The notes beneath the pieces were generated by a model that saw only the letters and a program-made list of their open reading frames with translations, searched no databases and was not told the origin of the DNA. Shown piece after piece: positions 1 to 64,000 of a DNA stretch of 64,000 bases. The first letter of the stretch is position 1; each line of letters begins with the position of its first letter. The stretch lies in NCBI RefSeq assembly GCF_000702885.1, contig NZ_JNKO01000009.1, positions 62,001 to 126,000 of the forward strand, read 5' to 3'. This stretch comes from Oribacterium sp. P6A1. GTDB taxonomy: Bacteria > Bacillota > Clostridia > Lachnospirales > Lachnospiraceae. The translations under genes were made by a program, and so were the position numbers.

Positions 1-113
1 TCTTCGGAAATTCCCATCTTCTTTGCCTGATCTTTGATACAGATATCACTGATTCGGCAATTATTCTCATTGGCTGCATCAACCAGCTCTTTTACTGAAT
101 TATATGAAAGCAT
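1..113 (-). CDS. sdaAA: L-serine dehydratase alpha subunit, N-terminal fragment (cut by left edge)
   Basis: Only the first 37 codons are in the window; the reading frame runs off the left edge. The start is the ATG at 113, preceded by GGAGAA, and the protein begins MLSYNSVKELVDAANENN, typical of the alpha chain of the two-subunit, 4Fe-4S L-serine ammonia-lyase of Firmicutes. The alpha chain carries the cluster-binding cysteines, which lie outside the window. It starts 11 bases after the stop of sdaAB, so the two are co-transcribed. Together they convert L-serine to pyruvate and ammonia. The call rests on this short N-terminus plus the adjacent sdaAB. Confidence 0.8.
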   Translation of the reverse strand, partial: MLSYNSVKELVDAANENNCRISDICIKDQAKKMGISE

Positions 114-124
114 TTATTTTCTCC

Positions 125-793
125 TTAAATTGCATGGATAAGTAATGCATTATCGATATTATCCATTTTCTTAAGATCTGTGATCAGCTGCTCAGGCGGG
201 AGTTCATCAAGCTCAAGTGTCATGAGAGCGTCTCCTCCGCGTTCCTTTCTGCTGAGATGGAAACCGCTTATGTTAAGTTCGCCGTATCGCCAGTACATAA
301 GGTTGGTAACATTGGCAATTACACCCGGTGTATCCTTGTGAAGCACAAAAAGGGTGTTGTTCTCTCCGCTGAAGTTTACTTCCATTCCGTCTATATTGCT
401 TACGCGAATGTTTCCGCCGCCGATACTTGCGCCCTCAACAAAACCGGTCTTACCGCTTTTGCAGGTGTAGTAAATTCTGGCTGTGTTCGGATGAGCTCCG
501 GGAATGTCTTCAGCAATGAATTCATATTTAAGACCACGTTCCTCTGCTATATCCATAGCATTTCTGATCTCTTCGGAATAGCTCTTGAAGCCCATGATTC
601 CGGCAAGAATAGCACGGTCTGTTCCATGTCCTCTGTAGGTGCGGGCAAATGATCCCGAAAGCTGTATCTTTACTTCAGTCAGAGTGTCCTGATCAACTAT
701 CTTGTTGACTATGGCACCGATTCTGCAGGCACCTGCAGTGTGGGAACTGGAGGGTCCGATCATAACAGGTCCTATGATATTGAATATATTCAT
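125..793 (-). CDS. sdaAB: L-serine dehydratase beta subunit
   Basis: Beta chain (222 residues) of the iron-sulfur L-serine dehydratase, which deaminates serine to pyruvate and ammonia in the cytoplasm. The N-terminus carries the family signature around GPSSSHTAGACRIGAI, and a C-terminal ACT-like segment (about residues 145-222, containing HKDTPGVIANVTN) is present as in other beta chains. I place the start at the ATG at 793 (MNIFNIIGP), with AAAGG about a dozen bases upstream; an upstream in-frame TTG at 847 would add 18 basic residues not usual in the family. It sits between a DAACS symporter (upstream) and sdaAA (downstream, 11-base gap), so uptake and breakdown of serine look coupled. Confidence 0.93.
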   Translation of the reverse strand: MNIFNIIGPVMIGPSSSHTAGACRIGAIVNKIVDQDTLTEVKIQLSGSFARTYRGHGTDRAILAGIMGFKSYSEEIRNAMDIAEERGLKYEFIAEDIPGAHPNTARIYYTCKSGKTGFVEGASIGGGNIRVSNIDGMEVNFSGENNTLFVLHKDTPGVIANVTNLMYWRYGELNISGFHLSRKERGGDALMTLELDELPPEQLITDLKKMDNIDNALLIHAI

Positions 794-839
794 TTTCGGT
801 TTAAGACCTTTCTTTGTCCTATATCTTTTAAACAAGTTC

Positions 840-859
840 AGGGGCAATGCTTTGCCCCC
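840..859 (-). terminator. Hairpin between symporter gene and sdaAB
   Basis: A 7-bp perfect stem (GGGGCAA / TTGCCCC, positions 841-847 and 852-858) with a 4-base loop lies between the stop of the symporter and the start of sdaAB. On the minus strand it is followed by a moderately T-rich stretch, so it may be a weak terminator or attenuator that lowers sdaAB expression relative to the transporter. Confidence 0.4.
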
Positions 860-904
860 GATCTTCTTTTAATATCAGTTTTCGTTCTTAGTTATATTTC
901 AGCA

Positions 905-2125
905 TCAGTCGTCAGCGACAGCCTGTCCCTTCATGATAACCTTTCTGTAGATCTGGTCAACAACCACGCCGATGGCATTGTCACCGGAAACGTTGCATGC
1001 TGTTCCGAAAGAATCCTGTGTGATGTAAAGAGCAACCATAAGTGCGCAGATAGGGCCGTTAGGATCACCTGCTGTTGTTCCGAATACCATGTAAAGGAAA
1101 GGAAGAGCTGTCATGATGGATCCGCCCGGAGCTCCCGGAGAAGCTACCATTGCTACGCCAAGTGTCATGATGAATGGGATAACAGTAGCAAGGCTGATAG
1201 GAAGATCGTTCATGAGACATACTGCTGTAGCGCAGGCTGTGATGGTGATCATGGAACCGCACATGTGAATGTTTGCGCAAAGCGGAACAACGAAGTTTCT
1301 GATCTGTGAGCAGATACCGTCTGCATGAGCACACTCAAGGTTTACAGGAATTGTAGCTGCTGAAGACTGTGTTCCGATAGCTGTTGTGTAACCGGGAATC
1401 TGGTTAAGCATAAGCTTAAAAGGATTCTTGTGTGAAACACTTCCTGCGATGAAGAACTCGATAACGAGGTAAACAAGGTGCATTGCGATAACAACGATAA
1501 ATACCTTCCAAAGGATTCCGAGGATCGTAAATGTCTTTCCTGAGTATGTAAGGTCTACGAAAGTTCCGCAGATATACAGCGGAAGAAGTGGAATGATTGC
1601 TGTGTGAAGAACCGCATCAATGATTGCCGAGAAATCCTTCATGCTGTTGTAAAGTGTTGTACCGATGGTCTTTCCGCGGAGACTTGACATGCAAAGTCCA
1701 AGGATGAAAGCAAGAACAACTGCTGAAAGTGTATCGATAACAGCAGGAAGTGAAATGCTGAAGTATGTTCCAACACTTACATCGGCTGTAGCCTGGATCT
1801 TCTCAAGAGCATCCGGAGCCATGAAGTGTGGAAAAAGTGAGCTTGATACGATGAAGGACATGCTTCCTGCAACGAGAGTACTTGTATAAGCAAGAAGTAC
1901 TGTGATGATAAGAAGCTTTCCTGCTCCCTGTGACAGATCTGCGATACCCATGGTAACGTATGCCAGGATCATGAGAGGGATTACGAACTTCAGGAATGAA
2001 CTGAAGATAGATGACAGTGTAACTACTGTTTTACAGAACCATAATGGCATGAACTCGCCGATCAGTATACCTATGATAATGGCGATGATAAGCTTTGGCA
2101 CAAGACCTAATTTGAACTGTTTCAT
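905..2125 (-). CDS. Dicarboxylate/amino acid:cation symporter (DAACS family, SstT-like)
   Basis: Integral membrane sodium- or proton-coupled symporter of the GltP/DctA/SstT superfamily, 406 residues, about eight hydrophobic segments plus two re-entrant loops. The diagnostic serine-rich HP1 motif (GTQSSAATIPV, about residues 247-257) and the later QDSFGTACNVSGDNA segment near the C-terminus are present. Its placement directly upstream of sdaAB-sdaAA suggests L-serine or L-threonine as substrate, by analogy with SstT; this is inference from context. The start ATG at 2125 has a strong AAGGGGAA ribosome binding site. A paralogue at 54650-55894 shares the same two motifs. Likely first gene of a three-gene serine operon. 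Confidence 0.88.
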   Translation of the reverse strand: MKQFKLGLVPKLIIAIIIGILIGEFMPLWFCKTVVTLSSIFSSFLKFVIPLMILAYVTMGIADLSQGAGKLLIITVLLAYTSTLVAGSMSFIVSSSLFPHFMAPDALEKIQATADVSVGTYFSISLPAVIDTLSAVVLAFILGLCMSSLRGKTIGTTLYNSMKDFSAIIDAVLHTAIIPLLPLYICGTFVDLTYSGKTFTILGILWKVFIVVIAMHLVYLVIEFFIAGSVSHKNPFKLMLNQIPGYTTAIGTQSSAATIPVNLECAHADGICSQIRNFVVPLCANIHMCGSMITITACATAVCLMNDLPISLATVIPFIMTLGVAMVASPGAPGGSIMTALPFLYMVFGTTAGDPNGPICALMVALYITQDSFGTACNVSGDNAIGVVVDQIYRKVIMKGQAVADD

Positions 2126-2341
2126 TTAAAAATTCCCCTTAACATATTACGGGATCAACCCGTATAATTTGACTCAACAACAGGAAGCTGTGCACCTCTC
2201 TTCCTGTCAGTAAGGGAATAATAACTAAAAAAAATACATTTGTAAAATTCATAGTTTTAAACATGTGCATTAAAAATACTAATGAGAGGAACCGGATTTC
2301 TATATCTCATTCAAAGGTCCCGGCATGTAGCGCCCCAACGC
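2126..2341 (-). promoter_or_regulatory. Leader/promoter region of the symporter-serine dehydratase operon
   Basis: No gene is seen here. Two hairpins precede the symporter start on the minus strand: an 8-bp stem ACAGGAAG / CTTCCTGT around 2177-2208, and TACGGG / CCCGTA at 2148-2164 with a 5-base loop. They would lie in the 5' untranslated RNA. I recognise no known riboswitch or T-box motif. The AT-rich part around 2220-2290 probably holds the promoter. Confidence 0.35.
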
Positions 2342-2375
2342 AAAAAAAGCGCGTAACATAGCCCCTATCACGCGC
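2342..2375 (-). terminator. Intrinsic terminator of the LysM gene
   Basis: On the minus strand a GC-rich stem (GCGCGT at 2375-2370 pairing with ACGCGC at 2354-2349, with an inner ATAG/CTAT pairing) is followed directly by seven T residues. It lies about 30 bases past the LysM stop codon. Confidence 0.8.
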
Positions 2376-2406
2376 CTGTATTCCGACTTATATCACAAAT
2401 TCCGCA

Positions 2407-3039
2407 TCATGCGATCTTAAGTCTCTGTCCTATCTCTATCTTATTAGGGTCTCTTATCTGATCCTTGTTCATCTTGTAGATAAGATTCCATTTGGATGAA
2501 TCCCCGTATACTTTCTTAGCGATTTTGGAAAGAGTATCCCCGCGCTTTACCACATAAATCTGAGCTTCCGGTTCTTCAGCCTGCTGAAGCTTTTCTCCGC
2601 TTTCATCAGCCTTCTCTTTTCCCGCAAGGGCAGCATTAACCATAGCAGTAATGCCCTCATTGACAGAGCCCGGAAGAGATGACTTCAGCTTTTCGATATC
2701 CGAATCCGTATATCCGAGAGACTTAAGATACTCTACGGCTTTATCATTAAGATCCGAAGGATTCAGATTCACGTCGCCCGGATTGACCCCCTTCGGGGCT
2801 ATTCCCTTCAGATCCACCCCGCCCAGGTCCAATCCGCCGGCATTAAGACCCTGCAGGTTCACTCCACTGAGATCAACCGTACCCAAAGCTCCTTTAAGAG
2901 CATCCATGATGTCACTGCTTTCGCTGCTATTTCCGGTTTCACCGGTCCCGTCAGCATAGACCGTGGCAGACATCATAAAGATCAGCACCATCACAAGCAC
3001 TGCAGTTACTAGCGGCATTTTCTTCCGGTATCCCATCAT
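2407..3039 (-). CDS. Secreted LysM-domain protein with irregular pentapeptide-like segment
   Basis: Predicted exported protein of 210 residues. An N-terminal signal sequence (basic start, then a hydrophobic run to about residue 30, ending in an Ala-rich site) is followed by an acidic/Asn/Gly-rich stretch with irregular five-residue periodicity (LSGVNLQGLNAGGLDLGGVD, about residues 57-76), a short helical SLGYTDSDIEKLKSS segment, and a C-terminal LysM domain (about the last 45 residues, YVVKRGDTLSKIAKKVYGD) that should bind peptidoglycan or chitin-like glycans. No catalytic domain is visible. The start is ATG 3039: GGAAGGGAG sits 5 bases upstream, whereas the upstream in-frame ATG at 3054 would place that site inside the gene. 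A strong terminator follows. Confidence 0.8.
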   Translation of the reverse strand: MMGYRKKMPLVTAVLVMVLIFMMSATVYADGTGETGNSSESSDIMDALKGALGTVDLSGVNLQGLNAGGLDLGGVDLKGIAPKGVNPGDVNLNPSDLNDKAVEYLKSLGYTDSDIEKLKSSLPGSVNEGITAMVNAALAGKEKADESGEKLQQAEEPEAQIYVVKRGDTLSKIAKKVYGDSSKWNLIYKMNKDQIRDPNKIEIGQRLKIA

Positions 3040-3182
3040 AACTCTCCCTTCCATTTAAAATTTGCCCGATTAGTTTTTTTACTTAGTTATTATTATAAAC
3101 TCACTTTAGTATCTTTTGTACATACCAGGTTCTGTTTCCGAAGTTTTATCTACTGTTTTGCAGAACCTTTTTTGCGGAACTC

Positions 3183-4661
3183 TTAAATCTCCAGGGTCTT
3201 CACCTTTTCAACCAGCTCTCTGACCCTCGCCATATAAAGTTCTGAAAGCTTCTGTTCCTTCTCCGACATAGTCACCTTCTTATGAAGCTTTCTGATCATC
3301 CTGAGGCAGGATATGAAAGCCGCCTTGTCCGTAACTTCCTGAAGGACTCCGCTGTCCTCCGTTCCGAAATAGTTCTTTATGAAGACACTGTAAAATCTCT
3401 GTGCCGTCTGATAGGAGAATCCCATAAACTTTTCTATGACAGAGGGGTCATCCTCCCCAAGAACCACGTAGAAGTAGTACAGTCCCGCAATTTCGATTAT
3501 GGGATTTCCTCTGGAAACCCTGTCCATATCTATGAGCAGAGCCTCACCGTTTTGCATGAACACATTTCCTGTATGGAAGTCTCCGTGGATAAGTGTTCCC
3601 GGAGCCGGCAGTGCATCTATGAGTTTCATGCATTTTTCTGCCAATGCCTCGTCCTCCCGTTCCACGCCTCCCCTGACATAATCTCTCAGGCTTTCGGTTC
3701 CGTCTGAAAAACCATCCTCCTCCGTCACCTCTATATCATGAATGGTATGGGCAAGGTCAGACATTATCTTTGCATAAACATCCACCTGCCCCTGATCTCT
3801 TCCTATGCAGGTTGAAACAGTGTCAGATTCGATAAGCTCATACATGGCGCCGTACCTGTCTCCCACAGAAACTATTCCAAAGGAAATGGCCGTAGGCATG
3901 CCAAGCACAAAGGTTTTACGGCTTAATGCTATCTCCTCTTCAACATCATGGTAGGTATTGTTTTCATTGAATACTTTAATGACAAGTTCATCATCATAGC
4001 GGTATACCTCACCCTTTGCTCCCCGTCCCAGGAGCTTGCATCCGTCTATGGAAACCTCTCTATACTTCTTGTATCTTGCCTTGTCCGAATCAAAGGTTCC
4101 GGGCCATATGAAGTTCATATGCTTGATATACTCCTTGAAGGCGCCGGTCTTGTTCAGGCTTAGTTCCAGCGACTCCGCAATGCTTCTGTAGTACCAGCAC
4201 TGCATATGAGGGTCATCCTGATGAAGCTTCGTCCACATCTCATCTCCCATTTCGGAGTACATGCCTGAAAGAGACCTTATGTTGGCAAGCTTGTCCGCAA
4301 GCCAAAGCATCTTTACGCCTATGTCCTGACTGTTCTTCAGAATCAAGAGCGCCTCTTCCTTACGTCTCTTCCATGTGGCTTCCCTGGACTCATCCGGGTA
4401 CTTGTTTTCAGACTCCGAAGATACAAGATAGGCCACTCTTTTTCCGAAGCGCTTCTCTATCTCTGTCAGTGTTCCGTCTGTATCTTCAACTATGTCGTGA
4501 AGGATGCCTGCGGTTATGATCTCTTCATCATCAGTCATGGTGGAAAGTATCTGTGCAACTTCTATGGGATGCAAAATATATGGGATACTTTTAAATTTAC
4601 GAACCTTACCCTGATGCAAAACCGTAGCGTAAATTATGGCCTCTTCCAACATATTCATCAT
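3183..4661 (-). CDS. MESH1-like HD (ppGpp hydrolase-type) domain fused to APH-type small-molecule kinase
   Basis: Cytoplasmic protein of 492 residues with two domains. Residues 1-180 form an HD phosphohydrolase closest to the hydrolase half of RelA/SpoT and to small alarmone hydrolases: HP at 31, HD at 55-56, EDT at 59-61 and ADK at 122-124 supply the expected metal and catalytic positions. There is no (p)ppGpp synthetase domain. Residues 205-440 form an aminoglycoside-phosphotransferase/choline-kinase fold: glycine-rich loop GRGAKGEV (212-219), Lys 229, catalytic HGDFHTGN (359-366) and metal-binding IDMD (377-380). All key residues look intact, so both activities are plausible; the kinase substrate is unknown. 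Start ATG 4661 has AGGGAAG 6 bases upstream; an in-frame start at 4730 overlaps a repeat element and is unlikely. Confidence 0.8.
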   Translation of the reverse strand: MMNMLEEAIIYATVLHQGKVRKFKSIPYILHPIEVAQILSTMTDDEEIITAGILHDIVEDTDGTLTEIEKRFGKRVAYLVSSESENKYPDESREATWKRRKEEALLILKNSQDIGVKMLWLADKLANIRSLSGMYSEMGDEMWTKLHQDDPHMQCWYYRSIAESLELSLNKTGAFKEYIKHMNFIWPGTFDSDKARYKKYREVSIDGCKLLGRGAKGEVYRYDDELVIKVFNENNTYHDVEEEIALSRKTFVLGMPTAISFGIVSVGDRYGAMYELIESDTVSTCIGRDQGQVDVYAKIMSDLAHTIHDIEVTEEDGFSDGTESLRDYVRGGVEREDEALAEKCMKLIDALPAPGTLIHGDFHTGNVFMQNGEALLIDMDRVSRGNPIIEIAGLYYFYVVLGEDDPSVIEKFMGFSYQTAQRFYSVFIKNYFGTEDSGVLQEVTDKAAFISCLRMIRKLHKKVTMSEKEQKLSELYMARVRELVEKVKTLEI

Positions 4662-4702
4662 AAAGAACTTCCCTGCCTTCCCCGACCCTAGGCCGCTGTG
4701 AC

Positions 4703-4759
4703 ATGAGTGCCAGAAGCATTTGCCACTCACTGATTAGCGTTAAGCACACATCCGTGTGC
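4703..4759 (-). repeat. Two-hairpin intergenic repeat, copy 1
   Basis: Hairpin A (4703-4730) has arms GTGAGTGGCA and TGGCACTCAT on the minus strand; hairpin B (4744-4759) is GCACAC / GTGTGC with a 4-base loop. The same A+B arrangement occurs at 40561-40614, and hairpin A again at 22646-22673. It lies just upstream of the HD-kinase start, probably in its 5' leader. Confidence 0.6.
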
Positions 4760-4849
4760 AATACTCCCTGTCATTCTCTTCTCTATCAACAAAATCTTTA
4801 TCGGCAGGAATAACTTATAACTTTAGAAAAACCCACTATATTTTTTACA

Positions 4850-4884
4850 GAAAAATCCCCTGGAACATTTCTGCTCCGGGGGAT
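4850..4884 (-). terminator. Intrinsic terminator of the giant adhesin gene
   Basis: On the minus strand a stem of about 11 bp (arms 4884-4873 and 4866-4855, GC-rich with CCCC/GGGG core) is followed by five T residues, 25 bases past the adhesin stop codon. Confidence 0.75.
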
Positions 4885-4909
4885 CCCTTACAGGACTGCT
4901 AATGAATCA

Positions 4910-7900
4910 TTACTTTACATTTGCTGCCCTTTTTCTTTTTTTGCTTGCGTAAAACCATGCTGCAAGTACTGCCAGTGAGAAGATAGCACCGATTCCGTAG
5001 TAAATCATGTTGGACTCGTCGCCTGTCTTAGGTGTTCTTGATGCACCTAAAACTGCCGGCTCCTCAGGTATCTCACGGTTTGCACCGAGAACCTCTCCAT
5101 CATCGGTTGAATCACCCGGATTATCGCGGGTGCCGCCGAGGGTGTCACCGCCGCTTCCGCCGTCTCCACCGCCGCCATTGCTTCCGCCGCCACCGCCGTT
5201 GCCGCCGGTGTAGCTGTTGGTGAATACTACTTCGGAAAGCTTTTCGCTCTCTGTAAATACTCTTGCTGCCACTGTACCATCACCTGTACGAGCTTCAGTA
5301 CCGTAGGTTACAGACTTATAAGAAGCCTTATAGCCTGTGATACTCTCTTCAGTGAATGTGTAGTAAATACGCTTTCCGTCTGCGGTATATACAGGAACGG
5401 ATGCCCATGTTGTGTCATCTGCCCAGTTGTTTGCCGCATTCAGAACTGTCTCTGTCTTAAGTCCGTCAATGGTAATGTCTGTGGTTGTACCATTATCTAC
5501 CGTTGTAGTCTTAAGTGTTACCTTAAGCTCCTTAGGACGTTTATTACTCTTGTTATTATCATCACTCCAGATCTTTGAAACCTTCAGGGAAGCTGTATCC
5601 ATACGGTTCGTGATATCCGTTATGAATCCGTCCTCAGTCTCTGTCGTGTCTGATTTATAAATATACGCTCCTACATGTCCTCCGGTAAGATCATCGGTCT
5701 TTTCCTTGACATTGACACTGCTTCCGTCAGAAAGATAGATTCTGCTCTCAACCGCACGGTAGCTATATCTGTTACCGGCACTGTCAAATGCAGGAAGATC
5801 ATCTATGGTAATGCTTGTCTCAGGCTTACTGATGACACGTATAAAGTCTGTTCCGTTTTCGGTAACATTAATCCAGTCTGTACCCTCAGTCTTTCTCTGA
5901 AGAACAACCTCTGCTCCCGTTACGTTCTTTCCTACGCCGGCATACTCGTTCTCCCAGTTCTTTCGAACAAGGATCTTAACTGTATCCAAAGCATTTGTGA
6001 TAGTAATCTCAAAAATCTTCTTTCCGGATGCATCCTCAGTAACCTTCACGGTACTTCTGTCTTCATCCTGGATGTAACCATTGACCTTGTTATCGCTTTC
6101 TGAAGCATGTCCGAAGTCATCCTCCAGTACGTAGTAGCTGATTTCTTTGCCTCTGAAGCCTCTCTTATACTCCGGAAGATCTGTCCATGTCACTGTCCAG
6201 TTATTCTTCTCATCAAGAGTATAATCGTCAAACTTCACCGTTCCGAGACTGAGATCATCATCCTCAAGCATACGGCTTACAGGCACATCTACTCTCTGGT
6301 TATCTTCATCATAGAAGTATGCCCAAAGTGTAACTGAAATCTTTTCAGGTCTGTCGCCATACTTGTTGTCCTTATCATCCCACTTCTTGGTTACAGTAAC
6401 ATCTACCGTACCCGGCTTGTGGATATTAGAACATGTGCTCTTTACGAGCTCACCTTCTTCGAGAAGGACTCCCTCAGCAGCTACGAACTCATAGCCTCTG
6501 GTTGAAAGATTTGCTTCAGCCTCATCCTCGTAAGCTCTGTAGACGTATGACACACCGTTTGGAGCCTTCAGAGGAAGCTGTGACCAGGAAGCGATTTCCC
6601 ACTCACCTGAGTCAGTTTCACTGATACTCTGATCAAATCCTTCTATTGTCTTCCACTTGTCATCACTCTCAGACTCCAGCTTACGCTGCAAGTGGAATTT
6701 AATGCTGCCAGGACGTTTACCGTCTCTGTCATCATCATCTTCCCAAACCTTAGTAACGGAGAAATCTCCCTTCCTGAGGATATTGCTGAGATATGAAGCA
6801 AATGTTCCATTCTCCTGATCGACCTTATCAAAGTCGTAGTTGTAAGCTCCGATGACCTTTCCGTCAAGTTTAACCTCTGCTCTTTCCCTGGTTTCCTTAT
6901 CCACGGTTACAAGAGACTTCTCAACTGCCCGGTAAGAAAGCTTAACACGATTATCACCATCGTTACCGTAAACAGGAAGATCATCCCATACGTAACTGTA
7001 TTCATTACTCTCTGAAAGTACAGCTGTTACTTCACTTCCGCTTGCCACATGATTTCCGTTTTCATCAAGGTGATTTATAACAGGCTTCCAGCTTCCACCA
7101 CCATCCTTGGAGTACTCAAGTGCAATGTTTACATAACGCTCATACTCTTCGTTTACCTTAGTGATGTCTGTTCCTTCATCCCATGATTTCCTTGCGATAA
7201 CAGAAGTCGTAGCAACCGTATTCTCCAAAGCAGTTACATAACTATATCTGCTGTTGGAATTCTCAACTCTATTGGTCTCGTCTATAGCCTTACGCTCTGT
7301 TTCAGCCTTTGTCTTAGTGTATCCTTCCACCTCTCTTTCGTTAAAATCAACGTCTTCTTCATAAGGACTTTCTTTAACAACATATCTGATTTCTGTTCTG
7401 TTTTTACCGCTGAATCCTCTCTTGTACTTAGGAAGATTACTCCAGGTCGCCTTCCAACCGTTACCTGAACTAAGGATAACCGGATTATCAAGCTCTACTA
7501 CCTTTCCGGTTTCAGCCTCTATTCTCGCTCCATCAGCAATCTCGATAGTCTTAACTATCTGACTGACTGTAGCCTTTTCAACAGGATCGAAATACTCCTC
7601 ATAAAGGGCCGCCCAAATTCTTTCAGGTCTTTCTCCATACTTATCATTCTGATCTATCCACTCCTTCTGTACTTCCACATCAACTGTTTCAAGATCATGA
7701 ATGTTTACATATGTGACAGAAGTTGTCTCAACATCTTCATCAAGTACGAATCCCTCATCATAGTAGCTTTCATCCAAATCCTGTCCTGTAAGGAGCTTAT
7801 AAATAAATCTTCTTACAGGTGCTGTAATCTCCATGATAGCATCATAGATTCTCTTGAATACGCTGTAATCTACATCTACATCAGATCGTCTCAGAATATA

Positions 7901-10900
7901 TCCATCTGTGATATCCTTTTCAACTACTCTGTATGTATACTTCTCTCCAAAAGCATCCTCCATCGGGAGATTTTCCCAGGTAGCAGTTTCCCACTCACCT
8001 GATTCTGTAGCTTTGATCTTTCTGGGAAGCTCGGATAATGTAGCCCACTTATCCTTCGCCTCTGACTTAAGTTTACGCTGTAAGTAGAAGGTTACACTTT
8101 CCGGACGGATACCGTCACGGTCATTGTCATCATCCCACAGCTTCGTAATGGAGAGATTTCTCTTCTTAAGCTTGTTGCTAAGTACTGACAAACCTATTTG
8201 TTCTTCGGCCTTGTAATCATAGCCTCCGACTACGCCGGTCCTTATAGTACGTCCATCAACCACTGTCTCACTCGGAGTCGTAACATTGAATGTCTTATCT
8301 TTATCTTTAGTACCGGATATAAGTTGAATTTTCTCCTCAATTGCTCTGTATCTGTAGTCGTTATTATCTGCATCCTTCGCAGGAAGATCATTCCACTCAT
8401 GTCTGTAACAAAGCTCCGGAACGTTACTATATTCAAGAACGGCAGTTACCTTCTCTCCGTCTTTAGTCCGAACAAATTCCCATTCTCCCTTACCGGCATC
8501 ATACCTCTGAAGTGCTACAGTAACCTTCTTCTCAACACCATCAACATAAGCACGGGTTGGATCAGTTTCATCTGTATCCCAGTACTTCTCTACTATGTAT
8601 GATGTTGTTATGAGTTTATTGGTGAACTGTACTTCAACTGTATCATTCTGAACTAATTCTACAGGATTTGATTTATTTCCCGTCTTAATATCGCCATCAG
8701 GTTTTATAAAACTTGTTGCGTCATAATTATATACAGGAACTTCATCATTACCTACTTTCACATACTCCTCTAAGGTATATGTGATCTTACTACCGTCTGC
8801 ACCATAAAGCGGAAGTTCACTCCATGTTGCGGTCCAGTTAGAATCACTCAGAGTCTTTGACTCAAGAAGGTATTTACCATCAGAAACCTTGTTAAGCTGT
8901 TTATTCTCGTTATCCCTAACCTTACCGGATGCAAAAAGCTTAACAATGAGAGTCGTAGGCCTTAAACCATACTTATCACCAAAGTCCTCCCACTTCTTAG
9001 TTACAGCGATTTCTCCAAGTTTCAGTGTATTAACTGCCTTTGTCTCAAATTTCTTGGTATCTTCGTCATAACTGTTTGTGGACTCATATACATAGGCACC
9101 TGCATCACCATTCTGATCTCCGGTTGATGAATTATCACCCTTCAATACTATGTCTACAGTTCCATCCGTATGAGTTATCTTTGTCTCAACTGCTCTATAT
9201 TCATACTCCTTTCCGTTAATGTAGTCATTACTGTATTCACCCTTCAGTGGAAGATTCTTAAAATAAGCAGTCTGTACAGTCTTTCTATCGATCGTTTCTG
9301 TCCAATTCTCTACTTTATCAGCATTCCACTTCTCTACTGTCTTCCAGTCAGAAGCTTTATCAGAGCCTTTAAGTCTTTTCTGAAGAGCAAAACTTATGGA
9401 CTTAATATCACTTCCAAAATCTCTCTTCTCACCTTCCCAGGTCTTTGTCACCTTAAGCTCTGTAAGATCGAGATCATTGTTGACTGTTGTTCTAAATTCG
9501 CTAGGTTTAGCAGAATCATTCAGCGTATTCTTAACTGTCTCAGAAGACATTGACTTAAATCCTGCAAATCCGTCGAATACAGATGATGTAAACTTGTTAT
9601 CGTTTTCTGACAGAGATGAAAGTTCTGCGGCAATGCTATCTTCTGATCTGGTCATCGTAACTGTTTTGTAATGAGCCTTATACTCTACAGCACAATAGCT
9701 GATCTCGAAATAGTTATTTTTATCTTCATCATAAGCATAAGCAGGAAGTCCGCTTCTGTAAGTCTCATTGAACTTTCCAGCATCATAATTGAATGGTGAT
9801 GTAATGGTTTGTTCACTGGTTGTGCCGTTAGCTGTCTTTGTAAGCAACTTCCAACCGGAATCGCCGTCCTGAACCTTATAATAAATTCTGTAAGTTATCT
9901 TTTCAGGAATTGCACCCATTTTATAAATGGTCTGAATTTCCTTTGTAGATAATTCACCATTATTCAATTCCTTATTTGCATACAGCGTTACAGTTTTAAA
10001 TTTATTTGAATGTGTCAGTGTCGTCTCTATTTCCCGATCCACACAGGTTACAACTGAATTCGTCGTATAGACAAATGGAACAAAATTCCATGCCTTCTCT
10101 CCTGTTGGTACAACCTCCTTAATGTAATATCTGTTTCTGTATCCTCTTGGTTCATAGTAAAGAAGATTATCTTCTATTTTGTGTGTCCATGCCGGATTAT
10201 CATTTTTCTTAAGTTCAAAAGTATCTATTAATTTATCCTTGCCCCCATTGTTGACACTGTTATCCTTCGCTTTATAAAGCTCGAATGTAATGGAATCCGG
10301 ATAAATATCTATTCCGTCATAACTGGACGCATTTTGCCATGCTTTCTTAACTATCAGATCGCCACGAATCTTTGAGAAACCATTGATGATTGCAGCCGTA
10401 CCGGTACCGTGACCCGCAGTACCCTCTGTAGGAGGAGTATACGTTCCCTTAACCTCGATATCATAGCCTTTCCAGTTATCGCCATGAGAAGTAAGTTTAG
10501 TTTGTTTATTATTTGCATCTAACTGGAAAAGATTATCGCCGGTTTCTTCAAATGTTACCGAATCGCCATTCCTGGTAACCTTGGCCTCATAAATGTGCTC
10601 ATAACCATTGCTGTCTATCCTGCCATCATTCATCTTCACATATTTTTCAGAAATCATGTACTTATATGGATTAAGATTAGGCGCATAGTATGGCAGATTA
10701 TTCCATGTATATGACAAGAAGTCCTTGTCCATATCATAGGTTAATGTAATCTCGGCATCACTCTCATTAGTTGTTGCTTTGCCATCCTTGCCGATTAATT
10801 CCGGCTCACCTATAACCTTACCATCATTTCCAAGCAGATATCTATACAAGCGAATAGTTATTGTTGGAAGATAATTCGGTCCATATACATAATGTCCATT

Positions 10901-13900
10901 TTCATCTTTCCTGAAATATTCCTTCAGGTATTTATCATCAAATTTTCCTGTCTCAGGATCAAAGCCTGTCCACTTCTTATAGAAAGTGATGCTGTAATCC
11001 TGATCCTTTCTGTACTTATTTGATGCCTGTATGCCATTTGTCAATGAGTCATCATTTACATTAAACTCATAGGTTGACTCTATAGGCTTATTAGTTGTGT
11101 CCTTTTCTACCTCCTCAATTGTATAGATGTACGGGCGACCATGTTTATCATACTTAGGAACCTTTGCTTCCTCCAGTTCACTTCCGGTAGCCTTATTACC
11201 TTTTGCATCCGTGTTATAGAACTTGAATTCTTTACTCTTAAGTGAATTTGCGCCGGCAAGCTCAGTAGTAAGATATAATATATTGCCATCGACTATCTTC
11301 TCCTCAAGAATCTTTTTGCCTGTGCCATCAGGCTTTAAATAGTACTCCGGTGACGGCTCCTTACTGCCTCCCTCTACAGATCTCATAAGACGTACTGTAA
11401 CTGTAGGAAGATTATCAGTACTGTATCCCTCCGGGATATCCTCATAAATCTTTAAACCTTTGACAGTTCTGTCATTATAAGGTCTGTTTACGATGGTTCC
11501 GGCCTCATCAGGATTAAGCGTTACCTCTGCGGCAAATATATGAGGCTGCTCTTCACCATCAGCAACTTTCGGCCAAGGCAAAGTCTGTGGTGTCTTGCCT
11601 TCGTAATCATACTTCGCAACTGTTTTGCTTTCGTCAGTATAATCAGGAGCATCTGTAAAAGCACCTATCTGAGTATATTCGTTTGTGTTTTCTGAATCAT
11701 AAGCCTCACCTATGTAGTATGTGTATTCATAAAAATTGCCATCCTGACTGAATCGTGGCATAGGCGCATAGATTTCCTGCCACCAGTTATTTGTTTTCTT
11801 ATCTTTTATTGTGTACCAGTCATAATCAACATAGGTTTTCTCATCTACCTGCTCTATAACCTCCTTTTTCTCATTATTTACATACTTTCGATAAAGATGA
11901 GTGTAAATATCCGGTCGAGTATTCGTCTTTTCATCAGAATCATCCCAGAACTTATTTACAACAGGAGTAACTGTTGCTGAAAGCTCATTCACAAGAGAGA
12001 TTGTATATCTGTCACCTGTATGGTTTTCCTCACCTAAAGACAATTCGCCCTTACGATTGGAACCTGAAGTTATGGCATAGAGCTTTGAGTACTTTTCAGC
12101 CTTATCTTCTCTTCCAGCCTTATAAATCAGCTTCTCATAATTACCGTCAGCATTCTTTAAAATCTCAGGCTCATATTCAATTAACTCACCTTTATCACCA
12201 TACTTACGATATGGTCCCAGATGGACAGTCCAATCATTTTCTGCATTCAGTTCAACAGTTTCTGTAGCATATTCACTCTCATTATTGCCTTTTTTTATCT
12301 TGACCTTAAGTTCAACAGCATCCGGACGGGACTTATTTATATTATTACCATCGTTCCAGGTTTTGTGAATGTCTACATAAACAACACCAACTCTTACATT
12401 GCAAAGCGCAAAGTCAAAATTTCTGTTGGCTATTACATTTTTATCCATGAAATACTGATAATCAATGTAACTGCTTGTAGCCTTACCTTTCTTTGCTGTT
12501 TCACTGTTAATCAGCAATACATCATAATCATATGTACTGCCCTGAACAAATCCGAAATCATCTGTCTCTCTTGAAAGATTCTCAATGGAGGCTTTTTTAC
12601 CACCTTCATACTGATTCCAGTCATGGCTCAGATAATGATCGGCTTTATTTTCAGGTTTACCTTGCCAGTCACTATTGACGGAATTTACAACGGTCTCTCC
12701 ATCCTTACCGGTGTAATAGTGAACTTCTTTATCTCCAAGTTTTGTTTCCAGTACTCTGAATTCACCGGAACCGTCTTTTTCCTGATAGCCGTTATTCCTC
12801 CAATTATTAAAATCAGTTTTTACCTGACCATTCGGCAACTCTATAAAGACATACTTCGAATAGCTATAATCATTAGGGTTAATGCTATAGCCATTTTTAT
12901 CAGCCACTGTGGTCCACTCTCCATCGCCCTTCTTCTGCTGAAGGACAAAGGTCACATTCTCTCTTGATTCCGAATCATCACCATCAAGCCACTCTTTATA
13001 AACAGTAGCGTAATCGTACTCTCCTATACCGTTAATGATTGATACAGAATCCAAAAGATACTTATCACAGTAATCGGCATTTTCCTTTCCATTGGATCCG
13101 ATATATGGATTAACAACAGTATTATCTGATTCAGAATATGTAGGCTCAGTTATTTCGTTTATTACTGTTGGAATATAGCCTCTGTTAGGGTCTTCTTCAT
13201 GCTCAAAGATAGAGTATGTATACTCTACACCATTGTCATCATAGCGAGGGAGTAACCCCTTCATGCTGGAATTTTCTAACTTAAGGATGGCCGTATCATA
13301 TCTGTCTACGATGATTACATCTGTTAATCCAACAAAATCCTCTGAGCTGTTTAAGATAGTCTCAGTATATGTTCCGTCGTCATTTAACTTATTGTAGGTG
13401 CTGCCTTTCTTATAGGTTCTAACGATGGTTCCTATTCTTATTTTGTCCTGGTAAACATCAAACCTGAAAGAAATCTCTTCACCATTATCAAATTTTGTCT
13501 TATCTGAGTCATACAGACCATTCTTGAAATTCTTAACCAGCTTGACCTGAGCATTACCTACAAGAGTATTCTCAAAGTGGGTTGTATTGTCGCTATAGTT
13601 CCTTGTTACAGACTGAACATAACGATACCCATCCTTTGTAAGGAAATACTCTCTTCCTCCCTCAGAATATTTATTTGCATCTTCTAGTTTTGTTCCGACC
13701 TTAGTCTGAACACCGGCTTCTTCAACAAAATAGTAAAGTCTTCTTCCTTCCTCATCATATTTGTCGACATGCCATGTATGGCTGTCAGAAGTAACTTCAG
13801 CAGAGAAATCCATCACCTTTTCAGTATCAGGTACTTCTGAATAGGTGGCAACTGCTTTAAAGGATTCAAGATCACTATAGTTCGCAGGATTTGTCAAACT

Positions 13901-16900
13901 GCTGTAAAGCTTAAAGGTAACCTTTGCCTCTGTATCCTGTCTTGCAACAGCATGCCAGGTTTTTGACACATTAACACTGACAGTGTCCTTGATAAGATTT
14001 ATCAGGGTCTCACCGTTGTATACAAAATGTCCGTCATGAAGGCCTCCCTCTACTTTGGCCCCATTTTTATCAAGAAGCTCTGTAACGTAGTGGTTTGGAC
14101 TTGTACCTTGCTTAGTCTCAGTTTTTTCTTTACCTACATAAATGAACTCAGCTCCGTCTCTGTTATAGGCATCGAAGTATCTCTCGTTACCTTCCACATC
14201 CTTTAACGGAAGTGTCAGTTCATATAAGCTAAAGGGTATGATATTTTTAACTATCGGTCTCTCAACAGTCTCATCCTGAATTGCGGCTAACGGAGGAAAA
14301 CTACCGTCATCAGTCTTTTTATGTCTGTATATGATGATGTTGGCTTCCGGACGAGTATTTAAATCTTCCTTAGTCTTCACAGTATCCTTCCAGAGTTTGT
14401 ACATCTTATACTGTGTCTGGCCGGCAAGAATATTTACAAGCGTTCCGCCATCATAAAGACCGCCAATGTAATTTGAAGCATTTCCTGTATTTTCATAAGA
14501 AGGAACATAGTGACGATTAATTATTTCATTACCATCTGTTCCGGTAGTGTTCGGAAGTCCCTCAAGTTCCTCCGTCAGATAATAATGAACAGGATAATCT
14601 GTATCATCAAAAGCATAGCCCTTGATTTCGATAGACCATGTATCACCATTATCAACTACACTTATAGCGCCTTCAAAAAAGTCATCAATATCAGCAAAAC
14701 TGTTTGCAGCCGGTTTAAGTTCTACTTCAACAGGATTATCTTTGTCCCCTTTCAGTACTTTATAAAGGGTAATCTTATTTGTGTTTTTATTTAACCAGTC
14801 TTCTACTGATGGTCTGTCCTGATTTATATCTCCTTCTTTACGGGCATCTTCATCGTTCCACTTGATTGTTGCTTTAAAAGTCTGAATCTCATTGTTGCAA
14901 AGAACCATACCGTTGCGGTCATCTGCGTCTTCAATGTATTTGCTGAAGTACTTTTTCTTGATATCACCTTCCTCAGCAATTCGGTACTTAATAGTGGCAC
15001 TTTCAAGCTTGCCTGTTTCAGAATTATAGAAAACATATTTATCATATAATCCGTCTGAAAACTTATAGGTATAAACCGATACATTGTGCTCATATAAATT
15101 AGCGGATGTAGGGCGGGGAACATCTGAATCCTCAACGCCATCACCATAGCAAAGCTCGCCCTTCATGCTGTCAGCATCAAGTCGCTTCCATTCAGTGCTT
15201 ATGCCCTCGATGAAGTATTCAAGATACATATAGTTCTCGACATCAGCGCCTACAAATGCATTCTTCTCTTCATCACTCTTGCCATCATCCTTCCAGAGTT
15301 TCTTGACCAAAAGGTTTATTCCTCTGTTTTCAATAAAGAGCTGATTCTCTTTGTAATCTGAATTCTCAGCCTTCTTTACAAGTGTTATAGGATTAACACC
15401 TGTTCCGAGACGACGCTGGAAAGTAGTGCCACTTGCATCAACCATCATTGTGAGGTCTTTGTCATCGGATACTACAAGAAGGTAGTAGTCTACAGGAGAG
15501 TTGATCTCTCTCTTAAAGGTATATCTTCCTTCTGAATCTTTACTAAGAGTATTTTTTATCTCTTTTGACTTGTTCAGAATATAAACATCACAAACATTAT
15601 CTACGCCTAAACCATCAATTATAAAATTGATGTCAGTTCCGGCGGTGACATTCTCGGTATAAAGATATACAGGGTAAGAAATCAGCTCAGTGTAGTTAAG
15701 AGTCAGAGTTACATCTTCTGTAATAGCAACAGGATCTGCTGTTCCATTCTGATACTTGAAATAATTGATCTTTGAATCAGAACCAAGGTTAATAGGCTCC
15801 GAATCGGAACCAATAGTAATGGTTGCATTTTTAAACCTGTATTCAGGCACATTAAACAGAGCAGAAATCTCAGCCAGGTCTCCCTTGCCGTTAAGATTAT
15901 TATATTCTTCTGTAGCAGAATACTTCGAAGTAGCTATTACCCTAGGATTACCGTGTTCATCTAAATTGCTTTCATCCAAAAGCACTACTGTGAATTTTGG
16001 TACATCAAAAACAAGCTCAAGTGCTGTCTCATCACTTAAGTTCTTTGGAAGAAGGTCTGTCCTACGAATAAGGTTATCAGCTGAGTTCTCATTTGCTGCA
16101 GCCGAAAGCGTAATTGTCTTCTCCTTTGCAAGAACGCTGAAACTTGCAATGCTTGCAGGCAAAGTAAAGATGCGGGTACCTTCGTCTTCTCCTGCCTTAT
16201 GTGCGGCATCGTCAACAACCTCACTGCCGATCTTCTTTCTGATGATTACATCCTCATTTGCAGAAAGGCCGCTGATGGTATAGTCAATTAAATCTGAAGA
16301 ATCAAGTACTCCATCCTTGGTTACAGTCAGATGAACTGTATGTGCATAATTCTTATTATTTATAAATGTAAAGCTTGTAGGCTCCGATGCATCAATCGAA
16401 ATCGCATGCGGTCCGCCTTCAGGCGTATAGGAATAGTCATCCCTGTCAGCCGGCTTGATCTCAACTATATCAGTTGAATCTATAGTAAAGGACTTGTCAC
16501 TTGCATTAACTTCAAAGCTGCCGTTTCCTTCAGAATCACTGTCAACAGAAAGAGTATATGAACCATTGTCCTTATCTATGACAGATACTGTGGCCTTGCC
16601 GCCGTTGCTTCCGAATCCCGAAAGCTCATAGGTGATTTTACCCTCTACATTAGGAGCGCTCTGGGCAGCATAAAACTTCTGATCGAGATCCCAGTATATA
16701 CCCTTGAAGGTTACAGCCTCGTGTTCATCAACAGGCGGCTTCTCTCTTGAAGTCACCTTATATGTAACTCCATTTCTGTGAAGGGCTGTTACCTTGATAC
16801 TGATTCCTTTTGAATCTGCAATCAGACCGATATTGCCGGTCTTTGCAGGAACATCGCTTATCTCACTTCCGACAGTGATATTTTCATCTTCAAGAAGTCC

Positions 16901-18427
16901 CAGCAGATCATCAGGATTCTGAGCTATCTGCTGTCTGAAGGCCTCAAATGTATCTTCATCCGAATATATAGCCGCAATCTTTTTCTCCTCTCCGCCCTCT
17001 GCGGTTATGGAAAGAGTAAGTGTGTCTCCCTCTTCATATGAATACTTTGAGTCACTGTCACTTCCGAGACTTATATAATAAGCCTTGATGTTACTCTTTT
17101 CAGAATAAAAAGCTACTGTATATATAGAGAAGTCTTTTGTTTTTACTGTGAGTTCACCATCTTCAGAAACAAGATCACTGTCATCTGTCTTTGGACCGGA
17201 CTTCTGATCCTTTGAATCAGTCTCCTCAGGTTTTTCAATCTTTTCAGAATTTTCTGTCTCTACTGCTTCTGAATCTTCGATAACAGCTTCTTCAGTTTCC
17301 TCTGCCTTAATGTATTCAGGCTTCTTGAGTTTTTCTCCGGAATCCTGTCTGGTAACAAAGGATACAACAGAATCAACCACAGCCCCCACAAAGGAATCAG
17401 CCTCGTCCGCCTTTGCCCTGGCAGCCTTCTCAACATCTTCTTTATCCACATCCTTGAAATGGTAAACAGATACATACTGGTCTTCTTCCATGGATGCATC
17501 CTTGATGGCCTGAGACTTGAATGTAACCTCTACCTTCTTTCCTCCGGCAGTTACAGGCTCAAGTTCATTTCCTTCAGGATCTGTCACCTTGATGTCGTAT
17601 GAGAAAGAATCCTTGACTGACTTGTCACCGTCAAGAGTCTTCTCTACAGCCTCTTCGATCTTTCTATTGTCCTGCTCGTCTGTGATTCTTTCAACCTTAA
17701 GAATACTGTCATTAGGAAATACTCCGGCAGGGGCTGTTACTGTGATCTCCACATCATCATCTGACCACACAGCTGAAAATGCCTCGCTGTTCTCCTCCAG
17801 CACCTCTACGCTTATAGTCGGTAATGCAGAATCATAAAGAACGTACTTGGATTCTTTTTTCACTTCCGATGTAAAGCTGTAAACTCCAGGCGTCTTGGGA
17901 TCGTACTCTCCTCCGAAAGTCATATCCGATTCCCAGGTCAGGGGGAGATCGATGACTGTATAACCCTTAAGATTAAGGCCGCTCTTTTCCTCAAGCTCCT
18001 TGATGGTCGGCTTTTCTTCATCAGAAAGAAGTTCGATTAAAGCCTCCTTCTGATCATCGGTCATAAAGTCAACGCTCTTATTAAGCTGAGACTTTGAAGC
18101 CTCGCTGGATGTTGCGGTTTCATCCACACTTGATGCTGTGGAAATCCAAACCTCATCCTCATCATCGTTCTGCTCCGCTTCTTCATCTGAAGCAAGGGCA
18201 TATATGGTTTTAGGCAAATTAAGCGAGGACTTTGGTGTACCAAACTCTACAGTCTGATAAGCCACGTCCTCCTTAAGTCTTCCAAATACTTTTACCGCAT
18301 ATACTGATATACCGGAACCTGAGGCTTTCTCGGTTGCATAGCCTGTAATGCCTGCATTGAAGCCTGATTCGATAACCATGAGTACGCAGAGAAAAAGTGA
18401 TAACAGTTGCTTTGTCAGCTTATTCAT
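4910..18427 (-). CDS. Giant cell-wall-anchored adhesin with about 22 Cna-B-like repeats
   Basis: Single open frame of 4505 residues. It has a signal peptide (residues 1-32, LLSLFLCVLMVIESGFNAG), an acidic N-terminal region (to about 600) with Ser/Glu-rich linkers, several beta-rich domains (600-1050), then a long array of Cna-B-type Ig-like modules each opening with a pattern like V-x-K-x-W-x-D...RP and closing with Y-x-V-x-E. I count about 22 openings between roughly residues 1050 and 4300. The C-terminus has a Gly/Ser-rich linker, a TPKTGD sortase-type motif (LPXTG variant), one hydrophobic segment and a KKRKR tail, so it should be covalently wall-anchored. Cna-B domains usually form Lys-Asn/Asp isopeptide bonds that make rigid stalks. 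Ligand unknown; no sortase gene is in the window. Start ATG 18427 has GTGGGG upstream. Confidence 0.92.
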   Translation of the reverse strand: MNKLTKQLLSLFLCVLMVIESGFNAGITGYATEKASGSGISVYAVKVFGRLKEDVAYQTVEFGTPKSSLNLPKTIYALASDEEAEQNDDEDEVWISTASSVDETATSSEASKSQLNKSVDFMTDDQKEALIELLSDEEKPTIKELEEKSGLNLKGYTVIDLPLTWESDMTFGGEYDPKTPGVYSFTSEVKKESKYVLYDSALPTISVEVLEENSEAFSAVWSDDDVEITVTAPAGVFPNDSILKVERITDEQDNRKIEEAVEKTLDGDKSVKDSFSYDIKVTDPEGNELEPVTAGGKKVEVTFKSQAIKDASMEEDQYVSVYHFKDVDKEDVEKAARAKADEADSFVGAVVDSVVSFVTRQDSGEKLKKPEYIKAEETEEAVIEDSEAVETENSEKIEKPEETDSKDQKSGPKTDDSDLVSEDGELTVKTKDFSIYTVAFYSEKSNIKAYYISLGSDSDSKYSYEEGDTLTLSITAEGGEEKKIAAIYSDEDTFEAFRQQIAQNPDDLLGLLEDENITVGSEISDVPAKTGNIGLIADSKGISIKVTALHRNGVTYKVTSREKPPVDEHEAVTFKGIYWDLDQKFYAAQSAPNVEGKITYELSGFGSNGGKATVSVIDKDNGSYTLSVDSDSEGNGSFEVNASDKSFTIDSTDIVEIKPADRDDYSYTPEGGPHAISIDASEPTSFTFINNKNYAHTVHLTVTKDGVLDSSDLIDYTISGLSANEDVIIRKKIGSEVVDDAAHKAGEDEGTRIFTLPASIASFSVLAKEKTITLSAAANENSADNLIRRTDLLPKNLSDETALELVFDVPKFTVVLLDESNLDEHGNPRVIATSKYSATEEYNNLNGKGDLAEISALFNVPEYRFKNATITIGSDSEPINLGSDSKINYFKYQNGTADPVAITEDVTLTLNYTELISYPVYLYTENVTAGTDINFIIDGLGVDNVCDVYILNKSKEIKNTLSKDSEGRYTFKREINSPVDYYLLVVSDDKDLTMMVDASGTTFQRRLGTGVNPITLVKKAENSDYKENQLFIENRGINLLVKKLWKDDGKSDEEKNAFVGADVENYMYLEYFIEGISTEWKRLDADSMKGELCYGDGVEDSDVPRPTSANLYEHNVSVYTYKFSDGLYDKYVFYNSETGKLESATIKYRIAEEGDIKKKYFSKYIEDADDRNGMVLCNNEIQTFKATIKWNDEDARKEGDINQDRPSVEDWLNKNTNKITLYKVLKGDKDNPVEVELKPAANSFADIDDFFEGAISVVDNGDTWSIEIKGYAFDDTDYPVHYYLTEELEGLPNTTGTDGNEIINRHYVPSYENTGNASNYIGGLYDGGTLVNILAGQTQYKMYKLWKDTVKTKEDLNTRPEANIIIYRHKKTDDGSFPPLAAIQDETVERPIVKNIIPFSLYELTLPLKDVEGNERYFDAYNRDGAEFIYVGKEKTETKQGTSPNHYVTELLDKNGAKVEGGLHDGHFVYNGETLINLIKDTVSVNVSKTWHAVARQDTEAKVTFKLYSSLTNPANYSDLESFKAVATYSEVPDTEKVMDFSAEVTSDSHTWHVDKYDEEGRRLYYFVEEAGVQTKVGTKLEDANKYSEGGREYFLTKDGYRYVQSVTRNYSDNTTHFENTLVGNAQVKLVKNFKNGLYDSDKTKFDNGEEISFRFDVYQDKIRIGTIVRTYKKGSTYNKLNDDGTYTETILNSSEDFVGLTDVIIVDRYDTAILKLENSSMKGLLPRYDDNGVEYTYSIFEHEEDPNRGYIPTVINEITEPTYSESDNTVVNPYIGSNGKENADYCDKYLLDSVSIINGIGEYDYATVYKEWLDGDDSESRENVTFVLQQKKGDGEWTTVADKNGYSINPNDYSYSKYVFIELPNGQVKTDFNNWRNNGYQEKDGSGEFRVLETKLGDKEVHYYTGKDGETVVNSVNSDWQGKPENKADHYLSHDWNQYEGGKKASIENLSRETDDFGFVQGSTYDYDVLLINSETAKKGKATSSYIDYQYFMDKNVIANRNFDFALCNVRVGVVYVDIHKTWNDGNNINKSRPDAVELKVKIKKGNNESEYATETVELNAENDWTVHLGPYRKYGDKGELIEYEPEILKNADGNYEKLIYKAGREDKAEKYSKLYAITSGSNRKGELSLGEENHTGDRYTISLVNELSATVTPVVNKFWDDSDEKTNTRPDIYTHLYRKYVNNEKKEVIEQVDEKTYVDYDWYTIKDKKTNNWWQEIYAPMPRFSQDGNFYEYTYYIGEAYDSENTNEYTQIGAFTDAPDYTDESKTVAKYDYEGKTPQTLPWPKVADGEEQPHIFAAEVTLNPDEAGTIVNRPYNDRTVKGLKIYEDIPEGYSTDNLPTVTVRLMRSVEGGSKEPSPEYYLKPDGTGKKILEEKIVDGNILYLTTELAGANSLKSKEFKFYNTDAKGNKATGSELEEAKVPKYDKHGRPYIYTIEEVEKDTTNKPIESTYEFNVNDDSLTNGIQASNKYRKDQDYSITFYKKWTGFDPETGKFDDKYLKEYFRKDENGHYVYGPNYLPTITIRLYRYLLGNDGKVIGEPELIGKDGKATTNESDAEITLTYDMDKDFLSYTWNNLPYYAPNLNPYKYMISEKYVKMNDGRIDSNGYEHIYEAKVTRNGDSVTFEETGDNLFQLDANNKQTKLTSHGDNWKGYDIEVKGTYTPPTEGTAGHGTGTAAIINGFSKIRGDLIVKKAWQNASSYDGIDIYPDSITFELYKAKDNSVNNGGKDKLIDTFELKKNDNPAWTHKIEDNLLYYEPRGYRNRYYIKEVVPTGEKAWNFVPFVYTTNSVVTCVDREIETTLTHSNKFKTVTLYANKELNNGELSTKEIQTIYKMGAIPEKITYRIYYKVQDGDSGWKLLTKTANGTTSEQTITSPFNYDAGKFNETYRSGLPAYAYDEDKNNYFEISYCAVEYKAHYKTVTMTRSEDSIAAELSSLSENDNKFTSSVFDGFAGFKSMSSETVKNTLNDSAKPSEFRTTVNNDLDLTELKVTKTWEGEKRDFGSDIKSISFALQKRLKGSDKASDWKTVEKWNADKVENWTETIDRKTVQTAYFKNLPLKGEYSNDYINGKEYEYRAVETKITHTDGTVDIVLKGDNSSTGDQNGDAGAYVYESTNSYDEDTKKFETKAVNTLKLGEIAVTKKWEDFGDKYGLRPTTLIVKLFASGKVRDNENKQLNKVSDGKYLLESKTLSDSNWTATWSELPLYGADGSKITYTLEEYVKVGNDEVPVYNYDATSFIKPDGDIKTGNKSNPVELVQNDTVEVQFTNKLITTSYIVEKYWDTDETDPTRAYVDGVEKKVTVALQRYDAGKGEWEFVRTKDGEKVTAVLEYSNVPELCYRHEWNDLPAKDADNNDYRYRAIEEKIQLISGTKDKDKTFNVTTPSETVVDGRTIRTGVVGGYDYKAEEQIGLSVLSNKLKKRNLSITKLWDDDNDRDGIRPESVTFYLQRKLKSEAKDKWATLSELPRKIKATESGEWETATWENLPMEDAFGEKYTYRVVEKDITDGYILRRSDVDVDYSVFKRIYDAIMEITAPVRRFIYKLLTGQDLDESYYDEGFVLDEDVETTSVTYVNIHDLETVDVEVQKEWIDQNDKYGERPERIWAALYEEYFDPVEKATVSQIVKTIEIADGARIEAETGKVVELDNPVILSSGNGWKATWSNLPKYKRGFSGKNRTEIRYVVKESPYEEDVDFNEREVEGYTKTKAETERKAIDETNRVENSNSRYSYVTALENTVATTSVIARKSWDEGTDITKVNEEYERYVNIALEYSKDGGGSWKPVINHLDENGNHVASGSEVTAVLSESNEYSYVWDDLPVYGNDGDNRVKLSYRAVEKSLVTVDKETRERAEVKLDGKVIGAYNYDFDKVDQENGTFASYLSNILRKGDFSVTKVWEDDDDRDGKRPGSIKFHLQRKLESESDDKWKTIEGFDQSISETDSGEWEIASWSQLPLKAPNGVSYVYRAYEDEAEANLSTRGYEFVAAEGVLLEEGELVKSTCSNIHKPGTVDVTVTKKWDDKDNKYGDRPEKISVTLWAYFYDEDNQRVDVPVSRMLEDDDLSLGTVKFDDYTLDEKNNWTVTWTDLPEYKRGFRGKEISYYVLEDDFGHASESDNKVNGYIQDEDRSTVKVTEDASGKKIFEITITNALDTVKILVRKNWENEYAGVGKNVTGAEVVLQRKTEGTDWINVTENGTDFIRVISKPETSITIDDLPAFDSAGNRYSYRAVESRIYLSDGSSVNVKEKTDDLTGGHVGAYIYKSDTTETEDGFITDITNRMDTASLKVSKIWSDDNNKSNKRPKELKVTLKTTTVDNGTTTDITIDGLKTETVLNAANNWADDTTWASVPVYTADGKRIYYTFTEESITGYKASYKSVTYGTEARTGDGTVAARVFTESEKLSEVVFTNSYTGGNGGGGGSNGGGGDGGSGGDTLGGTRDNPGDSTDDGEVLGANREIPEEPAVLGASRTPKTGDESNMIYYGIGAIFSLAVLAAWFYASKKRKRAANVK

Positions 18428-18495
18428 TACTAAACCCCACTCAAAAAACTACTCTTACTAAAATTTTTGCCAGTATTACCTATACTTATTATCTA

Positions 18496-18501
18496 ATTAT
18501 A
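18496..18501 (-). promoter_or_regulatory. Candidate -10 box of the adhesin promoter
   Basis: TATAAT on the minus strand at 18501-18496, about 70 bases before the adhesin start, in a very AT-rich spacer. The -35 element is poor (TACATT at 17-base spacing). The spacer has no c-di-GMP riboswitch motif that I can see. Confidence 0.4.
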
Positions 18502-18574
18502 ATACTACCACTATCATAAATGTACATAAATTTTTAATAAACAGCTTATAATTTTTTAAATAAATACAAAGAAA

Positions 18575-18620
18575 TAAAAAAAATTACGCATACGTGTCAA
18601 GGCGTATGCGTTATTTTTTG
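18575..18620 (-). terminator. Intrinsic terminator of the EAL-GGDEF gene
   Basis: A 9-bp stem ACGCATACG / CGTATGCGT (18586-18594 and 18603-18611) flanked by A-run and T-run on the two sides. It separates the EAL-GGDEF gene from the adhesin gene, so the adhesin needs its own promoter. Confidence 0.8.
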
Positions 18621-18647
18621 TTTATTCCATCAAAATGATTTCCGTAA

Positions 18648-21245
18648 TCACGATTTAACAGCACAGTAGTCTGTCTCGTTCAGCTTATCGTCATAGATAG
18701 TATATCCGTCCCTCGTTGTTTTTTTGGTATGGTACAGCGCCATATCAGCTTTCTCATAAAGATCGCTGGTGAATCCCTGTGAAGAAAAAGCAATTCCCGC
18801 ACTTATGGAAACCTTAGGTATGTTGCTTCCCCGGGGATTCTTCAGAGCACTGTTTATGGCGTATATCTTATCTATGAGCATCTGTGCATCTTTATCCTCT
18901 ATTCCTGTCATGATAACGCAGAACTCGTCACCTCCCATACGTATGATGTGGTCCGACAGGCGGAACTCATTCCTCATGAAGCAGGCAAGTCTCTTAAGAA
19001 CCGAATCCCCTATTCCATGTCCGTAGGTGTCATTGATCTGTTTAAACTTATCTACATCCAAAAGAATGTAGGCAATAGCCATATCCGACTTCTTGAGAAG
19101 CTCGGTGTACTTGTTGTAAGCTGTTCGATTAAGTACGCCTGTAAGCGCATCATGTTCAATCTTGAACTCGAGATCCGCCTGTTCATTCTTTTCCTGGTCT
19201 ATATCCTCCATGGCAAGTGAAGCCCTGGTGACATTTCCGTTCTCGTCCGCCTTTGAAGCTGTGATCAGAATTCTGAACCACTTATGGCTCTTTCCGTAAT
19301 ACTCGGTAGCGATTATGGACTTTTCAGACAGTCTTTCCTGCATAGTGGAGATATCCATAAAAGCATTGACCCTGTCCTTATACTCATCGGAAACATAGTT
19401 TTCGATGAGCATGTCCTTCGCAAGCTCGTAGGGCTGCTGATTCATACCGAGTCTGTCCTTTATGTAGTCGGGTACAACAAGAGGAATGAACTCCCTGGTA
19501 CTGAATACGATATGGATAAGAGTAAAATATATCTTGGACATATCAACAAGTACATCCTTGTAGTCCATCTCAGTCTTTTTACTGTCTTCGATTATTCTGG
19601 TGGTATAAAGCACCTTCACGGCTTTTCCGCTTTCATCTCTGTCCAGAACGAAGAAGGAAGCTGTGGTCCATCCGTTGATGGCTCCGATAAAATCCGCTTC
19701 TATATAATCCTTTTCCGAAAGACGCTCCGCCAATGTATCCGGATTTGTAAAGGAAAGAATGGCCTCCATATATTCAGTACTCGCGAATATACGCATAACT
19801 GCGGGCATAACGTCGCTAATCTGTCCTTTATCTCCAAGGAACCTGTGCATGCTGTAATTTGCCTTGAGCTCCTTATAGCTGTCTTTTTCAAGATCCAGCA
19901 TGTATATGCTGTTATATACAGAAGAAATAGCGCTGAAGATCTTCTGTCCTTCATTTAAATCCCGTCTGGAAACGAAAGAGATGCCCGGGTCCTTTTTTAT
20001 TCCGACTATGTCTTCATCTTCCTTCTTGCAGGCGGCATCTATGTTCATGGGAAATTCAGCAGGTATACGCTCTGAGGGTCTTCCATAGGAGTAATAGTAG
20101 CCCTGCACTATCTCACAGCCTACACCTTTCAGATACTCCAGCTGTTCCTCAGTCTCCACACCCTTTGCGTAAGTGTGTATGCCGAGCCCCTTACTCATAT
20201 TTATAACAGGTTTAAGGATATTCTTTGATTTCTCATCAAATTCCTTCATGTACCCCAGGTCTATAAGGATACCGTCAAATTCGTACTCACGTATGGTATT
20301 GAGAGAAGAATGTTCATTTCCGAAGTCATCTATGAAAACTTTAAACCCGCTGTCTCTCAGCCTTCTTATCTCCCTCTTAAAGAGATTCGGATCTGTGCTG
20401 AGGGTCTTTTCGCTTATTTCAACCTGCAGGCACTCTCTCGGAATATCAAATTCCGCAGCTATGTCTATAAGCTCATTGCAGGGGTCGAAGGACAAAAAAT
20501 CATCATGTGAAAGATTGAAGGAAACCGGGATATGTTTCCCCAGGGTTTTTCTTTGCTTTTCAACATCCCTGGCTGCCTGCCTCATGACGAATCTGTCCAG
20601 TATATGCGTCAGCTTATACTCTTCCAGCACAGGAACATATTCTCCCGGAAGAAGCATGCCGTATTTGGGATCCACCCATCTGGACAATGCCTCGAATCCG
20701 TGCAGCCTGCCTGTTGCCGTAACGAACTTTGGCTGATAGTAAATCTTTATATACTCCTCTTTGACCGCCTTATCTATGTTGTTCAGAATATATTCTCTGC
20801 TGGAGTTATCCAGAATACATGTATGCTCATCCTTGAAGGTCCTCTTTTCCGCTTCCTTCAGGACAGACATGGTAACAGAAATAAGTTCCCCTTCTTCCGG
20901 GGAAGTATAAAGTCTGCCCTGTATCTCTACATATTTAATCTGATCCTTTTTACTTCTTATACGAAAGCTTACCTTATCATATCCGCCGTTTTCAGAAATC
21001 CGGGCAGTTATATTTTCTTCGGTAATGCTCAGATCTGCCGGAAATATCATCCCGGCAAAGGTGCCCCTGGTAAGTTCCCGGAACTCGTCTTCATCAGCAC
21101 AATCGTATATATAAAGAACCGATTCGTTTACATAAAGCAGTTCCGCAGAGAAATCCGCCCTGTATATAAAAAATCCGCTCATCATAGATGTAAGTCCATC
21201 CAATATAAAATTACGGGACAGTCCGGCATCAAGCTTAGCTTTCAT
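18648..21245 (-). CDS. PAS-EAL-PAS-GGDEF protein (diguanylate cyclase with degenerate EAL)
   Basis: Cytoplasmic c-di-GMP protein of 865 residues: PAS-like sensor (1-140), EAL domain (about 150-405), a central sensory segment (430-690, PAS-like) and a C-terminal GGDEF domain (about 700-860). GGDEF is intact at 771-775 with an RLSD inhibitory site at 762-765, exactly five residues upstream, so an active, product-inhibited cyclase is expected. The EAL domain keeps EAL (185-187) and the DD pair (306-307), but the loop-6 sequence is DFGNEHSS instead of DFGTGYSS and the catalytic Lys of LKxD is Leu 327; phosphodiesterase activity may be lost and the domain may act as a c-di-GMP sensor. Located directly upstream of the giant adhesin, in the same direction. 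Start ATG 21245 has AGGAGA. Confidence 0.9.
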   Translation of the reverse strand: MKAKLDAGLSRNFILDGLTSMMSGFFIYRADFSAELLYVNESVLYIYDCADEDEFRELTRGTFAGMIFPADLSITEENITARISENGGYDKVSFRIRSKKDQIKYVEIQGRLYTSPEEGELISVTMSVLKEAEKRTFKDEHTCILDNSSREYILNNIDKAVKEEYIKIYYQPKFVTATGRLHGFEALSRWVDPKYGMLLPGEYVPVLEEYKLTHILDRFVMRQAARDVEKQRKTLGKHIPVSFNLSHDDFLSFDPCNELIDIAAEFDIPRECLQVEISEKTLSTDPNLFKREIRRLRDSGFKVFIDDFGNEHSSLNTIREYEFDGILIDLGYMKEFDEKSKNILKPVINMSKGLGIHTYAKGVETEEQLEYLKGVGCEIVQGYYYSYGRPSERIPAEFPMNIDAACKKEDEDIVGIKKDPGISFVSRRDLNEGQKIFSAISSVYNSIYMLDLEKDSYKELKANYSMHRFLGDKGQISDVMPAVMRIFASTEYMEAILSFTNPDTLAERLSEKDYIEADFIGAINGWTTASFFVLDRDESGKAVKVLYTTRIIEDSKKTEMDYKDVLVDMSKIYFTLIHIVFSTREFIPLVVPDYIKDRLGMNQQPYELAKDMLIENYVSDEYKDRVNAFMDISTMQERLSEKSIIATEYYGKSHKWFRILITASKADENGNVTRASLAMEDIDQEKNEQADLEFKIEHDALTGVLNRTAYNKYTELLKKSDMAIAYILLDVDKFKQINDTYGHGIGDSVLKRLACFMRNEFRLSDHIIRMGGDEFCVIMTGIEDKDAQMLIDKIYAINSALKNPRGSNIPKVSISAGIAFSSQGFTSDLYEKADMALYHTKKTTRDGYTIYDDKLNETDYCAVKS

Positions 21246-21641
21246 TACTCAAAATCTCCTACTCACTTCCTGTCAAACGTACCCCCAACGTACGTCTGTT
21301 TGGTTGCTTTTCATTCGGCTAAAAGCCGAAAAGCCGCATCAATATTGCATAAGTCTCACGAACCAGCAAACATTCATATTATACCTAAAGGGGGTAATTT
21401 ATACAAAGGCAATTAAAAAAATAAATAGAGTTCTTAAATGCCGACTACATATGCTATAAATTTAATCATATGTCACGTATTCTTAATATGTTAAACGTTT
21501 TCGTGAATACATTGTTCTTCGGGCGTCACCCCGGTTTCAATCTTTTTAATATTCAAAGGCTTGAATTAAAGGCTATAAAATCCCTTACATTTTACCTTTG
21601 TTTTTACCTCCTGTTTTTTAACTATTTAATTTTTTTAAATT
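21246..21641. other. Gene-free spacer upstream of the EAL-GGDEF gene
   Basis: No coding region is supported here. It contains a perfect 7-bp hairpin TTCGGCT AAA AGCCGAA at 21314-21330, which would lie in the 5' leader of the EAL-GGDEF transcript, and an AT-rich stretch (21400-21500) that is a likely promoter region. No known riboswitch was recognised. Confidence 0.4.
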
Positions 21642-21670
21642 AAAAATGCCCGCCGCCGAAGCAGAGGGCA
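21642..21670 (-). terminator. Terminator of the ABC importer operon
   Basis: On the minus strand TGCCC (21670-21666) pairs with GGGCA (21651-21647), with a UUCG-type loop region inside, followed by five T residues and an AT-rich tail. It lies about 90 bases past the last permease gene. Confidence 0.6.
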
Positions 21671-21761
21671 ATTCCGATATTCTTATTAAAAAGTTCTCAT
21701 ATAAACTGTACGAATGGATAAATACAGTTACTGTACCTGTATCGGTCACCGAAGCATCAGC

Positions 21762-22541
21762 TCACACCACGCTCTTCAGTCCCAGGGTCTTCTCGATGAT
21801 CAGCATGACTGCCAGGGTTGCCACCATAAGCAAAGTAGCAAGTGCCGCAATGGTAGGATCAAAATGATACTCTACGTATGCCATCATCTCGATAGGCAGG
21901 ACGTTTACTCCGGGTCCGGTGAGAAAAGCCGAAAGAGAAACATTGTTAAAGGAATTTATCATGGCCATGATGCCCGCTGAGGCAATGGCCGATTTTATAT
22001 TCGGAAGGATAATGTTGAAAAAGCAGTACACCTTGGTGGCTCCGAGGCTTCCGGCAGCTTCTTCTATGGAAAAATCGAAGTTCGAAAGAGCTGCAGTAAC
22101 CACACGCATCACATAAGGTATGCCTAAAAGCGTATGTCCGATGAGAAGGCTAGGCATAACAGGCATTTTGAAAGCATTGACAACATATCTCAGCATGATA
22201 AATCCGAGAACTATAACCGGAATAAGTACCGGTGACAGAAATACCGTCTTGATTGCTTCTTTACCGTGGAAACGGTAACGGTTAAGGGCGTATGCCGCAG
22301 GGAGTCCCATGGCCAGGGCCAACAGAGTCGAAACAATCGCGACTATGATGGAGGTTCTGGCTGAATCTATGAAGGAGCTCATAGTCAGTACCTGTGCATA
22401 CCACTTGAGGGTAAAGCCCTTCCCCGGAAATGTCAGATAATTTGTGTCGCTGAAGGAGGCCGCCATAATGATAAGAAGGGGGCCTATCAGGAAGAAATAT
22501 ACCAGTATAGTAAGCAGGAGAAGACTTTTACTCTTTTTCAT
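21762..22541 (-). CDS. ABC transporter permease, PotC-like
   Basis: Inner-membrane permease (259 residues) of a PotABCD-type importer, with six predicted membrane helices and the conserved cytoplasmic EAA loop near EEAAGSLGATKVYCFFNIIL (about residues 165-184) that docks on the ATPase. The start is ATG 22541 with AGAAAGG upstream; the longer frame to 22673 would translate a repeat element and lacks a site. It is the last gene of an operon whose order is permease-ATPase-binding protein-permease. The operon probably imports a small cationic or amino compound; polyamines are the family's usual substrates, but specificity is not determined here. Confidence 0.85.
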   Translation of the reverse strand: MKKSKSLLLLTILVYFFLIGPLLIIMAASFSDTNYLTFPGKGFTLKWYAQVLTMSSFIDSARTSIIVAIVSTLLALAMGLPAAYALNRYRFHGKEAIKTVFLSPVLIPVIVLGFIMLRYVVNAFKMPVMPSLLIGHTLLGIPYVMRVVTAALSNFDFSIEEAAGSLGATKVYCFFNIILPNIKSAIASAGIMAMINSFNNVSLSAFLTGPGVNVLPIEMMAYVEYHFDPTIAALATLLMVATLAVMLIIEKTLGLKSVV

Positions 22542-22645
22542 AAGAGACCTTTCTAAAATAACCCATCGCTCATCAGAGAAATACTGATAAGCCAAGTCCT
22601 GTGATGGAAATATCCATACAGGTGAAATGTGCTTTGTAACGATAA

Positions 22646-22673
22646 GTGAGTGGCTGATACCCATGCCACTCAC
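22646..22673 (+). repeat. Intergenic hairpin repeat, copy 3 (hairpin A only)
   Basis: Arms GTGAGTGGC and GCCACTCAC form a perfect 9-bp stem with a 10-base loop, matching hairpin A of the repeats at 4703 and 40561. The neighbouring segment (22622-22645) keeps the ATGTGCTT and AACG parts of the spacer but not a clean hairpin B. It sits between the binding-protein gene and the second permease gene of the ABC operon, where it may stabilise the upstream mRNA segment. Confidence 0.6.
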
Positions 22674-22748
22674 AAAAGATGCAGATCAAAAGTATTAAAT
22701 CGTAAATCAATCACAGGATTTTATATTTTGATCCTTACATCATACATA

Positions 22749-23900
22749 TTACTGAACTGAGAACAGGTTGTTCCACTTCTCGATCCACTCAGCCTTCTTC
22801 TCTGTAATGAGATCCCAGTCCGGAACGATAAGGCCGTTTACCATCTCAGCGCCGTATGTGAAGTTCTGTGCCTGCTCAGCTGTGAGCTCTACAGCTGTGT
22901 TTACGGGAGAGTCAACTCCGTCGAGAGCCTCTGCCTCCTGAACTTCCTTTGAAAGATAGAAGTCGATGAAAGCCTGTGCAAGCTCCTTGTTCTCACAGCC
23001 CTTAACGATGTTCAGCATATTGAAGCCTGAGAAGCTGCCCTCTGCAGGATCTACCCACACGTAAGCATCATTAGCCTGCTTGGCTGATGTGTAGCTGTAG
23101 TCAAGAAGAAGTGCAACTGAAGCCTCGCCCTGGTTAAGCATAGTGATGGTATCGTTAGCTGATGTGTATGTCTTTACAACGTTTGGCTTAAGCTCTGCGA
23201 GCTTTGCAAAAATAGCGTCATCATCCTTGCCAGGCTCAAGACCGAAAGCTGCTGCTGTTCCGTAATAGAAAAGCGGACCTGAAGTTGTTGTGATATCAGG
23301 GATGGCGATTGAGCCCTCAAGCTCAGGATTCCAAAGATCCGCAAAGCTCTTGATCTCAGTTGTGCATGTCTCCGGATCATAAACGATTCCGAGACGGTTG
23401 AATGTATATGCAGGTCCGAACTCTTCACCCATAGGAGCCTTTGCTGAATCATAGATAGAATCAAGGTTTGTAAGAGCTGATCTGTCAACAGACTCAAGCA
23501 TGCCGTCCTTAGCAAGCTGAGCTGCAAATGAATCACCGATGATAACTACATCATAGTTCTCAGGAGACTCTTCAATCTTGGTTACACGCTCTGCATTCTT
23601 ACCTGTCTCGATAACGAGCTCTGCGCCTGTCTTCTCCATGAAAGGATCGTAAACGTTCTTCTGAAGAAGCTCAGCGTTGAATGAGAAGGTGCTGACTGTA
23701 AGCTTCTGTCCTGCGAAAGGCTTCTCTCCCTCTGGGGCAGCAGCTGTTGTCTCCTCTGCTGCGGCTGTTGTTCCCTCTGCTGCTGCAGCTGTTGTCTCTT
23801 CCTTAGCTGCAGCTGTTGTTGCAGCAGTCTGTGATGATCCGCACGCAGCGAGACCAAGGCTCATTGCAGCTACAAGTCCAAGTGATAATACTCTCTTCAT
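22749..23900 (-). CDS. ABC transporter substrate-binding lipoprotein, PotD/FbpA-like
   Basis: Extracellular solute-binding protein of 383 residues. The signal peptide ends in a lipobox (LGLAACGSS), so the mature protein starts with a lipid-modified cysteine; it is followed by an Ala/Thr/Glu-rich linker (residues 24-60) typical of Lachnospiraceae lipoproteins. The remainder is a type II periplasmic-binding fold with PotD-like features: YTFNRLGIVYDPET around 165-178, SFADLWNPELEGSIAIPD around 183-200 and a C-terminal FYLSKEVQEAEALDG. It delivers substrate to the two flanking permeases. Start ATG 23900 has AGGAGGAAA 5 bases upstream. Substrate cannot be read from the sequence. Confidence 0.9.
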   Translation of the reverse strand: MKRVLSLGLVAAMSLGLAACGSSQTAATTAAAKEETTAAAAEGTTAAAEETTAAAPEGEKPFAGQKLTVSTFSFNAELLQKNVYDPFMEKTGAELVIETGKNAERVTKIEESPENYDVVIIGDSFAAQLAKDGMLESVDRSALTNLDSIYDSAKAPMGEEFGPAYTFNRLGIVYDPETCTTEIKSFADLWNPELEGSIAIPDITTTSGPLFYYGTAAAFGLEPGKDDDAIFAKLAELKPNVVKTYTSANDTITMLNQGEASVALLLDYSYTSAKQANDAYVWVDPAEGSFSGFNMLNIVKGCENKELAQAFIDFYLSKEVQEAEALDGVDSPVNTAVELTAEQAQNFTYGAEMVNGLIVPDWDLITEKKAEWIEKWNNLFSVQ

Positions 23901-24046
23901 AATTTCCTCCTAAATCAGATGGTGATAAATGGACCTTTGTACTCTTTCCAAAACCTGCTCCAGCGGCACCGAATCCTCCGGCAAATCTCCGACAGTGCCG
24001 AAGCACGTCACATGTCAAAGGATTTCAGCATCAGCCGATTCTCAGG

Positions 24047-25084
24047 TTACGGAATAAGTACGATTTTATTTGGTGTCAGAGAAAGGGTAATGTTATCTCC
24101 GACAGAAAATACATTTTCCTGAGCTGTGCTCACTATAAGCTCGCCTATATTTGTTGAAACATTGTACTGTGTTCTCTTACCGAGGAAGGTCTGGACACTG
24201 ACCTGTCCGCTGATGGCATTGACAGGAGCAGCTGTGCCTCTCTCTATAACTATATCTTCAGGACGGATGCAGGCTCTCAGGCTGTCTCCCGGGATATCCT
24301 CTGTAACTGTGATTTCAGTGCCCGCGGAAGTTTTGAACTTTCCGGATCCGGTTCTTGTAAGATCCATGAAATTTTCAAATCCAACGAACTTCGCGATGAA
24401 TTCTGTTTTCGGATGATTGTATATCTCTGCAGGCTTATCCATCTGCTCGATGACACCGTGATTCATGATGGCTACCTTGTCACTGATGGCGAAACACTCT
24501 TCCTGATCATGTGTTACGTAGATAGCCGTGAAGCCCAGCTTCTGCTGAAGCTTACGTATCTCTACTCTCATCTGGACACGAAGCTTTGCATCCAGGTTTG
24601 AAAGAGGCTCATCAAAAAGCATGAGGTCCGGATTTATGACCATGGCTCTGGCAAGGGCGACTCTCTGTCTCTGTCCGCCTGACATCTCCTTGGGAAGTCT
24701 CTTCTCGAAACCATCAAGGTCTACTGTATGGAGCATCTCCATAACCTTTGTCTTTATCTCCGACTCAGGTACCTTTCTCTGACGAAGTCCGAAGGCAACA
24801 TTGTCATAGATGTTCATGTGAGGGAACAGGGCGTAGCTCTGGAATACAAAACCGAAATTTCTCTTGTGGAGAGGTATCTTTGTATAGTCCTTTTCATTAA
24901 AGAAGAAGTTTCCCGAAACAGGCTCCGAAAAACCCGCTATAAGTCTAAGGGTTGTTGTCTTTCCGCATCCGCTGGGTCCAAGAAGGCTCACAAGCTCTCC
25001 CTTCTCCACGTTAAGATTCAGGTTCTTCAGGATAATGTTCTTATCATATCCCGCGGTAATATCTCTAAGTTCAAGTAATGACAT
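24047..25084 (-). CDS. ABC transporter ATP-binding protein, PotA/FbpC type
   Basis: Cytoplasmic ATPase subunit (345 residues). Walker A GPSGCGKTT (about 37-45), Q-loop VFQSYALFPH, ABC signature MSGGQRQRVALARA (about 134-147), Walker B LMLFDEP and switch histidine in THDQEE are all intact. A C-terminal TOBE-like regulatory domain (about 250-345) is present, as in PotA, FbpC and MalK relatives. Starts 11 bases after the first permease, with AAGGAGAA, and is followed after about 146 bases by the binding-protein gene. Confidence 0.93.
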   Translation of the reverse strand: MSLLELRDITAGYDKNIILKNLNLNVEKGELVSLLGPSGCGKTTTLRLIAGFSEPVSGNFFFNEKDYTKIPLHKRNFGFVFQSYALFPHMNIYDNVAFGLRQRKVPESEIKTKVMEMLHTVDLDGFEKRLPKEMSGGQRQRVALARAMVINPDLMLFDEPLSNLDAKLRVQMRVEIRKLQQKLGFTAIYVTHDQEECFAISDKVAIMNHGVIEQMDKPAEIYNHPKTEFIAKFVGFENFMDLTRTGSGKFKTSAGTEITVTEDIPGDSLRACIRPEDIVIERGTAAPVNAISGQVSVQTFLGKRTQYNVSTNIGELIVSTAQENVFSVGDNITLSLTPNKIVLIP

Positions 25085-25095
25085 GTTATTTCTCC

Positions 25096-25929
25096 TTATG
25101 TGAGCGGATTGATCTTTTTACTTACAGCATTGAAAACCGATGAGATCAGCATGGTGACGATGATCATGATGACCGCAACTACGGAAGCCTGAATCCAGTC
25201 TCCAAGACTCATGGCATACTGATAGATCATGGTGGAAAGCACTCTTGTATCTGTTCCGCCGAGAAGCTGAGGTGTTGTATATGCTGTGATGCAGCCTGTG
25301 AATACCAGCACGCTTCCTGTCACAAGACCTGAAACACTTAGAGGCAGTGTGATCTTCACAAAGGTCTCCATGGCTGTGCAGCCTAGATTACGGGCAGCAA
25401 GAGTCAGATCATCGGGGATGCTCTCAAGCACGCCTATAAGGGACAATATCATTAGAGGAAGAAACAACTGTACGAAGCCTACAGTAATGGAAAATTCGTT
25501 ATACAAAAGACTCTGAGGTTTTGTAAAAAGACCTGCAGAAACAAGAAGTTTATTGACGATGCCCTTCTTACCTAAGATAACCATCCAGCTGAAAGAGCGG
25601 ATGACAGGGCTGGTGAACATAGGGAACACTGCAAATGCCATGAGCATACCCTTGTTCTTTGAGAATTTTGCGATGTAATATGCGGCAGGATAACCAAGAG
25701 CCGCACAGATAAGTGTGCTCAGGATACTGAGCTTCAGACTTCTTACGAACACCTGCTGAAAATAGGTGCTCTGAACTATATCAACGTAAGCTGATAATGA
25801 GAACCCTCCTTCATTGGGAAAGAAGGTTGCGACAAGCAGTGTACAAAGTGGAATCAGCATGAATACGGCAAGGAATAAAATCCCCGGCAGTATCATAAAG
25901 ATCCACGCTTTATTTTTGATCCAGTTCAC
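25096..25929 (-). CDS. ABC transporter permease, PotB-like
   Basis: First permease of the importer (277 residues), six predicted helices. The EAA-type loop is seen around LTLAARNLGCTAMETFVKIT (about residues 183-202). The start codon is GTG at 25929 (MNWIKNKAW), seven bases after a perfect AGGAGG. It follows a 286-base spacer with a structured leader, so it is probably the first gene of the importer transcript. Confidence 0.88.
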   Translation of the reverse strand: MNWIKNKAWIFMILPGILFLAVFMLIPLCTLLVATFFPNEGGFSLSAYVDIVQSTYFQQVFVRSLKLSILSTLICAALGYPAAYYIAKFSKNKGMLMAFAVFPMFTSPVIRSFSWMVILGKKGIVNKLLVSAGLFTKPQSLLYNEFSITVGFVQLFLPLMILSLIGVLESIPDDLTLAARNLGCTAMETFVKITLPLSVSGLVTGSVLVFTGCITAYTTPQLLGGTDTRVLSTMIYQYAMSLGDWIQASVVAVIMIIVTMLISSVFNAVSKKINPLT

Positions 25930-25964
25930 GTGATATCCTCCTGAAAACGGCGAATCGTATTTAG

Positions 25965-26046
25965 GCGGCCCATGACCGCATTTTTAGGTTTCGGCACATC
26001 TTATGCGCCGTATGCGCTGATGACTTATGCACTAAACCGCATCAGC
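25965..26046 (-). promoter_or_regulatory. Three-hairpin leader upstream of the ABC importer
   Basis: In the minus-strand leader there are three consecutive stems: GCTGATG / CATCAGC (26046-26040 with 26022-26016), CGGCGCAT / ATGTGCCG with a 3-base loop (26010-25992) and GCGGTC / GGCCGC with a 3-base loop (25979-25965). The last ends about 30 bases before the ribosome binding site. Upstream, TTTACA and CTATAA at 17-base spacing (around 26050-26085) could be the promoter. Candidate cis-regulatory RNA; it fits no class I can name. Confidence 0.4.
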
Positions 26047-26215
26047 CTTAATTTTTATAGCATAATATTTATTCCGCTGTAAATGTTTAAAATACTGAAT
26101 TATTGTATTAATATTCAATCATTTAGCGACTTTTAAACAATCTATCTGAATATCATGAAGCCTGTCTCTCGCTTTTCTGCAGGCGCAGACGGGAGGCAGA
26201 CTCATGGAGCTTATG

Positions 26216-27541
26216 TCAAATGATATCCCTGTACTCCTCTGCCGCCTCCATAAAGGGTTTCATGGCCTGAAGAAGATCCGACTTTATCTTCGGAAGATCC
26301 AGTGATGTCAGCTTTCCGTCCCGCACAAGAATCTTTCCGTCTGCCATGACGAGGGAAACGTTTGAAGCATTGGCAGAATAAACCAGGGCGGAATATGGAT
26401 TATAGGCGGGGAACATGTTCACAGACTCTGTTTCCACCATCTGAAGATCCGCCTTCTTTCCGGGCTCGAGACTTCCGAAATGCTCTGCACCGAGAGCCAC
26501 GGCGCCGCCTGCTGTGGCAGCTCTCACCACACGCTCCGCAGAGAAAATGCTTCTGTCATGATATCTTGTTTTCTGGGCACAAGGCATGAGGCGCATCTGA
26601 TCGAACATAGACAGTGTGTTTCCCGAAGAAGGCCCGTCGGTTCCGAGGCCGAAAGGAACTCCCATGGAATCCGCATCCTTCATGGGGGCGATGCCCTTTC
26701 CCGCCTTGGTGTTGCTGGCGATGCAGTGGGCTATGCTGCTCCCTCTCTCTTTCATAAGAGAAAGGTCTGATTCCGTCGCATGGATGCAGTGAGCCGCCAA
26801 AGTATGCCTGGACAAGGCTCCTATTGAATCAAGGAACTCTATGGGGGTTTTTCCCATGTCTCTGAAGTGGTTCATCTCATAATCCATCTCAGCGGCATGA
26901 AGGGTATATATGGTGTCGTATTTCACCGCCAGGTCGTGTGCCTCGCAAAGCTTCTCCGGACTTAATGTGGTAGTGCCGTGAGGGGCAATGACAGGAATGA
27001 TACGGTCATGGTTTCTGAAATTCTCGAGAAATTCCTTTTGATAATCAAATCCACCGTACTCCTTTTCGGGGCTGTCGCAGGTCTTCTGGCCTATAAGGGT
27101 CTCTCCCAGATAGCCTCTTATGCCGCTCTCAAGACAGGCCTTTGCCACCTCATCTTCGAAATAGTACATGTCCAGGAAGGTGGTGGTGCCGGAGAGAAGC
27201 ATTTCCCCTATTCCGTACAGAGCAGAGAGATATACCAGTTCCCGGTTCATAGCCTCTAGTTCCAGGGGAAAAAGAAACTTTCTCAGTCTGTCGGGGCAGT
27301 CGTCCCCCATGGTGCGGAAGGGCACCATGGAAACGTGGCAGTGTGTGTTTACAAAGCCGGGAAGCATGATGCCGCATCCCCCATCGATATATTCTTCTGC
27401 TTCAATTCCCTCAGGTTTTCTCCCATCAGAGGTCCCCAGTTCTTTGATAATGTCTCCCTCAGTAAGCAGCCAGCCGTCCTTCAGTACCGTGCCTGATTTA
27501 TCCATGGTCAGTATCGTGGCGTTGTATATAAGTGTTTTCAT
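26216..27541 (-). CDS. Metal-dependent amidohydrolase/deaminase (COG0402, MTA/SAH deaminase-like)
   Basis: Cytoplasmic TIM-barrel hydrolase of 441 residues. Metal-site motifs are in order: NTHCHVSM (about 65-72), LHAAEMDYEM (about 215), AAHCIHATESD (about 250) and GLGTDGPSSGNTLSMFD (about 300). This is the pattern of the TRZ/ATZ/MtaD group, which deaminates purine-like rings, methylthioadenosine or S-adenosylhomocysteine, or removes substituents from triazines; the substrate here is not determined. The start is ATG 27541, six bases after GGGAGA; it overlaps the end of the upstream M20 gene by 44 bases, so the two are translationally close. The next genes downstream are an ABC importer, suggesting a scavenging pathway. 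Confidence 0.85.
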   Translation of the reverse strand: MKTLIYNATILTMDKSGTVLKDGWLLTEGDIIKELGTSDGRKPEGIEAEEYIDGGCGIMLPGFVNTHCHVSMVPFRTMGDDCPDRLRKFLFPLELEAMNRELVYLSALYGIGEMLLSGTTTFLDMYYFEDEVAKACLESGIRGYLGETLIGQKTCDSPEKEYGGFDYQKEFLENFRNHDRIIPVIAPHGTTTLSPEKLCEAHDLAVKYDTIYTLHAAEMDYEMNHFRDMGKTPIEFLDSIGALSRHTLAAHCIHATESDLSLMKERGSSIAHCIASNTKAGKGIAPMKDADSMGVPFGLGTDGPSSGNTLSMFDQMRLMPCAQKTRYHDRSIFSAERVVRAATAGGAVALGAEHFGSLEPGKKADLQMVETESVNMFPAYNPYSALVYSANASNVSLVMADGKILVRDGKLTSLDLPKIKSDLLQAMKPFMEAAEEYRDII

Positions 27542-28862
27542 ATTGTCTCCCATTCAGATCATATACTATAGAAGCAAAAACTCTGATTCCATTGACCAGC
27601 ACCTTTTCATCGAAGTCAAATCTCACGGTGTGCTGGGGGCTTGCCATATCAGTCATGGTACGCATATAAGCGGCAAGTCCTCCGTGGCTCTGTACCCTGT
27701 TCATCATGACTGAGATGTCCTCGCTTCCCCAGTTTCTGGCATTGGGAATGCTGCTGACTCTGAGATCGGGACAATGCTCAGCCAGCATATTTCCTATTCT
27801 GCCCCAGAGTTCTTCATCACTGTGCTGTGTCTCGCCACGGCCTACCATCTTCATTTCACAGCTGCAGCCTGTCATCATGGCTGCGCCTTTGCAGATGCTC
27901 TCTGCCTGGCCTGACATATAGTCATTTATCTCCGTATCCTCTCCCCGGACTTCTATCTCCAGCTTTGCGGTGTCCGGTATCACATTCCTTCCGGTGCCTG
28001 CGTGAAGGGTTCCGACATTGACACGGGTCTGACCCTGGCTGTGACGTGGTATGGAGTAAAGTCCAAGAACCGCATGAGAAGCAGATACCAGGGCATTCCT
28101 GCCCTTTTCGGGATATCCTCCCGCATGGGACGCTTCTCCCCGGAACCATACATCATACTTTGTATTGGCAAGAGAGCCATAGGTTCCGGGTGTCACATCC
28201 CCGTCATCAAGTGAGTTTGTGGGGGCAATGTGATTTCCTATAAAATAATCCACATCATCCAGGTGCCCCTTCGCGACAATGGGCACCGCCCCGTGACCGC
28301 CTTCCTCTCCCGGCTGGAATATGAGCTTTACGGTTCCCCTGAGCTCCTCCTTTATCTCCATAAGAAGCTTTGCCACCCCCAGGCCTATGGCCGCATGTCC
28401 GTCATGTCCGCAGCCGTGCATCATTCCCCTGTTCACTGAAGAAAAGCCTTCCCTGAAGGGTCTGTGTTCCATATCCGAAGCCTCATTCATTCCGAGAGCA
28501 TCTATGTCAAAACGAAGGGCTGTCACAGGTCCTTCTCCGCATCTGAGGATACCTATGACTCCGGTATAGCCTTCCCGGATCTCCTCAGTAAGATCCTCCT
28601 CTGAAATTCCCTGCCCGAGAACTTCCGAAGCATGAAGGGAAAGCTCCTCCGGGGACGGTACTCCAAGACGCTCACCTTCTTTGCAGACCGCTTTTCCTGT
28701 GAGCACCTCATATCCAAGCTCTTTTAAATGCTTTTCGATAATTACCGTTGTACGCATTTCCAGAAATGCCGTTTCAGGATGTTTATGAAGGTCCCTTCTG
28801 ATACGAACCGACTCTTCTTCCATTTTTTGAGAAAGTGTACTTATCTTTTCGTAGATGTCCAT
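27498..28862 (-). CDS. M20 family metallo-amidohydrolase (AbgB/N-acyl-amino acid amidohydrolase-like)
   Basis: Cytoplasmic di-metal amidohydrolase of 454 residues. Metal and catalytic motifs: GCGHDGHAAIG (about residues 128-138) and FQPGEEGGHGA with the catalytic Glu pair (about 160-170), then a dimerisation domain and a second part of the catalytic domain. The M20D subfamily cleaves acyl or aminobenzoyl groups from amino acids and similar amides. Start ATG 28862 (MDIYEKISTL) has GGAGAGG upstream; the frame continues to 28943 but the extra 27 residues lack a site. First gene of a run with the COG0402 hydrolase and ABC importer: probably takes up an amide, cleaves and deaminates it. Confidence 0.85.
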   Translation of the reverse strand: MDIYEKISTLSQKMEEESVRIRRDLHKHPETAFLEMRTTVIIEKHLKELGYEVLTGKAVCKEGERLGVPSPEELSLHASEVLGQGISEEDLTEEIREGYTGVIGILRCGEGPVTALRFDIDALGMNEASDMEHRPFREGFSSVNRGMMHGCGHDGHAAIGLGVAKLLMEIKEELRGTVKLIFQPGEEGGHGAVPIVAKGHLDDVDYFIGNHIAPTNSLDDGDVTPGTYGSLANTKYDVWFRGEASHAGGYPEKGRNALVSASHAVLGLYSIPRHSQGQTRVNVGTLHAGTGRNVIPDTAKLEIEVRGEDTEINDYMSGQAESICKGAAMMTGCSCEMKMVGRGETQHSDEELWGRIGNMLAEHCPDLRVSSIPNARNWGSEDISVMMNRVQSHGGLAAYMRTMTDMASPQHTVRFDFDEKVLVNGIRVFASIVYDLNGRQYENTYIQRHDTDHG

Positions 28863-29067
28863 CGCTGCCGCCTCTCCAACCGTATATTGTTTTGATCCGC
28901 TTAACTGTAGATCCTTCATCCAAGCCTCATCTCTACAAAGCATGAAATCCTATAAATCTGCTGATAACTATAGCATATAACCGTAAGCATTTGACAACAT
29001 GCCTGAACCTTAAATTAACCTTAAAAAAGCGTCCCTTATTTTCAATGATGGTTTAAGAGTGATTTAT

Positions 29068-29073
29068 TATAAT
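29068..29073 (+). promoter_or_regulatory. Candidate -10 box for the phospholipid operon
   Basis: A perfect TATAAT 50 bases before the PAP2 gene; no good -35 element accompanies it. The spacer 28863-29123 holds divergent promoters for the M20 gene and the lipid operon. Confidence 0.35.
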
Positions 29074-29123
29074 AAGTTACGTGTCATGAATCATTTTTGC
29101 TTTTTTTTGCTTGAATTACAACC

Positions 29124-29813
29124 ATGAATTTTTTAAGACATAAAAAACAATTACTTGTACAAAAGAAACTATATAATCCGTTACTTATATCCTTTGTTAT
29201 CAATATTGTGGCCTACAATGTCTCCAGACTTTGGACCACTTCTTCGCACCACATAAACATGGCGGTCCGCTTTGACAGCCTCATTCCTGTCATTCCCTGG
29301 ACCACCGCTATTTATCTGGGAAGTTATATATTCTGGATGATCAATTATCTCATGGGTGCCCTTCAGGATGACGAAGAGGAAGCCTACAATTTTTTGTGCG
29401 CCGATGTACTGGCAAAGCTGATTTGTCTTATTTTCTTTACCGTGCTGCCTACAACAACCTTTCGCCCCACCATCACAGGTGCCGACGTCTGGTCCCGTTT
29501 GCTCCGCACTGTATACAGAATGGATGCTGCGGACAATCTTTTCCCCTCCATTCACTGTCTCACAAGCCAGTTTTGTTTTATCGCCGTGAGAAAGAGCAGC
29601 TTTGTGCCGAAATGGTACAAGGTCTTTTCCATGCTTGCGGCAGGTCTTATATGCATATCTACCCTTACCACAAAACAGCACGTGGTGGCAGATGTGTTCA
29701 TGGGCATAGCATTGGCAGAGACCAGCTACTTCCTTGTAAAGGTTACCGGACTTGCCAGATTGTACAATCGTGTAATCAATGTAAATTATGAATATGAGCG
29801 CAAACTGAAATGA
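29124..29813 (+). CDS. PAP2-superfamily membrane phosphatase/transferase
   Basis: Integral membrane protein of 229 residues with five or six hydrophobic helices. The PAP2 motifs are visible: FPSIHCLTS (about residues 141-149, C2 with catalytic His) and KQHVVADVFMG (about 192-202, C3 with His and Asp). The C1 element is less clear, around TTTFRPTITG. The PSIHC version resembles inositol-phosphoceramide synthase and related transferases as much as simple phosphatases, so it may move a phospho-head group or dephosphorylate a lipid. It opens a four-gene operon with 4-base overlaps ending in pssA and psd. No strong ribosome binding site was seen at its ATG. Confidence 0.8.
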   Translation: MNFLRHKKQLLVQKKLYNPLLISFVINIVAYNVSRLWTTSSHHINMAVRFDSLIPVIPWTTAIYLGSYIFWMINYLMGALQDDEEEAYNFLCADVLAKLICLIFFTVLPTTTFRPTITGADVWSRLLRTVYRMDAADNLFPSIHCLTSQFCFIAVRKSSFVPKWYKVFSMLAAGLICISTLTTKQHVVADVFMGIALAETSYFLVKVTGLARLYNRVINVNYEYERKLK

Positions 29814-30862
29814 ATGTTAAAAAGAATATATTTTTCGCAATGGGAGCTGTGCTTATCGCATATCTCACCTTAAGGACCGTTTCATCCCAATCGAAAGCCC
29901 TGACCCCGGAGCATCTTATGCTGATGCTGGAGCACGCCTCCATTCCGGGGCTCATATCCGCCTTTCTTTCGATGTTCGGTTTCATCCTTTTTGAGGGGCT
30001 GGCGCTGCAATGCCTGCTGAATTCTCTGGGATACAAAACCAATTTACTAAAGGGGCTTTTGTACAGCGCCGGAGACCAGTTCTTCTCCGCCATAACCCCT
30101 TCCGCCAGCGGAGGGCAGCCGGTGAGCGCGCTGTTTATGCGTTTCAACAGGATACCTGTTTCGGCCATAACGGTAACGCTTCTTGCAAACCTTGTGATGT
30201 ACACCCTGTCCTCTTTTTCCATAGGGCTTGTAAGCATCATCTTTATGCCGGATGTCCTCGGGAATTTCGACGAGATATCACTGGCTTTTATCCTTTTCGG
30301 AAGCCTGGTTATGCTGACACTGACCGTCATTTTCTACGCACTGCTGGTAAAAAGCTCTTACCTGAAACGAATAGGATTAAACACCATAAAGTTTCTTCAT
30401 AAGATTCACATCATAAAGGATGTCACCAGATGGAACGACAGGATGGAAAGGCACATGGCAGACTTCAAGCTGTGTTCTCAGATGCTTCATAACAAAGGTT
30501 CGGTGCTGCTTCTGGCCTTCATTTTCAATCTGGCCCAGCGCATATCACAGATAAGCATCACGCCTCTCATGCATCTGGCTCTGGGAAATCTTGAAAGTGT
30601 AAATCTTGCAAGATTATGGATCATTCAGAATCTGGCTCAGGTAGGTTCCAACTGTGTACCTATTCCAGGAGGAATGGGGGTTGCCGACTATCTCATGCTG
30701 GACGGATTTCAATCGGTTTTTACAAAGGACTACGCCTACATGCTGCAGACTTTATGCAGAAGCATTTCCTTCTACATCTGCTCTTCCATATCAGGATTGA
30801 TAGTCCTTGTAGGATATATAAAACAAATCATTAAATCAAATAAGGAGTTTTTAAAAAAATGA
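29810..30862 (+). CDS. MprF-transmembrane-like (UPF0104/YbhN) integral membrane protein
   Basis: Polytopic membrane protein of 350 residues, about eight helices, matching the flippase-like transmembrane half of lysyl-phosphatidylglycerol synthase MprF without its synthase domain. The family signature PIPGGMGVADYLML is near the C-terminus (about residues 281-294), and SASGGQPVSALFM near residues 101-113. Homologues move or anchor lipids in the membrane. The start overlaps the PAP2 stop codon by four bases (ATGA), and its own stop overlaps pssA the same way, so the four genes are translationally coupled. A role in moving the phospholipids made by pssA/psd across the membrane is inference. Confidence 0.82.
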   Translation: MNVKKNIFFAMGAVLIAYLTLRTVSSQSKALTPEHLMLMLEHASIPGLISAFLSMFGFILFEGLALQCLLNSLGYKTNLLKGLLYSAGDQFFSAITPSASGGQPVSALFMRFNRIPVSAITVTLLANLVMYTLSSFSIGLVSIIFMPDVLGNFDEISLAFILFGSLVMLTLTVIFYALLVKSSYLKRIGLNTIKFLHKIHIIKDVTRWNDRMERHMADFKLCSQMLHNKGSVLLLAFIFNLAQRISQISITPLMHLALGNLESVNLARLWIIQNLAQVGSNCVPIPGGMGVADYLMLDGFQSVFTKDYAYMLQTLCRSISFYICSSISGLIVLVGYIKQIIKSNKEFLKK

Positions 30863-31494
30863 TTAAGCCATTAGGTTACTATGATTACACAGTCGTACTT
30901 ACATACGCCGGAATGATGTTTTCCTTCTACGGAATCATGATGTCAATTGACGGAAAGTTTTTCGAGGCCCTGTTCTGCCTCCTCATCGCAGGACTCTGTG
31001 ATATGCTGGACGGAACCGTTGCCTCAACAAAGGAAAGAAGTGTTCAGGAAAAGAGATTCGGTGTTCAGATCGATTCTCTCTGTGATCTCATAAGTTTTGG
31101 CATCATGCCTGCCGTCTTCACATACATGATTTCAAACTGCAACCCTCTGGTGGGTATCATTGCTTCTCTTTACACTCTTGCAGGACTTATCAGACTTGCT
31201 TATTTCAATGTTCTTGAAGAGGACAGATCCCAGAATCATCCGGAGAGAAAGAGATGTTTCATGGGTGTTCCCATTACCACCATTGCGCTTTTACTTCCCA
31301 TCGCATGTGTGCTTCGTGCCAATTTTGCCCTGAACGGCTATGAGCTGATCCTCGGAACACTTATCTTCTGCAGCATCGGTTTCCTGACTCCTATCGAGAT
31401 ACAGAAGCCAAACACCACAGGCAAGGTTCTTCTTTCAGCCATCGGACTCATTGAAGCATTTTGTGTATTTTTCGTAGGACGTACCATCATATGA
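30859..31494 (+). CDS. pssA: CDP-diacylglycerol-serine O-phosphatidyltransferase
   Basis: Membrane enzyme of 211 residues that makes phosphatidylserine from CDP-diacylglycerol and L-serine. The CDP-alcohol phosphotransferase motif is present: CDMLDGTVAS ... GVQIDSLCDL (about residues 50-81), with all four Asp positions. The usual Arg of DGxxAR is Ser here and the gap before the next Gly is longer than usual, a variant worth noting. Four-base overlaps with both neighbours. Its product is the substrate of the downstream decarboxylase. Confidence 0.9.
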   Translation: MIKPLGYYDYTVVLTYAGMMFSFYGIMMSIDGKFFEALFCLLIAGLCDMLDGTVASTKERSVQEKRFGVQIDSLCDLISFGIMPAVFTYMISNCNPLVGIIASLYTLAGLIRLAYFNVLEEDRSQNHPERKRCFMGVPITTIALLLPIACVLRANFALNGYELILGTLIFCSIGFLTPIEIQKPNTTGKVLLSAIGLIEAFCVFFVGRTII

Positions 31495-32315
31495 GCAGTT
31501 CACTTGGTTTAAAATTTTTATATCACACTGTTCCGGGACGCATCATTTTGAAGCAGCTTGTCAAACCTTCTGTATCTGTGAGGATGGGAAAGTTCCTTTC
31601 AACCGGTCTCTCTGCACGACTGGTTCCCGGCTATGTGAAAAAGAACGGCATCGATCTTAGTCGCTATGAGGTTCCTGCCGGAGGATACGTTTCTTTCAAT
31701 GACTTCTTCACCAGAAAGCTTCTTCCTGAAAACCGTCCGAAGCCGAATTCAGGGCTTACAGCTCCCTGTGACGGACTTCTGACTGTACTCGATATAGACA
31801 GTGAATCCAATTTCCTGATAAAGAACAGCAACTACAGCCTGGTGAGACTCCTTAAGGACAGGGAGCTTGCGGATAAATTCAGTAACGGAACCGCATTTAT
31901 TTTCCGTCTCACTCCGAGCCACTATCACAGATACAACTTCTGTTCCAACGGAACTGTTTCTTCTCAAAAAAGAATTTCCGGAAAGCTTCACTGCGTAAGG
32001 CCCATAGCACTGGAACAGCTTCCTGTGTTTATAGAGAATTCCAGAGAATATGTCACCATAGAAAGCGAACAAGCCGGAAAACTCATTCAGATGGAGGTCG
32101 GGGCCCTGTTTGTAGGGAAGATTTCGAATTATGCTCATAAGGATGAGACCTACCATGTTCGCACTACTGACGAAAAAGGATATTTCGAATTCGGAGGCTC
32201 CACCATCATAGTCCTCACTGACCACAGGGTTTCAGTGAACGAAGCGATCCTTAACAGAAAAAGAAATGAAGAAGGCGAGATACCGGTAGTAATCGGGGAG
32301 TCGCTGATAAATTAA
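31491..32315 (+). CDS. psd: Phosphatidylserine decarboxylase proenzyme
   Basis: Converts phosphatidylserine to phosphatidylethanolamine (274-residue proenzyme). The self-cleavage site GGST (in YFEFGGSTIIVL, about residues 240-243) provides the serine that becomes the pyruvoyl group, and a conserved His lies in the TPSHYHRYNF segment (about 142-151). The start is ATG 31491, overlapping the pssA stop by four bases; a longer frame to 31461 would run inside pssA. A strong terminator follows, ending the operon. Confidence 0.93.
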   Translation: MSSSLGLKFLYHTVPGRIILKQLVKPSVSVRMGKFLSTGLSARLVPGYVKKNGIDLSRYEVPAGGYVSFNDFFTRKLLPENRPKPNSGLTAPCDGLLTVLDIDSESNFLIKNSNYSLVRLLKDRELADKFSNGTAFIFRLTPSHYHRYNFCSNGTVSSQKRISGKLHCVRPIALEQLPVFIENSREYVTIESEQAGKLIQMEVGALFVGKISNYAHKDETYHVRTTDEKGYFEFGGSTIIVLTDHRVSVNEAILNRKRNEEGEIPVVIGESLIN

Positions 32316-32328
32316 TAGAGAGTTTCAG

Positions 32329-32373
32329 ACCATCACAGCCAGGACTTAAAGTCCCGGCCTGTGATGGTTTTTT
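32329..32373 (+). terminator. Intrinsic terminator of the phospholipid operon
   Basis: A long stem with outer arms ACCATCACAG (32329-32338) and CTGTGATGGT (32359-32368) and a GGACTT/AAGTCC inner stem, followed by six T residues. Confidence 0.9.
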
Positions 32374-32468
32374 ATTGTCCCCGGCCGTGTGGCGGATCCT
32401 CATTAATTGTGTTAAACTTTACTGTACATTTCCAACAGTTTTTTGAGAAGAAAGTGTATTTAATATAA

Positions 32469-33152
32469 ATGAGAATTTTAGTAGTTGAAGATGAAAAGGA
32501 AATATCCGACGGTATAACCACCATACTCCGGGGCGAGGGTTATCAGGTGGATGCAGTTTACGACGGACTGTCCGGCCTTGATTCGATTCTGGAAGACATT
32601 TACGATCTCATACTTCTGGATCTTATGCTCCCGAAACTGAACGGTATAGATATCCTTAGAAATGCGCGTATGGAGGGCATCACAACTCCCATAATCATAC
32701 TTACCGCCAAGTCCCAGACAGAGGACAAGATTCAGGGGCTTGATTTCGGAGCCGATGACTATCTGACCAAGCCTTTTGATGCCGGGGAGCTTCTCGCAAG
32801 AATAAGGGCAAGGACCAGGAAACAGGGTCAGAACACTGTCTCAGCATTGACATTTGGCGATATCAAGCTGGACAAAAGCAGCTACAAGCTCTGCGGAAAA
32901 GAAAAGTCGGTAAAGCTCGGGAACAAGGAATTTCAGCTTTTGGAATGTCTCATGGCGGATCCCGGACATATTCAGACAAAGGACAGCCTCATTTCAAAGG
33001 TATGGGGATTCTGCGACGAGGGGGATTACAACAGTCTTGAGGTTTATATCTCTTTTTTGCGAAAAAAGCTCAAATTTGTAGAAGCAGAAACTCAGATCAT
33101 AACCACCAAGGGCGTTGGATACTCTTTGGAAGGAGAAAGAACCGATGGTTGA
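32469..33152 (+). CDS. OmpR/PhoB-family response regulator
   Basis: Two-domain regulator of 227 residues. The receiver domain (1-115) has the acidic pair DE near residue 8, the phospho-acceptor Asp in LILLDLMLPKLNG (Asp 51), the Thr in ILTAKS and the conserved Lys in YLTKPFDAGELLAR. The C-terminal part (about 130-225) is a winged-helix DNA-binding domain, recognisable at NSLEVYISFLRKKL and the final TTKGVGYSL. Overlaps its histidine kinase gene by 8 bases. The target genes are unknown. Confidence 0.94.
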   Translation: MRILVVEDEKEISDGITTILRGEGYQVDAVYDGLSGLDSILEDIYDLILLDLMLPKLNGIDILRNARMEGITTPIIILTAKSQTEDKIQGLDFGADDYLTKPFDAGELLARIRARTRKQGQNTVSALTFGDIKLDKSSYKLCGKEKSVKLGNKEFQLLECLMADPGHIQTKDSLISKVWGFCDEGDYNSLEVYISFLRKKLKFVEAETQIITTKGVGYSLEGERTDG

Positions 33153-34326
33153 AAATCTGAGAAAAAAGTTCGTAACTGTGACCATGGTCCTGCTGATCGC
33201 CACCATAGGCATTCTGTTCGTAGCATTTTACCACTACTCTTCCTATGAGACTGCAGTAAATAAATACCAGATAGTCAAGTGGGTGGCAGATAACGATATC
33301 CTTCTCAGAGGCGACTACAAAAACCGTATCACTGCCCTGGAGGAAACAGGTCTCAATCCTGTTGTGGGGGTTATCATTGACGGAAACGATACTGTCACAG
33401 ACATACGAAAAATCGGAAGCGGAAGTACAGATGATATCACACAGCGTCTCATAGATCGCATACTGAACAATACTCCCAAGAGCTGGCGCGAAGCGTCCTT
33501 TGTATATATAAAAAAAGAGCTTTCAGACGGCAACAGACTCATAGTTATCCTGAACACCGAACATCGTGAAAACAGGATATATCTGTTGGGCAGTCTGGTG
33601 ATTTTCATTATTGGAATCGCTTTGCTCACTTTTGTCACCAACGATCTCTCCAGATTCGTCACAGAACCTGCAAGGCAGGAGCTGGAGAGAGAAAAACGCT
33701 TCATTACGGATGCGAGCCACGAACTGAAAACGCCTCTTGGTGCCATAAGCATAAATGCGCAGGCTCTCGAAATGGAAAACGGCGAGAACATCCATATAAA
33801 AAACATCGTGTCCGAGACCCGAAGGATGAACAGCCTTATAGAAAGACTGCTGACTCTGGCGCGGCTGGAAGAAACTTCCACCTTTGAAAGCAGTGAGTTT
33901 TCATTGTCCGCTGCCGTTGAGGAGATTTCACTGACCTACGAATCCATCGCATACGAGAAGCATATTGATTATAAGTATGATGTTCAGGAGGACATAAATG
34001 GCATCGGTAACGAAGACGAGTTTAAACAGCTGGTGGCCATACTTCTCGACAATGCCTTAAAGCATACGGCAAAGGATGAAAGAATCCGCATCAGGCTGTC
34101 TCAGGATGATGACGGTATCCTTTTCACTGTAAAAAATACCGGAGAGTACATTTCCGAATCTGATCTTCCCTATATCTTCGACAGATTTTATTCCAGCGAC
34201 AGAGAGAACAATAAGGGTTCCTTCGGCCTGGGGCTTTCCATAGCAAAGGCCATAGTTGAACGAATGAAGGGAACCATCTCCGCTGAAAACGAATCCGACG
34301 GCACCTGTTTTACGGTGGAATTATAA
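33145..34326 (+). CDS. Membrane sensor histidine kinase
   Basis: Partner kinase of the preceding regulator (393 residues). Two membrane helices (about residues 8-28 and 148-170) bracket an extracellular sensor of about 120 residues with no recognised domain. The H-box is FITDASHELKTPLGAI (phospho-His at about 192), the N-box LLDNALKHT, and the ATP lid ends with GSFGLGLSIAKAI. Start ATG 33145 follows GGAAGGAGA; an upstream in-frame start at 33115 would lie deep inside the regulator gene. Input signal unknown. Confidence 0.93.
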   Translation: MVENLRKKFVTVTMVLLIATIGILFVAFYHYSSYETAVNKYQIVKWVADNDILLRGDYKNRITALEETGLNPVVGVIIDGNDTVTDIRKIGSGSTDDITQRLIDRILNNTPKSWREASFVYIKKELSDGNRLIVILNTEHRENRIYLLGSLVIFIIGIALLTFVTNDLSRFVTEPARQELEREKRFITDASHELKTPLGAISINAQALEMENGENIHIKNIVSETRRMNSLIERLLTLARLEETSTFESSEFSLSAAVEEISLTYESIAYEKHIDYKYDVQEDINGIGNEDEFKQLVAILLDNALKHTAKDERIRIRLSQDDDGILFTVKNTGEYISESDLPYIFDRFYSSDRENNKGSFGLGLSIAKAIVERMKGTISAENESDGTCFTVEL

Positions 34327-34335
34327 GCATTTTAT

Positions 34336-34380
34336 AAAAGAACGCTCATGGACTTTACGGGTCCATGAGCGTTCTTTTAT
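34336..34380. terminator. Bidirectional terminator between the kinase and suf genes
   Basis: An 18-bp perfect stem (34336-34353 with 34361-34378), 7-base loop, with A-run before and T-run after; it lies just after the kinase stop and could also stop transcription from the convergent suf operon. Confidence 0.9.
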
Positions 34381-34480
34381 TTTACATCTTTATATTCAAA
34401 TCGTGAAGCCGGCTCATAAGTCGGCATAGTGCCCCTTCACAAGGGCCATGCCAGATGGAGCCGGTTATGTCTTTAGATCA
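34381..34480 (-). other. Short spacer with two hairpins downstream of sufB
   Basis: Contains GCCGGCT-type and GGGC-type inverted repeats around 34407-34425 and 34427-34454. No T-run follows, so their role is unclear. Confidence 0.3.
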
Positions 34481-35407
34481 TCACTTCAGGAAACCGTTTA
34501 TGATCTGCTCCTCTGCCTCTGCTTCGGTGAGTCCCAGAGTCATAAGCTTGATGATCTGATCTCCCGCGATCTTTCCGATGGCCGCCTCATGCACAAGTGC
34601 TGCGTCGAGATCATTGGCCTCAAGAGCAGGCACTGCAAGAATCTTTCCTCTGTCCATGATGATGGAATCGCACTCTGTATGACCTGAACATGCAGCGTTA
34701 CCTACAAGCTTTGCATCAAACTTCTGATATGAATCATCTCTTGCAACGGATCTGGAAACCACGTCCGCGCTTGCGCCTTCGCCGTTAAGATTTACCACAT
34801 AGGTGCTGAGGGCCTTCTGATCACCGTGAGTCATGAGACGCTCTCTTACCACAAGCTTTGCGCCTGCCGCAAGCTCTGCGGTGGTGGTACGGTTGGTGTC
34901 ATCAACACCCTTGATCTGTACCATCTCCATCTCTACAGTACTGCCCTCTTCCTGATAAACCTCAGTTCCCGGGTTAAGGATTCTCTTTCCGCTTCCGGAT
35001 CCGGAACCGTAGTGCTTCTCCACATACTTTATCTTCGCATTCTTTCCTACGAAGAAACGGTGGATACCGTCATGCTCGGAATCCTGTGAACCGCAGTTGT
35101 CGATACCGCAGCCTGCCACGATGGTAACGTCAGCATCCTCACCGATATAGAAGTCGTTGTATACAATCTCCTTGAGTCCGGTCTTTGTCATAACAACAGG
35201 GATATGTACACTCTGATTCTTTGTACCCGGCTTGATGCGGACAGTCAGGCCCTGTCCGTCTTCTCTCGGGATGATCTCGATGTTCTCGGTGGAAACACGT
35301 CCTGCGGATTCACCGTTGGAACGGATATTGTAGGCTCCCTCCGGAACCTTGTGAAGATCTGCCACCTCTTTAAGCAGTCTCATCTGTATCTCGTCAAGCT
35401 TAAGCAT
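34481..35407 (-). CDS. sufB: SufB/SufD-family Fe-S cluster scaffold (short, SMS type)
   Basis: Scaffold partner of the SufC ATPase in iron-sulfur cluster assembly, 308 residues, shorter than the usual SufB (about 460-480). The beta-helix core and C-terminal helical region are recognisable (SGHTECDSIIMDRGKILAVP, and HEAAIGKIAGDQIIKLMTLG with the typical Glu-Ala-Glu tail). It is the only SufBD gene here and is paired with sufC without sufS, sufU or sufD, as in the minimal two-gene system of methanogens and many anaerobic Firmicutes. Its start overlaps the end of sufC by 8 bases. Cys in SGHTE-preceding AACSGH may be functionally relevant. Confidence 0.88.
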   Translation of the reverse strand: MLKLDEIQMRLLKEVADLHKVPEGAYNIRSNGESAGRVSTENIEIIPREDGQGLTVRIKPGTKNQSVHIPVVMTKTGLKEIVYNDFYIGEDADVTIVAGCGIDNCGSQDSEHDGIHRFFVGKNAKIKYVEKHYGSGSGSGKRILNPGTEVYQEEGSTVEMEMVQIKGVDDTNRTTTAELAAGAKLVVRERLMTHGDQKALSTYVVNLNGEGASADVVSRSVARDDSYQKFDAKLVGNAACSGHTECDSIIMDRGKILAVPALEANDLDAALVHEAAIGKIAGDQIIKLMTLGLTEAEAEEQIINGFLK

Positions 35408-36155
35408 CCTGTTTTGCCTCCCTTGCCATATCTAACTTATTGCATCCCGGTACTGCAGAAGCAGTTCCCATGAGTTCAGGAAGCACCTCATCCTTTGAAC
35501 CGCGCTTCACTACTTTTCCGTCCCTGATAACGATTATCTCATCTGCAATGTTCAGAATTCTCTCCTGATGGGAAATGATCAGTATGGAGCTGTCATTGAT
35601 TTTCTCTCTCATTCTCTGGAATACCTCGATGAGATTCTGGAAGCTCCAAAGGTCGATTCCGGCTTCGGGCTCATCAAAAACCGACATCTTTGATGCCTTG
35701 GCAAGAACGGTAGCGATCTCAATTCTCTTCAGCTCTCCTCCGGAAAGACTGCTGTTTACTTCTCTGTCGATATAGTCTCTTGCGCAAAGGCCAACCTCTG
35801 CAAGATACTTACATGCATTTGCTGCAGAGATATTCTTCCCTGTGGCAAGTTTGATGAGGTCAAACACCTGAATTCCCTTAAATCTTACAGGCTGCTGGAA
35901 AGCAAAACCAAGGCCCTTCTTTGCACGCTCAGTAATGGAAAGATCCGTGATATCCTCTCCGTCAAAAAGTATCCTTCCCGAAGTGGGCTTCTCGATACCG
36001 ATGATAAGTCTCGCAAGTGTTGACTTGCCTCCTCCGTTAGGTCCTGTGATGACCACCAGCTTGTTATCCGGAATGGTTAATGATATATCTCTGATAATCT
36101 CTTTATCCTGACCCTCCGCGTCTACCTGAAAAGAGATGTTCTGTAACTCTAACAT
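35400..36155 (-). CDS. sufC: Fe-S cluster assembly ATPase SufC
   Basis: ABC-type ATPase (251 residues) that powers the SufB scaffold. Walker A GPNGGGKST (about 36-44), Q-loop AFQQPVRFKG, signature LSGGELKRIEIA (about 137-148), Walker B MSVFDEPEAGID and the switch His in ISHQE are intact; the FDEPEAGIDLWS sequence is characteristic of the minimal-system SufC. Start ATG 36155 has GGAGG 6 bases upstream; the frame to 36200 is an unlikely extension. Transcribed toward sufB. Confidence 0.92.
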   Translation of the reverse strand: MLELQNISFQVDAEGQDKEIIRDISLTIPDNKLVVITGPNGGGKSTLARLIIGIEKPTSGRILFDGEDITDLSITERAKKGLGFAFQQPVRFKGIQVFDLIKLATGKNISAANACKYLAEVGLCARDYIDREVNSSLSGGELKRIEIATVLAKASKMSVFDEPEAGIDLWSFQNLIEVFQRMREKINDSSILIISHQERILNIADEIIVIRDGKVVKRGSKDEVLPELMGTASAVPGCNKLDMAREAKQDA

Positions 36156-36478
36156 AAAAACCTCCAAGTTTCCTGACTCAACAAATGATGCCAGGGCCAA
36201 TGCTTCTGCCCTAACATCATCATATCGCCGGCCCCACCGGCAACTGAACTCTGCCTTACGGATCTTTATTACTGACCATGTTTTTGTCCATAGAGCAGCG
36301 CCCTTAATTCATGCTGTAATTTTGATCTCCTAGTGTTCTACCATACTATCACATCAGTGCCCTGTTTCCCATGAATATTTTGTTTTTTATAAAAACAGCC
36401 CCGGGCCTAAACATTGACCTTACAGGCACAAAGGATTATTCTGTTGCAAGACTATATTCTATAAAAAAGAGGGAACCC
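36156..36478. other. Divergent promoter region between sufCB and anion permease
   Basis: No gene is supported. Around 36184-36222 there is a hairpin ATGATG...GGGC / GCCC...CATCAT that would be in the suf leader, and GCCGG / CCGGC at 36228-36242. A TTTTTATAAAAA palindrome lies near 36387. No IscR-type site could be assigned. Confidence 0.3.
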
Positions 36479-37597
36479 ATGAATTCCACAAAAACCTTTA
36501 TCAAAAAAGAAATCGTACTCACTGTTTCATTTGTACTGGCAGCCCTTTCCTGCCTCTTCGTAAAACCTGACAGCCTTTACATCGGCTACATTGATTTCAG
36601 GACACTCAGCATACTTCTGGCCCTCATGCTGACCATGGCGGGGTTTCAGAAACAGGATGTGTTCCTGCAGATAGGAAAGAAGCTTGTTGGCCGGATGAGC
36701 TCCATCCGGGGAGTTTCCATCATCCTCATAGCCCTCTGCTTCTTCTCAAGCATGTTCATCACCAATGATGTGGCACTTCTCACTTTTGTGCCATTTTCTA
36801 TCATAACCCTGTCCATTTCGGGGCACGAGGACCTTTTTATCGATGTTATCGTCCTTGAAACCGTAGCCGCCAATCTGGGAAGCATGCTGACACCCCTTGG
36901 GAACCCCCAGAACCTCTATCTCTATTCCCTGTCGGGCATGAACCTCACAGAATTTATCATGCTAATGCTTCCCTACAGCATCGCAGCCGGCATCCTTCTT
37001 CTCATTTTCGCCTTCTTTATGGTCAAGCCTGAACCTGCTGCTTTACAGGAGGACAGTGAATTTTCAGGTTCAAAGCAGAGAACCATGATGATAGCCATGT
37101 ATATCCTTGCATTTATGCTGTCACTTCTTGTGGTGGTCCGTGTTCTGCCATACCAGATGGGACTTCTGGCAGTTCTTCTTTTAGTTCTGCTCTTTGATCG
37201 TGAGATCCTGAAAAAACCGGACTATTCCCTGCTGTTCACTTTTGTATTCCTCTTTATCTTCATCGGAAACATCAAGAGGATACCTTTCCTGAGTGACATC
37301 CTGAAGGAACTCGTGAAGCTAAACGAGGTAGGCATCAGCATCCTCCTCAGTCAGTTTATCAGCAATGTTCCTGCCGCGATTCTCTGCTCAGGATTCACTG
37401 AAGACATCCCTAAGCTCATCGTGGGCACAAATCTCGGAGGTCTCGGTACCCTTATAGCCTCCATGGCCAGCCTCATTTCCTTCAAGCAGTATTGCGGAAC
37501 CGAAAAAGCCGATACAAAGAAGTATCTGCTGGTTTTCACGGTGATAAACCTGATCTTCCTTCTGGCCATGGCAGGGGTACTGATGATAATCAGGTGA
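36479..37597 (+). CDS. SLC13/ArsB-NhaD superfamily anion permease
   Basis: Polytopic membrane protein of 372 residues with about ten helices. Family features include FITNDVALLTFVPFSI (about residues 98-113) and NLGSMLTPLGNPQNLYLYSL (about 131-150), typical of the ion transporter superfamily that carries citrate, sulfate, arsenite or sodium. Substrate not determinable. The start is ATG 36479 with AGAGGGAA upstream, since the extension to 36371 is not hydrophobic and would be unusual. Stands alone. Confidence 0.8.
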   Translation: MNSTKTFIKKEIVLTVSFVLAALSCLFVKPDSLYIGYIDFRTLSILLALMLTMAGFQKQDVFLQIGKKLVGRMSSIRGVSIILIALCFFSSMFITNDVALLTFVPFSIITLSISGHEDLFIDVIVLETVAANLGSMLTPLGNPQNLYLYSLSGMNLTEFIMLMLPYSIAAGILLLIFAFFMVKPEPAALQEDSEFSGSKQRTMMIAMYILAFMLSLLVVVRVLPYQMGLLAVLLLVLLFDREILKKPDYSLLFTFVFLFIFIGNIKRIPFLSDILKELVKLNEVGISILLSQFISNVPAAILCSGFTEDIPKLIVGTNLGGLGTLIASMASLISFKQYCGTEKADTKKYLLVFTVINLIFLLAMAGVLMIIR

Positions 37598-37828
37598 GAT
37601 GGCATTTAACTCATCATTAATTATGCTTTTCCTTAAAAATAATCTGTTATTTTCCACAGCAGGTATGAATCATGTGTTATAATTAAACAAATATTCTATT
37701 GATTCGTGATTTTTGAAACATAATTCTTTTTTATCGCAAAAGCAGATTCTTTTCTGCTTTGACACTTATGTTTATTGATTCGGACAAGCTGATAAACAGG
37801 AATTATGACTAAAGAAGGAGGAGCAAAG

Positions 37829-38659
37829 ATGAAAGCCAAAAAAACGTTTTTTACAATTGCAGCTACCATGGTCTGCATCCTTATGTTCGGGTTGACAGCA
37901 TTGGCCGGAACCTGGAAATGGGGAGATTACGGATGGTATTATGAATTCGACGATGGTTCCTATGCTAATAACGGTGTATATAGAATCAACGGCGAAAAGT
38001 ACGCATTTGACAAGCACGGCTGGATGAAGTCAGATACATGGTTCCAGGGCACCAAGGGCTGGTATTACTGCACCAGTACCGGCGCCATCGCAACAAACCA
38101 GTGGGTAGGCGACTACTATATGGGCGATGACGGAATCATGCTCACCAGTACCTGGACACCTGATGGATATTATGTAGACTCATCAGGGAAATGGGACAGA
38201 ACAAAGACCAAGCAGGGAAGTTCGTCAGGCTCTTCCAGCAGCTCTTCAAGCAACAGCGGCATTCCATCAAAATACTACACAATTGACGGATACTGGGACA
38301 ACAGAGATCAGACCGGTTTCAATTCTGACAAGAGGGTAGATATGTGGATAACCGTTGTTCCCGGTGATGAATATATAGCAAGCGCTGATTTCGGTCTCTA
38401 CATGAGCACAGGTACTCCATACAGTCTTTATGACTCAAACAACCCTAACGGTGACAGCCTGAAGCTCGGAACCGTAGACGGTCTTAACTGGGGCGCGCGA
38501 AGCACCATCTCCGACAAGTGGTATGATCTTGAGTATGACGGCAAGGATACCATCGTTCTCAAATGGAGATCCACACAGTGGACCGGCGGAAACCTTGTAT
38601 TCAAGAGAAGATCCGGTGGTTCTCTCCTGAAGACATGGTCTGCAGGCGGAGTAGGCTGA
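37829..38659 (+). CDS. Secreted protein with wall-binding-like repeats and unknown C-terminal domain (paralogue 1)
   Basis: Exported protein of 276 residues. A signal peptide (residues 1-26, ending LTALAG) is followed by about 110 residues of Trp/Tyr/Gly-rich units such as GWYYCTSTGAIATNQWVGDY that resemble choline/glucan-binding (CW_binding) repeats, a Ser-rich linker (about 131-148) and a C-terminal domain of about 125 residues (from KYYTIDGYWDNRDQTGF) that I do not recognise. A closely similar paralogue is at 40755-41555, with the diguanylate cyclase gene between them on the other strand. The start ATG 37829 has AAGGAGGAG. A terminator follows. Confidence 0.82.
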   Translation: MKAKKTFFTIAATMVCILMFGLTALAGTWKWGDYGWYYEFDDGSYANNGVYRINGEKYAFDKHGWMKSDTWFQGTKGWYYCTSTGAIATNQWVGDYYMGDDGIMLTSTWTPDGYYVDSSGKWDRTKTKQGSSSGSSSSSSSNSGIPSKYYTIDGYWDNRDQTGFNSDKRVDMWITVVPGDEYIASADFGLYMSTGTPYSLYDSNNPNGDSLKLGTVDGLNWGARSTISDKWYDLEYDGKDTIVLKWRSTQWTGGNLVFKRRSGGSLLKTWSAGGVG

Positions 38660-38704
38660 CAGGCAGAGCTGTCGTATCTTTTACGACCAACTTATCAGAT
38701 TAAT

Positions 38705-38744
38705 AAAAAGGTGACCACCTCTAAAGAAGTGATCACCTTTTTTC
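38705..38744. terminator. Bidirectional terminator
   Basis: AAAAAGGTGA...TCACCTTTTTT stem with 4-base loop, 45 bases past the secreted protein stop; it also lies just past the end of the convergent diguanylate cyclase gene. Confidence 0.9.
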
Positions 38745-38749
38745 TTGAC

Positions 38750-40336
38750 TTATTTTATGATGATGTTGCTACCATGGTGAATCTTCTTCGCCTCGTACAT
38801 CCGTTTATCCGCAGCGTGCACAAATGAATCTATATCCATTTTTCCGCCATTCCACTCAACCACGCCAATGCTTACAGATACGTTCAGACCATCCTCACTG
38901 AACAATCCTTTCACACGATTTTCAAGTTCCAGATTCATTTCCTTCAGGACATCTTTCTCGATTTTTTTCGGTATGAGTACAGCAAACTCATCTCCTCCAA
39001 GTCTCGCTATGACGGAGCCCTGATATATCTCCTCTATGGCTCTTGCGGTTTTGTAAAGTACTTCATCACCTATGACATGTCCGTAGCGGTCATTGACCAC
39101 CTTGAAGTTATCCATATCCATATAAAGAAGTGTCATGCTGGCATTCTCGTTATTCTTCAGAAAATCATAGAAATATCTCCGGTTCCAAAGCTTGGTCAGA
39201 GCATCCGTATTGGCGGTTTCCAAAATCTTCTTTTCATATTCCCGCTGGAATGTCACATCCTGGAACAGACAATAATATGCCGAAATACTGCCAAAGGTAT
39301 CCCTCACCTCCTGCTCAACGATGATAAAAAACCTTTGCTTACCATCACACTCTATCCTGAACTCCTGAAACCGATAATGCCTGTCAGCATCAACCTTCGC
39401 CTCTGAAACAGGCGTCATCTTTTCCTTTTTAAAATCACGATATGAAAACTCTCTGATGGCCTCCTCATCCATTCCGAAGAACTCCACAAAATGCTGATTA
39501 GCCCGTATCGTCTCCCAGTTCACAGAACAGATAAGCATGGGAAATGGTATATTCTCAATGAGCATAGAAAACTGAATACCCATATTTCCGAAATCAGTCA
39601 CATCATGACCTATACCCACAGTACCTATGATCTTCCCGAAGGGATCAAACAGAGGTGATTTGTAGGTAGTAAACTGCTTCATACCTTCAGCTGATTTTAC
39701 CGGCTCGTAGGATACATCCATCTTTCCTGTGCTAAGGACACGTTCATCTGAATCCTTGCAGGTAAACTCTCCCTTTTCAAACTCTTCTTTTGGGATATCC
39801 CATATATAATAGTGTTCTGCGCCCTCGCACTGTTCCTTGGTTTTATTGACTATCTCCGTATATACTCTGTTCACGTTGTAATGGAAGCCGTCAACATCTT
39901 TAAGCCACATCATATCGGGCATACTGTCGATAGTTGTGTTGAAGAGGTTCCTGTACATCCATCTTCCGCACTCTCCGTCCACACGGTAAAGAAGGTTCTG
40001 AAGCCTGAAAAGCTTATACTCTGTATCTGCAGAACGAAGCCAGAAGTCAGATAGTCTTTTTTTCAGTTTTGGATCAATGTCTTCGAAACAATCCCCTTCA
40101 TAAACAAGATATGTGAAGCCTTTCCTGTCCTCCGGAACAGAAAGAAGTATATCCTCCCTATCAGAAATAACCAGAATATTTTTATCTTTTACAAATTCCG
40201 GCATATCACCGGAATCACCTATATGATATGAAACCTCAAGGTCATCAGGAATGATAATTTCCGGCAAATGTTCCTCAAGTTCCCGATCAGCAGCATGAAG
40301 ATAAACCTCCAAATACATAGATTTAACGGTTTTCAT
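38750..40336 (-). CDS. PAS-GGDEF diguanylate cyclase
   Basis: Soluble c-di-GMP synthase of 528 residues. An N-terminal region of about 130 residues of unknown fold is followed by two PAS-type sensor domains (about 130-255 and 260-365; MPDMMWLKDVDGFHYNVN and the later EFRIECDGKQRFFIIVEQ strands) and a GGDEF domain (about 370-525) with an intact LGGDEFAV signature. The four residues before the spacer are not RxxD, so no product-inhibition site is seen. The start is ATG 40336 with GGAG upstream; the ATG at 40348 has a poor site. It lies between two paralogous secreted-protein genes. Confidence 0.92.
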   Translation of the reverse strand: MKTVKSMYLEVYLHAADRELEEHLPEIIIPDDLEVSYHIGDSGDMPEFVKDKNILVISDREDILLSVPEDRKGFTYLVYEGDCFEDIDPKLKKRLSDFWLRSADTEYKLFRLQNLLYRVDGECGRWMYRNLFNTTIDSMPDMMWLKDVDGFHYNVNRVYTEIVNKTKEQCEGAEHYYIWDIPKEEFEKGEFTCKDSDERVLSTGKMDVSYEPVKSAEGMKQFTTYKSPLFDPFGKIIGTVGIGHDVTDFGNMGIQFSMLIENIPFPMLICSVNWETIRANQHFVEFFGMDEEAIREFSYRDFKKEKMTPVSEAKVDADRHYRFQEFRIECDGKQRFFIIVEQEVRDTFGSISAYYCLFQDVTFQREYEKKILETANTDALTKLWNRRYFYDFLKNNENASMTLLYMDMDNFKVVNDRYGHVIGDEVLYKTARAIEEIYQGSVIARLGGDEFAVLIPKKIEKDVLKEMNLELENRVKGLFSEDGLNVSVSIGVVEWNGGKMDIDSFVHAADKRMYEAKKIHHGSNIIIK

Positions 40337-40754
40337 ACAAATCTCCATTCCGCTGCCTTCGCTGAGCGCACAAATAGTTGTGAAAAAAGATTTTTCACAT
40401 TAAGTCCTCTCTGAAAGCAGCCTGTATCCGCCAGACAAAAACAATACAACTTTATGGCTGTATCTGTCCACAACCATCTCTTATGGATCAAGGTGTTAAA
40501 TCAAAACATGCACCTTACCTTAACTTTTCTGTCGACAGATTATATCAATAATATAATGACGTGAATGTCAAAAGTATCTGCCACTCACCTATAGCGCCCA
40601 CACACATTCGTGTGAAATGTGCTGCATATATAGTTCACTTGCATCTCTTGAATCTTAATTCTTTATATTCTCCTCCTTCTTTGTCGATATTAACGATATA
40701 TAGTATCTGTAATTAAGGAATAAAAAGTGGGAATAATTAAAGAAGGAGGAACCA
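40337..40754. other. Divergent promoter spacer with repeat copy
   Basis: No gene. It contains repeat copy 2 (40561-40614) and an AT-rich region; a TAGTAT/TATATA-rich stretch around 40694-40705 may hold the promoter of the second secreted-protein gene. Confidence 0.35.
40561..40614 (-). repeat. Two-hairpin intergenic repeat, copy 2
   Basis: Hairpin A (40561-40588, arms GTGAGTGGCA and TGACATTCAC on the minus strand) and hairpin B (40601-40614, CACAC / GTGTG with a 4-base loop), in the same order and with nearly the same spacing as copy 1 at 4703-4759. Confidence 0.6.
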
Positions 40755-41555
40755 ATGAAAACAAAGAAAATTTTAGCAACTGCTGCGATGACTATAAGCT
40801 GTATCCTGATGATTGGTATGACCGCCTTTGCTTACGGAACCTGGAGACACGACGGCTACGGGTGGTGGTATGATCATGGAGACGGAAGGTATCCGAAAAG
40901 CACAATGAAAAATATCGATGATGAATACTACATCTTCGATAAACACGGCTACTGTATCACCAGTCAGTGGACCATGTACAATGGTCAATGGTACTATGCA
41001 ACCGGTAGCGGTGTTGTTGCCACTAGCCAATGGATAGGCGATTACTATGTAGGCGAGGACGGCATCATGCTCACAGATTGTTGGACCCCTGACGGATACT
41101 ATGTTGACTCAACAGGAAAGTGGGATAAATCCAAGAGCAAGAACGGAAGTTCTGATGCAACTGATGAATACTTCACCATCGATGGTAATTGGGATAACAG
41201 AGACCAGTCAGGTTTCAGCAAGGATAAGCGTGTCGATATGTGGATCGAAGTAGATCCCGGTGATGCCTATCTCGCAAGCGCTGACTTCGGTCTCTACATG
41301 AGCTCAGGTACTCCTTACAGTTTGTATGATAAAGAAAATCCAAATGGTGATTGCCTGAAACTCGGCACTGTTGACGGTCTCGACTGGGGTGCAAGAAGTA
41401 CCATTTCTGACAAATGGTATGACCTTGAATATAATGGTAAAGACACCATCACTCTTAAATGGAGATCTACCCAGTGGACCAACGGAAACCTTGTCTTCAA
41501 GAGAAGATCCGGAGGTCGTCTCTTACATGCAGGAACCAACGGTTCAGTTGGCTGA
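40755..41555 (+). CDS. Secreted protein with wall-binding-like repeats and unknown C-terminal domain (paralogue 2)
   Basis: Second copy of the secreted protein at 37829 (266 residues). Same plan: signal peptide (1-26, ending GMTAFAYG), Trp/Tyr-rich repeats (GYGWWYDHGDGRYPKS, QWYYATGSGVVATSQWIGDY), short linker, and the same C-terminal domain beginning YFTIDGNWDNRDQSGF, with long identical stretches such as SADFGLYMS and STISDKWYDLEY. The central Ser-rich linker is shorter than in paralogue 1. ATG 40755 has AAGGAGGA. A recent duplication followed by divergence of the repeats is likely. Confidence 0.82.
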   Translation: MKTKKILATAAMTISCILMIGMTAFAYGTWRHDGYGWWYDHGDGRYPKSTMKNIDDEYYIFDKHGYCITSQWTMYNGQWYYATGSGVVATSQWIGDYYVGEDGIMLTDCWTPDGYYVDSTGKWDKSKSKNGSSDATDEYFTIDGNWDNRDQSGFSKDKRVDMWIEVDPGDAYLASADFGLYMSSGTPYSLYDKENPNGDCLKLGTVDGLDWGARSTISDKWYDLEYNGKDTITLKWRSTQWTNGNLVFKRRSGGRLLHAGTNGSVG

Positions 41556-41562
41556 TACAATT

Positions 41563-41600
41563 AAGCCCCCAGGTCTCACGACCTAGGGGCCTTGCTTTGC
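41563..41600. terminator. Terminator after paralogue 2
   Basis: Stem GCCCCCAGGTC / GACCTAGGGGC with a TCAC loop and one mismatch, followed by CTTGCTTT; between convergent genes. Confidence 0.75.
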
Positions 41601-41607
41601 CATTCCA

Positions 41608-42516
41608 TCACACCGGAGCATCTTCATATGCATATTTCTTTATATTCTTGTAGGCTGTTACATTGAGAACCACCATCACTGCAACAAGGCCGATTCCCAA
41701 AAGGGTGGTGATCACTTCCGATTCCAACGCTCCCGCAAGGAAACATATAAAATCATACCATCCATGTATCAGAATGGCAGTTATGATGCCCTTTCTTCTC
41801 ATGGCCCTTGCTCCTGCCGGATTTCCGTTCAGCTCAAGGGTTTTTGACTGTCCGTAATAGTAACCCATGTATATTCCGAATATACAGTGTCCGGGAAAAG
41901 CCGCTCTTGTAAATGCCGTATCCGCCGTACTGTCCAAAAGATACAGGATATTCTCGAATATCTCAAAGCCTATGGCTACCGTGGTGCTGTAAACCACTCC
42001 GTCAAAACGAAAGTTAAATGCCGGATTCCTCCACGTCAATGCCTTCAGCACAGCATATTTGCATAACTCTTCCGTTGCGGCTGCCATGATAAAAGCTGCC
42101 GCAGCACAGTACAGTATGGGGTTCCAGCCGAAAAGCACACTGATAACCACATCCAGTGCCGATTCAATTACTACTGCCGTAATAGTGGATATCAGCGCAC
42201 CGCCGAAAAACAGTTTCATCAAAAGTCCCATAGGCTCAGGCTCTATCCTGTCCATCCTGTAGATAAGAAACATAAGCACTATTCCGGGAACACAGGACAC
42301 TATGAGAGCTATTTCCATTTCTGCTTCAGCCGAAAAAAAGGAAGTGATTAAAAATCCCAAAGTCAGAACGGCTATGAGCAGCATAGGCATCCTTCTAATG
42401 ACAAAAGGAGGCTTGGGATCCACATATCTGCTGCCGCAATAGGCACAAAAACCGGCTCCGGGGTCTACGGGAGCACCGCAGCACCTGCACTTCGGATATA
42501 TTTTTTGTTGGTTCAC
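41608..42516 (-). CDS. PrsW-family intramembrane metalloprotease with N-terminal zinc ribbon
   Basis: Membrane protein of 302 residues. An N-terminal zinc ribbon (CRCCGAP ... CAYCGSRY, residues 10-31) precedes about eight helices. PrsW (M82) signatures are present: EELCKYAVLKAL with the Glu pair (about 149-160), GFEIFENILYLL (about 187-198), the HCIFGIYMGYYYG helix and a final HGWYDF. In Bacillus subtilis PrsW makes the first cut in the anti-sigma factor RsiW; here the target is unknown and no anti-sigma factor is nearby. The start is GTG 42516 with GAGAGG upstream. Confidence 0.85.
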   Translation of the reverse strand: MNQQKIYPKCRCCGAPVDPGAGFCAYCGSRYVDPKPPFVIRRMPMLLIAVLTLGFLITSFFSAEAEMEIALIVSCVPGIVLMFLIYRMDRIEPEPMGLLMKLFFGGALISTITAVVIESALDVVISVLFGWNPILYCAAAAFIMAAATEELCKYAVLKALTWRNPAFNFRFDGVVYSTTVAIGFEIFENILYLLDSTADTAFTRAAFPGHCIFGIYMGYYYGQSKTLELNGNPAGARAMRRKGIITAILIHGWYDFICFLAGALESEVITTLLGIGLVAVMVVLNVTAYKNIKKYAYEDAPV

Positions 42517-42604
42517 GTCAATTTACCTCTCATCAATTAACGCTGTATTTTAGCCGTAATTTCTGACATACAGATGTCAGTCCAATCGGCTCTTATCCAC
42601 TGCA

Positions 42605-45600
42605 CTAACTTATACTCTTTAAGTACTTTTTGTTTTCATACATGTTCTTATCTGCCCGTTCAAAGACTCCAGCCACATTTTTGTCACCATCAAATCTGGC
42701 AAATCCGGCAGCCACAATAACTCCTCCGTTTTTCATATTCTCAGTGTTTTTATTTTCAACCTGCTTCATCAACAATTCGATATCTTCATAGCTCTTTCCC
42801 TGGGCTATGACAGCGAATTCGTCACCCCCGACTCTGAATACAGGACAGTGGGCAAATATCTCACAGATTTCAGAACAACCCTTTTTGATATACTCATCAC
42901 CCTTCTTATGGCCGAAGGTGTCGTTTATGTACTTAAGACCATTGATATCAAACACGGCTACAGCAAATTCCTTGATGGTCTTTTCTTCTATATGCCTGTT
43001 GATTTCTTCCTCAACATCTATATAGGCATGCTTGCTCTTGACTCCCGTGAGAGCGTCTTTGTTGGCTTCATTACGGGCAGCTGTCAGCTTGGATGCATAC
43101 TCGAGTTCTCTCTTAACCTGTTCGTCTACATCTACTATACCCACAACAAGTTCATCAACGCCGCCTTCACTTATGAGAGCCGCCTTAATAGTCACATATA
43201 CTATATCTCCTTCCAGGAGTCCCCGTACGTTTACGGAATATATTCCGCTCCTGTTTATGATATCAAGAACATTATCCTTAGTGAAAGAATTAAGGAACAT
43301 TTCCTGATCGTCGGCAAAGATATGGTTTCTTCCTGCATCTCTCATCTTTTCAAAGAATCCGGTTCCTCTTTCTTCGATAAGGGCCGCAACATACTCCTCG
43401 CTGGATGCAAACTTCTCATACTTCTCCGTAACCGGATCCACTGTATAGATAACCATAAGATCTGAAGACAGAGCACTTACTCTGGCATAGCTTCTTCGCT
43501 CCTGCTGAGCCCTCTCGATCTCCGCCTGCTGCTTTTTCTGGGCATCTATATTGCTTACACCCATAATGATTCCGTTACCCTTTTTACCTGCACGAACCAC
43601 CTTCATATTCACATAGGTTGGCACCCCGTTCAGCATCAGCCTGTAGGTAAAATTAAAACTGCCGTTGTCTTCAATTGCCTTTTTTACATTTTCCTTTGTG
43701 AAAACAGCAAGAAACATATCTATATCCTGAGGATACAGAATTATCCTGGCATTCTTCCTGGATTCCGCAAAAAAGTCTCTTCCTTTCTGGTTTGTGAAAA
43801 TATCGTTCACTACATTTCCCAGTCCGTACTCGACATACTCCTCCGTATCCAGATCAATATAATAAAAATATAAATAATCCGATGAAAGCTCCTGAATGAC
43901 ACTTGCAAAGGTCACATTGAATTCATCACTTTCCTTCGTGAATCCAAGGACCGCCACAACATAAGCCGCCACTTTCCTTACAGGGTTTGTCGCTATACGC
44001 CGTATAAACAGATGCACTGTATTCCCGTCATTCATTACTTCATCCAGGAACACTTGCTTTCCGTCCTCATAGCAATCGGACAATGCCCCCAGAAACAGCT
44101 CATTCTGATGGTTAGAGCCCAAAGCACGGGGGTCAATCTTTTCTTCCGGCACTATAGCAGCGAAAGCATCCTTAAATAACTTTCGGAATGACTGATTGGA
44201 GCGAAGCATGGTAATCCTCTCCCCGTCCCACTCCACAATGTTTATGGGCATGGTGTTAAAGTACTTTTTCGCTACGTCTTCATCATTAGCATCCCCATCC
44301 CCAAAGGAAGTTCCCAGATCATAGAGATTTACTCTTCCTATCACTGCATAGTAAGGTGCCTCATCGGGATTCTCAAATCCGATCTGCGTTCCTGTTCTGT
44401 ATCTTTCAAATATCCCTTTAAGAGACAAAGGTTTACAGTAATGATATCCCTGAAGTTTAGTACATCCTATTTCCTTCAGGAACTCCACCTGCTCGTCAGT
44501 TTCAACTCCCTCCACAACGGTTTCGATGCCGAGAGAGATAGCCATCCTTACCAGTTCGGACAGGATGATCCTGCTCTCATTGCCGGCATAAAAAAGATGC
44601 ATATACTGCATTTCAAACTTTATGGTATCAAAATGGATTTTCTGAAGAACTTCCGGTGAAGAATATCCGCTTCCGAAATCATCCATCCATACGCTGAACC
44701 CAAGTTCCTGAAATCTCTCCACCTCACGTTTAATATATTCAACGTCAGAGGCAACTATGCTCTCCGTCAGTTCAACCGTGATGAGCTTTCTATCCAGACC
44801 CGCATCATCCACAAGTTTCCTGACCTCTTCCACTATGTCACAGGAATAAAAGTCAGCCCTTGAAAGATTCACAGACTGGGGAACCATATATAATCCGGCT
44901 TCCTTTTGCTGCTTCAGCTTATCTATGACCCTGCTGATGACATGGAGATCCAGCTTGTATATAAGCTTCGCATCCTCAAGAACAGATATGAACTCCTGAG
45001 GCAGTATGACGCCTTTTTCAGGATCAGTCCATCGTGCCAATGCTTCCTCGTCACTTACCCGGCCATTGGCAGCTCTTACTATGGGCTGATAATATACCTT
45101 GATCCACCCACCGGCTATGGCTCTGTCGATATTAGCGATAAAATACTGACGCTTTTCCTCTTTCTCCAGCATATCGGGAGTGAAATAGCCAAAACCGGAA
45201 ACATACTTGCTTCTTATAGCATCACAGGCCATCTTGGCTCTGTCACAGGCTATACTGGGTTCAACCACGTTTTCATCAGTAACATATATACCTATTCTCA
45301 CAGGAAGATTAACACCTTCATTGACATCCTTCATGTCGGAAAGTGTGTCGTTCAGTCTTTCCTCCAGATCATCAAGAGATGTATATATAGCAAAATGATC
45401 TCCTCCGAATCTTCCGCAGTTCTCTGTACTGAAATGTTTCTTCAATACATCCGCGACTCCCTTTATCAGTTTGTCTCCATCCTTAAACCCGTACTTTTGA
45501 TTGAACAGCTTCATACCGGTGAGATCCACATACAGCATAACAGGCCTCTCACCCTTTTCCAGCATCCGGTCCTTTCCGTTTGCTGCAAGTTCGAAGAAGT

Positions 45601-46099
45601 AGGTCATACTGGGAAGTCCCGTAAGATAATCATACTTCATCTCATGCCTTATGGTCTGTTCACGCACCAGTTCACTGAGAGATTCATTGATATCCTTCGT
45701 AAAGACAGTATCGTTATCGGAATAGGGACCTTCATCCATATACCTGACAACTCCGAGCCTGGTGCCTCTTTTATACTCATGCTCTCCCCTGGCTCTGAAG
45801 ATCCTGTACTGACCATCAACACTTGATCTGTAAACTACATCATACTTGTCATCTTCAGTGGCAAACCTGTATGCTGCATCTGAAATCCGAGCAATATCGT
45901 CCGGATGGACATCACGATACATGTCATGATTCATTACATCATAGGCTTCGTCCATGGTTTTAAAACCAAAGATCCTGCACATACCCCTGGATAAGGCAAC
46001 AGTAACCACACGCCTATCCAAAAACTGATAGTACGCCATGGGGATACTGCTTTCCTCTATTAAACTCTGTTCGACATCACTGAATCTGAATCTTTCCAT
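42605..46099 (-). CDS. PAS-GGDEF-EAL-PAS-GGDEF protein (dual c-di-GMP enzyme)
   Basis: Cytoplasmic protein of 1164 residues with an unusual order: PAS (1-125), degenerate GGDEF (about 150-300, GGDHF at 232-236), EAL (about 320-575), a linker, two PAS-like domains (about 600-990) and a C-terminal GGDEF (about 1005-1160) with intact VGGDEFAV. The EAL domain keeps EAL (352-354), the DD pair (473-474), the DFGSGYSS loop and EGVETDEQ, but the KxD position is KFE (494-496). So the EAL may still hydrolyse c-di-GMP while the final GGDEF synthesises it; no RxxD site precedes the final GGDEF. No clear ribosome binding site was seen at ATG 46099, but PAS residues begin at once. Confidence 0.9.
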   Translation of the reverse strand: MERFRFSDVEQSLIEESSIPMAYYQFLDRRVVTVALSRGMCRIFGFKTMDEAYDVMNHDMYRDVHPDDIARISDAAYRFATEDDKYDVVYRSSVDGQYRIFRARGEHEYKRGTRLGVVRYMDEGPYSDNDTVFTKDINESLSELVREQTIRHEMKYDYLTGLPSMTYFFELAANGKDRMLEKGERPVMLYVDLTGMKLFNQKYGFKDGDKLIKGVADVLKKHFSTENCGRFGGDHFAIYTSLDDLEERLNDTLSDMKDVNEGVNLPVRIGIYVTDENVVEPSIACDRAKMACDAIRSKYVSGFGYFTPDMLEKEEKRQYFIANIDRAIAGGWIKVYYQPIVRAANGRVSDEEALARWTDPEKGVILPQEFISVLEDAKLIYKLDLHVISRVIDKLKQQKEAGLYMVPQSVNLSRADFYSCDIVEEVRKLVDDAGLDRKLITVELTESIVASDVEYIKREVERFQELGFSVWMDDFGSGYSSPEVLQKIHFDTIKFEMQYMHLFYAGNESRIILSELVRMAISLGIETVVEGVETDEQVEFLKEIGCTKLQGYHYCKPLSLKGIFERYRTGTQIGFENPDEAPYYAVIGRVNLYDLGTSFGDGDANDEDVAKKYFNTMPINIVEWDGERITMLRSNQSFRKLFKDAFAAIVPEEKIDPRALGSNHQNELFLGALSDCYEDGKQVFLDEVMNDGNTVHLFIRRIATNPVRKVAAYVVAVLGFTKESDEFNVTFASVIQELSSDYLYFYYIDLDTEEYVEYGLGNVVNDIFTNQKGRDFFAESRKNARIILYPQDIDMFLAVFTKENVKKAIEDNGSFNFTYRLMLNGVPTYVNMKVVRAGKKGNGIIMGVSNIDAQKKQQAEIERAQQERRSYARVSALSSDLMVIYTVDPVTEKYEKFASSEEYVAALIEERGTGFFEKMRDAGRNHIFADDQEMFLNSFTKDNVLDIINRSGIYSVNVRGLLEGDIVYVTIKAALISEGGVDELVVGIVDVDEQVKRELEYASKLTAARNEANKDALTGVKSKHAYIDVEEEINRHIEEKTIKEFAVAVFDINGLKYINDTFGHKKGDEYIKKGCSEICEIFAHCPVFRVGGDEFAVIAQGKSYEDIELLMKQVENKNTENMKNGGVIVAAGFARFDGDKNVAGVFERADKNMYENKKYLKSIS

Positions 46100-46349
46100 A
46101 CTTAATATTTTATCAGATAGACAATAGGATTGCTCACATTAATTTAGTATTTTTTAATACTTTTTTACGACCGGTAATATCAGACATAAACAAAAGCTCT
46201 GATGATTCCGCCTGTTTCTCTTTCATATCTCTTTTGAATCATATTACCCGGTGTTATACTATGATGATAAGGGAGCGCAAAGCGCGTAGCGTTCTTATAT
46301 CATTTTTCTCATTTCTTATCAAATCACCCGAAAGTGAGGTCCTAACATC
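46100..46349. other. Divergent promoter region with palindromic repeat
   Basis: No gene. Contains the palindromic repeat at 46264-46303 and AT-rich sequence upstream of the EAL-GGDEF start. Confidence 0.3.
46264..46303. repeat. Nested-palindrome intergenic repeat, copy 1 (short)
   Basis: Outer arms ATGATAAG (46264-46271) and CTTATATCAT (46294-46303), inner GCGC AAA GCGC hairpin (46275-46285). Outer arm and GC-rich core recur in the larger element at 56939-57051. Confidence 0.55.
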
Positions 46350-47543
46350 ATGGTTATTTCAAAAAATATGGAAAAATTAGTAGCAGGAAGTTCAACCATC
46401 AGAAAGCTCTTCGAAGAAGGCATCCAGATGGCTCAGGAAGTAGGCGCTGAAAATGTTTATGACTTCAGTCTGGGAAATCCCGCCTCTCCGGTTCCTCACG
46501 AAATAAGAGATTCCATAGAAAATATACTTGATAACACCGATGGAAACATTGTTCACGGATACATGAAAAATGCAGGTTATGATGAGGTCCGTAAGGCGGT
46601 TGCAGACAGCCTGAACAGAAAAAACGGGACCTCTTATTCTGCTGATGACATTATCATGACCTGCGGCGCTGCCGGTGCCATGAATTGTGTCTTCAGAAGT
46701 CTTCTGAATGCAGAGGATGAGGTTATAACATTTGCGCCCTTCTTCGGTGAATACAGAAGCTATGTGGCAAATTACGGCGGAAATCTGGTAGTTGTTCCGG
46801 CAGATACAAAGACTTTCCAGCTGAATCTTGACGCCATCCGCCCTCTTATAAACGAAAAGACCAGATGTGTCATCATCAACAATCCGAACAACCCGTCAGG
46901 TGTCATCTATACCGAGGATACCCTGAAAAAGCTTAATGACATACTAACAGAAGCCGAAAAGGAAATCGGGCATCCGATTTACGTTCTCGCAGATGAGCCT
47001 TATCGCGAGCTGGTTTACGGTGATCAGACAGTTCCTTACATACCGAATATCATCAGGAACAGCATCTTCCTGTATTCCTTCAGTAAGACTCTGTCTCTGC
47101 CGGGAGAGAGAATCGGCTATATGGCGGTTTCAAAGGATATTGATTACTATGATGAGATGATCTCTGCTCTTGTGGTCGCTAACCGCTGCCTGGGCTACAT
47201 AAACGCCCCGTCCCTGTTCCAGCTTGTTGTTGCACAGTGCCTGGATATACCTGCAAACCTTGAGTTCTACGACAGAAACCGCAAGCTTCTTTACAACAAA
47301 CTCACAAGCCTCGGTTTTGAAGTGGTGCATCCCGACGGAGCTTTCTACATGCTCATCAAGTCTCCAACTCCTGAAGAAGATGACTTCGTTGCCATGGGAA
47401 AGAAGTACCACATCATCCTTGTGCCGGCCAAATCCTTCGGCTGTCCGGGCTATGTACGTCTCGCCTACTGCGTATCCCACGATATGATAGAGCGTTCACT
47501 GCCGGCTTTTGAAAAGCTCGCAGCCGAGTACTACAACAAATGA
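46350..47543 (+). CDS. PLP-dependent class I/II aminotransferase
   Basis: Cytoplasmic fold-type I aminotransferase of 397 residues, aspartate/aromatic aminotransferase-like. Seen motifs: GAAGAMNCVF (cofactor phosphate region, about 105), NNPNNPSG (about 172-179), ADEPYREL and the cofactor-binding Lys in YSFSKTLSLPGERIGY (Lys about 238). The C-terminal Arg in GYVRLAYC likely binds the alpha-carboxylate. Stand-alone gene; amino donor unknown. The ATG at 46350 has GTGAGG about a dozen bases upstream. Confidence 0.9.
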   Translation: MVISKNMEKLVAGSSTIRKLFEEGIQMAQEVGAENVYDFSLGNPASPVPHEIRDSIENILDNTDGNIVHGYMKNAGYDEVRKAVADSLNRKNGTSYSADDIIMTCGAAGAMNCVFRSLLNAEDEVITFAPFFGEYRSYVANYGGNLVVVPADTKTFQLNLDAIRPLINEKTRCVIINNPNNPSGVIYTEDTLKKLNDILTEAEKEIGHPIYVLADEPYRELVYGDQTVPYIPNIIRNSIFLYSFSKTLSLPGERIGYMAVSKDIDYYDEMISALVVANRCLGYINAPSLFQLVVAQCLDIPANLEFYDRNRKLLYNKLTSLGFEVVHPDGAFYMLIKSPTPEEDDFVAMGKKYHIILVPAKSFGCPGYVRLAYCVSHDMIERSLPAFEKLAAEYYNK

Positions 47544-47620
47544 AATGACTAAGTAAAAAAAGTCTTATCCCACATTTGTGCAAGCACAAGCGGGATAAGA
47601 CTTTTTTCACTTATATCATT
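47544..47620. repeat. Nested-palindrome intergenic repeat, copy 2; also a terminator
   Basis: Outer arms AATGACTAAGT and ACTTATATCATT, a long middle stem AAAAAAGTCTTATCCC / GGGATAAGACTTTTTT (47555-47607), and a core hairpin TTGTGC AA GCACAA (47576-47589). It starts one base after the aminotransferase stop, between convergent genes, and must act as a bidirectional terminator. The same core and outer arms recur at 56939-57051. Confidence 0.75.
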
Positions 47621-47878
47621 TTATTCAGCTTCAGCCAATGCCTGCTCAACTCCTCTTGCGAGCTGATCCGCACAGGATGTGCCCTTTGAACCGCAGAGGT
47701 TTCCCTTCAGGATCTCAACAGCCTTTTTGGCATCATATCCCTCAAGAAGCTTACTGATGGCAAGTGTGTTTCCTGCACATCCGCCGTAAAAATGAACATC
47801 ATGAAGCTTTCCGTCTTCGATACCGAAATCCACCTGTCTGGCACAAACTCCGCTGGTTTTCATACTGTAATTCTGCAT
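47621..47878 (-). CDS. TSCPD domain protein (TIGR03905-like)
   Basis: Small protein of 85 residues matching the stand-alone TSCPD family, related to the C-terminal domain of vitamin B12-dependent ribonucleotide reductases. The signature GTSCADQLA is at about residues 66-74, and conserved Cys also occur in GGCAGNT and NLCGSKG, suggesting metal or Fe-S binding. Function unknown. ATG 47878 has GAGGAGAT upstream. Confidence 0.85.
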   Translation of the reverse strand: MQNYSMKTSGVCARQVDFGIEDGKLHDVHFYGGCAGNTLAISKLLEGYDAKKAVEILKGNLCGSKGTSCADQLARGVEQALAEAE

Positions 47879-48131
47879 AATCTTTTATCTCCTCTTCACA
47901 TAACTCTCTTTTTCTATATCATACATGCCTCAATCTCAGCGTCCGCTTAATCAGTAATGTCGCATGCCTCTCCTGATAATGCACTCTATTGTATCATCTG
48001 ATCACATATTTGACATACTGTTTCTTAAAAGAAGTACAAATTGTACATTTATGATATCTTTACTAACATATATAATATATTCTGAATTTACGCCGAAAAA
48101 GAATTCTGAATAGAGGTTAAATCAGAAAACA
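47879..48131 (+). other. Spacer with likely promoter of the membrane GGDEF gene
   Basis: No gene. AT-rich from 48000 on (ATATATAATATATTC around 48070-48083), which is a likely promoter; no structured RNA was seen. Confidence 0.3.
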
Positions 48132-49649
48132 ATGAGTACTTCAATTTCTCAGGAATACAATGAATTTATACTCAACAACCGAAAAAAGGTCAATGGTTAC
48201 CTGAACATGGTGCTATGGCTTTTTGTGCTGACCGGACCGGCTATAGCTATGGGCGTAGCTATGGGAATTTTTCCAAACGTAACTTATATCACCTGCTGTT
48301 ACATCAGCACTCTGGTCATAGGCCTTTCAGCCCTGCATCTCATCATGCTCAGGAATATACCCCACTCTTTTTCTGCCAGTATCTTTGCTCTGACAGCATT
48401 GGACATACTTCTGTTTTACATGTGTCTGTCCGAAGTGTCCATTCGCATCACCTGGTTCCTGGTTCCGTTTCTCAGTCTGCTCTTCTGTGAAAGGGGCATT
48501 TACTACTATGCCTTTATTCTGAACTTTATCACCATGTTTACAGCAACATATGTGAGTTACATGTATCAGTTTACTCCCGCAGACTCCTCACATTACGCAA
48601 AAATTCTGTTCCTTAACTCCATGGGCGGCTTTACCATAGAGAGCCTTATCATGTTTGTTTCCGGATGTATCATTCTGAGACTTGCGTCTGATTACTACAA
48701 AGGTCTTATAGAAACAAACAACATTATTGAGACTCAGAAAAAAGATATGCTTGAAAAAGTGCAGCTTTTGGATGCGGTAGTCAGGATCTTTGACAATGTA
48801 AACCTCATAAATTTCATAACCCGTACCGAAACCTCTCTTAAAAGCCTTAAAAAGAATTCTCTGTCCATCGATTTTGTCAATCAGAGCCATACTGTGGTAA
48901 ATACACGTTTACAGAAATACATCATTGCCGAACAGCATGAGCAGTTTATGGAATTCACAAACCTGCATACATTGAGAGAACGGCTTATCTGCAGGAATAT
49001 CATAAGCGAAGACTTTATAAGTTCTGAATCCGGATGGATACGTGCGCAGTATATCACTGTTTCGACTGATGATAACGGTCTTCCGTCTGCAGTTATATAC
49101 ATCACACGAAATGTAGATTCGGAAAAGAAGAAAGAGGCTTATCTGCTTGAAATTTCCATGACCGATGCCCTTACAGGCCTGTATAACAGAAGAAGTTATG
49201 ACAAAGACAAACTTGCCATAAACAGTTCACCGCTCCCGGAAAATCTGGTTCTGTTCTCCATGGATGTTAATAATCTTAAGACTGTGAACGATACCCTGGG
49301 ACATAACATCGGAGATGAACTTATCAAAAATGCGTCCCGTTGTCTCTCTGCCGCTATCGGGCCTCTGGGAACCGTTTACAGGGTTGGTGGTGATGAATTC
49401 TTCGCCATAGCCATAACCGGTGATCCTGAAAAGATCCGGAAAGACATCTCTGAACTTACAAAGAGCTATGACGGAACCTATCCTAACCAGCTGAACATCT
49501 CCGTAGGCTATGCATCTTTACGTGATCATCCGGAAGCATCCTACGATGAACTGGAAAACCTGGCAGATGTAAATATGTACGAAGAAAAAGACCGCTATTA
49601 CAGGGAAAACCATATCGACAGAAGACGAAGACGCAGAGCTTCGGGCTGA
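48132..49649 (+). CDS. Membrane-anchored GGDEF diguanylate cyclase
   Basis: 505-residue c-di-GMP synthase. The first 190 residues hold about six membrane helices, followed by a coiled segment and PAS-like stretch (about 205-335), and a GGDEF domain (about 340-495) opening with MTDALTGLYNRRSYD and containing intact VYRVGGDEFFA. No RxxD inhibitory site precedes it. The C-terminus is Arg-rich (DRRRRRRASG). Stand-alone. ATG 48132 with AGAGG about 15 bases upstream, so the start is less certain than the domain call. Confidence 0.9.
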   Translation: MSTSISQEYNEFILNNRKKVNGYLNMVLWLFVLTGPAIAMGVAMGIFPNVTYITCCYISTLVIGLSALHLIMLRNIPHSFSASIFALTALDILLFYMCLSEVSIRITWFLVPFLSLLFCERGIYYYAFILNFITMFTATYVSYMYQFTPADSSHYAKILFLNSMGGFTIESLIMFVSGCIILRLASDYYKGLIETNNIIETQKKDMLEKVQLLDAVVRIFDNVNLINFITRTETSLKSLKKNSLSIDFVNQSHTVVNTRLQKYIIAEQHEQFMEFTNLHTLRERLICRNIISEDFISSESGWIRAQYITVSTDDNGLPSAVIYITRNVDSEKKKEAYLLEISMTDALTGLYNRRSYDKDKLAINSSPLPENLVLFSMDVNNLKTVNDTLGHNIGDELIKNASRCLSAAIGPLGTVYRVGGDEFFAIAITGDPEKIRKDISELTKSYDGTYPNQLNISVGYASLRDHPEASYDELENLADVNMYEEKDRYYRENHIDRRRRRRASG

Positions 49650-49732
49650 AGAAACACTGTCATAATAAGAGCTTTTTCTGAGATATGGGAGTTCAAACGT
49701 AAACATCAGAATTATCAACATATACAGAAGCC

Positions 49733-49767
49733 AAAAAAGATCCGCCATCACGGCAGATCTCTTTTTT
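49733..49767. terminator. Bidirectional terminator
   Basis: AAAAAAGATC-GCC and GGC-GATC-CTTTTTT arms with a 5-base loop, between convergent genes. Confidence 0.85.
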
Positions 49768-49902
49768 GATAATTCCAGGCTGTTAATGTTATATTACAGT
49801 ACCATCCTTTTGCGTGTCATAACAAGCTCTGTACTGATACGCCCGAGTTTGGATGTCCAGCCGTTTTTTTCAACTAATTGTAAATAACTGCAGCAATATA
49901 CT

Positions 49903-51771
49903 TTATTTAGCAGCGTACTTAGCAGCATTCTCACCTGAGATGAAGCCCATGTAAGCGCCTACGCCGAGAGCCTCACGGCCCGGATAGTAATCACCGAAGA
50001 ATCCTGCGGAACTGATGATACCTGCAGCATAAAGACCGGGGATAGCATTGCCATCCTTGTCTGTTACCTCACCTGCAAGGTTGGTTTCGATTCCACCGTA
50101 GTTTCCTCTTGTAAGATCATACTCCTTAACCGCATAGAAAGGACCTGCATCTATAGCTGAAAGATACTCCGCATCCTTACCGTGATCTGTATCCTCACCT
50201 GCCTCACACAGCTTGTTGTACTGATCAACTGTTGCCTGAACTGTTGCAGGATCAAGATTCATATCCTTTGCAAGAGCCTCGATGGAATCCTCCTTGTAAG
50301 CCTGGATCACTGATCCCTCTGAAGTTCTTTCCAGATATTCATCAAGCTTCAGGAATTTATCAGCGATTTCCTGATCCATAACAACCCAGCCGTAATCAGC
50401 TTCACCTTCGTTGATGAAGTAGATCATCTGGTCATGTACTCCGAGAGCCTCGGAAACAGGACGGTTGCCCTTATTGTCAAGAAGGAGACATTCAAACGGA
50501 TAACTGTTGTTCGGCTGACCCACTACAGGCATATCGTATGGATCCGGTGCGAAGCATCCGCTCATGGACTCACCGAAAGCTGACTTAACAGCGCCGACCT
50601 CAACAGCCATATTGATACCGTCACCTGTGTTTGAAACAGCAGTTGATGTGAAATTGTGAAGTGCATCCGGGGCAAGCTCTCCTGTGAGCTCATCGTTCCA
50701 TGCGTAATCACCGCAGGCAAGAACTACAGCCTTTGCATTGATGGTCTTTGTTCCTGTCTTTGACTCACAGACAACACCTGTTACATGATTCTCTGCATCT
50801 GTAAGAAGCTTTGTGGCCCTTGTGTTGAAGTAGATAGGAACGCCGTTATCTGCAAGATTATCCTCAAGCTGATTTACGAGCGCCTGACCGCCCTTTACCT
50901 TAACCTTAGCTGTTGCAAGCTTAATGTTTTCGGCGTTCTTCTTTGCCTGCTCTGAAGCTGTAGGAACCATAGTTCCTTCTTCATTGAGCTTATAGTCAAC
51001 ATTAGCATCTGTAAGGAGCTGTAATACATCAGGTGAAACAGCACATGCAGTGTTTATCTTATCCATATCGAGAGGATTTCTCTCTGTTATCTTGTTACGC
51101 TTTACCCACTTCTCCACAAGCTCAGGAACACCTTCAGCAGTATCAGCTGCGATAAATGAACCTGATGAGAAGATAGATGTTCCGCCGCCGAAGGCAAGCT
51201 TCTCAACAACTACTACATTAGCACCTTCACGCATTGCCTTCTGGGCTGCTGCAAGACCGGCAATTCCGGCACCTACCACAACAACGTCACAGTCAATGGT
51301 CTCGTCCTTTACTTCTACCTTTACTTCACGGTTCTTCCACTCGGATACATCACCGCCGGCCTGCTCTACAGCATCGCCTACAAGCATACGAACAGCAGAG
51401 CTTGATACTGTTGCTCCTGAAACAGCGTCAACTCCGAGCGACTGGTGCTCGATGATGGCATCAGCCATAAGCTTAAGTGCCTTGTCACCAACTCCTGCTG
51501 TCTCATCCTGCTCTGTGTAGTTGATTTCTGCGATCTTACCGTCCTTAACTACAACCTCAGCAGTAATGTCTCCGTCCATGCCCTTTGCGCTGGCAGTGTA
51601 TGTACCGTCAGTAAGGGTGCCGGTAGTCCCGGAAGTCTCTGCGGCTGTTGTTGCAGCCTCTGTTGAAGCCTCTGCAGCGGCTGTAGTAGCTACCGGCACT
51701 GAAGAAGCACCGCATCCTGTGATGGACAGAGCGGATACAACGGCCACTGTTCTAAGCATTGATTTATTCAT
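49903..51771 (-). CDS. FMN-binding, FAD-dependent reductase lipoprotein (fumarate/urocanate reductase-like)
   Basis: Surface lipoprotein of 622 residues: lipobox LSITGCGAS, Ala/Thr-rich linker to about residue 50, FMN-binding domain (about 55-145) whose covalent flavin site DAVSGATVSS has the reactive Thr, then an FAD-binding domain of the fumarate reductase/L-aspartate oxidase fold (about 160-615, VVVVGAGIAGLAAAQKAM at the nucleotide-binding end). This layout fits extracellular flavin-based electron-accepting reductases that draw electrons from the cell. The C-terminal motif usually HGxNRLGGN in fumarate reductases reads GDYYPGREALGVG, so fumarate may not be the acceptor. ATG 51771 follows GAGGGGGA. 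Acceptor and electron donor not identified. Confidence 0.88.
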   Translation of the reverse strand: MNKSMLRTVAVVSALSITGCGASSVPVATTAAAEASTEAATTAAETSGTTGTLTDGTYTASAKGMDGDITAEVVVKDGKIAEINYTEQDETAGVGDKALKLMADAIIEHQSLGVDAVSGATVSSSAVRMLVGDAVEQAGGDVSEWKNREVKVEVKDETIDCDVVVVGAGIAGLAAAQKAMREGANVVVVEKLAFGGGTSIFSSGSFIAADTAEGVPELVEKWVKRNKITERNPLDMDKINTACAVSPDVLQLLTDANVDYKLNEEGTMVPTASEQAKKNAENIKLATAKVKVKGGQALVNQLEDNLADNGVPIYFNTRATKLLTDAENHVTGVVCESKTGTKTINAKAVVLACGDYAWNDELTGELAPDALHNFTSTAVSNTGDGINMAVEVGAVKSAFGESMSGCFAPDPYDMPVVGQPNNSYPFECLLLDNKGNRPVSEALGVHDQMIYFINEGEADYGWVVMDQEIADKFLKLDEYLERTSEGSVIQAYKEDSIEALAKDMNLDPATVQATVDQYNKLCEAGEDTDHGKDAEYLSAIDAGPFYAVKEYDLTRGNYGGIETNLAGEVTDKDGNAIPGLYAAGIISSAGFFGDYYPGREALGVGAYMGFISGENAAKYAAK

Positions 51772-52247
51772 TTTTGTTTCCCCCTCAAAACATGATGATG
51801 CATTTCATTCCTGCATATGAACGTTTTGCATCTGACCTTAAGTCCGGCCGTGTTCGTTTTATCCGGACTGATACTTCACGTCGGTTTCCAGAATCTCCGA
51901 CATGATTGATATTTTTTTGTCACCATGGTTATGAGGAGATTATAGTGCATATCCTTTGTGCATAATGTACTTGTATAAAAACACGAAACGTTTCATTCAG
52001 TCATCTTATATATCAAAAATCAATACAGGCAATACTAAATACCTATATAGTTACAAAATATCCAAAAAAACAGTATCATCAAATTATAAATAATGCCGAT
52101 AAAATAGATATAAGCGGATCAGATGGTCTTAAGTCCACACCGGGGCCGGGCTCATATCTGTCCGGCATGGGCCTTTGATACTCACATTTAGATATAGTCA
52201 GGCGGTCCGATATCTGTTTTTGAAACTTAGATCATTACGGAGTTTTT
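51772..52247. other. Divergent spacer with hairpins upstream of the reductase
   Basis: No gene supported. On the reductase side (minus) are hairpins AGTCCGG / CCGGACT (51841-51847 with 51863-51869) and GTCGG / CCGAC (51880-51884 with 51897-51901). On the other side is GCCGG / CCGGC around 52146-52165. AT-rich core 51990-52100 is a likely promoter zone for both genes. Confidence 0.35.
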
Positions 52248-52727
52248 ATGGAAAGAGAAATAAGACGCAGGCAAAGCATACTGTCAGTCACCGGAAACGG
52301 TGTTATGTTCCTCGGTATGTGGAGCTTTCTGAAAATAAATCTATATTTCATATTGGGCCGGAATGCCATTTTGGAGGATATCCTTGAGGATCAGTCCATA
52401 GATGAAAACACCTTACTGCTGATAATGTATATCATCTCCATGATCCTCGCATCCCTGGAGCTCTTTTTCCGTATAAGGGTAGGTCGGGGCGCCATAGCCG
52501 AATCAAGAGATGAAAAAAAGCCTAAAAGATATATAGGCATGGCTATGACCCTTATCATCCTGTACGTATTTTCAGTGATTTTCACAGTTTTCAATCTGGA
52601 TTTTACCAAAGACGGTTTATGGGACCAACTCGCCTCCATGATAGTGGACATTACTTCTCTGGTTATGCTGATAGAACTGGTCAGTTCCGCAAGTGTCCTC
52701 CGTAAAATAAAGCAACAGATGGGATAA
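52248..52727 (+). CDS. Hypothetical membrane protein
   Basis: 159 residues, four predicted helices (roughly 15-35, 60-82, 95-118, 127-145) between basic loops. I recognise no family. ATG 52248 has GGAG eight bases upstream. It is 5 bases from the next gene, so they should be co-transcribed; the trio 52248-54455 ends at the terminator region at 54500. Confidence 0.65.
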   Translation: MEREIRRRQSILSVTGNGVMFLGMWSFLKINLYFILGRNAILEDILEDQSIDENTLLLIMYIISMILASLELFFRIRVGRGAIAESRDEKKPKRYIGMAMTLIILYVFSVIFTVFNLDFTKDGLWDQLASMIVDITSLVMLIELVSSASVLRKIKQQMG

Positions 52728-52732
52728 TATCT

Positions 52733-53887
52733 ATGCAGAAAGATTTTCATTACTACGCCACATATTGTGCAGCCATACTTTCGGGCTACACCCATGAAGA
52801 AGCCATGGACATATGCTACAGCGCCCAGTTTGTGGACCTGTGTTCTGCCACCCTGCTATCGAAGCTGAAAGCTCCGAAGTCAGCCGCCACTACACAGCTT
52901 CAGCTGGAACTCATGGATTCAAGAACAGATATCGTAAGCCTTCAGAACATAACCCGCATATGGTCATCATTTCATTTTCTTCCGGGGGATCTTTATGCCC
53001 AAAAAGAAAAGTGCTCCAAGCGATATCTCAATAAATACCGACTCATATGCAAGCCCAACAGCGATCTTATGGTGAGCACAGTCGAACATGCAAAGAACAG
53101 TTCCCTTCAGGCCGTAGGCATTGCCATGCACGTTCTCGCTGACACCTGGGCTCACAGCTATTTTGCCGGCACCCCTTCTCTTGTCATCAACAATACCGAC
53201 TCATACTTTTTTGAACTTATCCCCGATGGCGAGACATTTTCCGAAAGGCGTATAACATTTAAACATAAAACCTCCATCAGCGATGATCCCGACAGCTCCA
53301 CATACGTAAGCAGCCTTTATCAGAGCTCCGAGAATTCCATCATGAATCTCGGGCACGGCCGTGCGGGACATCTTCCTGACTACAGCTTCATACGTTACCG
53401 CTATCTTCCGGCCTGGGGTGATTACGACGATATCCTGAAGGACAATCCCTCCGATTACATTCATGCCTTCACCCAGATGATAGAAGCCATGAAGTATATC
53501 CGTGGTGCCAATGCCTCTTTCCAAAAATCATGCTATGACTTTGAGGCTATTTCTCCCTACAGAGATGAGATCGATTCGATCCTTAAAAAGCGTCAGCTCG
53601 ATGCCTGCGCCGACTGGAAAGCCTTTGGTGAAAAGCTTTCGGGACACACCATCGAAGATTTTGATCTCCAAAAATATCAGAGCGAATATACGGAAGCCGC
53701 TCAGGATCAAAAAGACGAAACTTTCATCGGAAGATTTATCCTTGCTGCCATGGTCCAGAAAAGCATGGTCACCAATGCCATCTTTGAATCAGGCAATATC
53801 CTTGCAGGTTTTTCCGTGAACTACTGGAAGAAAGGTTTCAGGGGAATAAAAGACTATAAGAAACTTTTGGATCTGTTCAGGCTATGA
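52733..53887 (+). CDS. Hypothetical protein, DUF6765-like
   Basis: Cytoplasmic-looking protein of 384 residues with no signal peptide. The opening MQKDFHYYATYCAAILSG and the segment IAMHVLADTWAHSYFAGTP (about residues 123-141) resemble the DUF6765 family, whose His/Asp residues recall zinc-dependent phospholipase C/S1-P1-type folds. HY and HxxAD/WAH positions could bind metal; this is inference. It is translated right after the membrane protein gene (5-base gap) and before a DUF308-like gene (25 bases). Confidence 0.55.
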   Translation: MQKDFHYYATYCAAILSGYTHEEAMDICYSAQFVDLCSATLLSKLKAPKSAATTQLQLELMDSRTDIVSLQNITRIWSSFHFLPGDLYAQKEKCSKRYLNKYRLICKPNSDLMVSTVEHAKNSSLQAVGIAMHVLADTWAHSYFAGTPSLVINNTDSYFFELIPDGETFSERRITFKHKTSISDDPDSSTYVSSLYQSSENSIMNLGHGRAGHLPDYSFIRYRYLPAWGDYDDILKDNPSDYIHAFTQMIEAMKYIRGANASFQKSCYDFEAISPYRDEIDSILKKRQLDACADWKAFGEKLSGHTIEDFDLQKYQSEYTEAAQDQKDETFIGRFILAAMVQKSMVTNAIFESGNILAGFSVNYWKKGFRGIKDYKKLLDLFRL

Positions 53888-53912
53888 CACGCCCCACATT
53901 TTAGGAGTAACC

Positions 53913-54455
53913 ATGACAGCATTACAGCGAATCAAAAACATAATAACAGCGCTTTTTATGATAGTATGCAGCATCATACTTCTGTGCTTCCCGGAAAACG
54001 GGTACTACATCGTTTTGCTTTTTCTCAGTTTGTCACTGACTATCTATGGTGTGAAAACCCTCTTTTATTATTTCACCATGGCAAGAAAGATGGTGGGCGG
54101 ACAAAGCATTCTTTACAGAGGTGTTGTCATACTGGATCTAGGTATCTTCTCTCTGACCATAGCTGACAACCCGACGGTTTTTGCAATCGTATATCTTCTT
54201 TTGATTCATCTTTTTACCGGTGTGGTAGACATACTCCGGGCACTTGAAGCAAAAAGTATCTCTGCCCCTGCATGGCGGTTCAAATTCGGAAGCGGAGTGG
54301 TAAACATTGTACTGGCACTTGTAGCTTTTATAGCAGGCGCAATCATGAAATCCATGGAAACCCTGGTATATCTTTACTGTCTTGGACTTTTATCTTCTGC
54401 AGGTGCAAAGTTCATCAGCGCCTTCCGCAAAACCGCAATAGTTTACATTCAGTAA
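53913..54455 (+). CDS. HdeD/DUF308-type membrane protein
   Basis: 180 residues, about six predicted helices, in two similar halves as in the HdeD/DUF308 family (acid-resistance-associated membrane proteins of unknown biochemical role). ATG 53913 follows AGGAG. Last gene of the 52248-54455 group. Confidence 0.6.
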   Translation: MTALQRIKNIITALFMIVCSIILLCFPENGYYIVLLFLSLSLTIYGVKTLFYYFTMARKMVGGQSILYRGVVILDLGIFSLTIADNPTVFAIVYLLLIHLFTGVVDILRALEAKSISAPAWRFKFGSGVVNIVLALVAFIAGAIMKSMETLVYLYCLGLLSSAGAKFISAFRKTAIVYIQ

Positions 54456-54500
54456 AACGCCCGTGTAATTACCTGCAACGTAAATAAGTCCTCCGCGTGT

Positions 54501-54520
54501 CCGGAAGCCATCACTTCCGG
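54501..54520. terminator. Hairpin after the DUF308 gene
   Basis: Perfect 7-bp stem CCGGAAG / CTTCCGG with 6-base loop; no clear T-run, so a weak terminator or processing signal. Confidence 0.4.
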
Positions 54521-54573
54521 TCGTATTCGAAACTTTCGCCTGTTATAAACGTGCGCCGTAAGGCGCAAAACAA

Positions 54574-54599
54574 AGGCGTCGCATTTTAGTGCGACGCCT
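54574..54599. terminator. Terminator between convergent genes
   Basis: Perfect 10-bp stem AGGCGTCGCA / TGCGACGCCT with 6-base loop; on the minus strand it is followed by TTTGTTTT. A smaller GCGCC / GGCGC hairpin is at 54553-54566. Confidence 0.8.
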
Positions 54600-54649
54600 C
54601 CTGCTTGTCCAAAGACTATTTAATTGTAAACATGATGGTCAGACTGTCT

Positions 54650-55894
54650 TTATGCTATGTTGGCTGCCTTTGCCTTCTGCATCTCATCAGAATGCTCTGA
54701 GATACCGTGCTTCTCTGCATATCCTGTAAGGATAAGTGTAAGAGCGCCGTCACCTGTTACGTTGCAGGCTGTTCCGAAGGAATCCTGAAGTGCGAAGATA
54801 GTGAGCATAAGTGCGGTTCCTGTCTCATCAAATCCAAGTACGCTGATGATAAGACCGAGAGAAGCCATAACAGTTCCGCCTGGAACTCCGGGAGCTCCGA
54901 TAGCGAATACTCCGAGAAGCAGACAGAAAATGATCATCTTTGATACAGGCGGGAACTCACCATAGAGCATCTTAGAAACTGCCATTACGAAGAAGGTCTC
55001 TGTCATAACGGATCCGCAAAGATGGATGTTTGCAAAAAGCGGAATACCGAAGCTTACCATATCATCACGAAGTGTAGGCTCTGACTTCTTTGCGCACTGA
55101 AGTGCAACTGAAAGAGTAGCTGCTGAAGACATGGTACCAACTGCTGTCATGTAAGCAGGACCGTAATTTTTCAGGATGTTCATGGAATTTCTGCCTGAAT
55201 AAGCACCTGCGATTCCGTAAAGCAGTGCAAGCCAGATATAGTGTCCTATCATTACGATGATAATGATTGCAAGGAAGATAGGAAGCTGCTTTGTAATGGA
55301 ACCTTCGTATGCAAGTGTACAGAATGTTGTTCCGATAAGGACAGGAAGTACAGGAATAACAAACTTTGTAACTATGCTGAGAACGATGCTCTGGAATTCC
55401 TCAAGGATACCTGTTATATACTTGCTTGAATTCCATGCTGCTGCAAGTCCTACAAGTACTGAGAAGAACAGGGCTGACATTACAGGCATGATCTGTGGAA
55501 TATCAAGTGCGAATACCGGTGAAGGTATCTCCTTAAGTCCGTCAACCTCAGGATTGATAGCCATGTGAGGCAGGATAGTGTAACCTGCTGTTGTAGCAAA
55601 AAATGCAGCACCTATGGATGATACATAAGCGATGCAGAGTGCAACCATAAGCATTCTGGAAGCATTATTTCCAAGTCTTGTGATTGATGGTGCAATGAAT
55701 CCGATGATGATAAGCGGTACACAGAAGCTGATAAACTGTCCTACAATGTACTTAACGCAAACAAGTACATTAAGGACTGCCTGTGAAGCTGCGCTGCCAT
55801 CACTTGAATTCAGAATAAGACCTACGACAATACCTATCGCAAGCGCGCACAATAGTTTAAATGGTAAACTGTGAATAAAGCCTTTCTTTTCCAT
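54650..55894 (-). CDS. Dicarboxylate/amino acid:cation symporter (DAACS family, paralogue)
   Basis: Second DAACS symporter (414 residues), paralogous to the one at 905-2125: GTMSSAATLSVALQCA (HP1) and LQDSFGTACNVTGDGALTLIL near the C-terminus. Eight helices plus two re-entrant loops. No metabolic gene is adjacent, so the substrate is unknown. ATG 55894 has GGAGG upstream. Confidence 0.88.
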   Translation of the reverse strand: MEKKGFIHSLPFKLLCALAIGIVVGLILNSSDGSAASQAVLNVLVCVKYIVGQFISFCVPLIIIGFIAPSITRLGNNASRMLMVALCIAYVSSIGAAFFATTAGYTILPHMAINPEVDGLKEIPSPVFALDIPQIMPVMSALFFSVLVGLAAAWNSSKYITGILEEFQSIVLSIVTKFVIPVLPVLIGTTFCTLAYEGSITKQLPIFLAIIIIVMIGHYIWLALLYGIAGAYSGRNSMNILKNYGPAYMTAVGTMSSAATLSVALQCAKKSEPTLRDDMVSFGIPLFANIHLCGSVMTETFFVMAVSKMLYGEFPPVSKMIIFCLLLGVFAIGAPGVPGGTVMASLGLIISVLGFDETGTALMLTIFALQDSFGTACNVTGDGALTLILTGYAEKHGISEHSDEMQKAKAANIA

Positions 55895-56229
55895 CCCCTT
55901 AATCCTCCGTTAAAAAAGTTATTTGGCTTTAATGCCAGACCCTTCATGAACCTGCCGCTTACTTTGGAAACGCCATCCATAATAATTCACTTTCCAAAAA
56001 ACGGCATCAATTGCAGGATCTGCCACGTACTTTATGTGAGCCGATTACCAGGCCATCCTTGGATTTTTCATCCCTCCGGTCATCGGATCATATACGTATT
56101 AAATACATTTCCATCTATATATATTTTAATAAATTATGCGACTTATATCTATATCGAATAACAAAAATAAACTATATTCCCCGAAAGACATATTTCCTGT
56201 CTTTTTATCCCTTGAATGAGATGATGTCT
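55895..56229 (-). promoter_or_regulatory. Long leader of the second DAACS symporter
   Basis: No gene. On the minus strand there is an 8-bp stem TTTGGAAA / TTTCCAAA (55963-55970 with 55991-55998) and a smaller TGGC/GCCA hairpin near 55925-55937, then the ribosome binding site. AT-rich sequence at 56095-56180 suggests a promoter. Possible cis-regulatory leader, class unknown. Confidence 0.35.
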
Positions 56230-56868
56230 TTACATCACCTTAGGAAGATTCCACTCATACCTCATGGCCAGGTATCTCAGTATAACGATGACAACGAATC
56301 CTGAGATGACAGAGATGCTCTCATCAGAAGTGACACCGAATACAAAAGCCATTAGTATGCCCCCTGCAATTGAAGCCACGGCATAAACATGCTTTCTGAG
56401 TATGTCCGGCATCTGGTTTGCCATGATATCACGAAGTGCTCCGCCACCTACACCTGTTATAAATCCAAGAAAAACTATAAGGAAAATATTGTCTCTGTGA
56501 CCGGCTTCAATACCTATCCATATTCCATCTGCAGTAAATGCAGCAAGCCCCAGGGTGTCAAACCAGAAAACCAGTGTATCGTACCACCTGACAATCTTTT
56601 CAGGTATATGCTTATGCATGGAGAGCCAGATAAACATTACATTGGCAACAAAAAAAGCTATGCCTACATAGAAAGGATTCCTAAAGGCCCTCGGCGGAAT
56701 GTCTCCAATGATGATATCCCTGAGTATTCCGCCGCCGCAGGCTGTAGTGATGGCAAGAATGTTTATTCCGAAAATATCCATCTTCTTTTTAACGCCTAAA
56801 AAGGCACCGGATATAGCAAAGGCAATAGTACCAACAAGGTCCATTAAACCAAGGATAGTGGTATCCAT
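56230..56868 (-). CDS. TRIC cation channel family protein (YicG/UPF0126-like)
   Basis: Membrane protein of 212 residues with seven helices in two related halves: GTIAFAISGAFLGVKKKMDI with DIFG and GGGILRDIIIGDIPP in the first half, GVGGGALRDIMANQMPDI in the second. Prokaryotic TRIC channels are trimeric K+ channels; some members have been linked to glycine or amino acid transport. ATG 56868 follows GGAGG. There is no room for a promoter after the hairpin at 56885-56923, so it depends on upstream transcription. Confidence 0.85.
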   Translation of the reverse strand: MDTTILGLMDLVGTIAFAISGAFLGVKKKMDIFGINILAITTACGGGILRDIIIGDIPPRAFRNPFYVGIAFFVANVMFIWLSMHKHIPEKIVRWYDTLVFWFDTLGLAAFTADGIWIGIEAGHRDNIFLIVFLGFITGVGGGALRDIMANQMPDILRKHVYAVASIAGGILMAFVFGVTSDESISVISGFVVIVILRYLAMRYEWNLPKVM

Positions 56869-56884
56869 GATTTTTTCCTCCGAT

Positions 56885-56923
56885 AAAAAAGCCCATCACA
56901 CCGCGATAATCACGATTTGATGG
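56885..56923 (-). terminator. Terminator/attenuator hairpin just before the TRIC ribosome binding site
   Basis: On the minus strand CCATCA (56923-56918) pairs with TGATGG (56898-56893), with an inner ATCGTG / CGCGGT stem, followed by GC and six T residues; it ends three bases before the GGAGG of the TRIC gene. It should terminate most transcripts unless prevented. Confidence 0.7.
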
Positions 56924-56938
56924 TCGAATTAGTGATTT

Positions 56939-57051
56939 AATGATATAAGTGTCAATAGTCGATATGGTACCGCTTCGCGCTTTGCGCTCACGCGTTCCTC
57001 CTACTTTTGTGCAAGCACACGTGGGAGAATACTTATGACACTTATATCATT
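56939..57051. repeat. Nested-palindrome intergenic repeat, copy 3 (long, with terminal inverted repeats)
   Basis: Perfect 16-bp terminal inverted repeats AATGATATAAGTGTCA (56939-56954 and 57036-57051). Inside are GCGC TTT GCGC and TTGTGC AA GCACA hairpins, the cores of copies 1 and 2. It fills the gap between the cysteine desulfidase and TRIC genes. No coding potential; no clear target duplication was seen. Confidence 0.65.
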
Positions 57052-57080
57052 TTATGCTCATCGTGAAAATAAATTGCAGT

Positions 57081-58346
57081 TTAGTTTCCAAGCATGATAT
57101 TCAGAATTTCTTCATCGGTTGAACGCATGCCTTCTCTTCCCATTCGGCCCACTCTTGCAATAGTATCTTCGATGTCACCTACAACAAGACCTTCGCCGTC
57201 CTTAAAATTAAGCTTGTTCACCGCAAGATCATATGCCAGGAAACCCATGGAGATAGAAGCTGCAATCTTTGCGGCGCAAGATGACTTGGCTCCGTCGCAG
57301 ACCATTCCTCCGATTGTAGATATAGAGTTTACAATTATGTTACCAAGAACCTCAAGAGGCTGTCCCTCTATGTAGGCTATACCCGACACGGCAGCACAGC
57401 CGGCACAGGTAGCACCGCAATAAGCTGAAAGATCACCTATATACTTCTTCTGAAGAAGCGCCATAAGGTCTGCAAATGCAAGTCCTCTTATGAGCTGCTC
57501 TTTGCTGATGCCTTTTTCTTTGGCATAAACAATAATAGGAACACTGATGGCGATACTCTGATTTCCTGAACCTGAATTGATTACCACAGGAAGAGCGCAG
57601 CCGTTCATTCGCGCATCACTGCCTGCTGCCGCATAAGCAACAGCCTTAAAGCGGTAATCATTCTCTCCATACATCTTTATGTACTGTCGTCCGATTTCGG
57701 AACCATAAGGATTTCTGATTCCTTCTTCCGCGATTTTAATATTGCATTCAATCTGTCTCTCGATAAGTTCGTGAACATCCTTCATATCGAAACAGTTTAC
57801 GAACTCATAAATTGACTTCAGATTAAGAATGGAATTGTCGTTCTTAAGAAGATTGAGAGAAGGATTAGAAACAAGAACTTCACCATTCTTCTCGATTCTT
57901 GTTATATAAGTATGCTTCTCGGAAATCTCAACCAAAGCGCTGTCAGAACCTGCAAAAACCTCTGCTCTGATGTAAAGATTGTCCTTGCCGGTGACAAGAT
58001 GGCAGTGGCAGAGATCCTGTTTAAGAAGACCGTCAAGCTGTGCTATCTCATCTTCTGTAACCTTGCTGACTACTTCAAGTTCCAATGAAGGATCACCGAA
58101 GGCCGCTCCAAGAATTGATGCAACCTCAAGTCCTCTTCTTCCTCCGGAATTAGGAACTGTAACAGCTTTAACATTTTTAATGATGTTGCCGCTGCAGTAA
58201 AGCTCAATCCTTTCAGGCATTCTTCCCAGAACTTCACGTGCCTTGGCATTGGCATATGCAACAGCGATAGGCTCGGTACATCCCATGGCAAGTCTGAGTT
58301 CTGCTGTAAGTAATGTTATAAAAGAATCATATATCTTTTTTTCCAT
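57081..58346 (-). CDS. cyuA: L-cysteine desulfidase-like protein (CyuA/UPF0597)
   Basis: Cytoplasmic Fe-S enzyme of 421 residues related to the serine dehydratase alpha chain. Family members break L-cysteine into pyruvate, ammonia and sulfide. Conserved Cys occur in GCTEP (Cys 23), CAGC (about 314-317) and CDGAKSSC (about 350-357), which should supply the 4Fe-4S ligands. The start is ATG 58346: the apparent upstream GTG at 58358 overlaps the GGAGG site itself. Lies downstream of a permease and a class I amidotransferase-like hydrolase in one operon, an arrangement that fits import and degradation of cysteine or a cysteine-containing gamma-glutamyl compound (inference). Confidence 0.85.
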   Translation of the reverse strand: MEKKIYDSFITLLTAELRLAMGCTEPIAVAYANAKAREVLGRMPERIELYCSGNIIKNVKAVTVPNSGGRRGLEVASILGAAFGDPSLELEVVSKVTEDEIAQLDGLLKQDLCHCHLVTGKDNLYIRAEVFAGSDSALVEISEKHTYITRIEKNGEVLVSNPSLNLLKNDNSILNLKSIYEFVNCFDMKDVHELIERQIECNIKIAEEGIRNPYGSEIGRQYIKMYGENDYRFKAVAYAAAGSDARMNGCALPVVINSGSGNQSIAISVPIIVYAKEKGISKEQLIRGLAFADLMALLQKKYIGDLSAYCGATCAGCAAVSGIAYIEGQPLEVLGNIIVNSISTIGGMVCDGAKSSCAAKIAASISMGFLAYDLAVNKLNFKDGEGLVVGDIEDTIARVGRMGREGMRSTDEEILNIMLGN

Positions 58347-58454
58347 TTTTTCCTCCACTGGTCAGACAACTTCAAAATATTCATTATCCCATTAGATTTA
58401 ATCATTTGAACAGCTGACGCAATATATGTTTCATTCTTGATTTTTGTTTAAGGG

Positions 58455-58497
58455 GAGCGTCGGCCTAAAAGATTTATTCTCCTAATACCGACGCTTA
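58455..58497 (-). other. Inverted repeat between permease and cyuA genes
   Basis: AGCGTCGG (58457-58464) and CCGACGCT (58487-58494) form an 8-bp stem with a 22-base loop, followed by TTATATCA, the end sequence of the nested-palindrome family; possibly a degenerate fourth copy or a processing site. Confidence 0.4.
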
Positions 58498-58513
58498 TAT
58501 CAGTGATTTGGAA

Positions 58514-59896
58514 TTATTTCTGTTTCTTTGCGTAGAAGTAAACAAAGATAGGGATAATTACATATCCTATGATCATTGATACTATTGCAAAGTAGTTAAG
58601 ACTTGTACCGGTTTCTGTTGTGGTTGAGAAGCTTCCAGCCCAGTTGAACTTGAAAAGAAGAAGTGCTGTAAGTACAAGTGAAAGTACAGAAACCACAACG
58701 TCAGTTGTGAAGTTCTTCTTAGCTGTCTCTACTGTAGGATTCTTGGTCTTTCCGTAGAAGAACATGATAACCGCGATAGGTACGAGAATGAACTGTACGA
58801 AACGAGCAATGGTTGAAATGATCATGATACCCTTCATGTCATAAGCAAATGCCATAGGGATAACGATTGCAAACAATGTTGTAATGATGAAGGCATTAAC
58901 AGGGATATCCTTTGCATTTCTCTTTGCAAATACTGCAGGAACCTGCTTTCTGTGAGCCATAGCCTCAAGAAGTCTCGGTGTGTGGAATGAAGAAGCTACA
59001 TTGATACCGAACATTGATACGAAGGCACCGATGACAACGATATTCTTTATAAGAGGATTCTGGAAAACATCTGCAAGAACAACTACGGATGAACTTGTTA
59101 CCATAGCAACAGGATCGATCATCATGGCTGTGAGAATGATTCCGAAGTAGATTGCTGCAACGATACCGATAGCAACAGGAATAGCTCTCGGAAGATTTTT
59201 CTCCGGCTCTTCCATGTCTTCTGCTCCGCTGGCAACACTCTCAAATCCTGTGAATGCATAGAAAGCTGCAACAAGTGCTGTTACGAAGTTGGTTGTTGTC
59301 ATCTCAGGTACAATCTTGATGCCGTCAGCATTAACAAGAGCATCTACTTCCGCCATGTGGTTTCCTGTCATCATGGCAATGACTATGCCTGCGAAAATTG
59401 CGATAACAAGAGCAACACACTTGCCGATGGTTGAAAGGTTGGAAACCAGTGAGAAGATCTTTGTTCCCATAACGTTTACAATGAAGAGAACAATCATGAG
59501 AATGATAAATCCTACAGTCTGCATGCCGAAGGTAATATCAGCTGACTGATATCCAAGAATCTGGAATGCTGTTTTGATAACTCCGGTTGCCATAACGCCC
59601 CAGGCGATACTTGCAGAAACGAATCTTGTGATTCCTACATAGAGACCTGCATCGTCTCCGAAAGCAGTTCTTACATAAGCGTAAGCCGCCCCACTCTCAC
59701 GGGTGTACTTACTCGCGCTTGCAAAGGTAAGGGCAAGGATTACTGCGAATACTGCAGCGCATATATAAATGAAAGGTGCCATACTTCCTGACTGCTTCGC
59801 AACTCCGCCCGGTGACAGGAAGATACCTGTTCCGATGATTGAGTTGATGGTCAGCATGACTATGGACCAGAATTTAAGTTTTGCTTTTTGTTCCAT
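58514..59896 (-). CDS. APC-superfamily amino acid permease
   Basis: Membrane transporter of 460 residues with 12 predicted helices. Helix I has the APC signature NSIIGTGIFLSPGG (about residues 18-31) and helix VI the AFYAFTGFESVASGAEDMEEPEKNLP pattern split as FYAFTGFESVASGAEDM. Substrate unknown; with CyuA and a gamma-glutamyl hydrolase beside it, a cysteine-related or gamma-glutamyl amino acid is a reasonable guess. ATG 59896 has AAGGAGAT; 39 bases after the upstream gene. Confidence 0.88.
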   Translation of the reverse strand: MEQKAKLKFWSIVMLTINSIIGTGIFLSPGGVAKQSGSMAPFIYICAAVFAVILALTFASASKYTRESGAAYAYVRTAFGDDAGLYVGITRFVSASIAWGVMATGVIKTAFQILGYQSADITFGMQTVGFIILMIVLFIVNVMGTKIFSLVSNLSTIGKCVALVIAIFAGIVIAMMTGNHMAEVDALVNADGIKIVPEMTTTNFVTALVAAFYAFTGFESVASGAEDMEEPEKNLPRAIPVAIGIVAAIYFGIILTAMMIDPVAMVTSSSVVVLADVFQNPLIKNIVVIGAFVSMFGINVASSFHTPRLLEAMAHRKQVPAVFAKRNAKDIPVNAFIITTLFAIVIPMAFAYDMKGIMIISTIARFVQFILVPIAVIMFFYGKTKNPTVETAKKNFTTDVVVSVLSLVLTALLLFKFNWAGSFSTTTETGTSLNYFAIVSMIIGYVIIPIFVYFYAKKQK

Positions 59897-59935
59897 GACT
59901 ATCTCCTTGAAATATTTCTATACTATCGGATTGAG

Positions 59936-60658
59936 TTATCTGCACTGATCAACCAGCGCCTTGAAAAGATTGAGCATGTGCTCGTTTGTTGCGTGCATCA
60001 TCTCAGGATGCCACTGCACTGCCACGATAAATTTTGCAGTTTTATGCTCAAGACCCTCGATTGCGCCGTCCGGAGCTGTTGCTGCAACTGTAAAATCCTC
60101 TCCTACGCTCTTTATCACCTGATGGTGGAAAGAATTAACCGCTATACGGTTTTCTCCGAAAATCTTATGAAGTTTTGTTCCTTCGGCAATGTTTACATGA
60201 TGACTTGGCATGTCCGGGGTATGTCCCTGATTATGCTTCAAAGCATTGTCCATCTCACTTAGATCCTGATACAGCTTTCCCCCCTCTGCTGTTGCTATGA
60301 TCTGTGAACCTCTGCAGATTCCGAGAACAGGCATATCCTTTTCCTTTGCTTCTCTGTAAAGAGCATAATCAAATTCATCACGCTCAGGACAAACACCCCC
60401 AAGTCCACGATGAGGCTCTTCTCCGTAATTTAAAGGGTAAACATCCTGTCCACCTGAGAGAATCAATCCATCGCAGAGAGAAAGCGCTGTTGAGACCGCT
60501 TCCTTATCTCCGGACATGGGTATCATGATAGGGATTCCTCCTGCTGCAAGAACTGATCTTACATAATCCCTGTTCACATAAGATCTATGATATCCTGGAA
60601 ACATACCACCTTCATCGATGATGATACTGGTGGAGATTCCGATAATTGGTCTGTTCAC
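59936..60658 (-). CDS. Class I glutamine amidotransferase-like gamma-glutamyl hydrolase (PuuD-like)
   Basis: Cytoplasmic enzyme of 240 residues. The nucleophile Cys is in VLGICRGSQII (about 108-118), and the His-Glu pair in QWHPEMM (about 219-225), the catalytic triad of the gamma-glutamyl-GABA hydrolase family. Relatives cleave gamma-glutamyl bonds in gamma-Glu-GABA and similar amides. The start is GTG 60658, eight bases after AAAGGAG; the TTG at 60676 would put that site inside the gene. First gene of the hydrolase-permease-cyuA-TRIC operon; its promoter is described at 60775. Confidence 0.85.
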   Translation of the reverse strand: MNRPIIGISTSIIIDEGGMFPGYHRSYVNRDYVRSVLAAGGIPIMIPMSGDKEAVSTALSLCDGLILSGGQDVYPLNYGEEPHRGLGGVCPERDEFDYALYREAKEKDMPVLGICRGSQIIATAEGGKLYQDLSEMDNALKHNQGHTPDMPSHHVNIAEGTKLHKIFGENRIAVNSFHHQVIKSVGEDFTVAATAPDGAIEGLEHKTAKFIVAVQWHPEMMHATNEHMLNLFKALVDQCR

Positions 60659-60774
60659 TTTGTTGTCTCCTTTCAACTTTTCAGGTGAAGTTTAGTTTTA
60701 TCCATCAGTTTACCAACGGATAACGGCTTGTGTTCTTACTAAACCGACCTTTGTGTTCGCCAATATTTACATGT

Positions 60775-60803
60775 AGTGTATCAGAATAAAAACAGCATGA
60801 CAA
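60775..60803 (-). promoter_or_regulatory. Promoter of the gamma-glutamyl hydrolase-permease-cyuA operon
   Basis: On the minus strand TTGTCA (60803-60798, -35) and TACACT (60780-60775, -10) at an ideal 17-base spacing, about 115 bases before the GTG start. The -35 box is part of palindrome 60798-60813. Confidence 0.6.
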
Positions 60804-60860
60804 AAATATGTCAGTTTCTCCGCATGAAACTTTTTCATGAAAAGTATCGTCAAAATTGAC
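60798..60860. promoter_or_regulatory. Array of three palindromes, candidate operators
   Basis: TGACA N6 TGTCA (60798-60813), CATGAAA CTT TTTCATG (60823-60839, perfect) and GTCAA AA TTGAC (60849-60860). Centres are spaced about 24-25 bases apart, and the first covers the -35 box of the divergent operon. Likely targets of the XRE regulator encoded at 61022 or of another factor. Confidence 0.45.
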
Positions 60861-60944
60861 AAATCAACTTTATAAGGCTATCATTTTACTTAATGCTTAC
60901 ACAATTATAAAAAAACCGTGAATTGTTCAATTTTAATGAAACAT

Positions 60945-60960
60945 TGTGACACCTTTCACA
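60945..60960. promoter_or_regulatory. CRP/FNR-like site upstream of the XRE gene
   Basis: TGTGA N6 TCACA, a perfect match to the half-site layout of the CRP consensus, 62 bases before the XRE start. A smaller TGAA TTG TTCA palindrome lies at 60919-60929. Confidence 0.4.
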
Positions 60961-61021
60961 TGATTTGTGTCAGGTTCCGTAGTACAGCAACTAACTTAAT
61001 TTGGGGAAAGGCTCATAAAGA

Positions 61022-61729
61022 ATGCAGGAAGTACTTTCAGATATAGGCGATAAAATCAGATTGTACAGAAAGAAACAAAAGATGACTCTGGACGATTTGG
61101 CAAAAAACATATGTAAAAGCAAGGCCACTGTGTCCAAATATGAAAAAGGGGAGATATCTATCGACATCTCCACACTATATGATATTGCAAATGCCCTGGA
61201 TGTAAACATTGAACAGCTTCTCTACGAAAAGCCTGTGCATAATAATGAATACAGAGGAAGCAAAATCCCGCATTTTTTCAGGGATCTCACACATTTCTAC
61301 GGATACTGGTATGACGGACGTTCCAATTCTGTTCTGCGAATGCGTTTCGATGTGAGTCATTCGGACGTTGATAATCAACAGAAGCTCATGGGATACCTGA
61401 ATTTTTCAGACTACGACCACTACCCTGTCTGTGAAAACACCTATTACGGTACCATAGAGCATTTTGATGCCTTAAGCAATGTTCAGCTTATAAATAAACA
61501 TTTTCCATTGGAGAAGGTCAGTATACAGATTCTCGCCACATCCCTGGATTTCACCTACAAGTGGGGACTCTGGCAGGGACTTTCCACGAGACCCCTTATG
61601 CCCATGGCAACAAAGATGATCATCTGCCATGAGCGTATGAAGGAAGACGAAGAACTCATCAATATGCTTAAGATATCAAAAGAGGATATACGACTGTTAA
61701 AGCACTACAATATGTTGACAGTACTGTGA
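61022..61729 (+). CDS. XRE-family helix-turn-helix transcriptional regulator
   Basis: DNA-binding regulator of 235 residues: an XRE-type HTH (about residues 8-61, LYRKKQKMTLDDLAKNIC and STVSKYEKGE-like KATVSKYEKGEI) and a 160-residue C-terminal domain rich in aromatic residues that I do not recognise, probably ligand binding. Divergent from the cysteine operon, with several palindromes in the shared spacer, so it probably controls that operon and perhaps itself. ATG 61022 with GGGGAAAGG upstream. Confidence 0.85.
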   Translation: MQEVLSDIGDKIRLYRKKQKMTLDDLAKNICKSKATVSKYEKGEISIDISTLYDIANALDVNIEQLLYEKPVHNNEYRGSKIPHFFRDLTHFYGYWYDGRSNSVLRMRFDVSHSDVDNQQKLMGYLNFSDYDHYPVCENTYYGTIEHFDALSNVQLINKHFPLEKVSIQILATSLDFTYKWGLWQGLSTRPLMPMATKMIICHERMKEDEELINMLKISKEDIRLLKHYNMLTVL

Positions 61730-61835
61730 CAGACAGCCTGCGATATGCCTGTAAATATGAGTTTCTGCCATGCTCCCCTCGCCCCAAATAAATAATAATC
61801 ATATGAGTACGATATGAGCTTAAAGGGATTATTTC

Positions 61836-64000
61836 TTAAAACTTTGCCCTATTCTTTCGTTTCTTAAGTATTCCAAGAATCAGAGCTGTGAACATGGAGC
61901 CTCCTCCGATGGCAACACAATAAAGTAAGGGGTGTCCCACCACCGGCAGAACAAATATGCCTCCATGGGGCGCCGGCAGGGTGCATCCGAAGATTGATGA
62001 AAGAAATCCTGCAAGTGCGGAACCTGCAATGCATGAAGGTATGACTCTGAAGACGTCTATGATCACATAGGGAATTGCTCCTTCCGTAATAAACGCAAGT
62101 CCCATAAACAGGGATACCATTCCGCCCTGCCGTTCCTCCTTACTGAACATATTCTTAAAGATAAAAGTAGATAGGGCGATACCTATAGGGGGAACCATAC
62201 CTCCTGCCATGATTGCAGCCATAATGATGCTTTCCTTGGAGTCTATGGAAGAAAGCCCATAGTTGTACGCTATTTTGTTGATTATTCCGCCCATGTCTAC
62301 CGACATCATTCCTGCCGCAACCGTGCACACCACATGAATACCACGGGATTTGGCAAAATTCAGAAAAATATTGAAAACCGAGCCAAAGGCATTGGTGATG
62401 GGGCTGATAATAAAAAATGATATGGCCTGAACTATGGTCAGGCTGAATACCGGATAAATGATGATAGGAGCAGCGCCCCTGAAGAATTTGGGAAGCCGGT
62501 TCATAAAGAGATTTATCTCTCTGCTGATCACCCCTGCCGCAAGCCCGGCCAGAGTCGCACCTATGAATCCGGAGTTGGTATTTATCACCATATATCCGCC
62601 TACAAAACCAGCCATAAATGCTGATTCTCCTGCAAGACTGTATGCCATAAATGCAGAAAAAACAGGGAGCATAAAGTTAAAGGTAGTATCTCCCAAAAAT
62701 TTTATATATGTAGCTATGGATGTGATGGAACCGAGGTCTGATCTTTCATCAACAGAAAGGGATGAAAGATCGATACTTGCCGCATCAAAAAGAAAAGCAA
62801 GGGCAATCAGAATACCGCCGCCTGCAACAAAGGGTGTCATCCACTTAACCGCAAAAACCACGCTTGAAAGAAACCGCTCCTTCAATACACTGATGAGACT
62901 TTCAGTCATCTGTGACATACTCTGCCCCGGTGTTTCCGGCTTATATCCCGAAGTACTGTCAGAGACATTTGATGAGCCGAAGCTTAGGACTTCCTTTACC
63001 CCGGCGGTTTCTTTCTCTGCTGCTTCTTTTTTCGAATTACTGAAAACGGTGACCGTGTTCCGACCATTCTGTTTTGACTCATACAGGGCGATATCTGCAT
63101 TTTCGCATAATTCGGATAATGTCATGGCTCTGTAAACAGGAGTTACACCCACACTCACTGTAAAAGAGCATACTTCTTTTTCGGAATCCTCCCGGATTTC
63201 ATCGCACATATCAAGAAGTACCGAATAGGCTTCCTTAGCCGGAAGATTGATGAGACCTATAAATTCGTCTCCTCCCCATCTTCCAGCCATACCTCCGTTT
63301 TTCGAAACCAGTTCCTTTATATGGTCAGCCAAAAGAACCAGCGCCGCATCTCCGCTTGCATGACCGTTTAAGTCATTTATCTGTTTAAAAAAGTCTATAT
63401 CCAGAAGAAAGAGCGACTGTCTGTCAGCCGCCGCAGGCATCTGTTCAGCTTTCCTTTTGAAATCCGCCGTGAAGGACTTTCTGTTTGCCAGCCCCGTCAG
63501 TTCATCCGTAGTGGCAAGCCTTATCAGCTTTGTATTGTATCTGGAGATGATGTTTGATATCAGCACTATGAGCACTATGACCAGAATCACCCCGAGAGAA
63601 AAAATCACCGCATACTGCATGCGCTGTATCTGTCTTTCATTTGAACCATCATTTACGACTATCAAACGATAGTTTCCATGAAAAAAACTGTTGGATATAC
63701 ATATTTCTCTGTCCGCAAGAAAAAGCTTTGTTCCGCTGGTCCATACGGACATACCCGAACCCTCCGTATCCGTGTTCAGATACTTCGAAGGAAACTCCGA
63801 TTTATTGTTATCGGCTTGTGCAAGAATATTCCCTGATGAGTCTGTAAGCCAAAGTGATATCCCTTCATTTGCCCTGCCTGCGGTATGATCATTGAAAATC
63901 TTTGTGACATTCAAATCCCTGTTTCCGGACCAGCTTTTACCGGCAGTATCATCAAGGACATAAGACAGTTCAACCACAACCATCTTAGTCTCGGATTCCT
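61836..64000 (-). CDS. Sensor-GGDEF protein fused to fructose-type PTS EIIC domain (5' end cut by right edge)
   Basis: Open at the right edge: the frame has no stop back to 64000 and the first visible Met (63983) is probably internal. Counting from that Met: extracytoplasmic sensor (CACHE-like, 1-122, cut), membrane helix (123-147), GGDEF domain (about 150-320, intact GGDEF at 237-241, no RxxD), a 50-residue Ser/Glu-rich linker (321-374), then a complete fructose-family EIIC membrane domain (375-710). EIIC marks: TPFVAGGGI (383-391), DMGGIINKIAYN (563-574), MVPPIGIALST (596-606), ITEGAIP (632-638) and APHGGIFV (671-678), plus a KKRKN tail. No EIIA or EIIB domain is attached and no PTS gene is near. 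If expressed as one chain it could tie sugar binding or transport to c-di-GMP synthesis. Confidence 0.88.
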   Translation of the reverse strand, partial: ESETKMVVVELSYVLDDTAGKSWSGNRDLNVTKIFNDHTAGRANEGISLWLTDSSGNILAQADNNKSEFPSKYLNTDTEGSGMSVWTSGTKLFLADREICISNSFFHGNYRLIVVNDGSNERQIQRMQYAVIFSLGVILVIVLIVLISNIISRYNTKLIRLATTDELTGLANRKSFTADFKRKAEQMPAAADRQSLFLLDIDFFKQINDLNGHASGDAALVLLADHIKELVSKNGGMAGRWGGDEFIGLINLPAKEAYSVLLDMCDEIREDSEKEVCSFTVSVGVTPVYRAMTLSELCENADIALYESKQNGRNTVTVFSNSKKEAAEKETAGVKEVLSFGSSNVSDSTSGYKPETPGQSMSQMTESLISVLKERFLSSVVFAVKWMTPFVAGGGILIALAFLFDAASIDLSSLSVDERSDLGSITSIATYIKFLGDTTFNFMLPVFSAFMAYSLAGESAFMAGFVGGYMVINTNSGFIGATLAGLAAGVISREINLFMNRLPKFFRGAAPIIIYPVFSLTIVQAISFFIISPITNAFGSVFNIFLNFAKSRGIHVVCTVAAGMMSVDMGGIINKIAYNYGLSSIDSKESIIMAAIMAGGMVPPIGIALSTFIFKNMFSKEERQGGMVSLFMGLAFITEGAIPYVIIDVFRVIPSCIAGSALAGFLSSIFGCTLPAPHGGIFVLPVVGHPLLYCVAIGGGSMFTALILGILKKRKNRAKF

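Follow-up and report, generated by a model that had tools for sequence, protein, structure and literature searches.

A GGDEF protein joined to a fructose-type PTS EIIC domain in Oribacterium sp. P6A1 and in other genomes, mainly of Lachnospiraceae

The fusion gene and the domains of its product

The DNA analysed here (the window) is a stretch of 64,000 nucleotides of Oribacterium sp. P6A1 (assembly GCF_000702885.1, contig NZ_JNKO01000009.1, positions 62,001-126,000; G000:C9 in our numbering). The host of the protein described below is a gut bacterium, whose genome is a draft of 3.7 Mb in 95 contigs. On the minus strand, 720 codons without a stop were found at 61836-63998, running from the window edge to a stop codon, whereas 200 mononucleotide shuffles of the same segment gave no stop-free run of more than 207 codons. 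The single uninterrupted frame from a GGDEF to an EIIC domain, proposed in a preliminary description of this DNA, was thus confirmed, and its placing of the GGDEF motif at residues 237-241 of the visible ORF was correct. When the adjoining contig sequence was read, the gene was found to extend beyond the window, with a frame of 799 amino acids from an ATG codon. A GTG codon at L004:8119, with AGGAGG upstream and about 118 bases past the window, would give a protein of 760 amino acids; this start aligned with the starts of the relatives, and it is more likely than the upstream ATG. From the N-terminus, the protein consists of a transmembrane helix, a PAS/CACHE-like outer domain, a second transmembrane helix, a GGDEF domain, a variable linker and a complete fructose-type EIIC domain (Table 1).

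Table 1. Features of the fusion gene and its product (window positions; residues numbered in the 799-amino-acid frame)
Feature	Position	Strand	Residues	Basis or remark
Fusion gene, part in the window	61836..64000	-	about 79-799	to about 64118 with the GTG start
First transmembrane helix	beyond the window	-	49-67	hydropathy
PAS/CACHE-like extracytoplasmic sensor, visible part	63621..64000	-		hydropathy and predicted fold
Second transmembrane helix, continuing into signalling helix	63555..63611	-	209-227	hydropathy, predicted structure
GGDEF domain, active-site motifs intact	63057..63515	-	241-393	Pfam PF00990
GGDEF motif	63261..63275	-		motif position in sequence
Linker, variable, low-confidence, probably disordered	62898..63044	-	398-446	structure prediction and alignment
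Fructose-type PTS EIIC domain	61863..62882	-	452-791	TIGR01427, 276.9 bits
DMGGIINK motif of EIIC	62274..62297	-		motif position; invariant residues in fusions and FruA
ITEG motif of EIIC	62079..62090	-		Glu718 invariant in fusions and FruA; Gly variable among fusions
APHGG motif of EIIC	61959..61973	-		motif position in sequence

The GGDEF domain of the window protein scored 106.4 bits with Pfam PF00990, against a gathering score of 23.8. Both the GGDEF motif and the metal/GTP motif DxDxFKxxND..xH..GD were present in all 15 fusions compared, and none of them had an RxxD inhibitory site within the 12 residues upstream of GGDEF, so that product inhibition at this site is not expected. Judged from its intact motifs, the protein is predicted to be an active diguanylate cyclase. 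The genome of Oribacterium sp. P6A1 contained 21 EAL matches, so that c-di-GMP turnover is likely to be in use in this organism.

With an alignment of 11 sequences as input, the outer domain was modelled (pLDDT 81) as a long helix and a PAS-like sheet between the two transmembrane helices. This model aligned with extracytoplasmic PAS/CACHE domains, such as those of WalK, TlpB and CitA; Foldseek gave an E value of 8.5e-4 with TlpB (3ub7), and WalK (7dud) gave Z 12.6 and rmsd 2.7 with 128 aligned, values of Z below about 13 being attainable by long helices alone. In the preliminary description the domain had been called a CACHE-type sensor. Because no Pfam sensor family, those of the CACHE clan included, matched the window protein, the term applies to the predicted fold only.

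A structure prediction of the whole chain, one of the checks proposed in the same description, was run and gave a mediocre model (pLDDT 69, pTM 0.42), in which the linker was poorly predicted and the second transmembrane helix led into a long helix towards the GGDEF domain. The matches of this full-length model included E. coli PtsG models, with a TM-score of 0.52 (target length) and 14% identity for 9a3b. When the EIIC domain alone was searched by sequence, no solved structure was found for it, the one match being unrelated (E 0.33).

The EIIC domain was recognised over its whole length by the NCBIfam profile TIGR01427 (PTS_IIC_fructo), with a score of 276.9 bits, the cut-off being 157.55, and a match to positions 12-346 of the 346 of the profile, and the expected hallmark motifs DMGGIINK, ITEG and APHGG were present. 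The same profile matched all 13 members of the fusion family that were scanned (set A3; E<=0.001). In the window protein the Pfam family PTS_EIIC (PF02378) had no match even at E 10, and it matched only 5 of the 15 members scanned (3 of 13, plus G1567 and the plasmid pNP243, loci L153 and L156), which means that most scanned members would escape a Pfam-based census. Neither EIIA nor EIIB was found in the chain with Pfam and NCBIfam, as had been described.

Distribution, conservation and origin of the fusion

The architecture was present in at least 17 genomes, belonging to five genera of Lachnospiraceae and to two metagenome-assembled genomes (MAGs) labelled Oscillibacter and Solobacterium. 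In 16 of the 17 the frame ran uninterrupted from GGDEF to EIIC; the exception was G1568, where the halves lay at two contig edges. The search for relatives in which the two halves are separate genes found none; each half of G1568 stops at the edge of its contig. Within the window's genus the fusion occurred in 6 of 17 genomes (G000, G004, G007, G010, G012 and G013), the relatives being full-length and 60-67% identical. Stops flagged in G013 and G004 were outside their ORFs, and a second copy in G007, on contig C44, was broken by a run of N that is not a proven frameshift.

Broader samples were also searched, with at most two first-look candidates scored per genome. Three more fusions, in G069, G119 and G410, came from the 397 genomes of the family sample. 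At E<=1e-130, a threshold that would miss more divergent members, 3 of 392 genomes of the order sample were positive, G000 included, adding G602 and G638; under the same threshold the class sample (1 of 391) and the phylum sample (1 of 398) contained G000 only and made no additions. In the genera of these genomes, the fusion was found in 3 of 79 genomes (genus of G638), 1 of 29 (genus of G602) and 4 of 4 (genus of G119). The two MAGs (Oscillibacter sp. RGIG3402; Solobacterium sp. RGIG5614) came from a contig scan with GGDEF-based patterns; among the best 80 of its 577 confirmed loci, the EIIC profile, run on ORFs of at least 300 amino acids, picked out two fusions, L053 and L054. Several candidates were rejected: L123 and L110 on reading by eye, G1556 (of the genus of G602) as a FruA, and long FruA-like frames in G048, G188 and G229 that carry EIIB.

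The protein of G1485 was identical to one encoded by pNP243, a completely sequenced circular plasmid of Butyrivibrio fibrisolvens D1, and for this reason the genus of G638 and G1485 was taken to be Butyrivibrio and their family (f1) to be Lachnospiraceae. The longer version of the fusion described in the next section is therefore on record in a fully sequenced plasmid of a rumen bacterium. As the annotation of the pNP243 protein (WP_338802811.1) says no more than "fructose-specific PTS transporter subunit EIIC", genome annotation, like Pfam surveys, hides the fusion.

The EIIC domain was the best-conserved part of the chain within the window's genus, where 6 sequences compared in 15 pairs had a mean pairwise identity of 0.80 in EIIC, 0.69 in GGDEF, 0.60 in the sensor and 0.24 in the linker. 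The dN/dS values were 0.05-0.15 in the 12 of these 15 pairs that were not saturated, most of them with high dS. Given the conservation of EIIC within the genus, the idea that it is a decaying passenger was rejected.

When the EIIC domains of 15 fusions were compared with those of 32 FruA proteins, 57 positions were invariant, among them D647, M648, G649, G650, N653 and K654, as well as E718 and H757, G758 and G759. The corresponding signature motifs (MGGxxNK, ITE and HGG) presumably form the sugar pocket. Some of the 136 positions conserved in FruA were altered as a group in the fusions. The FruA-invariant triplet D536-R537-P538 (DRP) was kept as a motif in none of the 15, D536 being replaced by Gly in all of them and P538 being present in none; the FruA-invariant His465 and the Pro651 conserved in FruA were each retained in 4 of 15.

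A tree was built from 49 EIIC sequences: 15 fusions, those of G1567 and G1568 not among them, 32 FruA and 2 others. Most of the FruA sequences were those that matched the fusion best, so they are not a random sample. All 15 fusion EIICs formed one clade apart from the 32 FruA, with support of 100/100 and a stem length of 0.85. The exact place of this clade among FruA is unsure, because long branches meet at the join. Inside the clade, G602 and the three Butyrivibrio sequences made up one branch and the rest another.

Sugar genes, PTS partners and the role of the EIIC domain

Three Butyrivibrio proteins, those of G638, pNP243/G1485 (both scanned) and G1545 (read from its sequence), had a C-terminal, RbsB-like Peripla_BP_4 domain (E values of 4.7e-47 for G638 and 5.1e-50 for pNP243). 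After EIIC, these chains showed an extra hydrophobic stretch with a lipobox-like end, LLLTGC or MFTGC, followed by the RbsB-like domain, within which the G1545 copy leaves its contig. In G602 the RbsB-like domain was encoded by a separate lipoprotein gene next to the fusion gene, overlapping its end by 17 bases, and the best PDB match of this binding protein was the ribose-binding protein (E 1.7e-34). About 90 bases past this gene, and on the same strand, there were DhaL-, DhaM- and DhaK-like genes, whose domains are Dak2, EIIA-man and Dak1; with this spacing, a single transcript is possible.

Elsewhere the neighbourhood was different. In G410 a ROK kinase gene began 16 bases after the fusion, and no such kinase was found by ORF reading beside the fusion in G119 and G1567, of the same genus as G410. 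Four copies in the window's genus had as tail-to-tail neighbour a gene joining a LacI-like sugar-binding domain to GGDEF (domains scanned for L017; the L021 copy is partial), and no sugar gene was found beside the window's own copy.

The preliminary description had also proposed that an EIIC without EIIA and EIIB may be a sensor, and this gained support in the genus of G119, with evidence against it in other genomes. An ordinary FruA (EIIA-EIIB-EIIC) was found on contig C30 of the window's genome and carried the only EIIB of family PF02302 in that genome, away from the fusion on C9; it could lend its EIIB to the fusion. PF02302, the family matched by the EIIB of FruA, was present in 9 of the 12 fusion genomes scanned, as a stand-alone protein in G004, G010 and G012 (open frames of 103-116 amino acids) and as the sole one in G010, so an EIIB from elsewhere in the genome could act in trans. 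The other 3 of the 12 scanned drafts, G119 (97% complete), G410 (94%) and G007 (73%), had no PF02302 match. EI was detected in 12 of 13 genomes, the one without a match being G410. G119 and G410 belong to one genus and are the two of its genomes scanned for PF02302; in none of the 4 genomes of this genus was an EIIC other than the fusion matched at E<=1e-40. Although these drafts are incomplete, the EIIC of this genus seems to be without a dedicated partner, favouring a receptor or a facilitator.

Taken together, the sequence comparisons lead us to prefer the reading that the fusions are a family of membrane diguanylate cyclases, mainly of Lachnospiraceae and probably of a single origin, in which a fructose-type EIIC would have been recruited as a sugar receptor and would not serve as a phosphorylating permease. 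To this reading, family and receptor taken jointly, we give a probability of about one half. Relatives have kept the fusion, some with a further sugar-binding domain, which suggests a direct reading of sugar into a lifestyle signal, and we infer that the fusion protein itself may couple sugar to c-di-GMP.

A possible mechanism can be outlined. GGDEF cyclases are active in dimeric form, and the EIICs of the PTS are dimeric too. An extracellular ligand would be bound by the outer domain and, in the branch of Butyrivibrio and G602, also by the RbsB-like domain, and the outer domain would pull on the second transmembrane helix and the signalling helix. The EIIC dimer, tied on by the flexible linker, would add a second input that depends on whether it is occupied by sugar or on its state of transport, and both inputs would determine the way in which the two GGDEF domains come together, and hence the c-di-GMP output. 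In this scheme EIIC would act without dedicated EIIA or EIIB, as a receptor or slow facilitator. The more specific proposal, that EIIC has left group translocation and that the fusion is a one-protein sugar-to-c-di-GMP transceptor, fed in one branch by a tethered RbsB-like domain, is put forward tentatively.

Other explanations were weighed against the receptor reading. The EIIC might be a working PTS permease that borrows an EIIB, while the GGDEF domain reads the transport flux or rides along. The retained EIIC motifs would be expected in a working transporter as much as in a receptor, and the 57 positions shared with FruA, the strong purifying selection, the complete FruA of the window's genome and the PF02302 proteins of most fusion genomes, stand-alone in three of them, are all consistent with it. 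We consider it rather doubtful, as G119, G410 and the less complete G007 gave no PF02302 match, the genus of G119 had no FruA-like EIIC at E<=1e-40 in any of its 4 genomes, G410 gave no match to EI, and residues invariant in FruA were lost in the fusions.

An unlikely explanation sees EIIC as a facilitator or transceptor that does not phosphorylate: free sugar would enter through it and be trapped by a cytosolic kinase, and the passage of sugar would set the GGDEF domain. The ROK kinase gene so close to the fusion in G410 points this way, as do the Dak2, EIIA-man and Dak1 genes downstream in G602 and the sugar-binding proteins of Butyrivibrio and G602, fused to or overlapping the fusion as if they fed the membrane domain; however, by ORF reading this kinase did not adjoin the fusion in G119, in G1567 or in the window's genus.

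It seems still less likely that the PAS/CACHE-like outer domain is the sole real sensor and EIIC a dimerising anchor without sugar binding. With a linker of such variability and so poor a prediction, a tight mechanical coupling between EIIC and GGDEF is not evident, and EIIC might only tether or dimerise the protein; the second transmembrane helix, moreover, is continued by a long helix in the direction of GGDEF, as in ordinary cyclases. Nevertheless, within the genus the EIIC domain was better conserved than either GGDEF or the sensor, and it kept the FruA signature motifs, which a bare anchor would not need. Finally, an assembly error or frameshift joining two genes, in support of which we found nothing except the two contigs of the G1568 draft, whose halves both end at a contig edge, has a next to negligible probability and was excluded by the intact frame of the linker and by the recurrence of the same joined frame in other genomes, 16 in all and including a complete circular plasmid.

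Comparison with known systems

The closest known protein is FruA. The fusions belong to the same EIIC family by their TIGR01427 score and have the 57 invariant positions in common with it. Unlike FruA, they have no EIIA or EIIB, they bear a sensor and a GGDEF domain in front of EIIC, they form a separate clade, the DRP motif is lost, and His465 and Pro651 have each been lost in 11 of 15. Under the receptor reading, the fusion may show how a transporter becomes a receptor.

The binding protein of G602 also matched PDB entries 5xsj, 5xss and 5xsd, which we take to be sugar-binding-protein receptors of the XylFII-LytS type. In both cases an RbsB-like sugar-binding protein is paired with a membrane signalling protein; XylFII-LytS differs from the fusion in having no EIIC, and its output is a histidine kinase. 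If the transceptor proposal is true, the fusion would join parts of the PTS, of ABC importers and of c-di-GMP signalling. As a recognisable fructose-type EIIC and an intact cyclase are present in a single protein, a coupling between sugar and c-di-GMP can be tested in one purified chain.

Links between the PTS and c-di-GMP have been reviewed. PTS_EIIC is named there as a rare phosphoreceiver domain among those joined to c-di-GMP enzymes (PMC8846402); such proteins are like the fusion in combining EIIC with a c-di-GMP enzyme. Within the same source, a table of c-di-GMP chemoreceptors includes one sugar system, which acts via a separate PTS protein, and the EIIA-Glc/PdeS pair of V. cholerae is given as a case in which the PTS state controls c-di-GMP (PMC8846402). 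This pair differs from the fusion in that its members are separate proteins, the EIIA is soluble and the enzyme is a phosphodiesterase instead of a cyclase.

The preliminary description had regarded the locus as a candidate for an undescribed system. No description of a GGDEF-EIIC(Fru) protein was found in the literature searched, subscription papers and preprints being outside its scope, and to this extent the claim stands; it has to be narrowed, since c-di-GMP enzymes with PTS_EIIC are mentioned in the review just cited (PMC8846402) and chains that bear the name ammonium transporter and contain a GGDEF stretch are known. The latter are the PDB chains 8qpf, 8qj3 and 8qj4; in 8qpf, which has 661 residues, GGDEF was matched at 460-634. 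They are alike in placing a transporter and a GGDEF domain in one chain, and differ from the fusion in that the transporter is of another family and GGDEF lies near the C-terminus, making the likeness one of analogy and not of homology in the transporter part. The fusion can therefore be described as a transporter-domain diguanylate cyclase that is only partly new: the class of transporter-GGDEF proteins was known, and the version with EIIC(Fru) appears to be new.

GGDEF proteins near and away from the fusion

Two additional GGDEF proteins are encoded less than 11 kb from the fusion of the window (sensor, GGDEF and fructose-type EIIC), past the window end; one of them has a long N-terminal region with no match in Pfam and the other carries FIST and FIST_C domains. 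Within the same genus, we also found a protein of about 770 aa in which a LacI-like sugar-binding domain, lacking a signal peptide, is joined to GGDEF; the domain scan covered the L017 copy alone. Its gene and the fusion lie tail to tail in four copies of this genus, and on contig C22 of G007 it is present but apart from the fusion. G007 holds a second fusion copy on contig C44 (locus L021), which is broken by an N run in the assembly.

Coordinates of the GGDEF and EIIB-family proteins
Protein	Position	Remark
Stand-alone EIIB-family	G004:C12:44464	
Stand-alone EIIB-family	G010:C298:11584	
Stand-alone EIIB-family	G012:C58:46051	
GGDEF, beyond window end	L004:8447-10006	
GGDEF, beyond window end	L004:16892-18649	
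LacI-like/GGDEF	L017:3628-5934	domains scanned in this copy
LacI-like/GGDEF	L018:8385-10691	
LacI-like/GGDEF	L020:3595-5901	
LacI-like/GGDEF	L021:43-1026	partial copy
LacI-like/GGDEF	L144:2676-4994	

Stand-alone EIIB-family proteins

Three genomes of the genus that carry the fusion also encode EIIB-family proteins standing alone, with open frames of 103-116 aa, and these proteins are possible in-trans partners of the fusion.

Fusion copies outside the genus

In G602, genes for an RbsB-like lipoprotein and for Dak2, EIIA-man and Dak1 domains come after the fusion gene on the same strand (L136:4358-7476). Upstream of the fusion in G069 (L138:1-1522), open frames overlap and the peptide FQSTHPSRGAT recurs in them; these frames look like a DNA repeat array. 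Finally, plasmid pNP243 of Butyrivibrio fibrisolvens D1 (NZ_CP146964.1, L156:6013-9225) encodes a single chain comprising sensor, GGDEF, EIIC and a sugar-binding domain, whose sole RefSeq annotation is 'fructose-specific PTS transporter subunit EIIC'.
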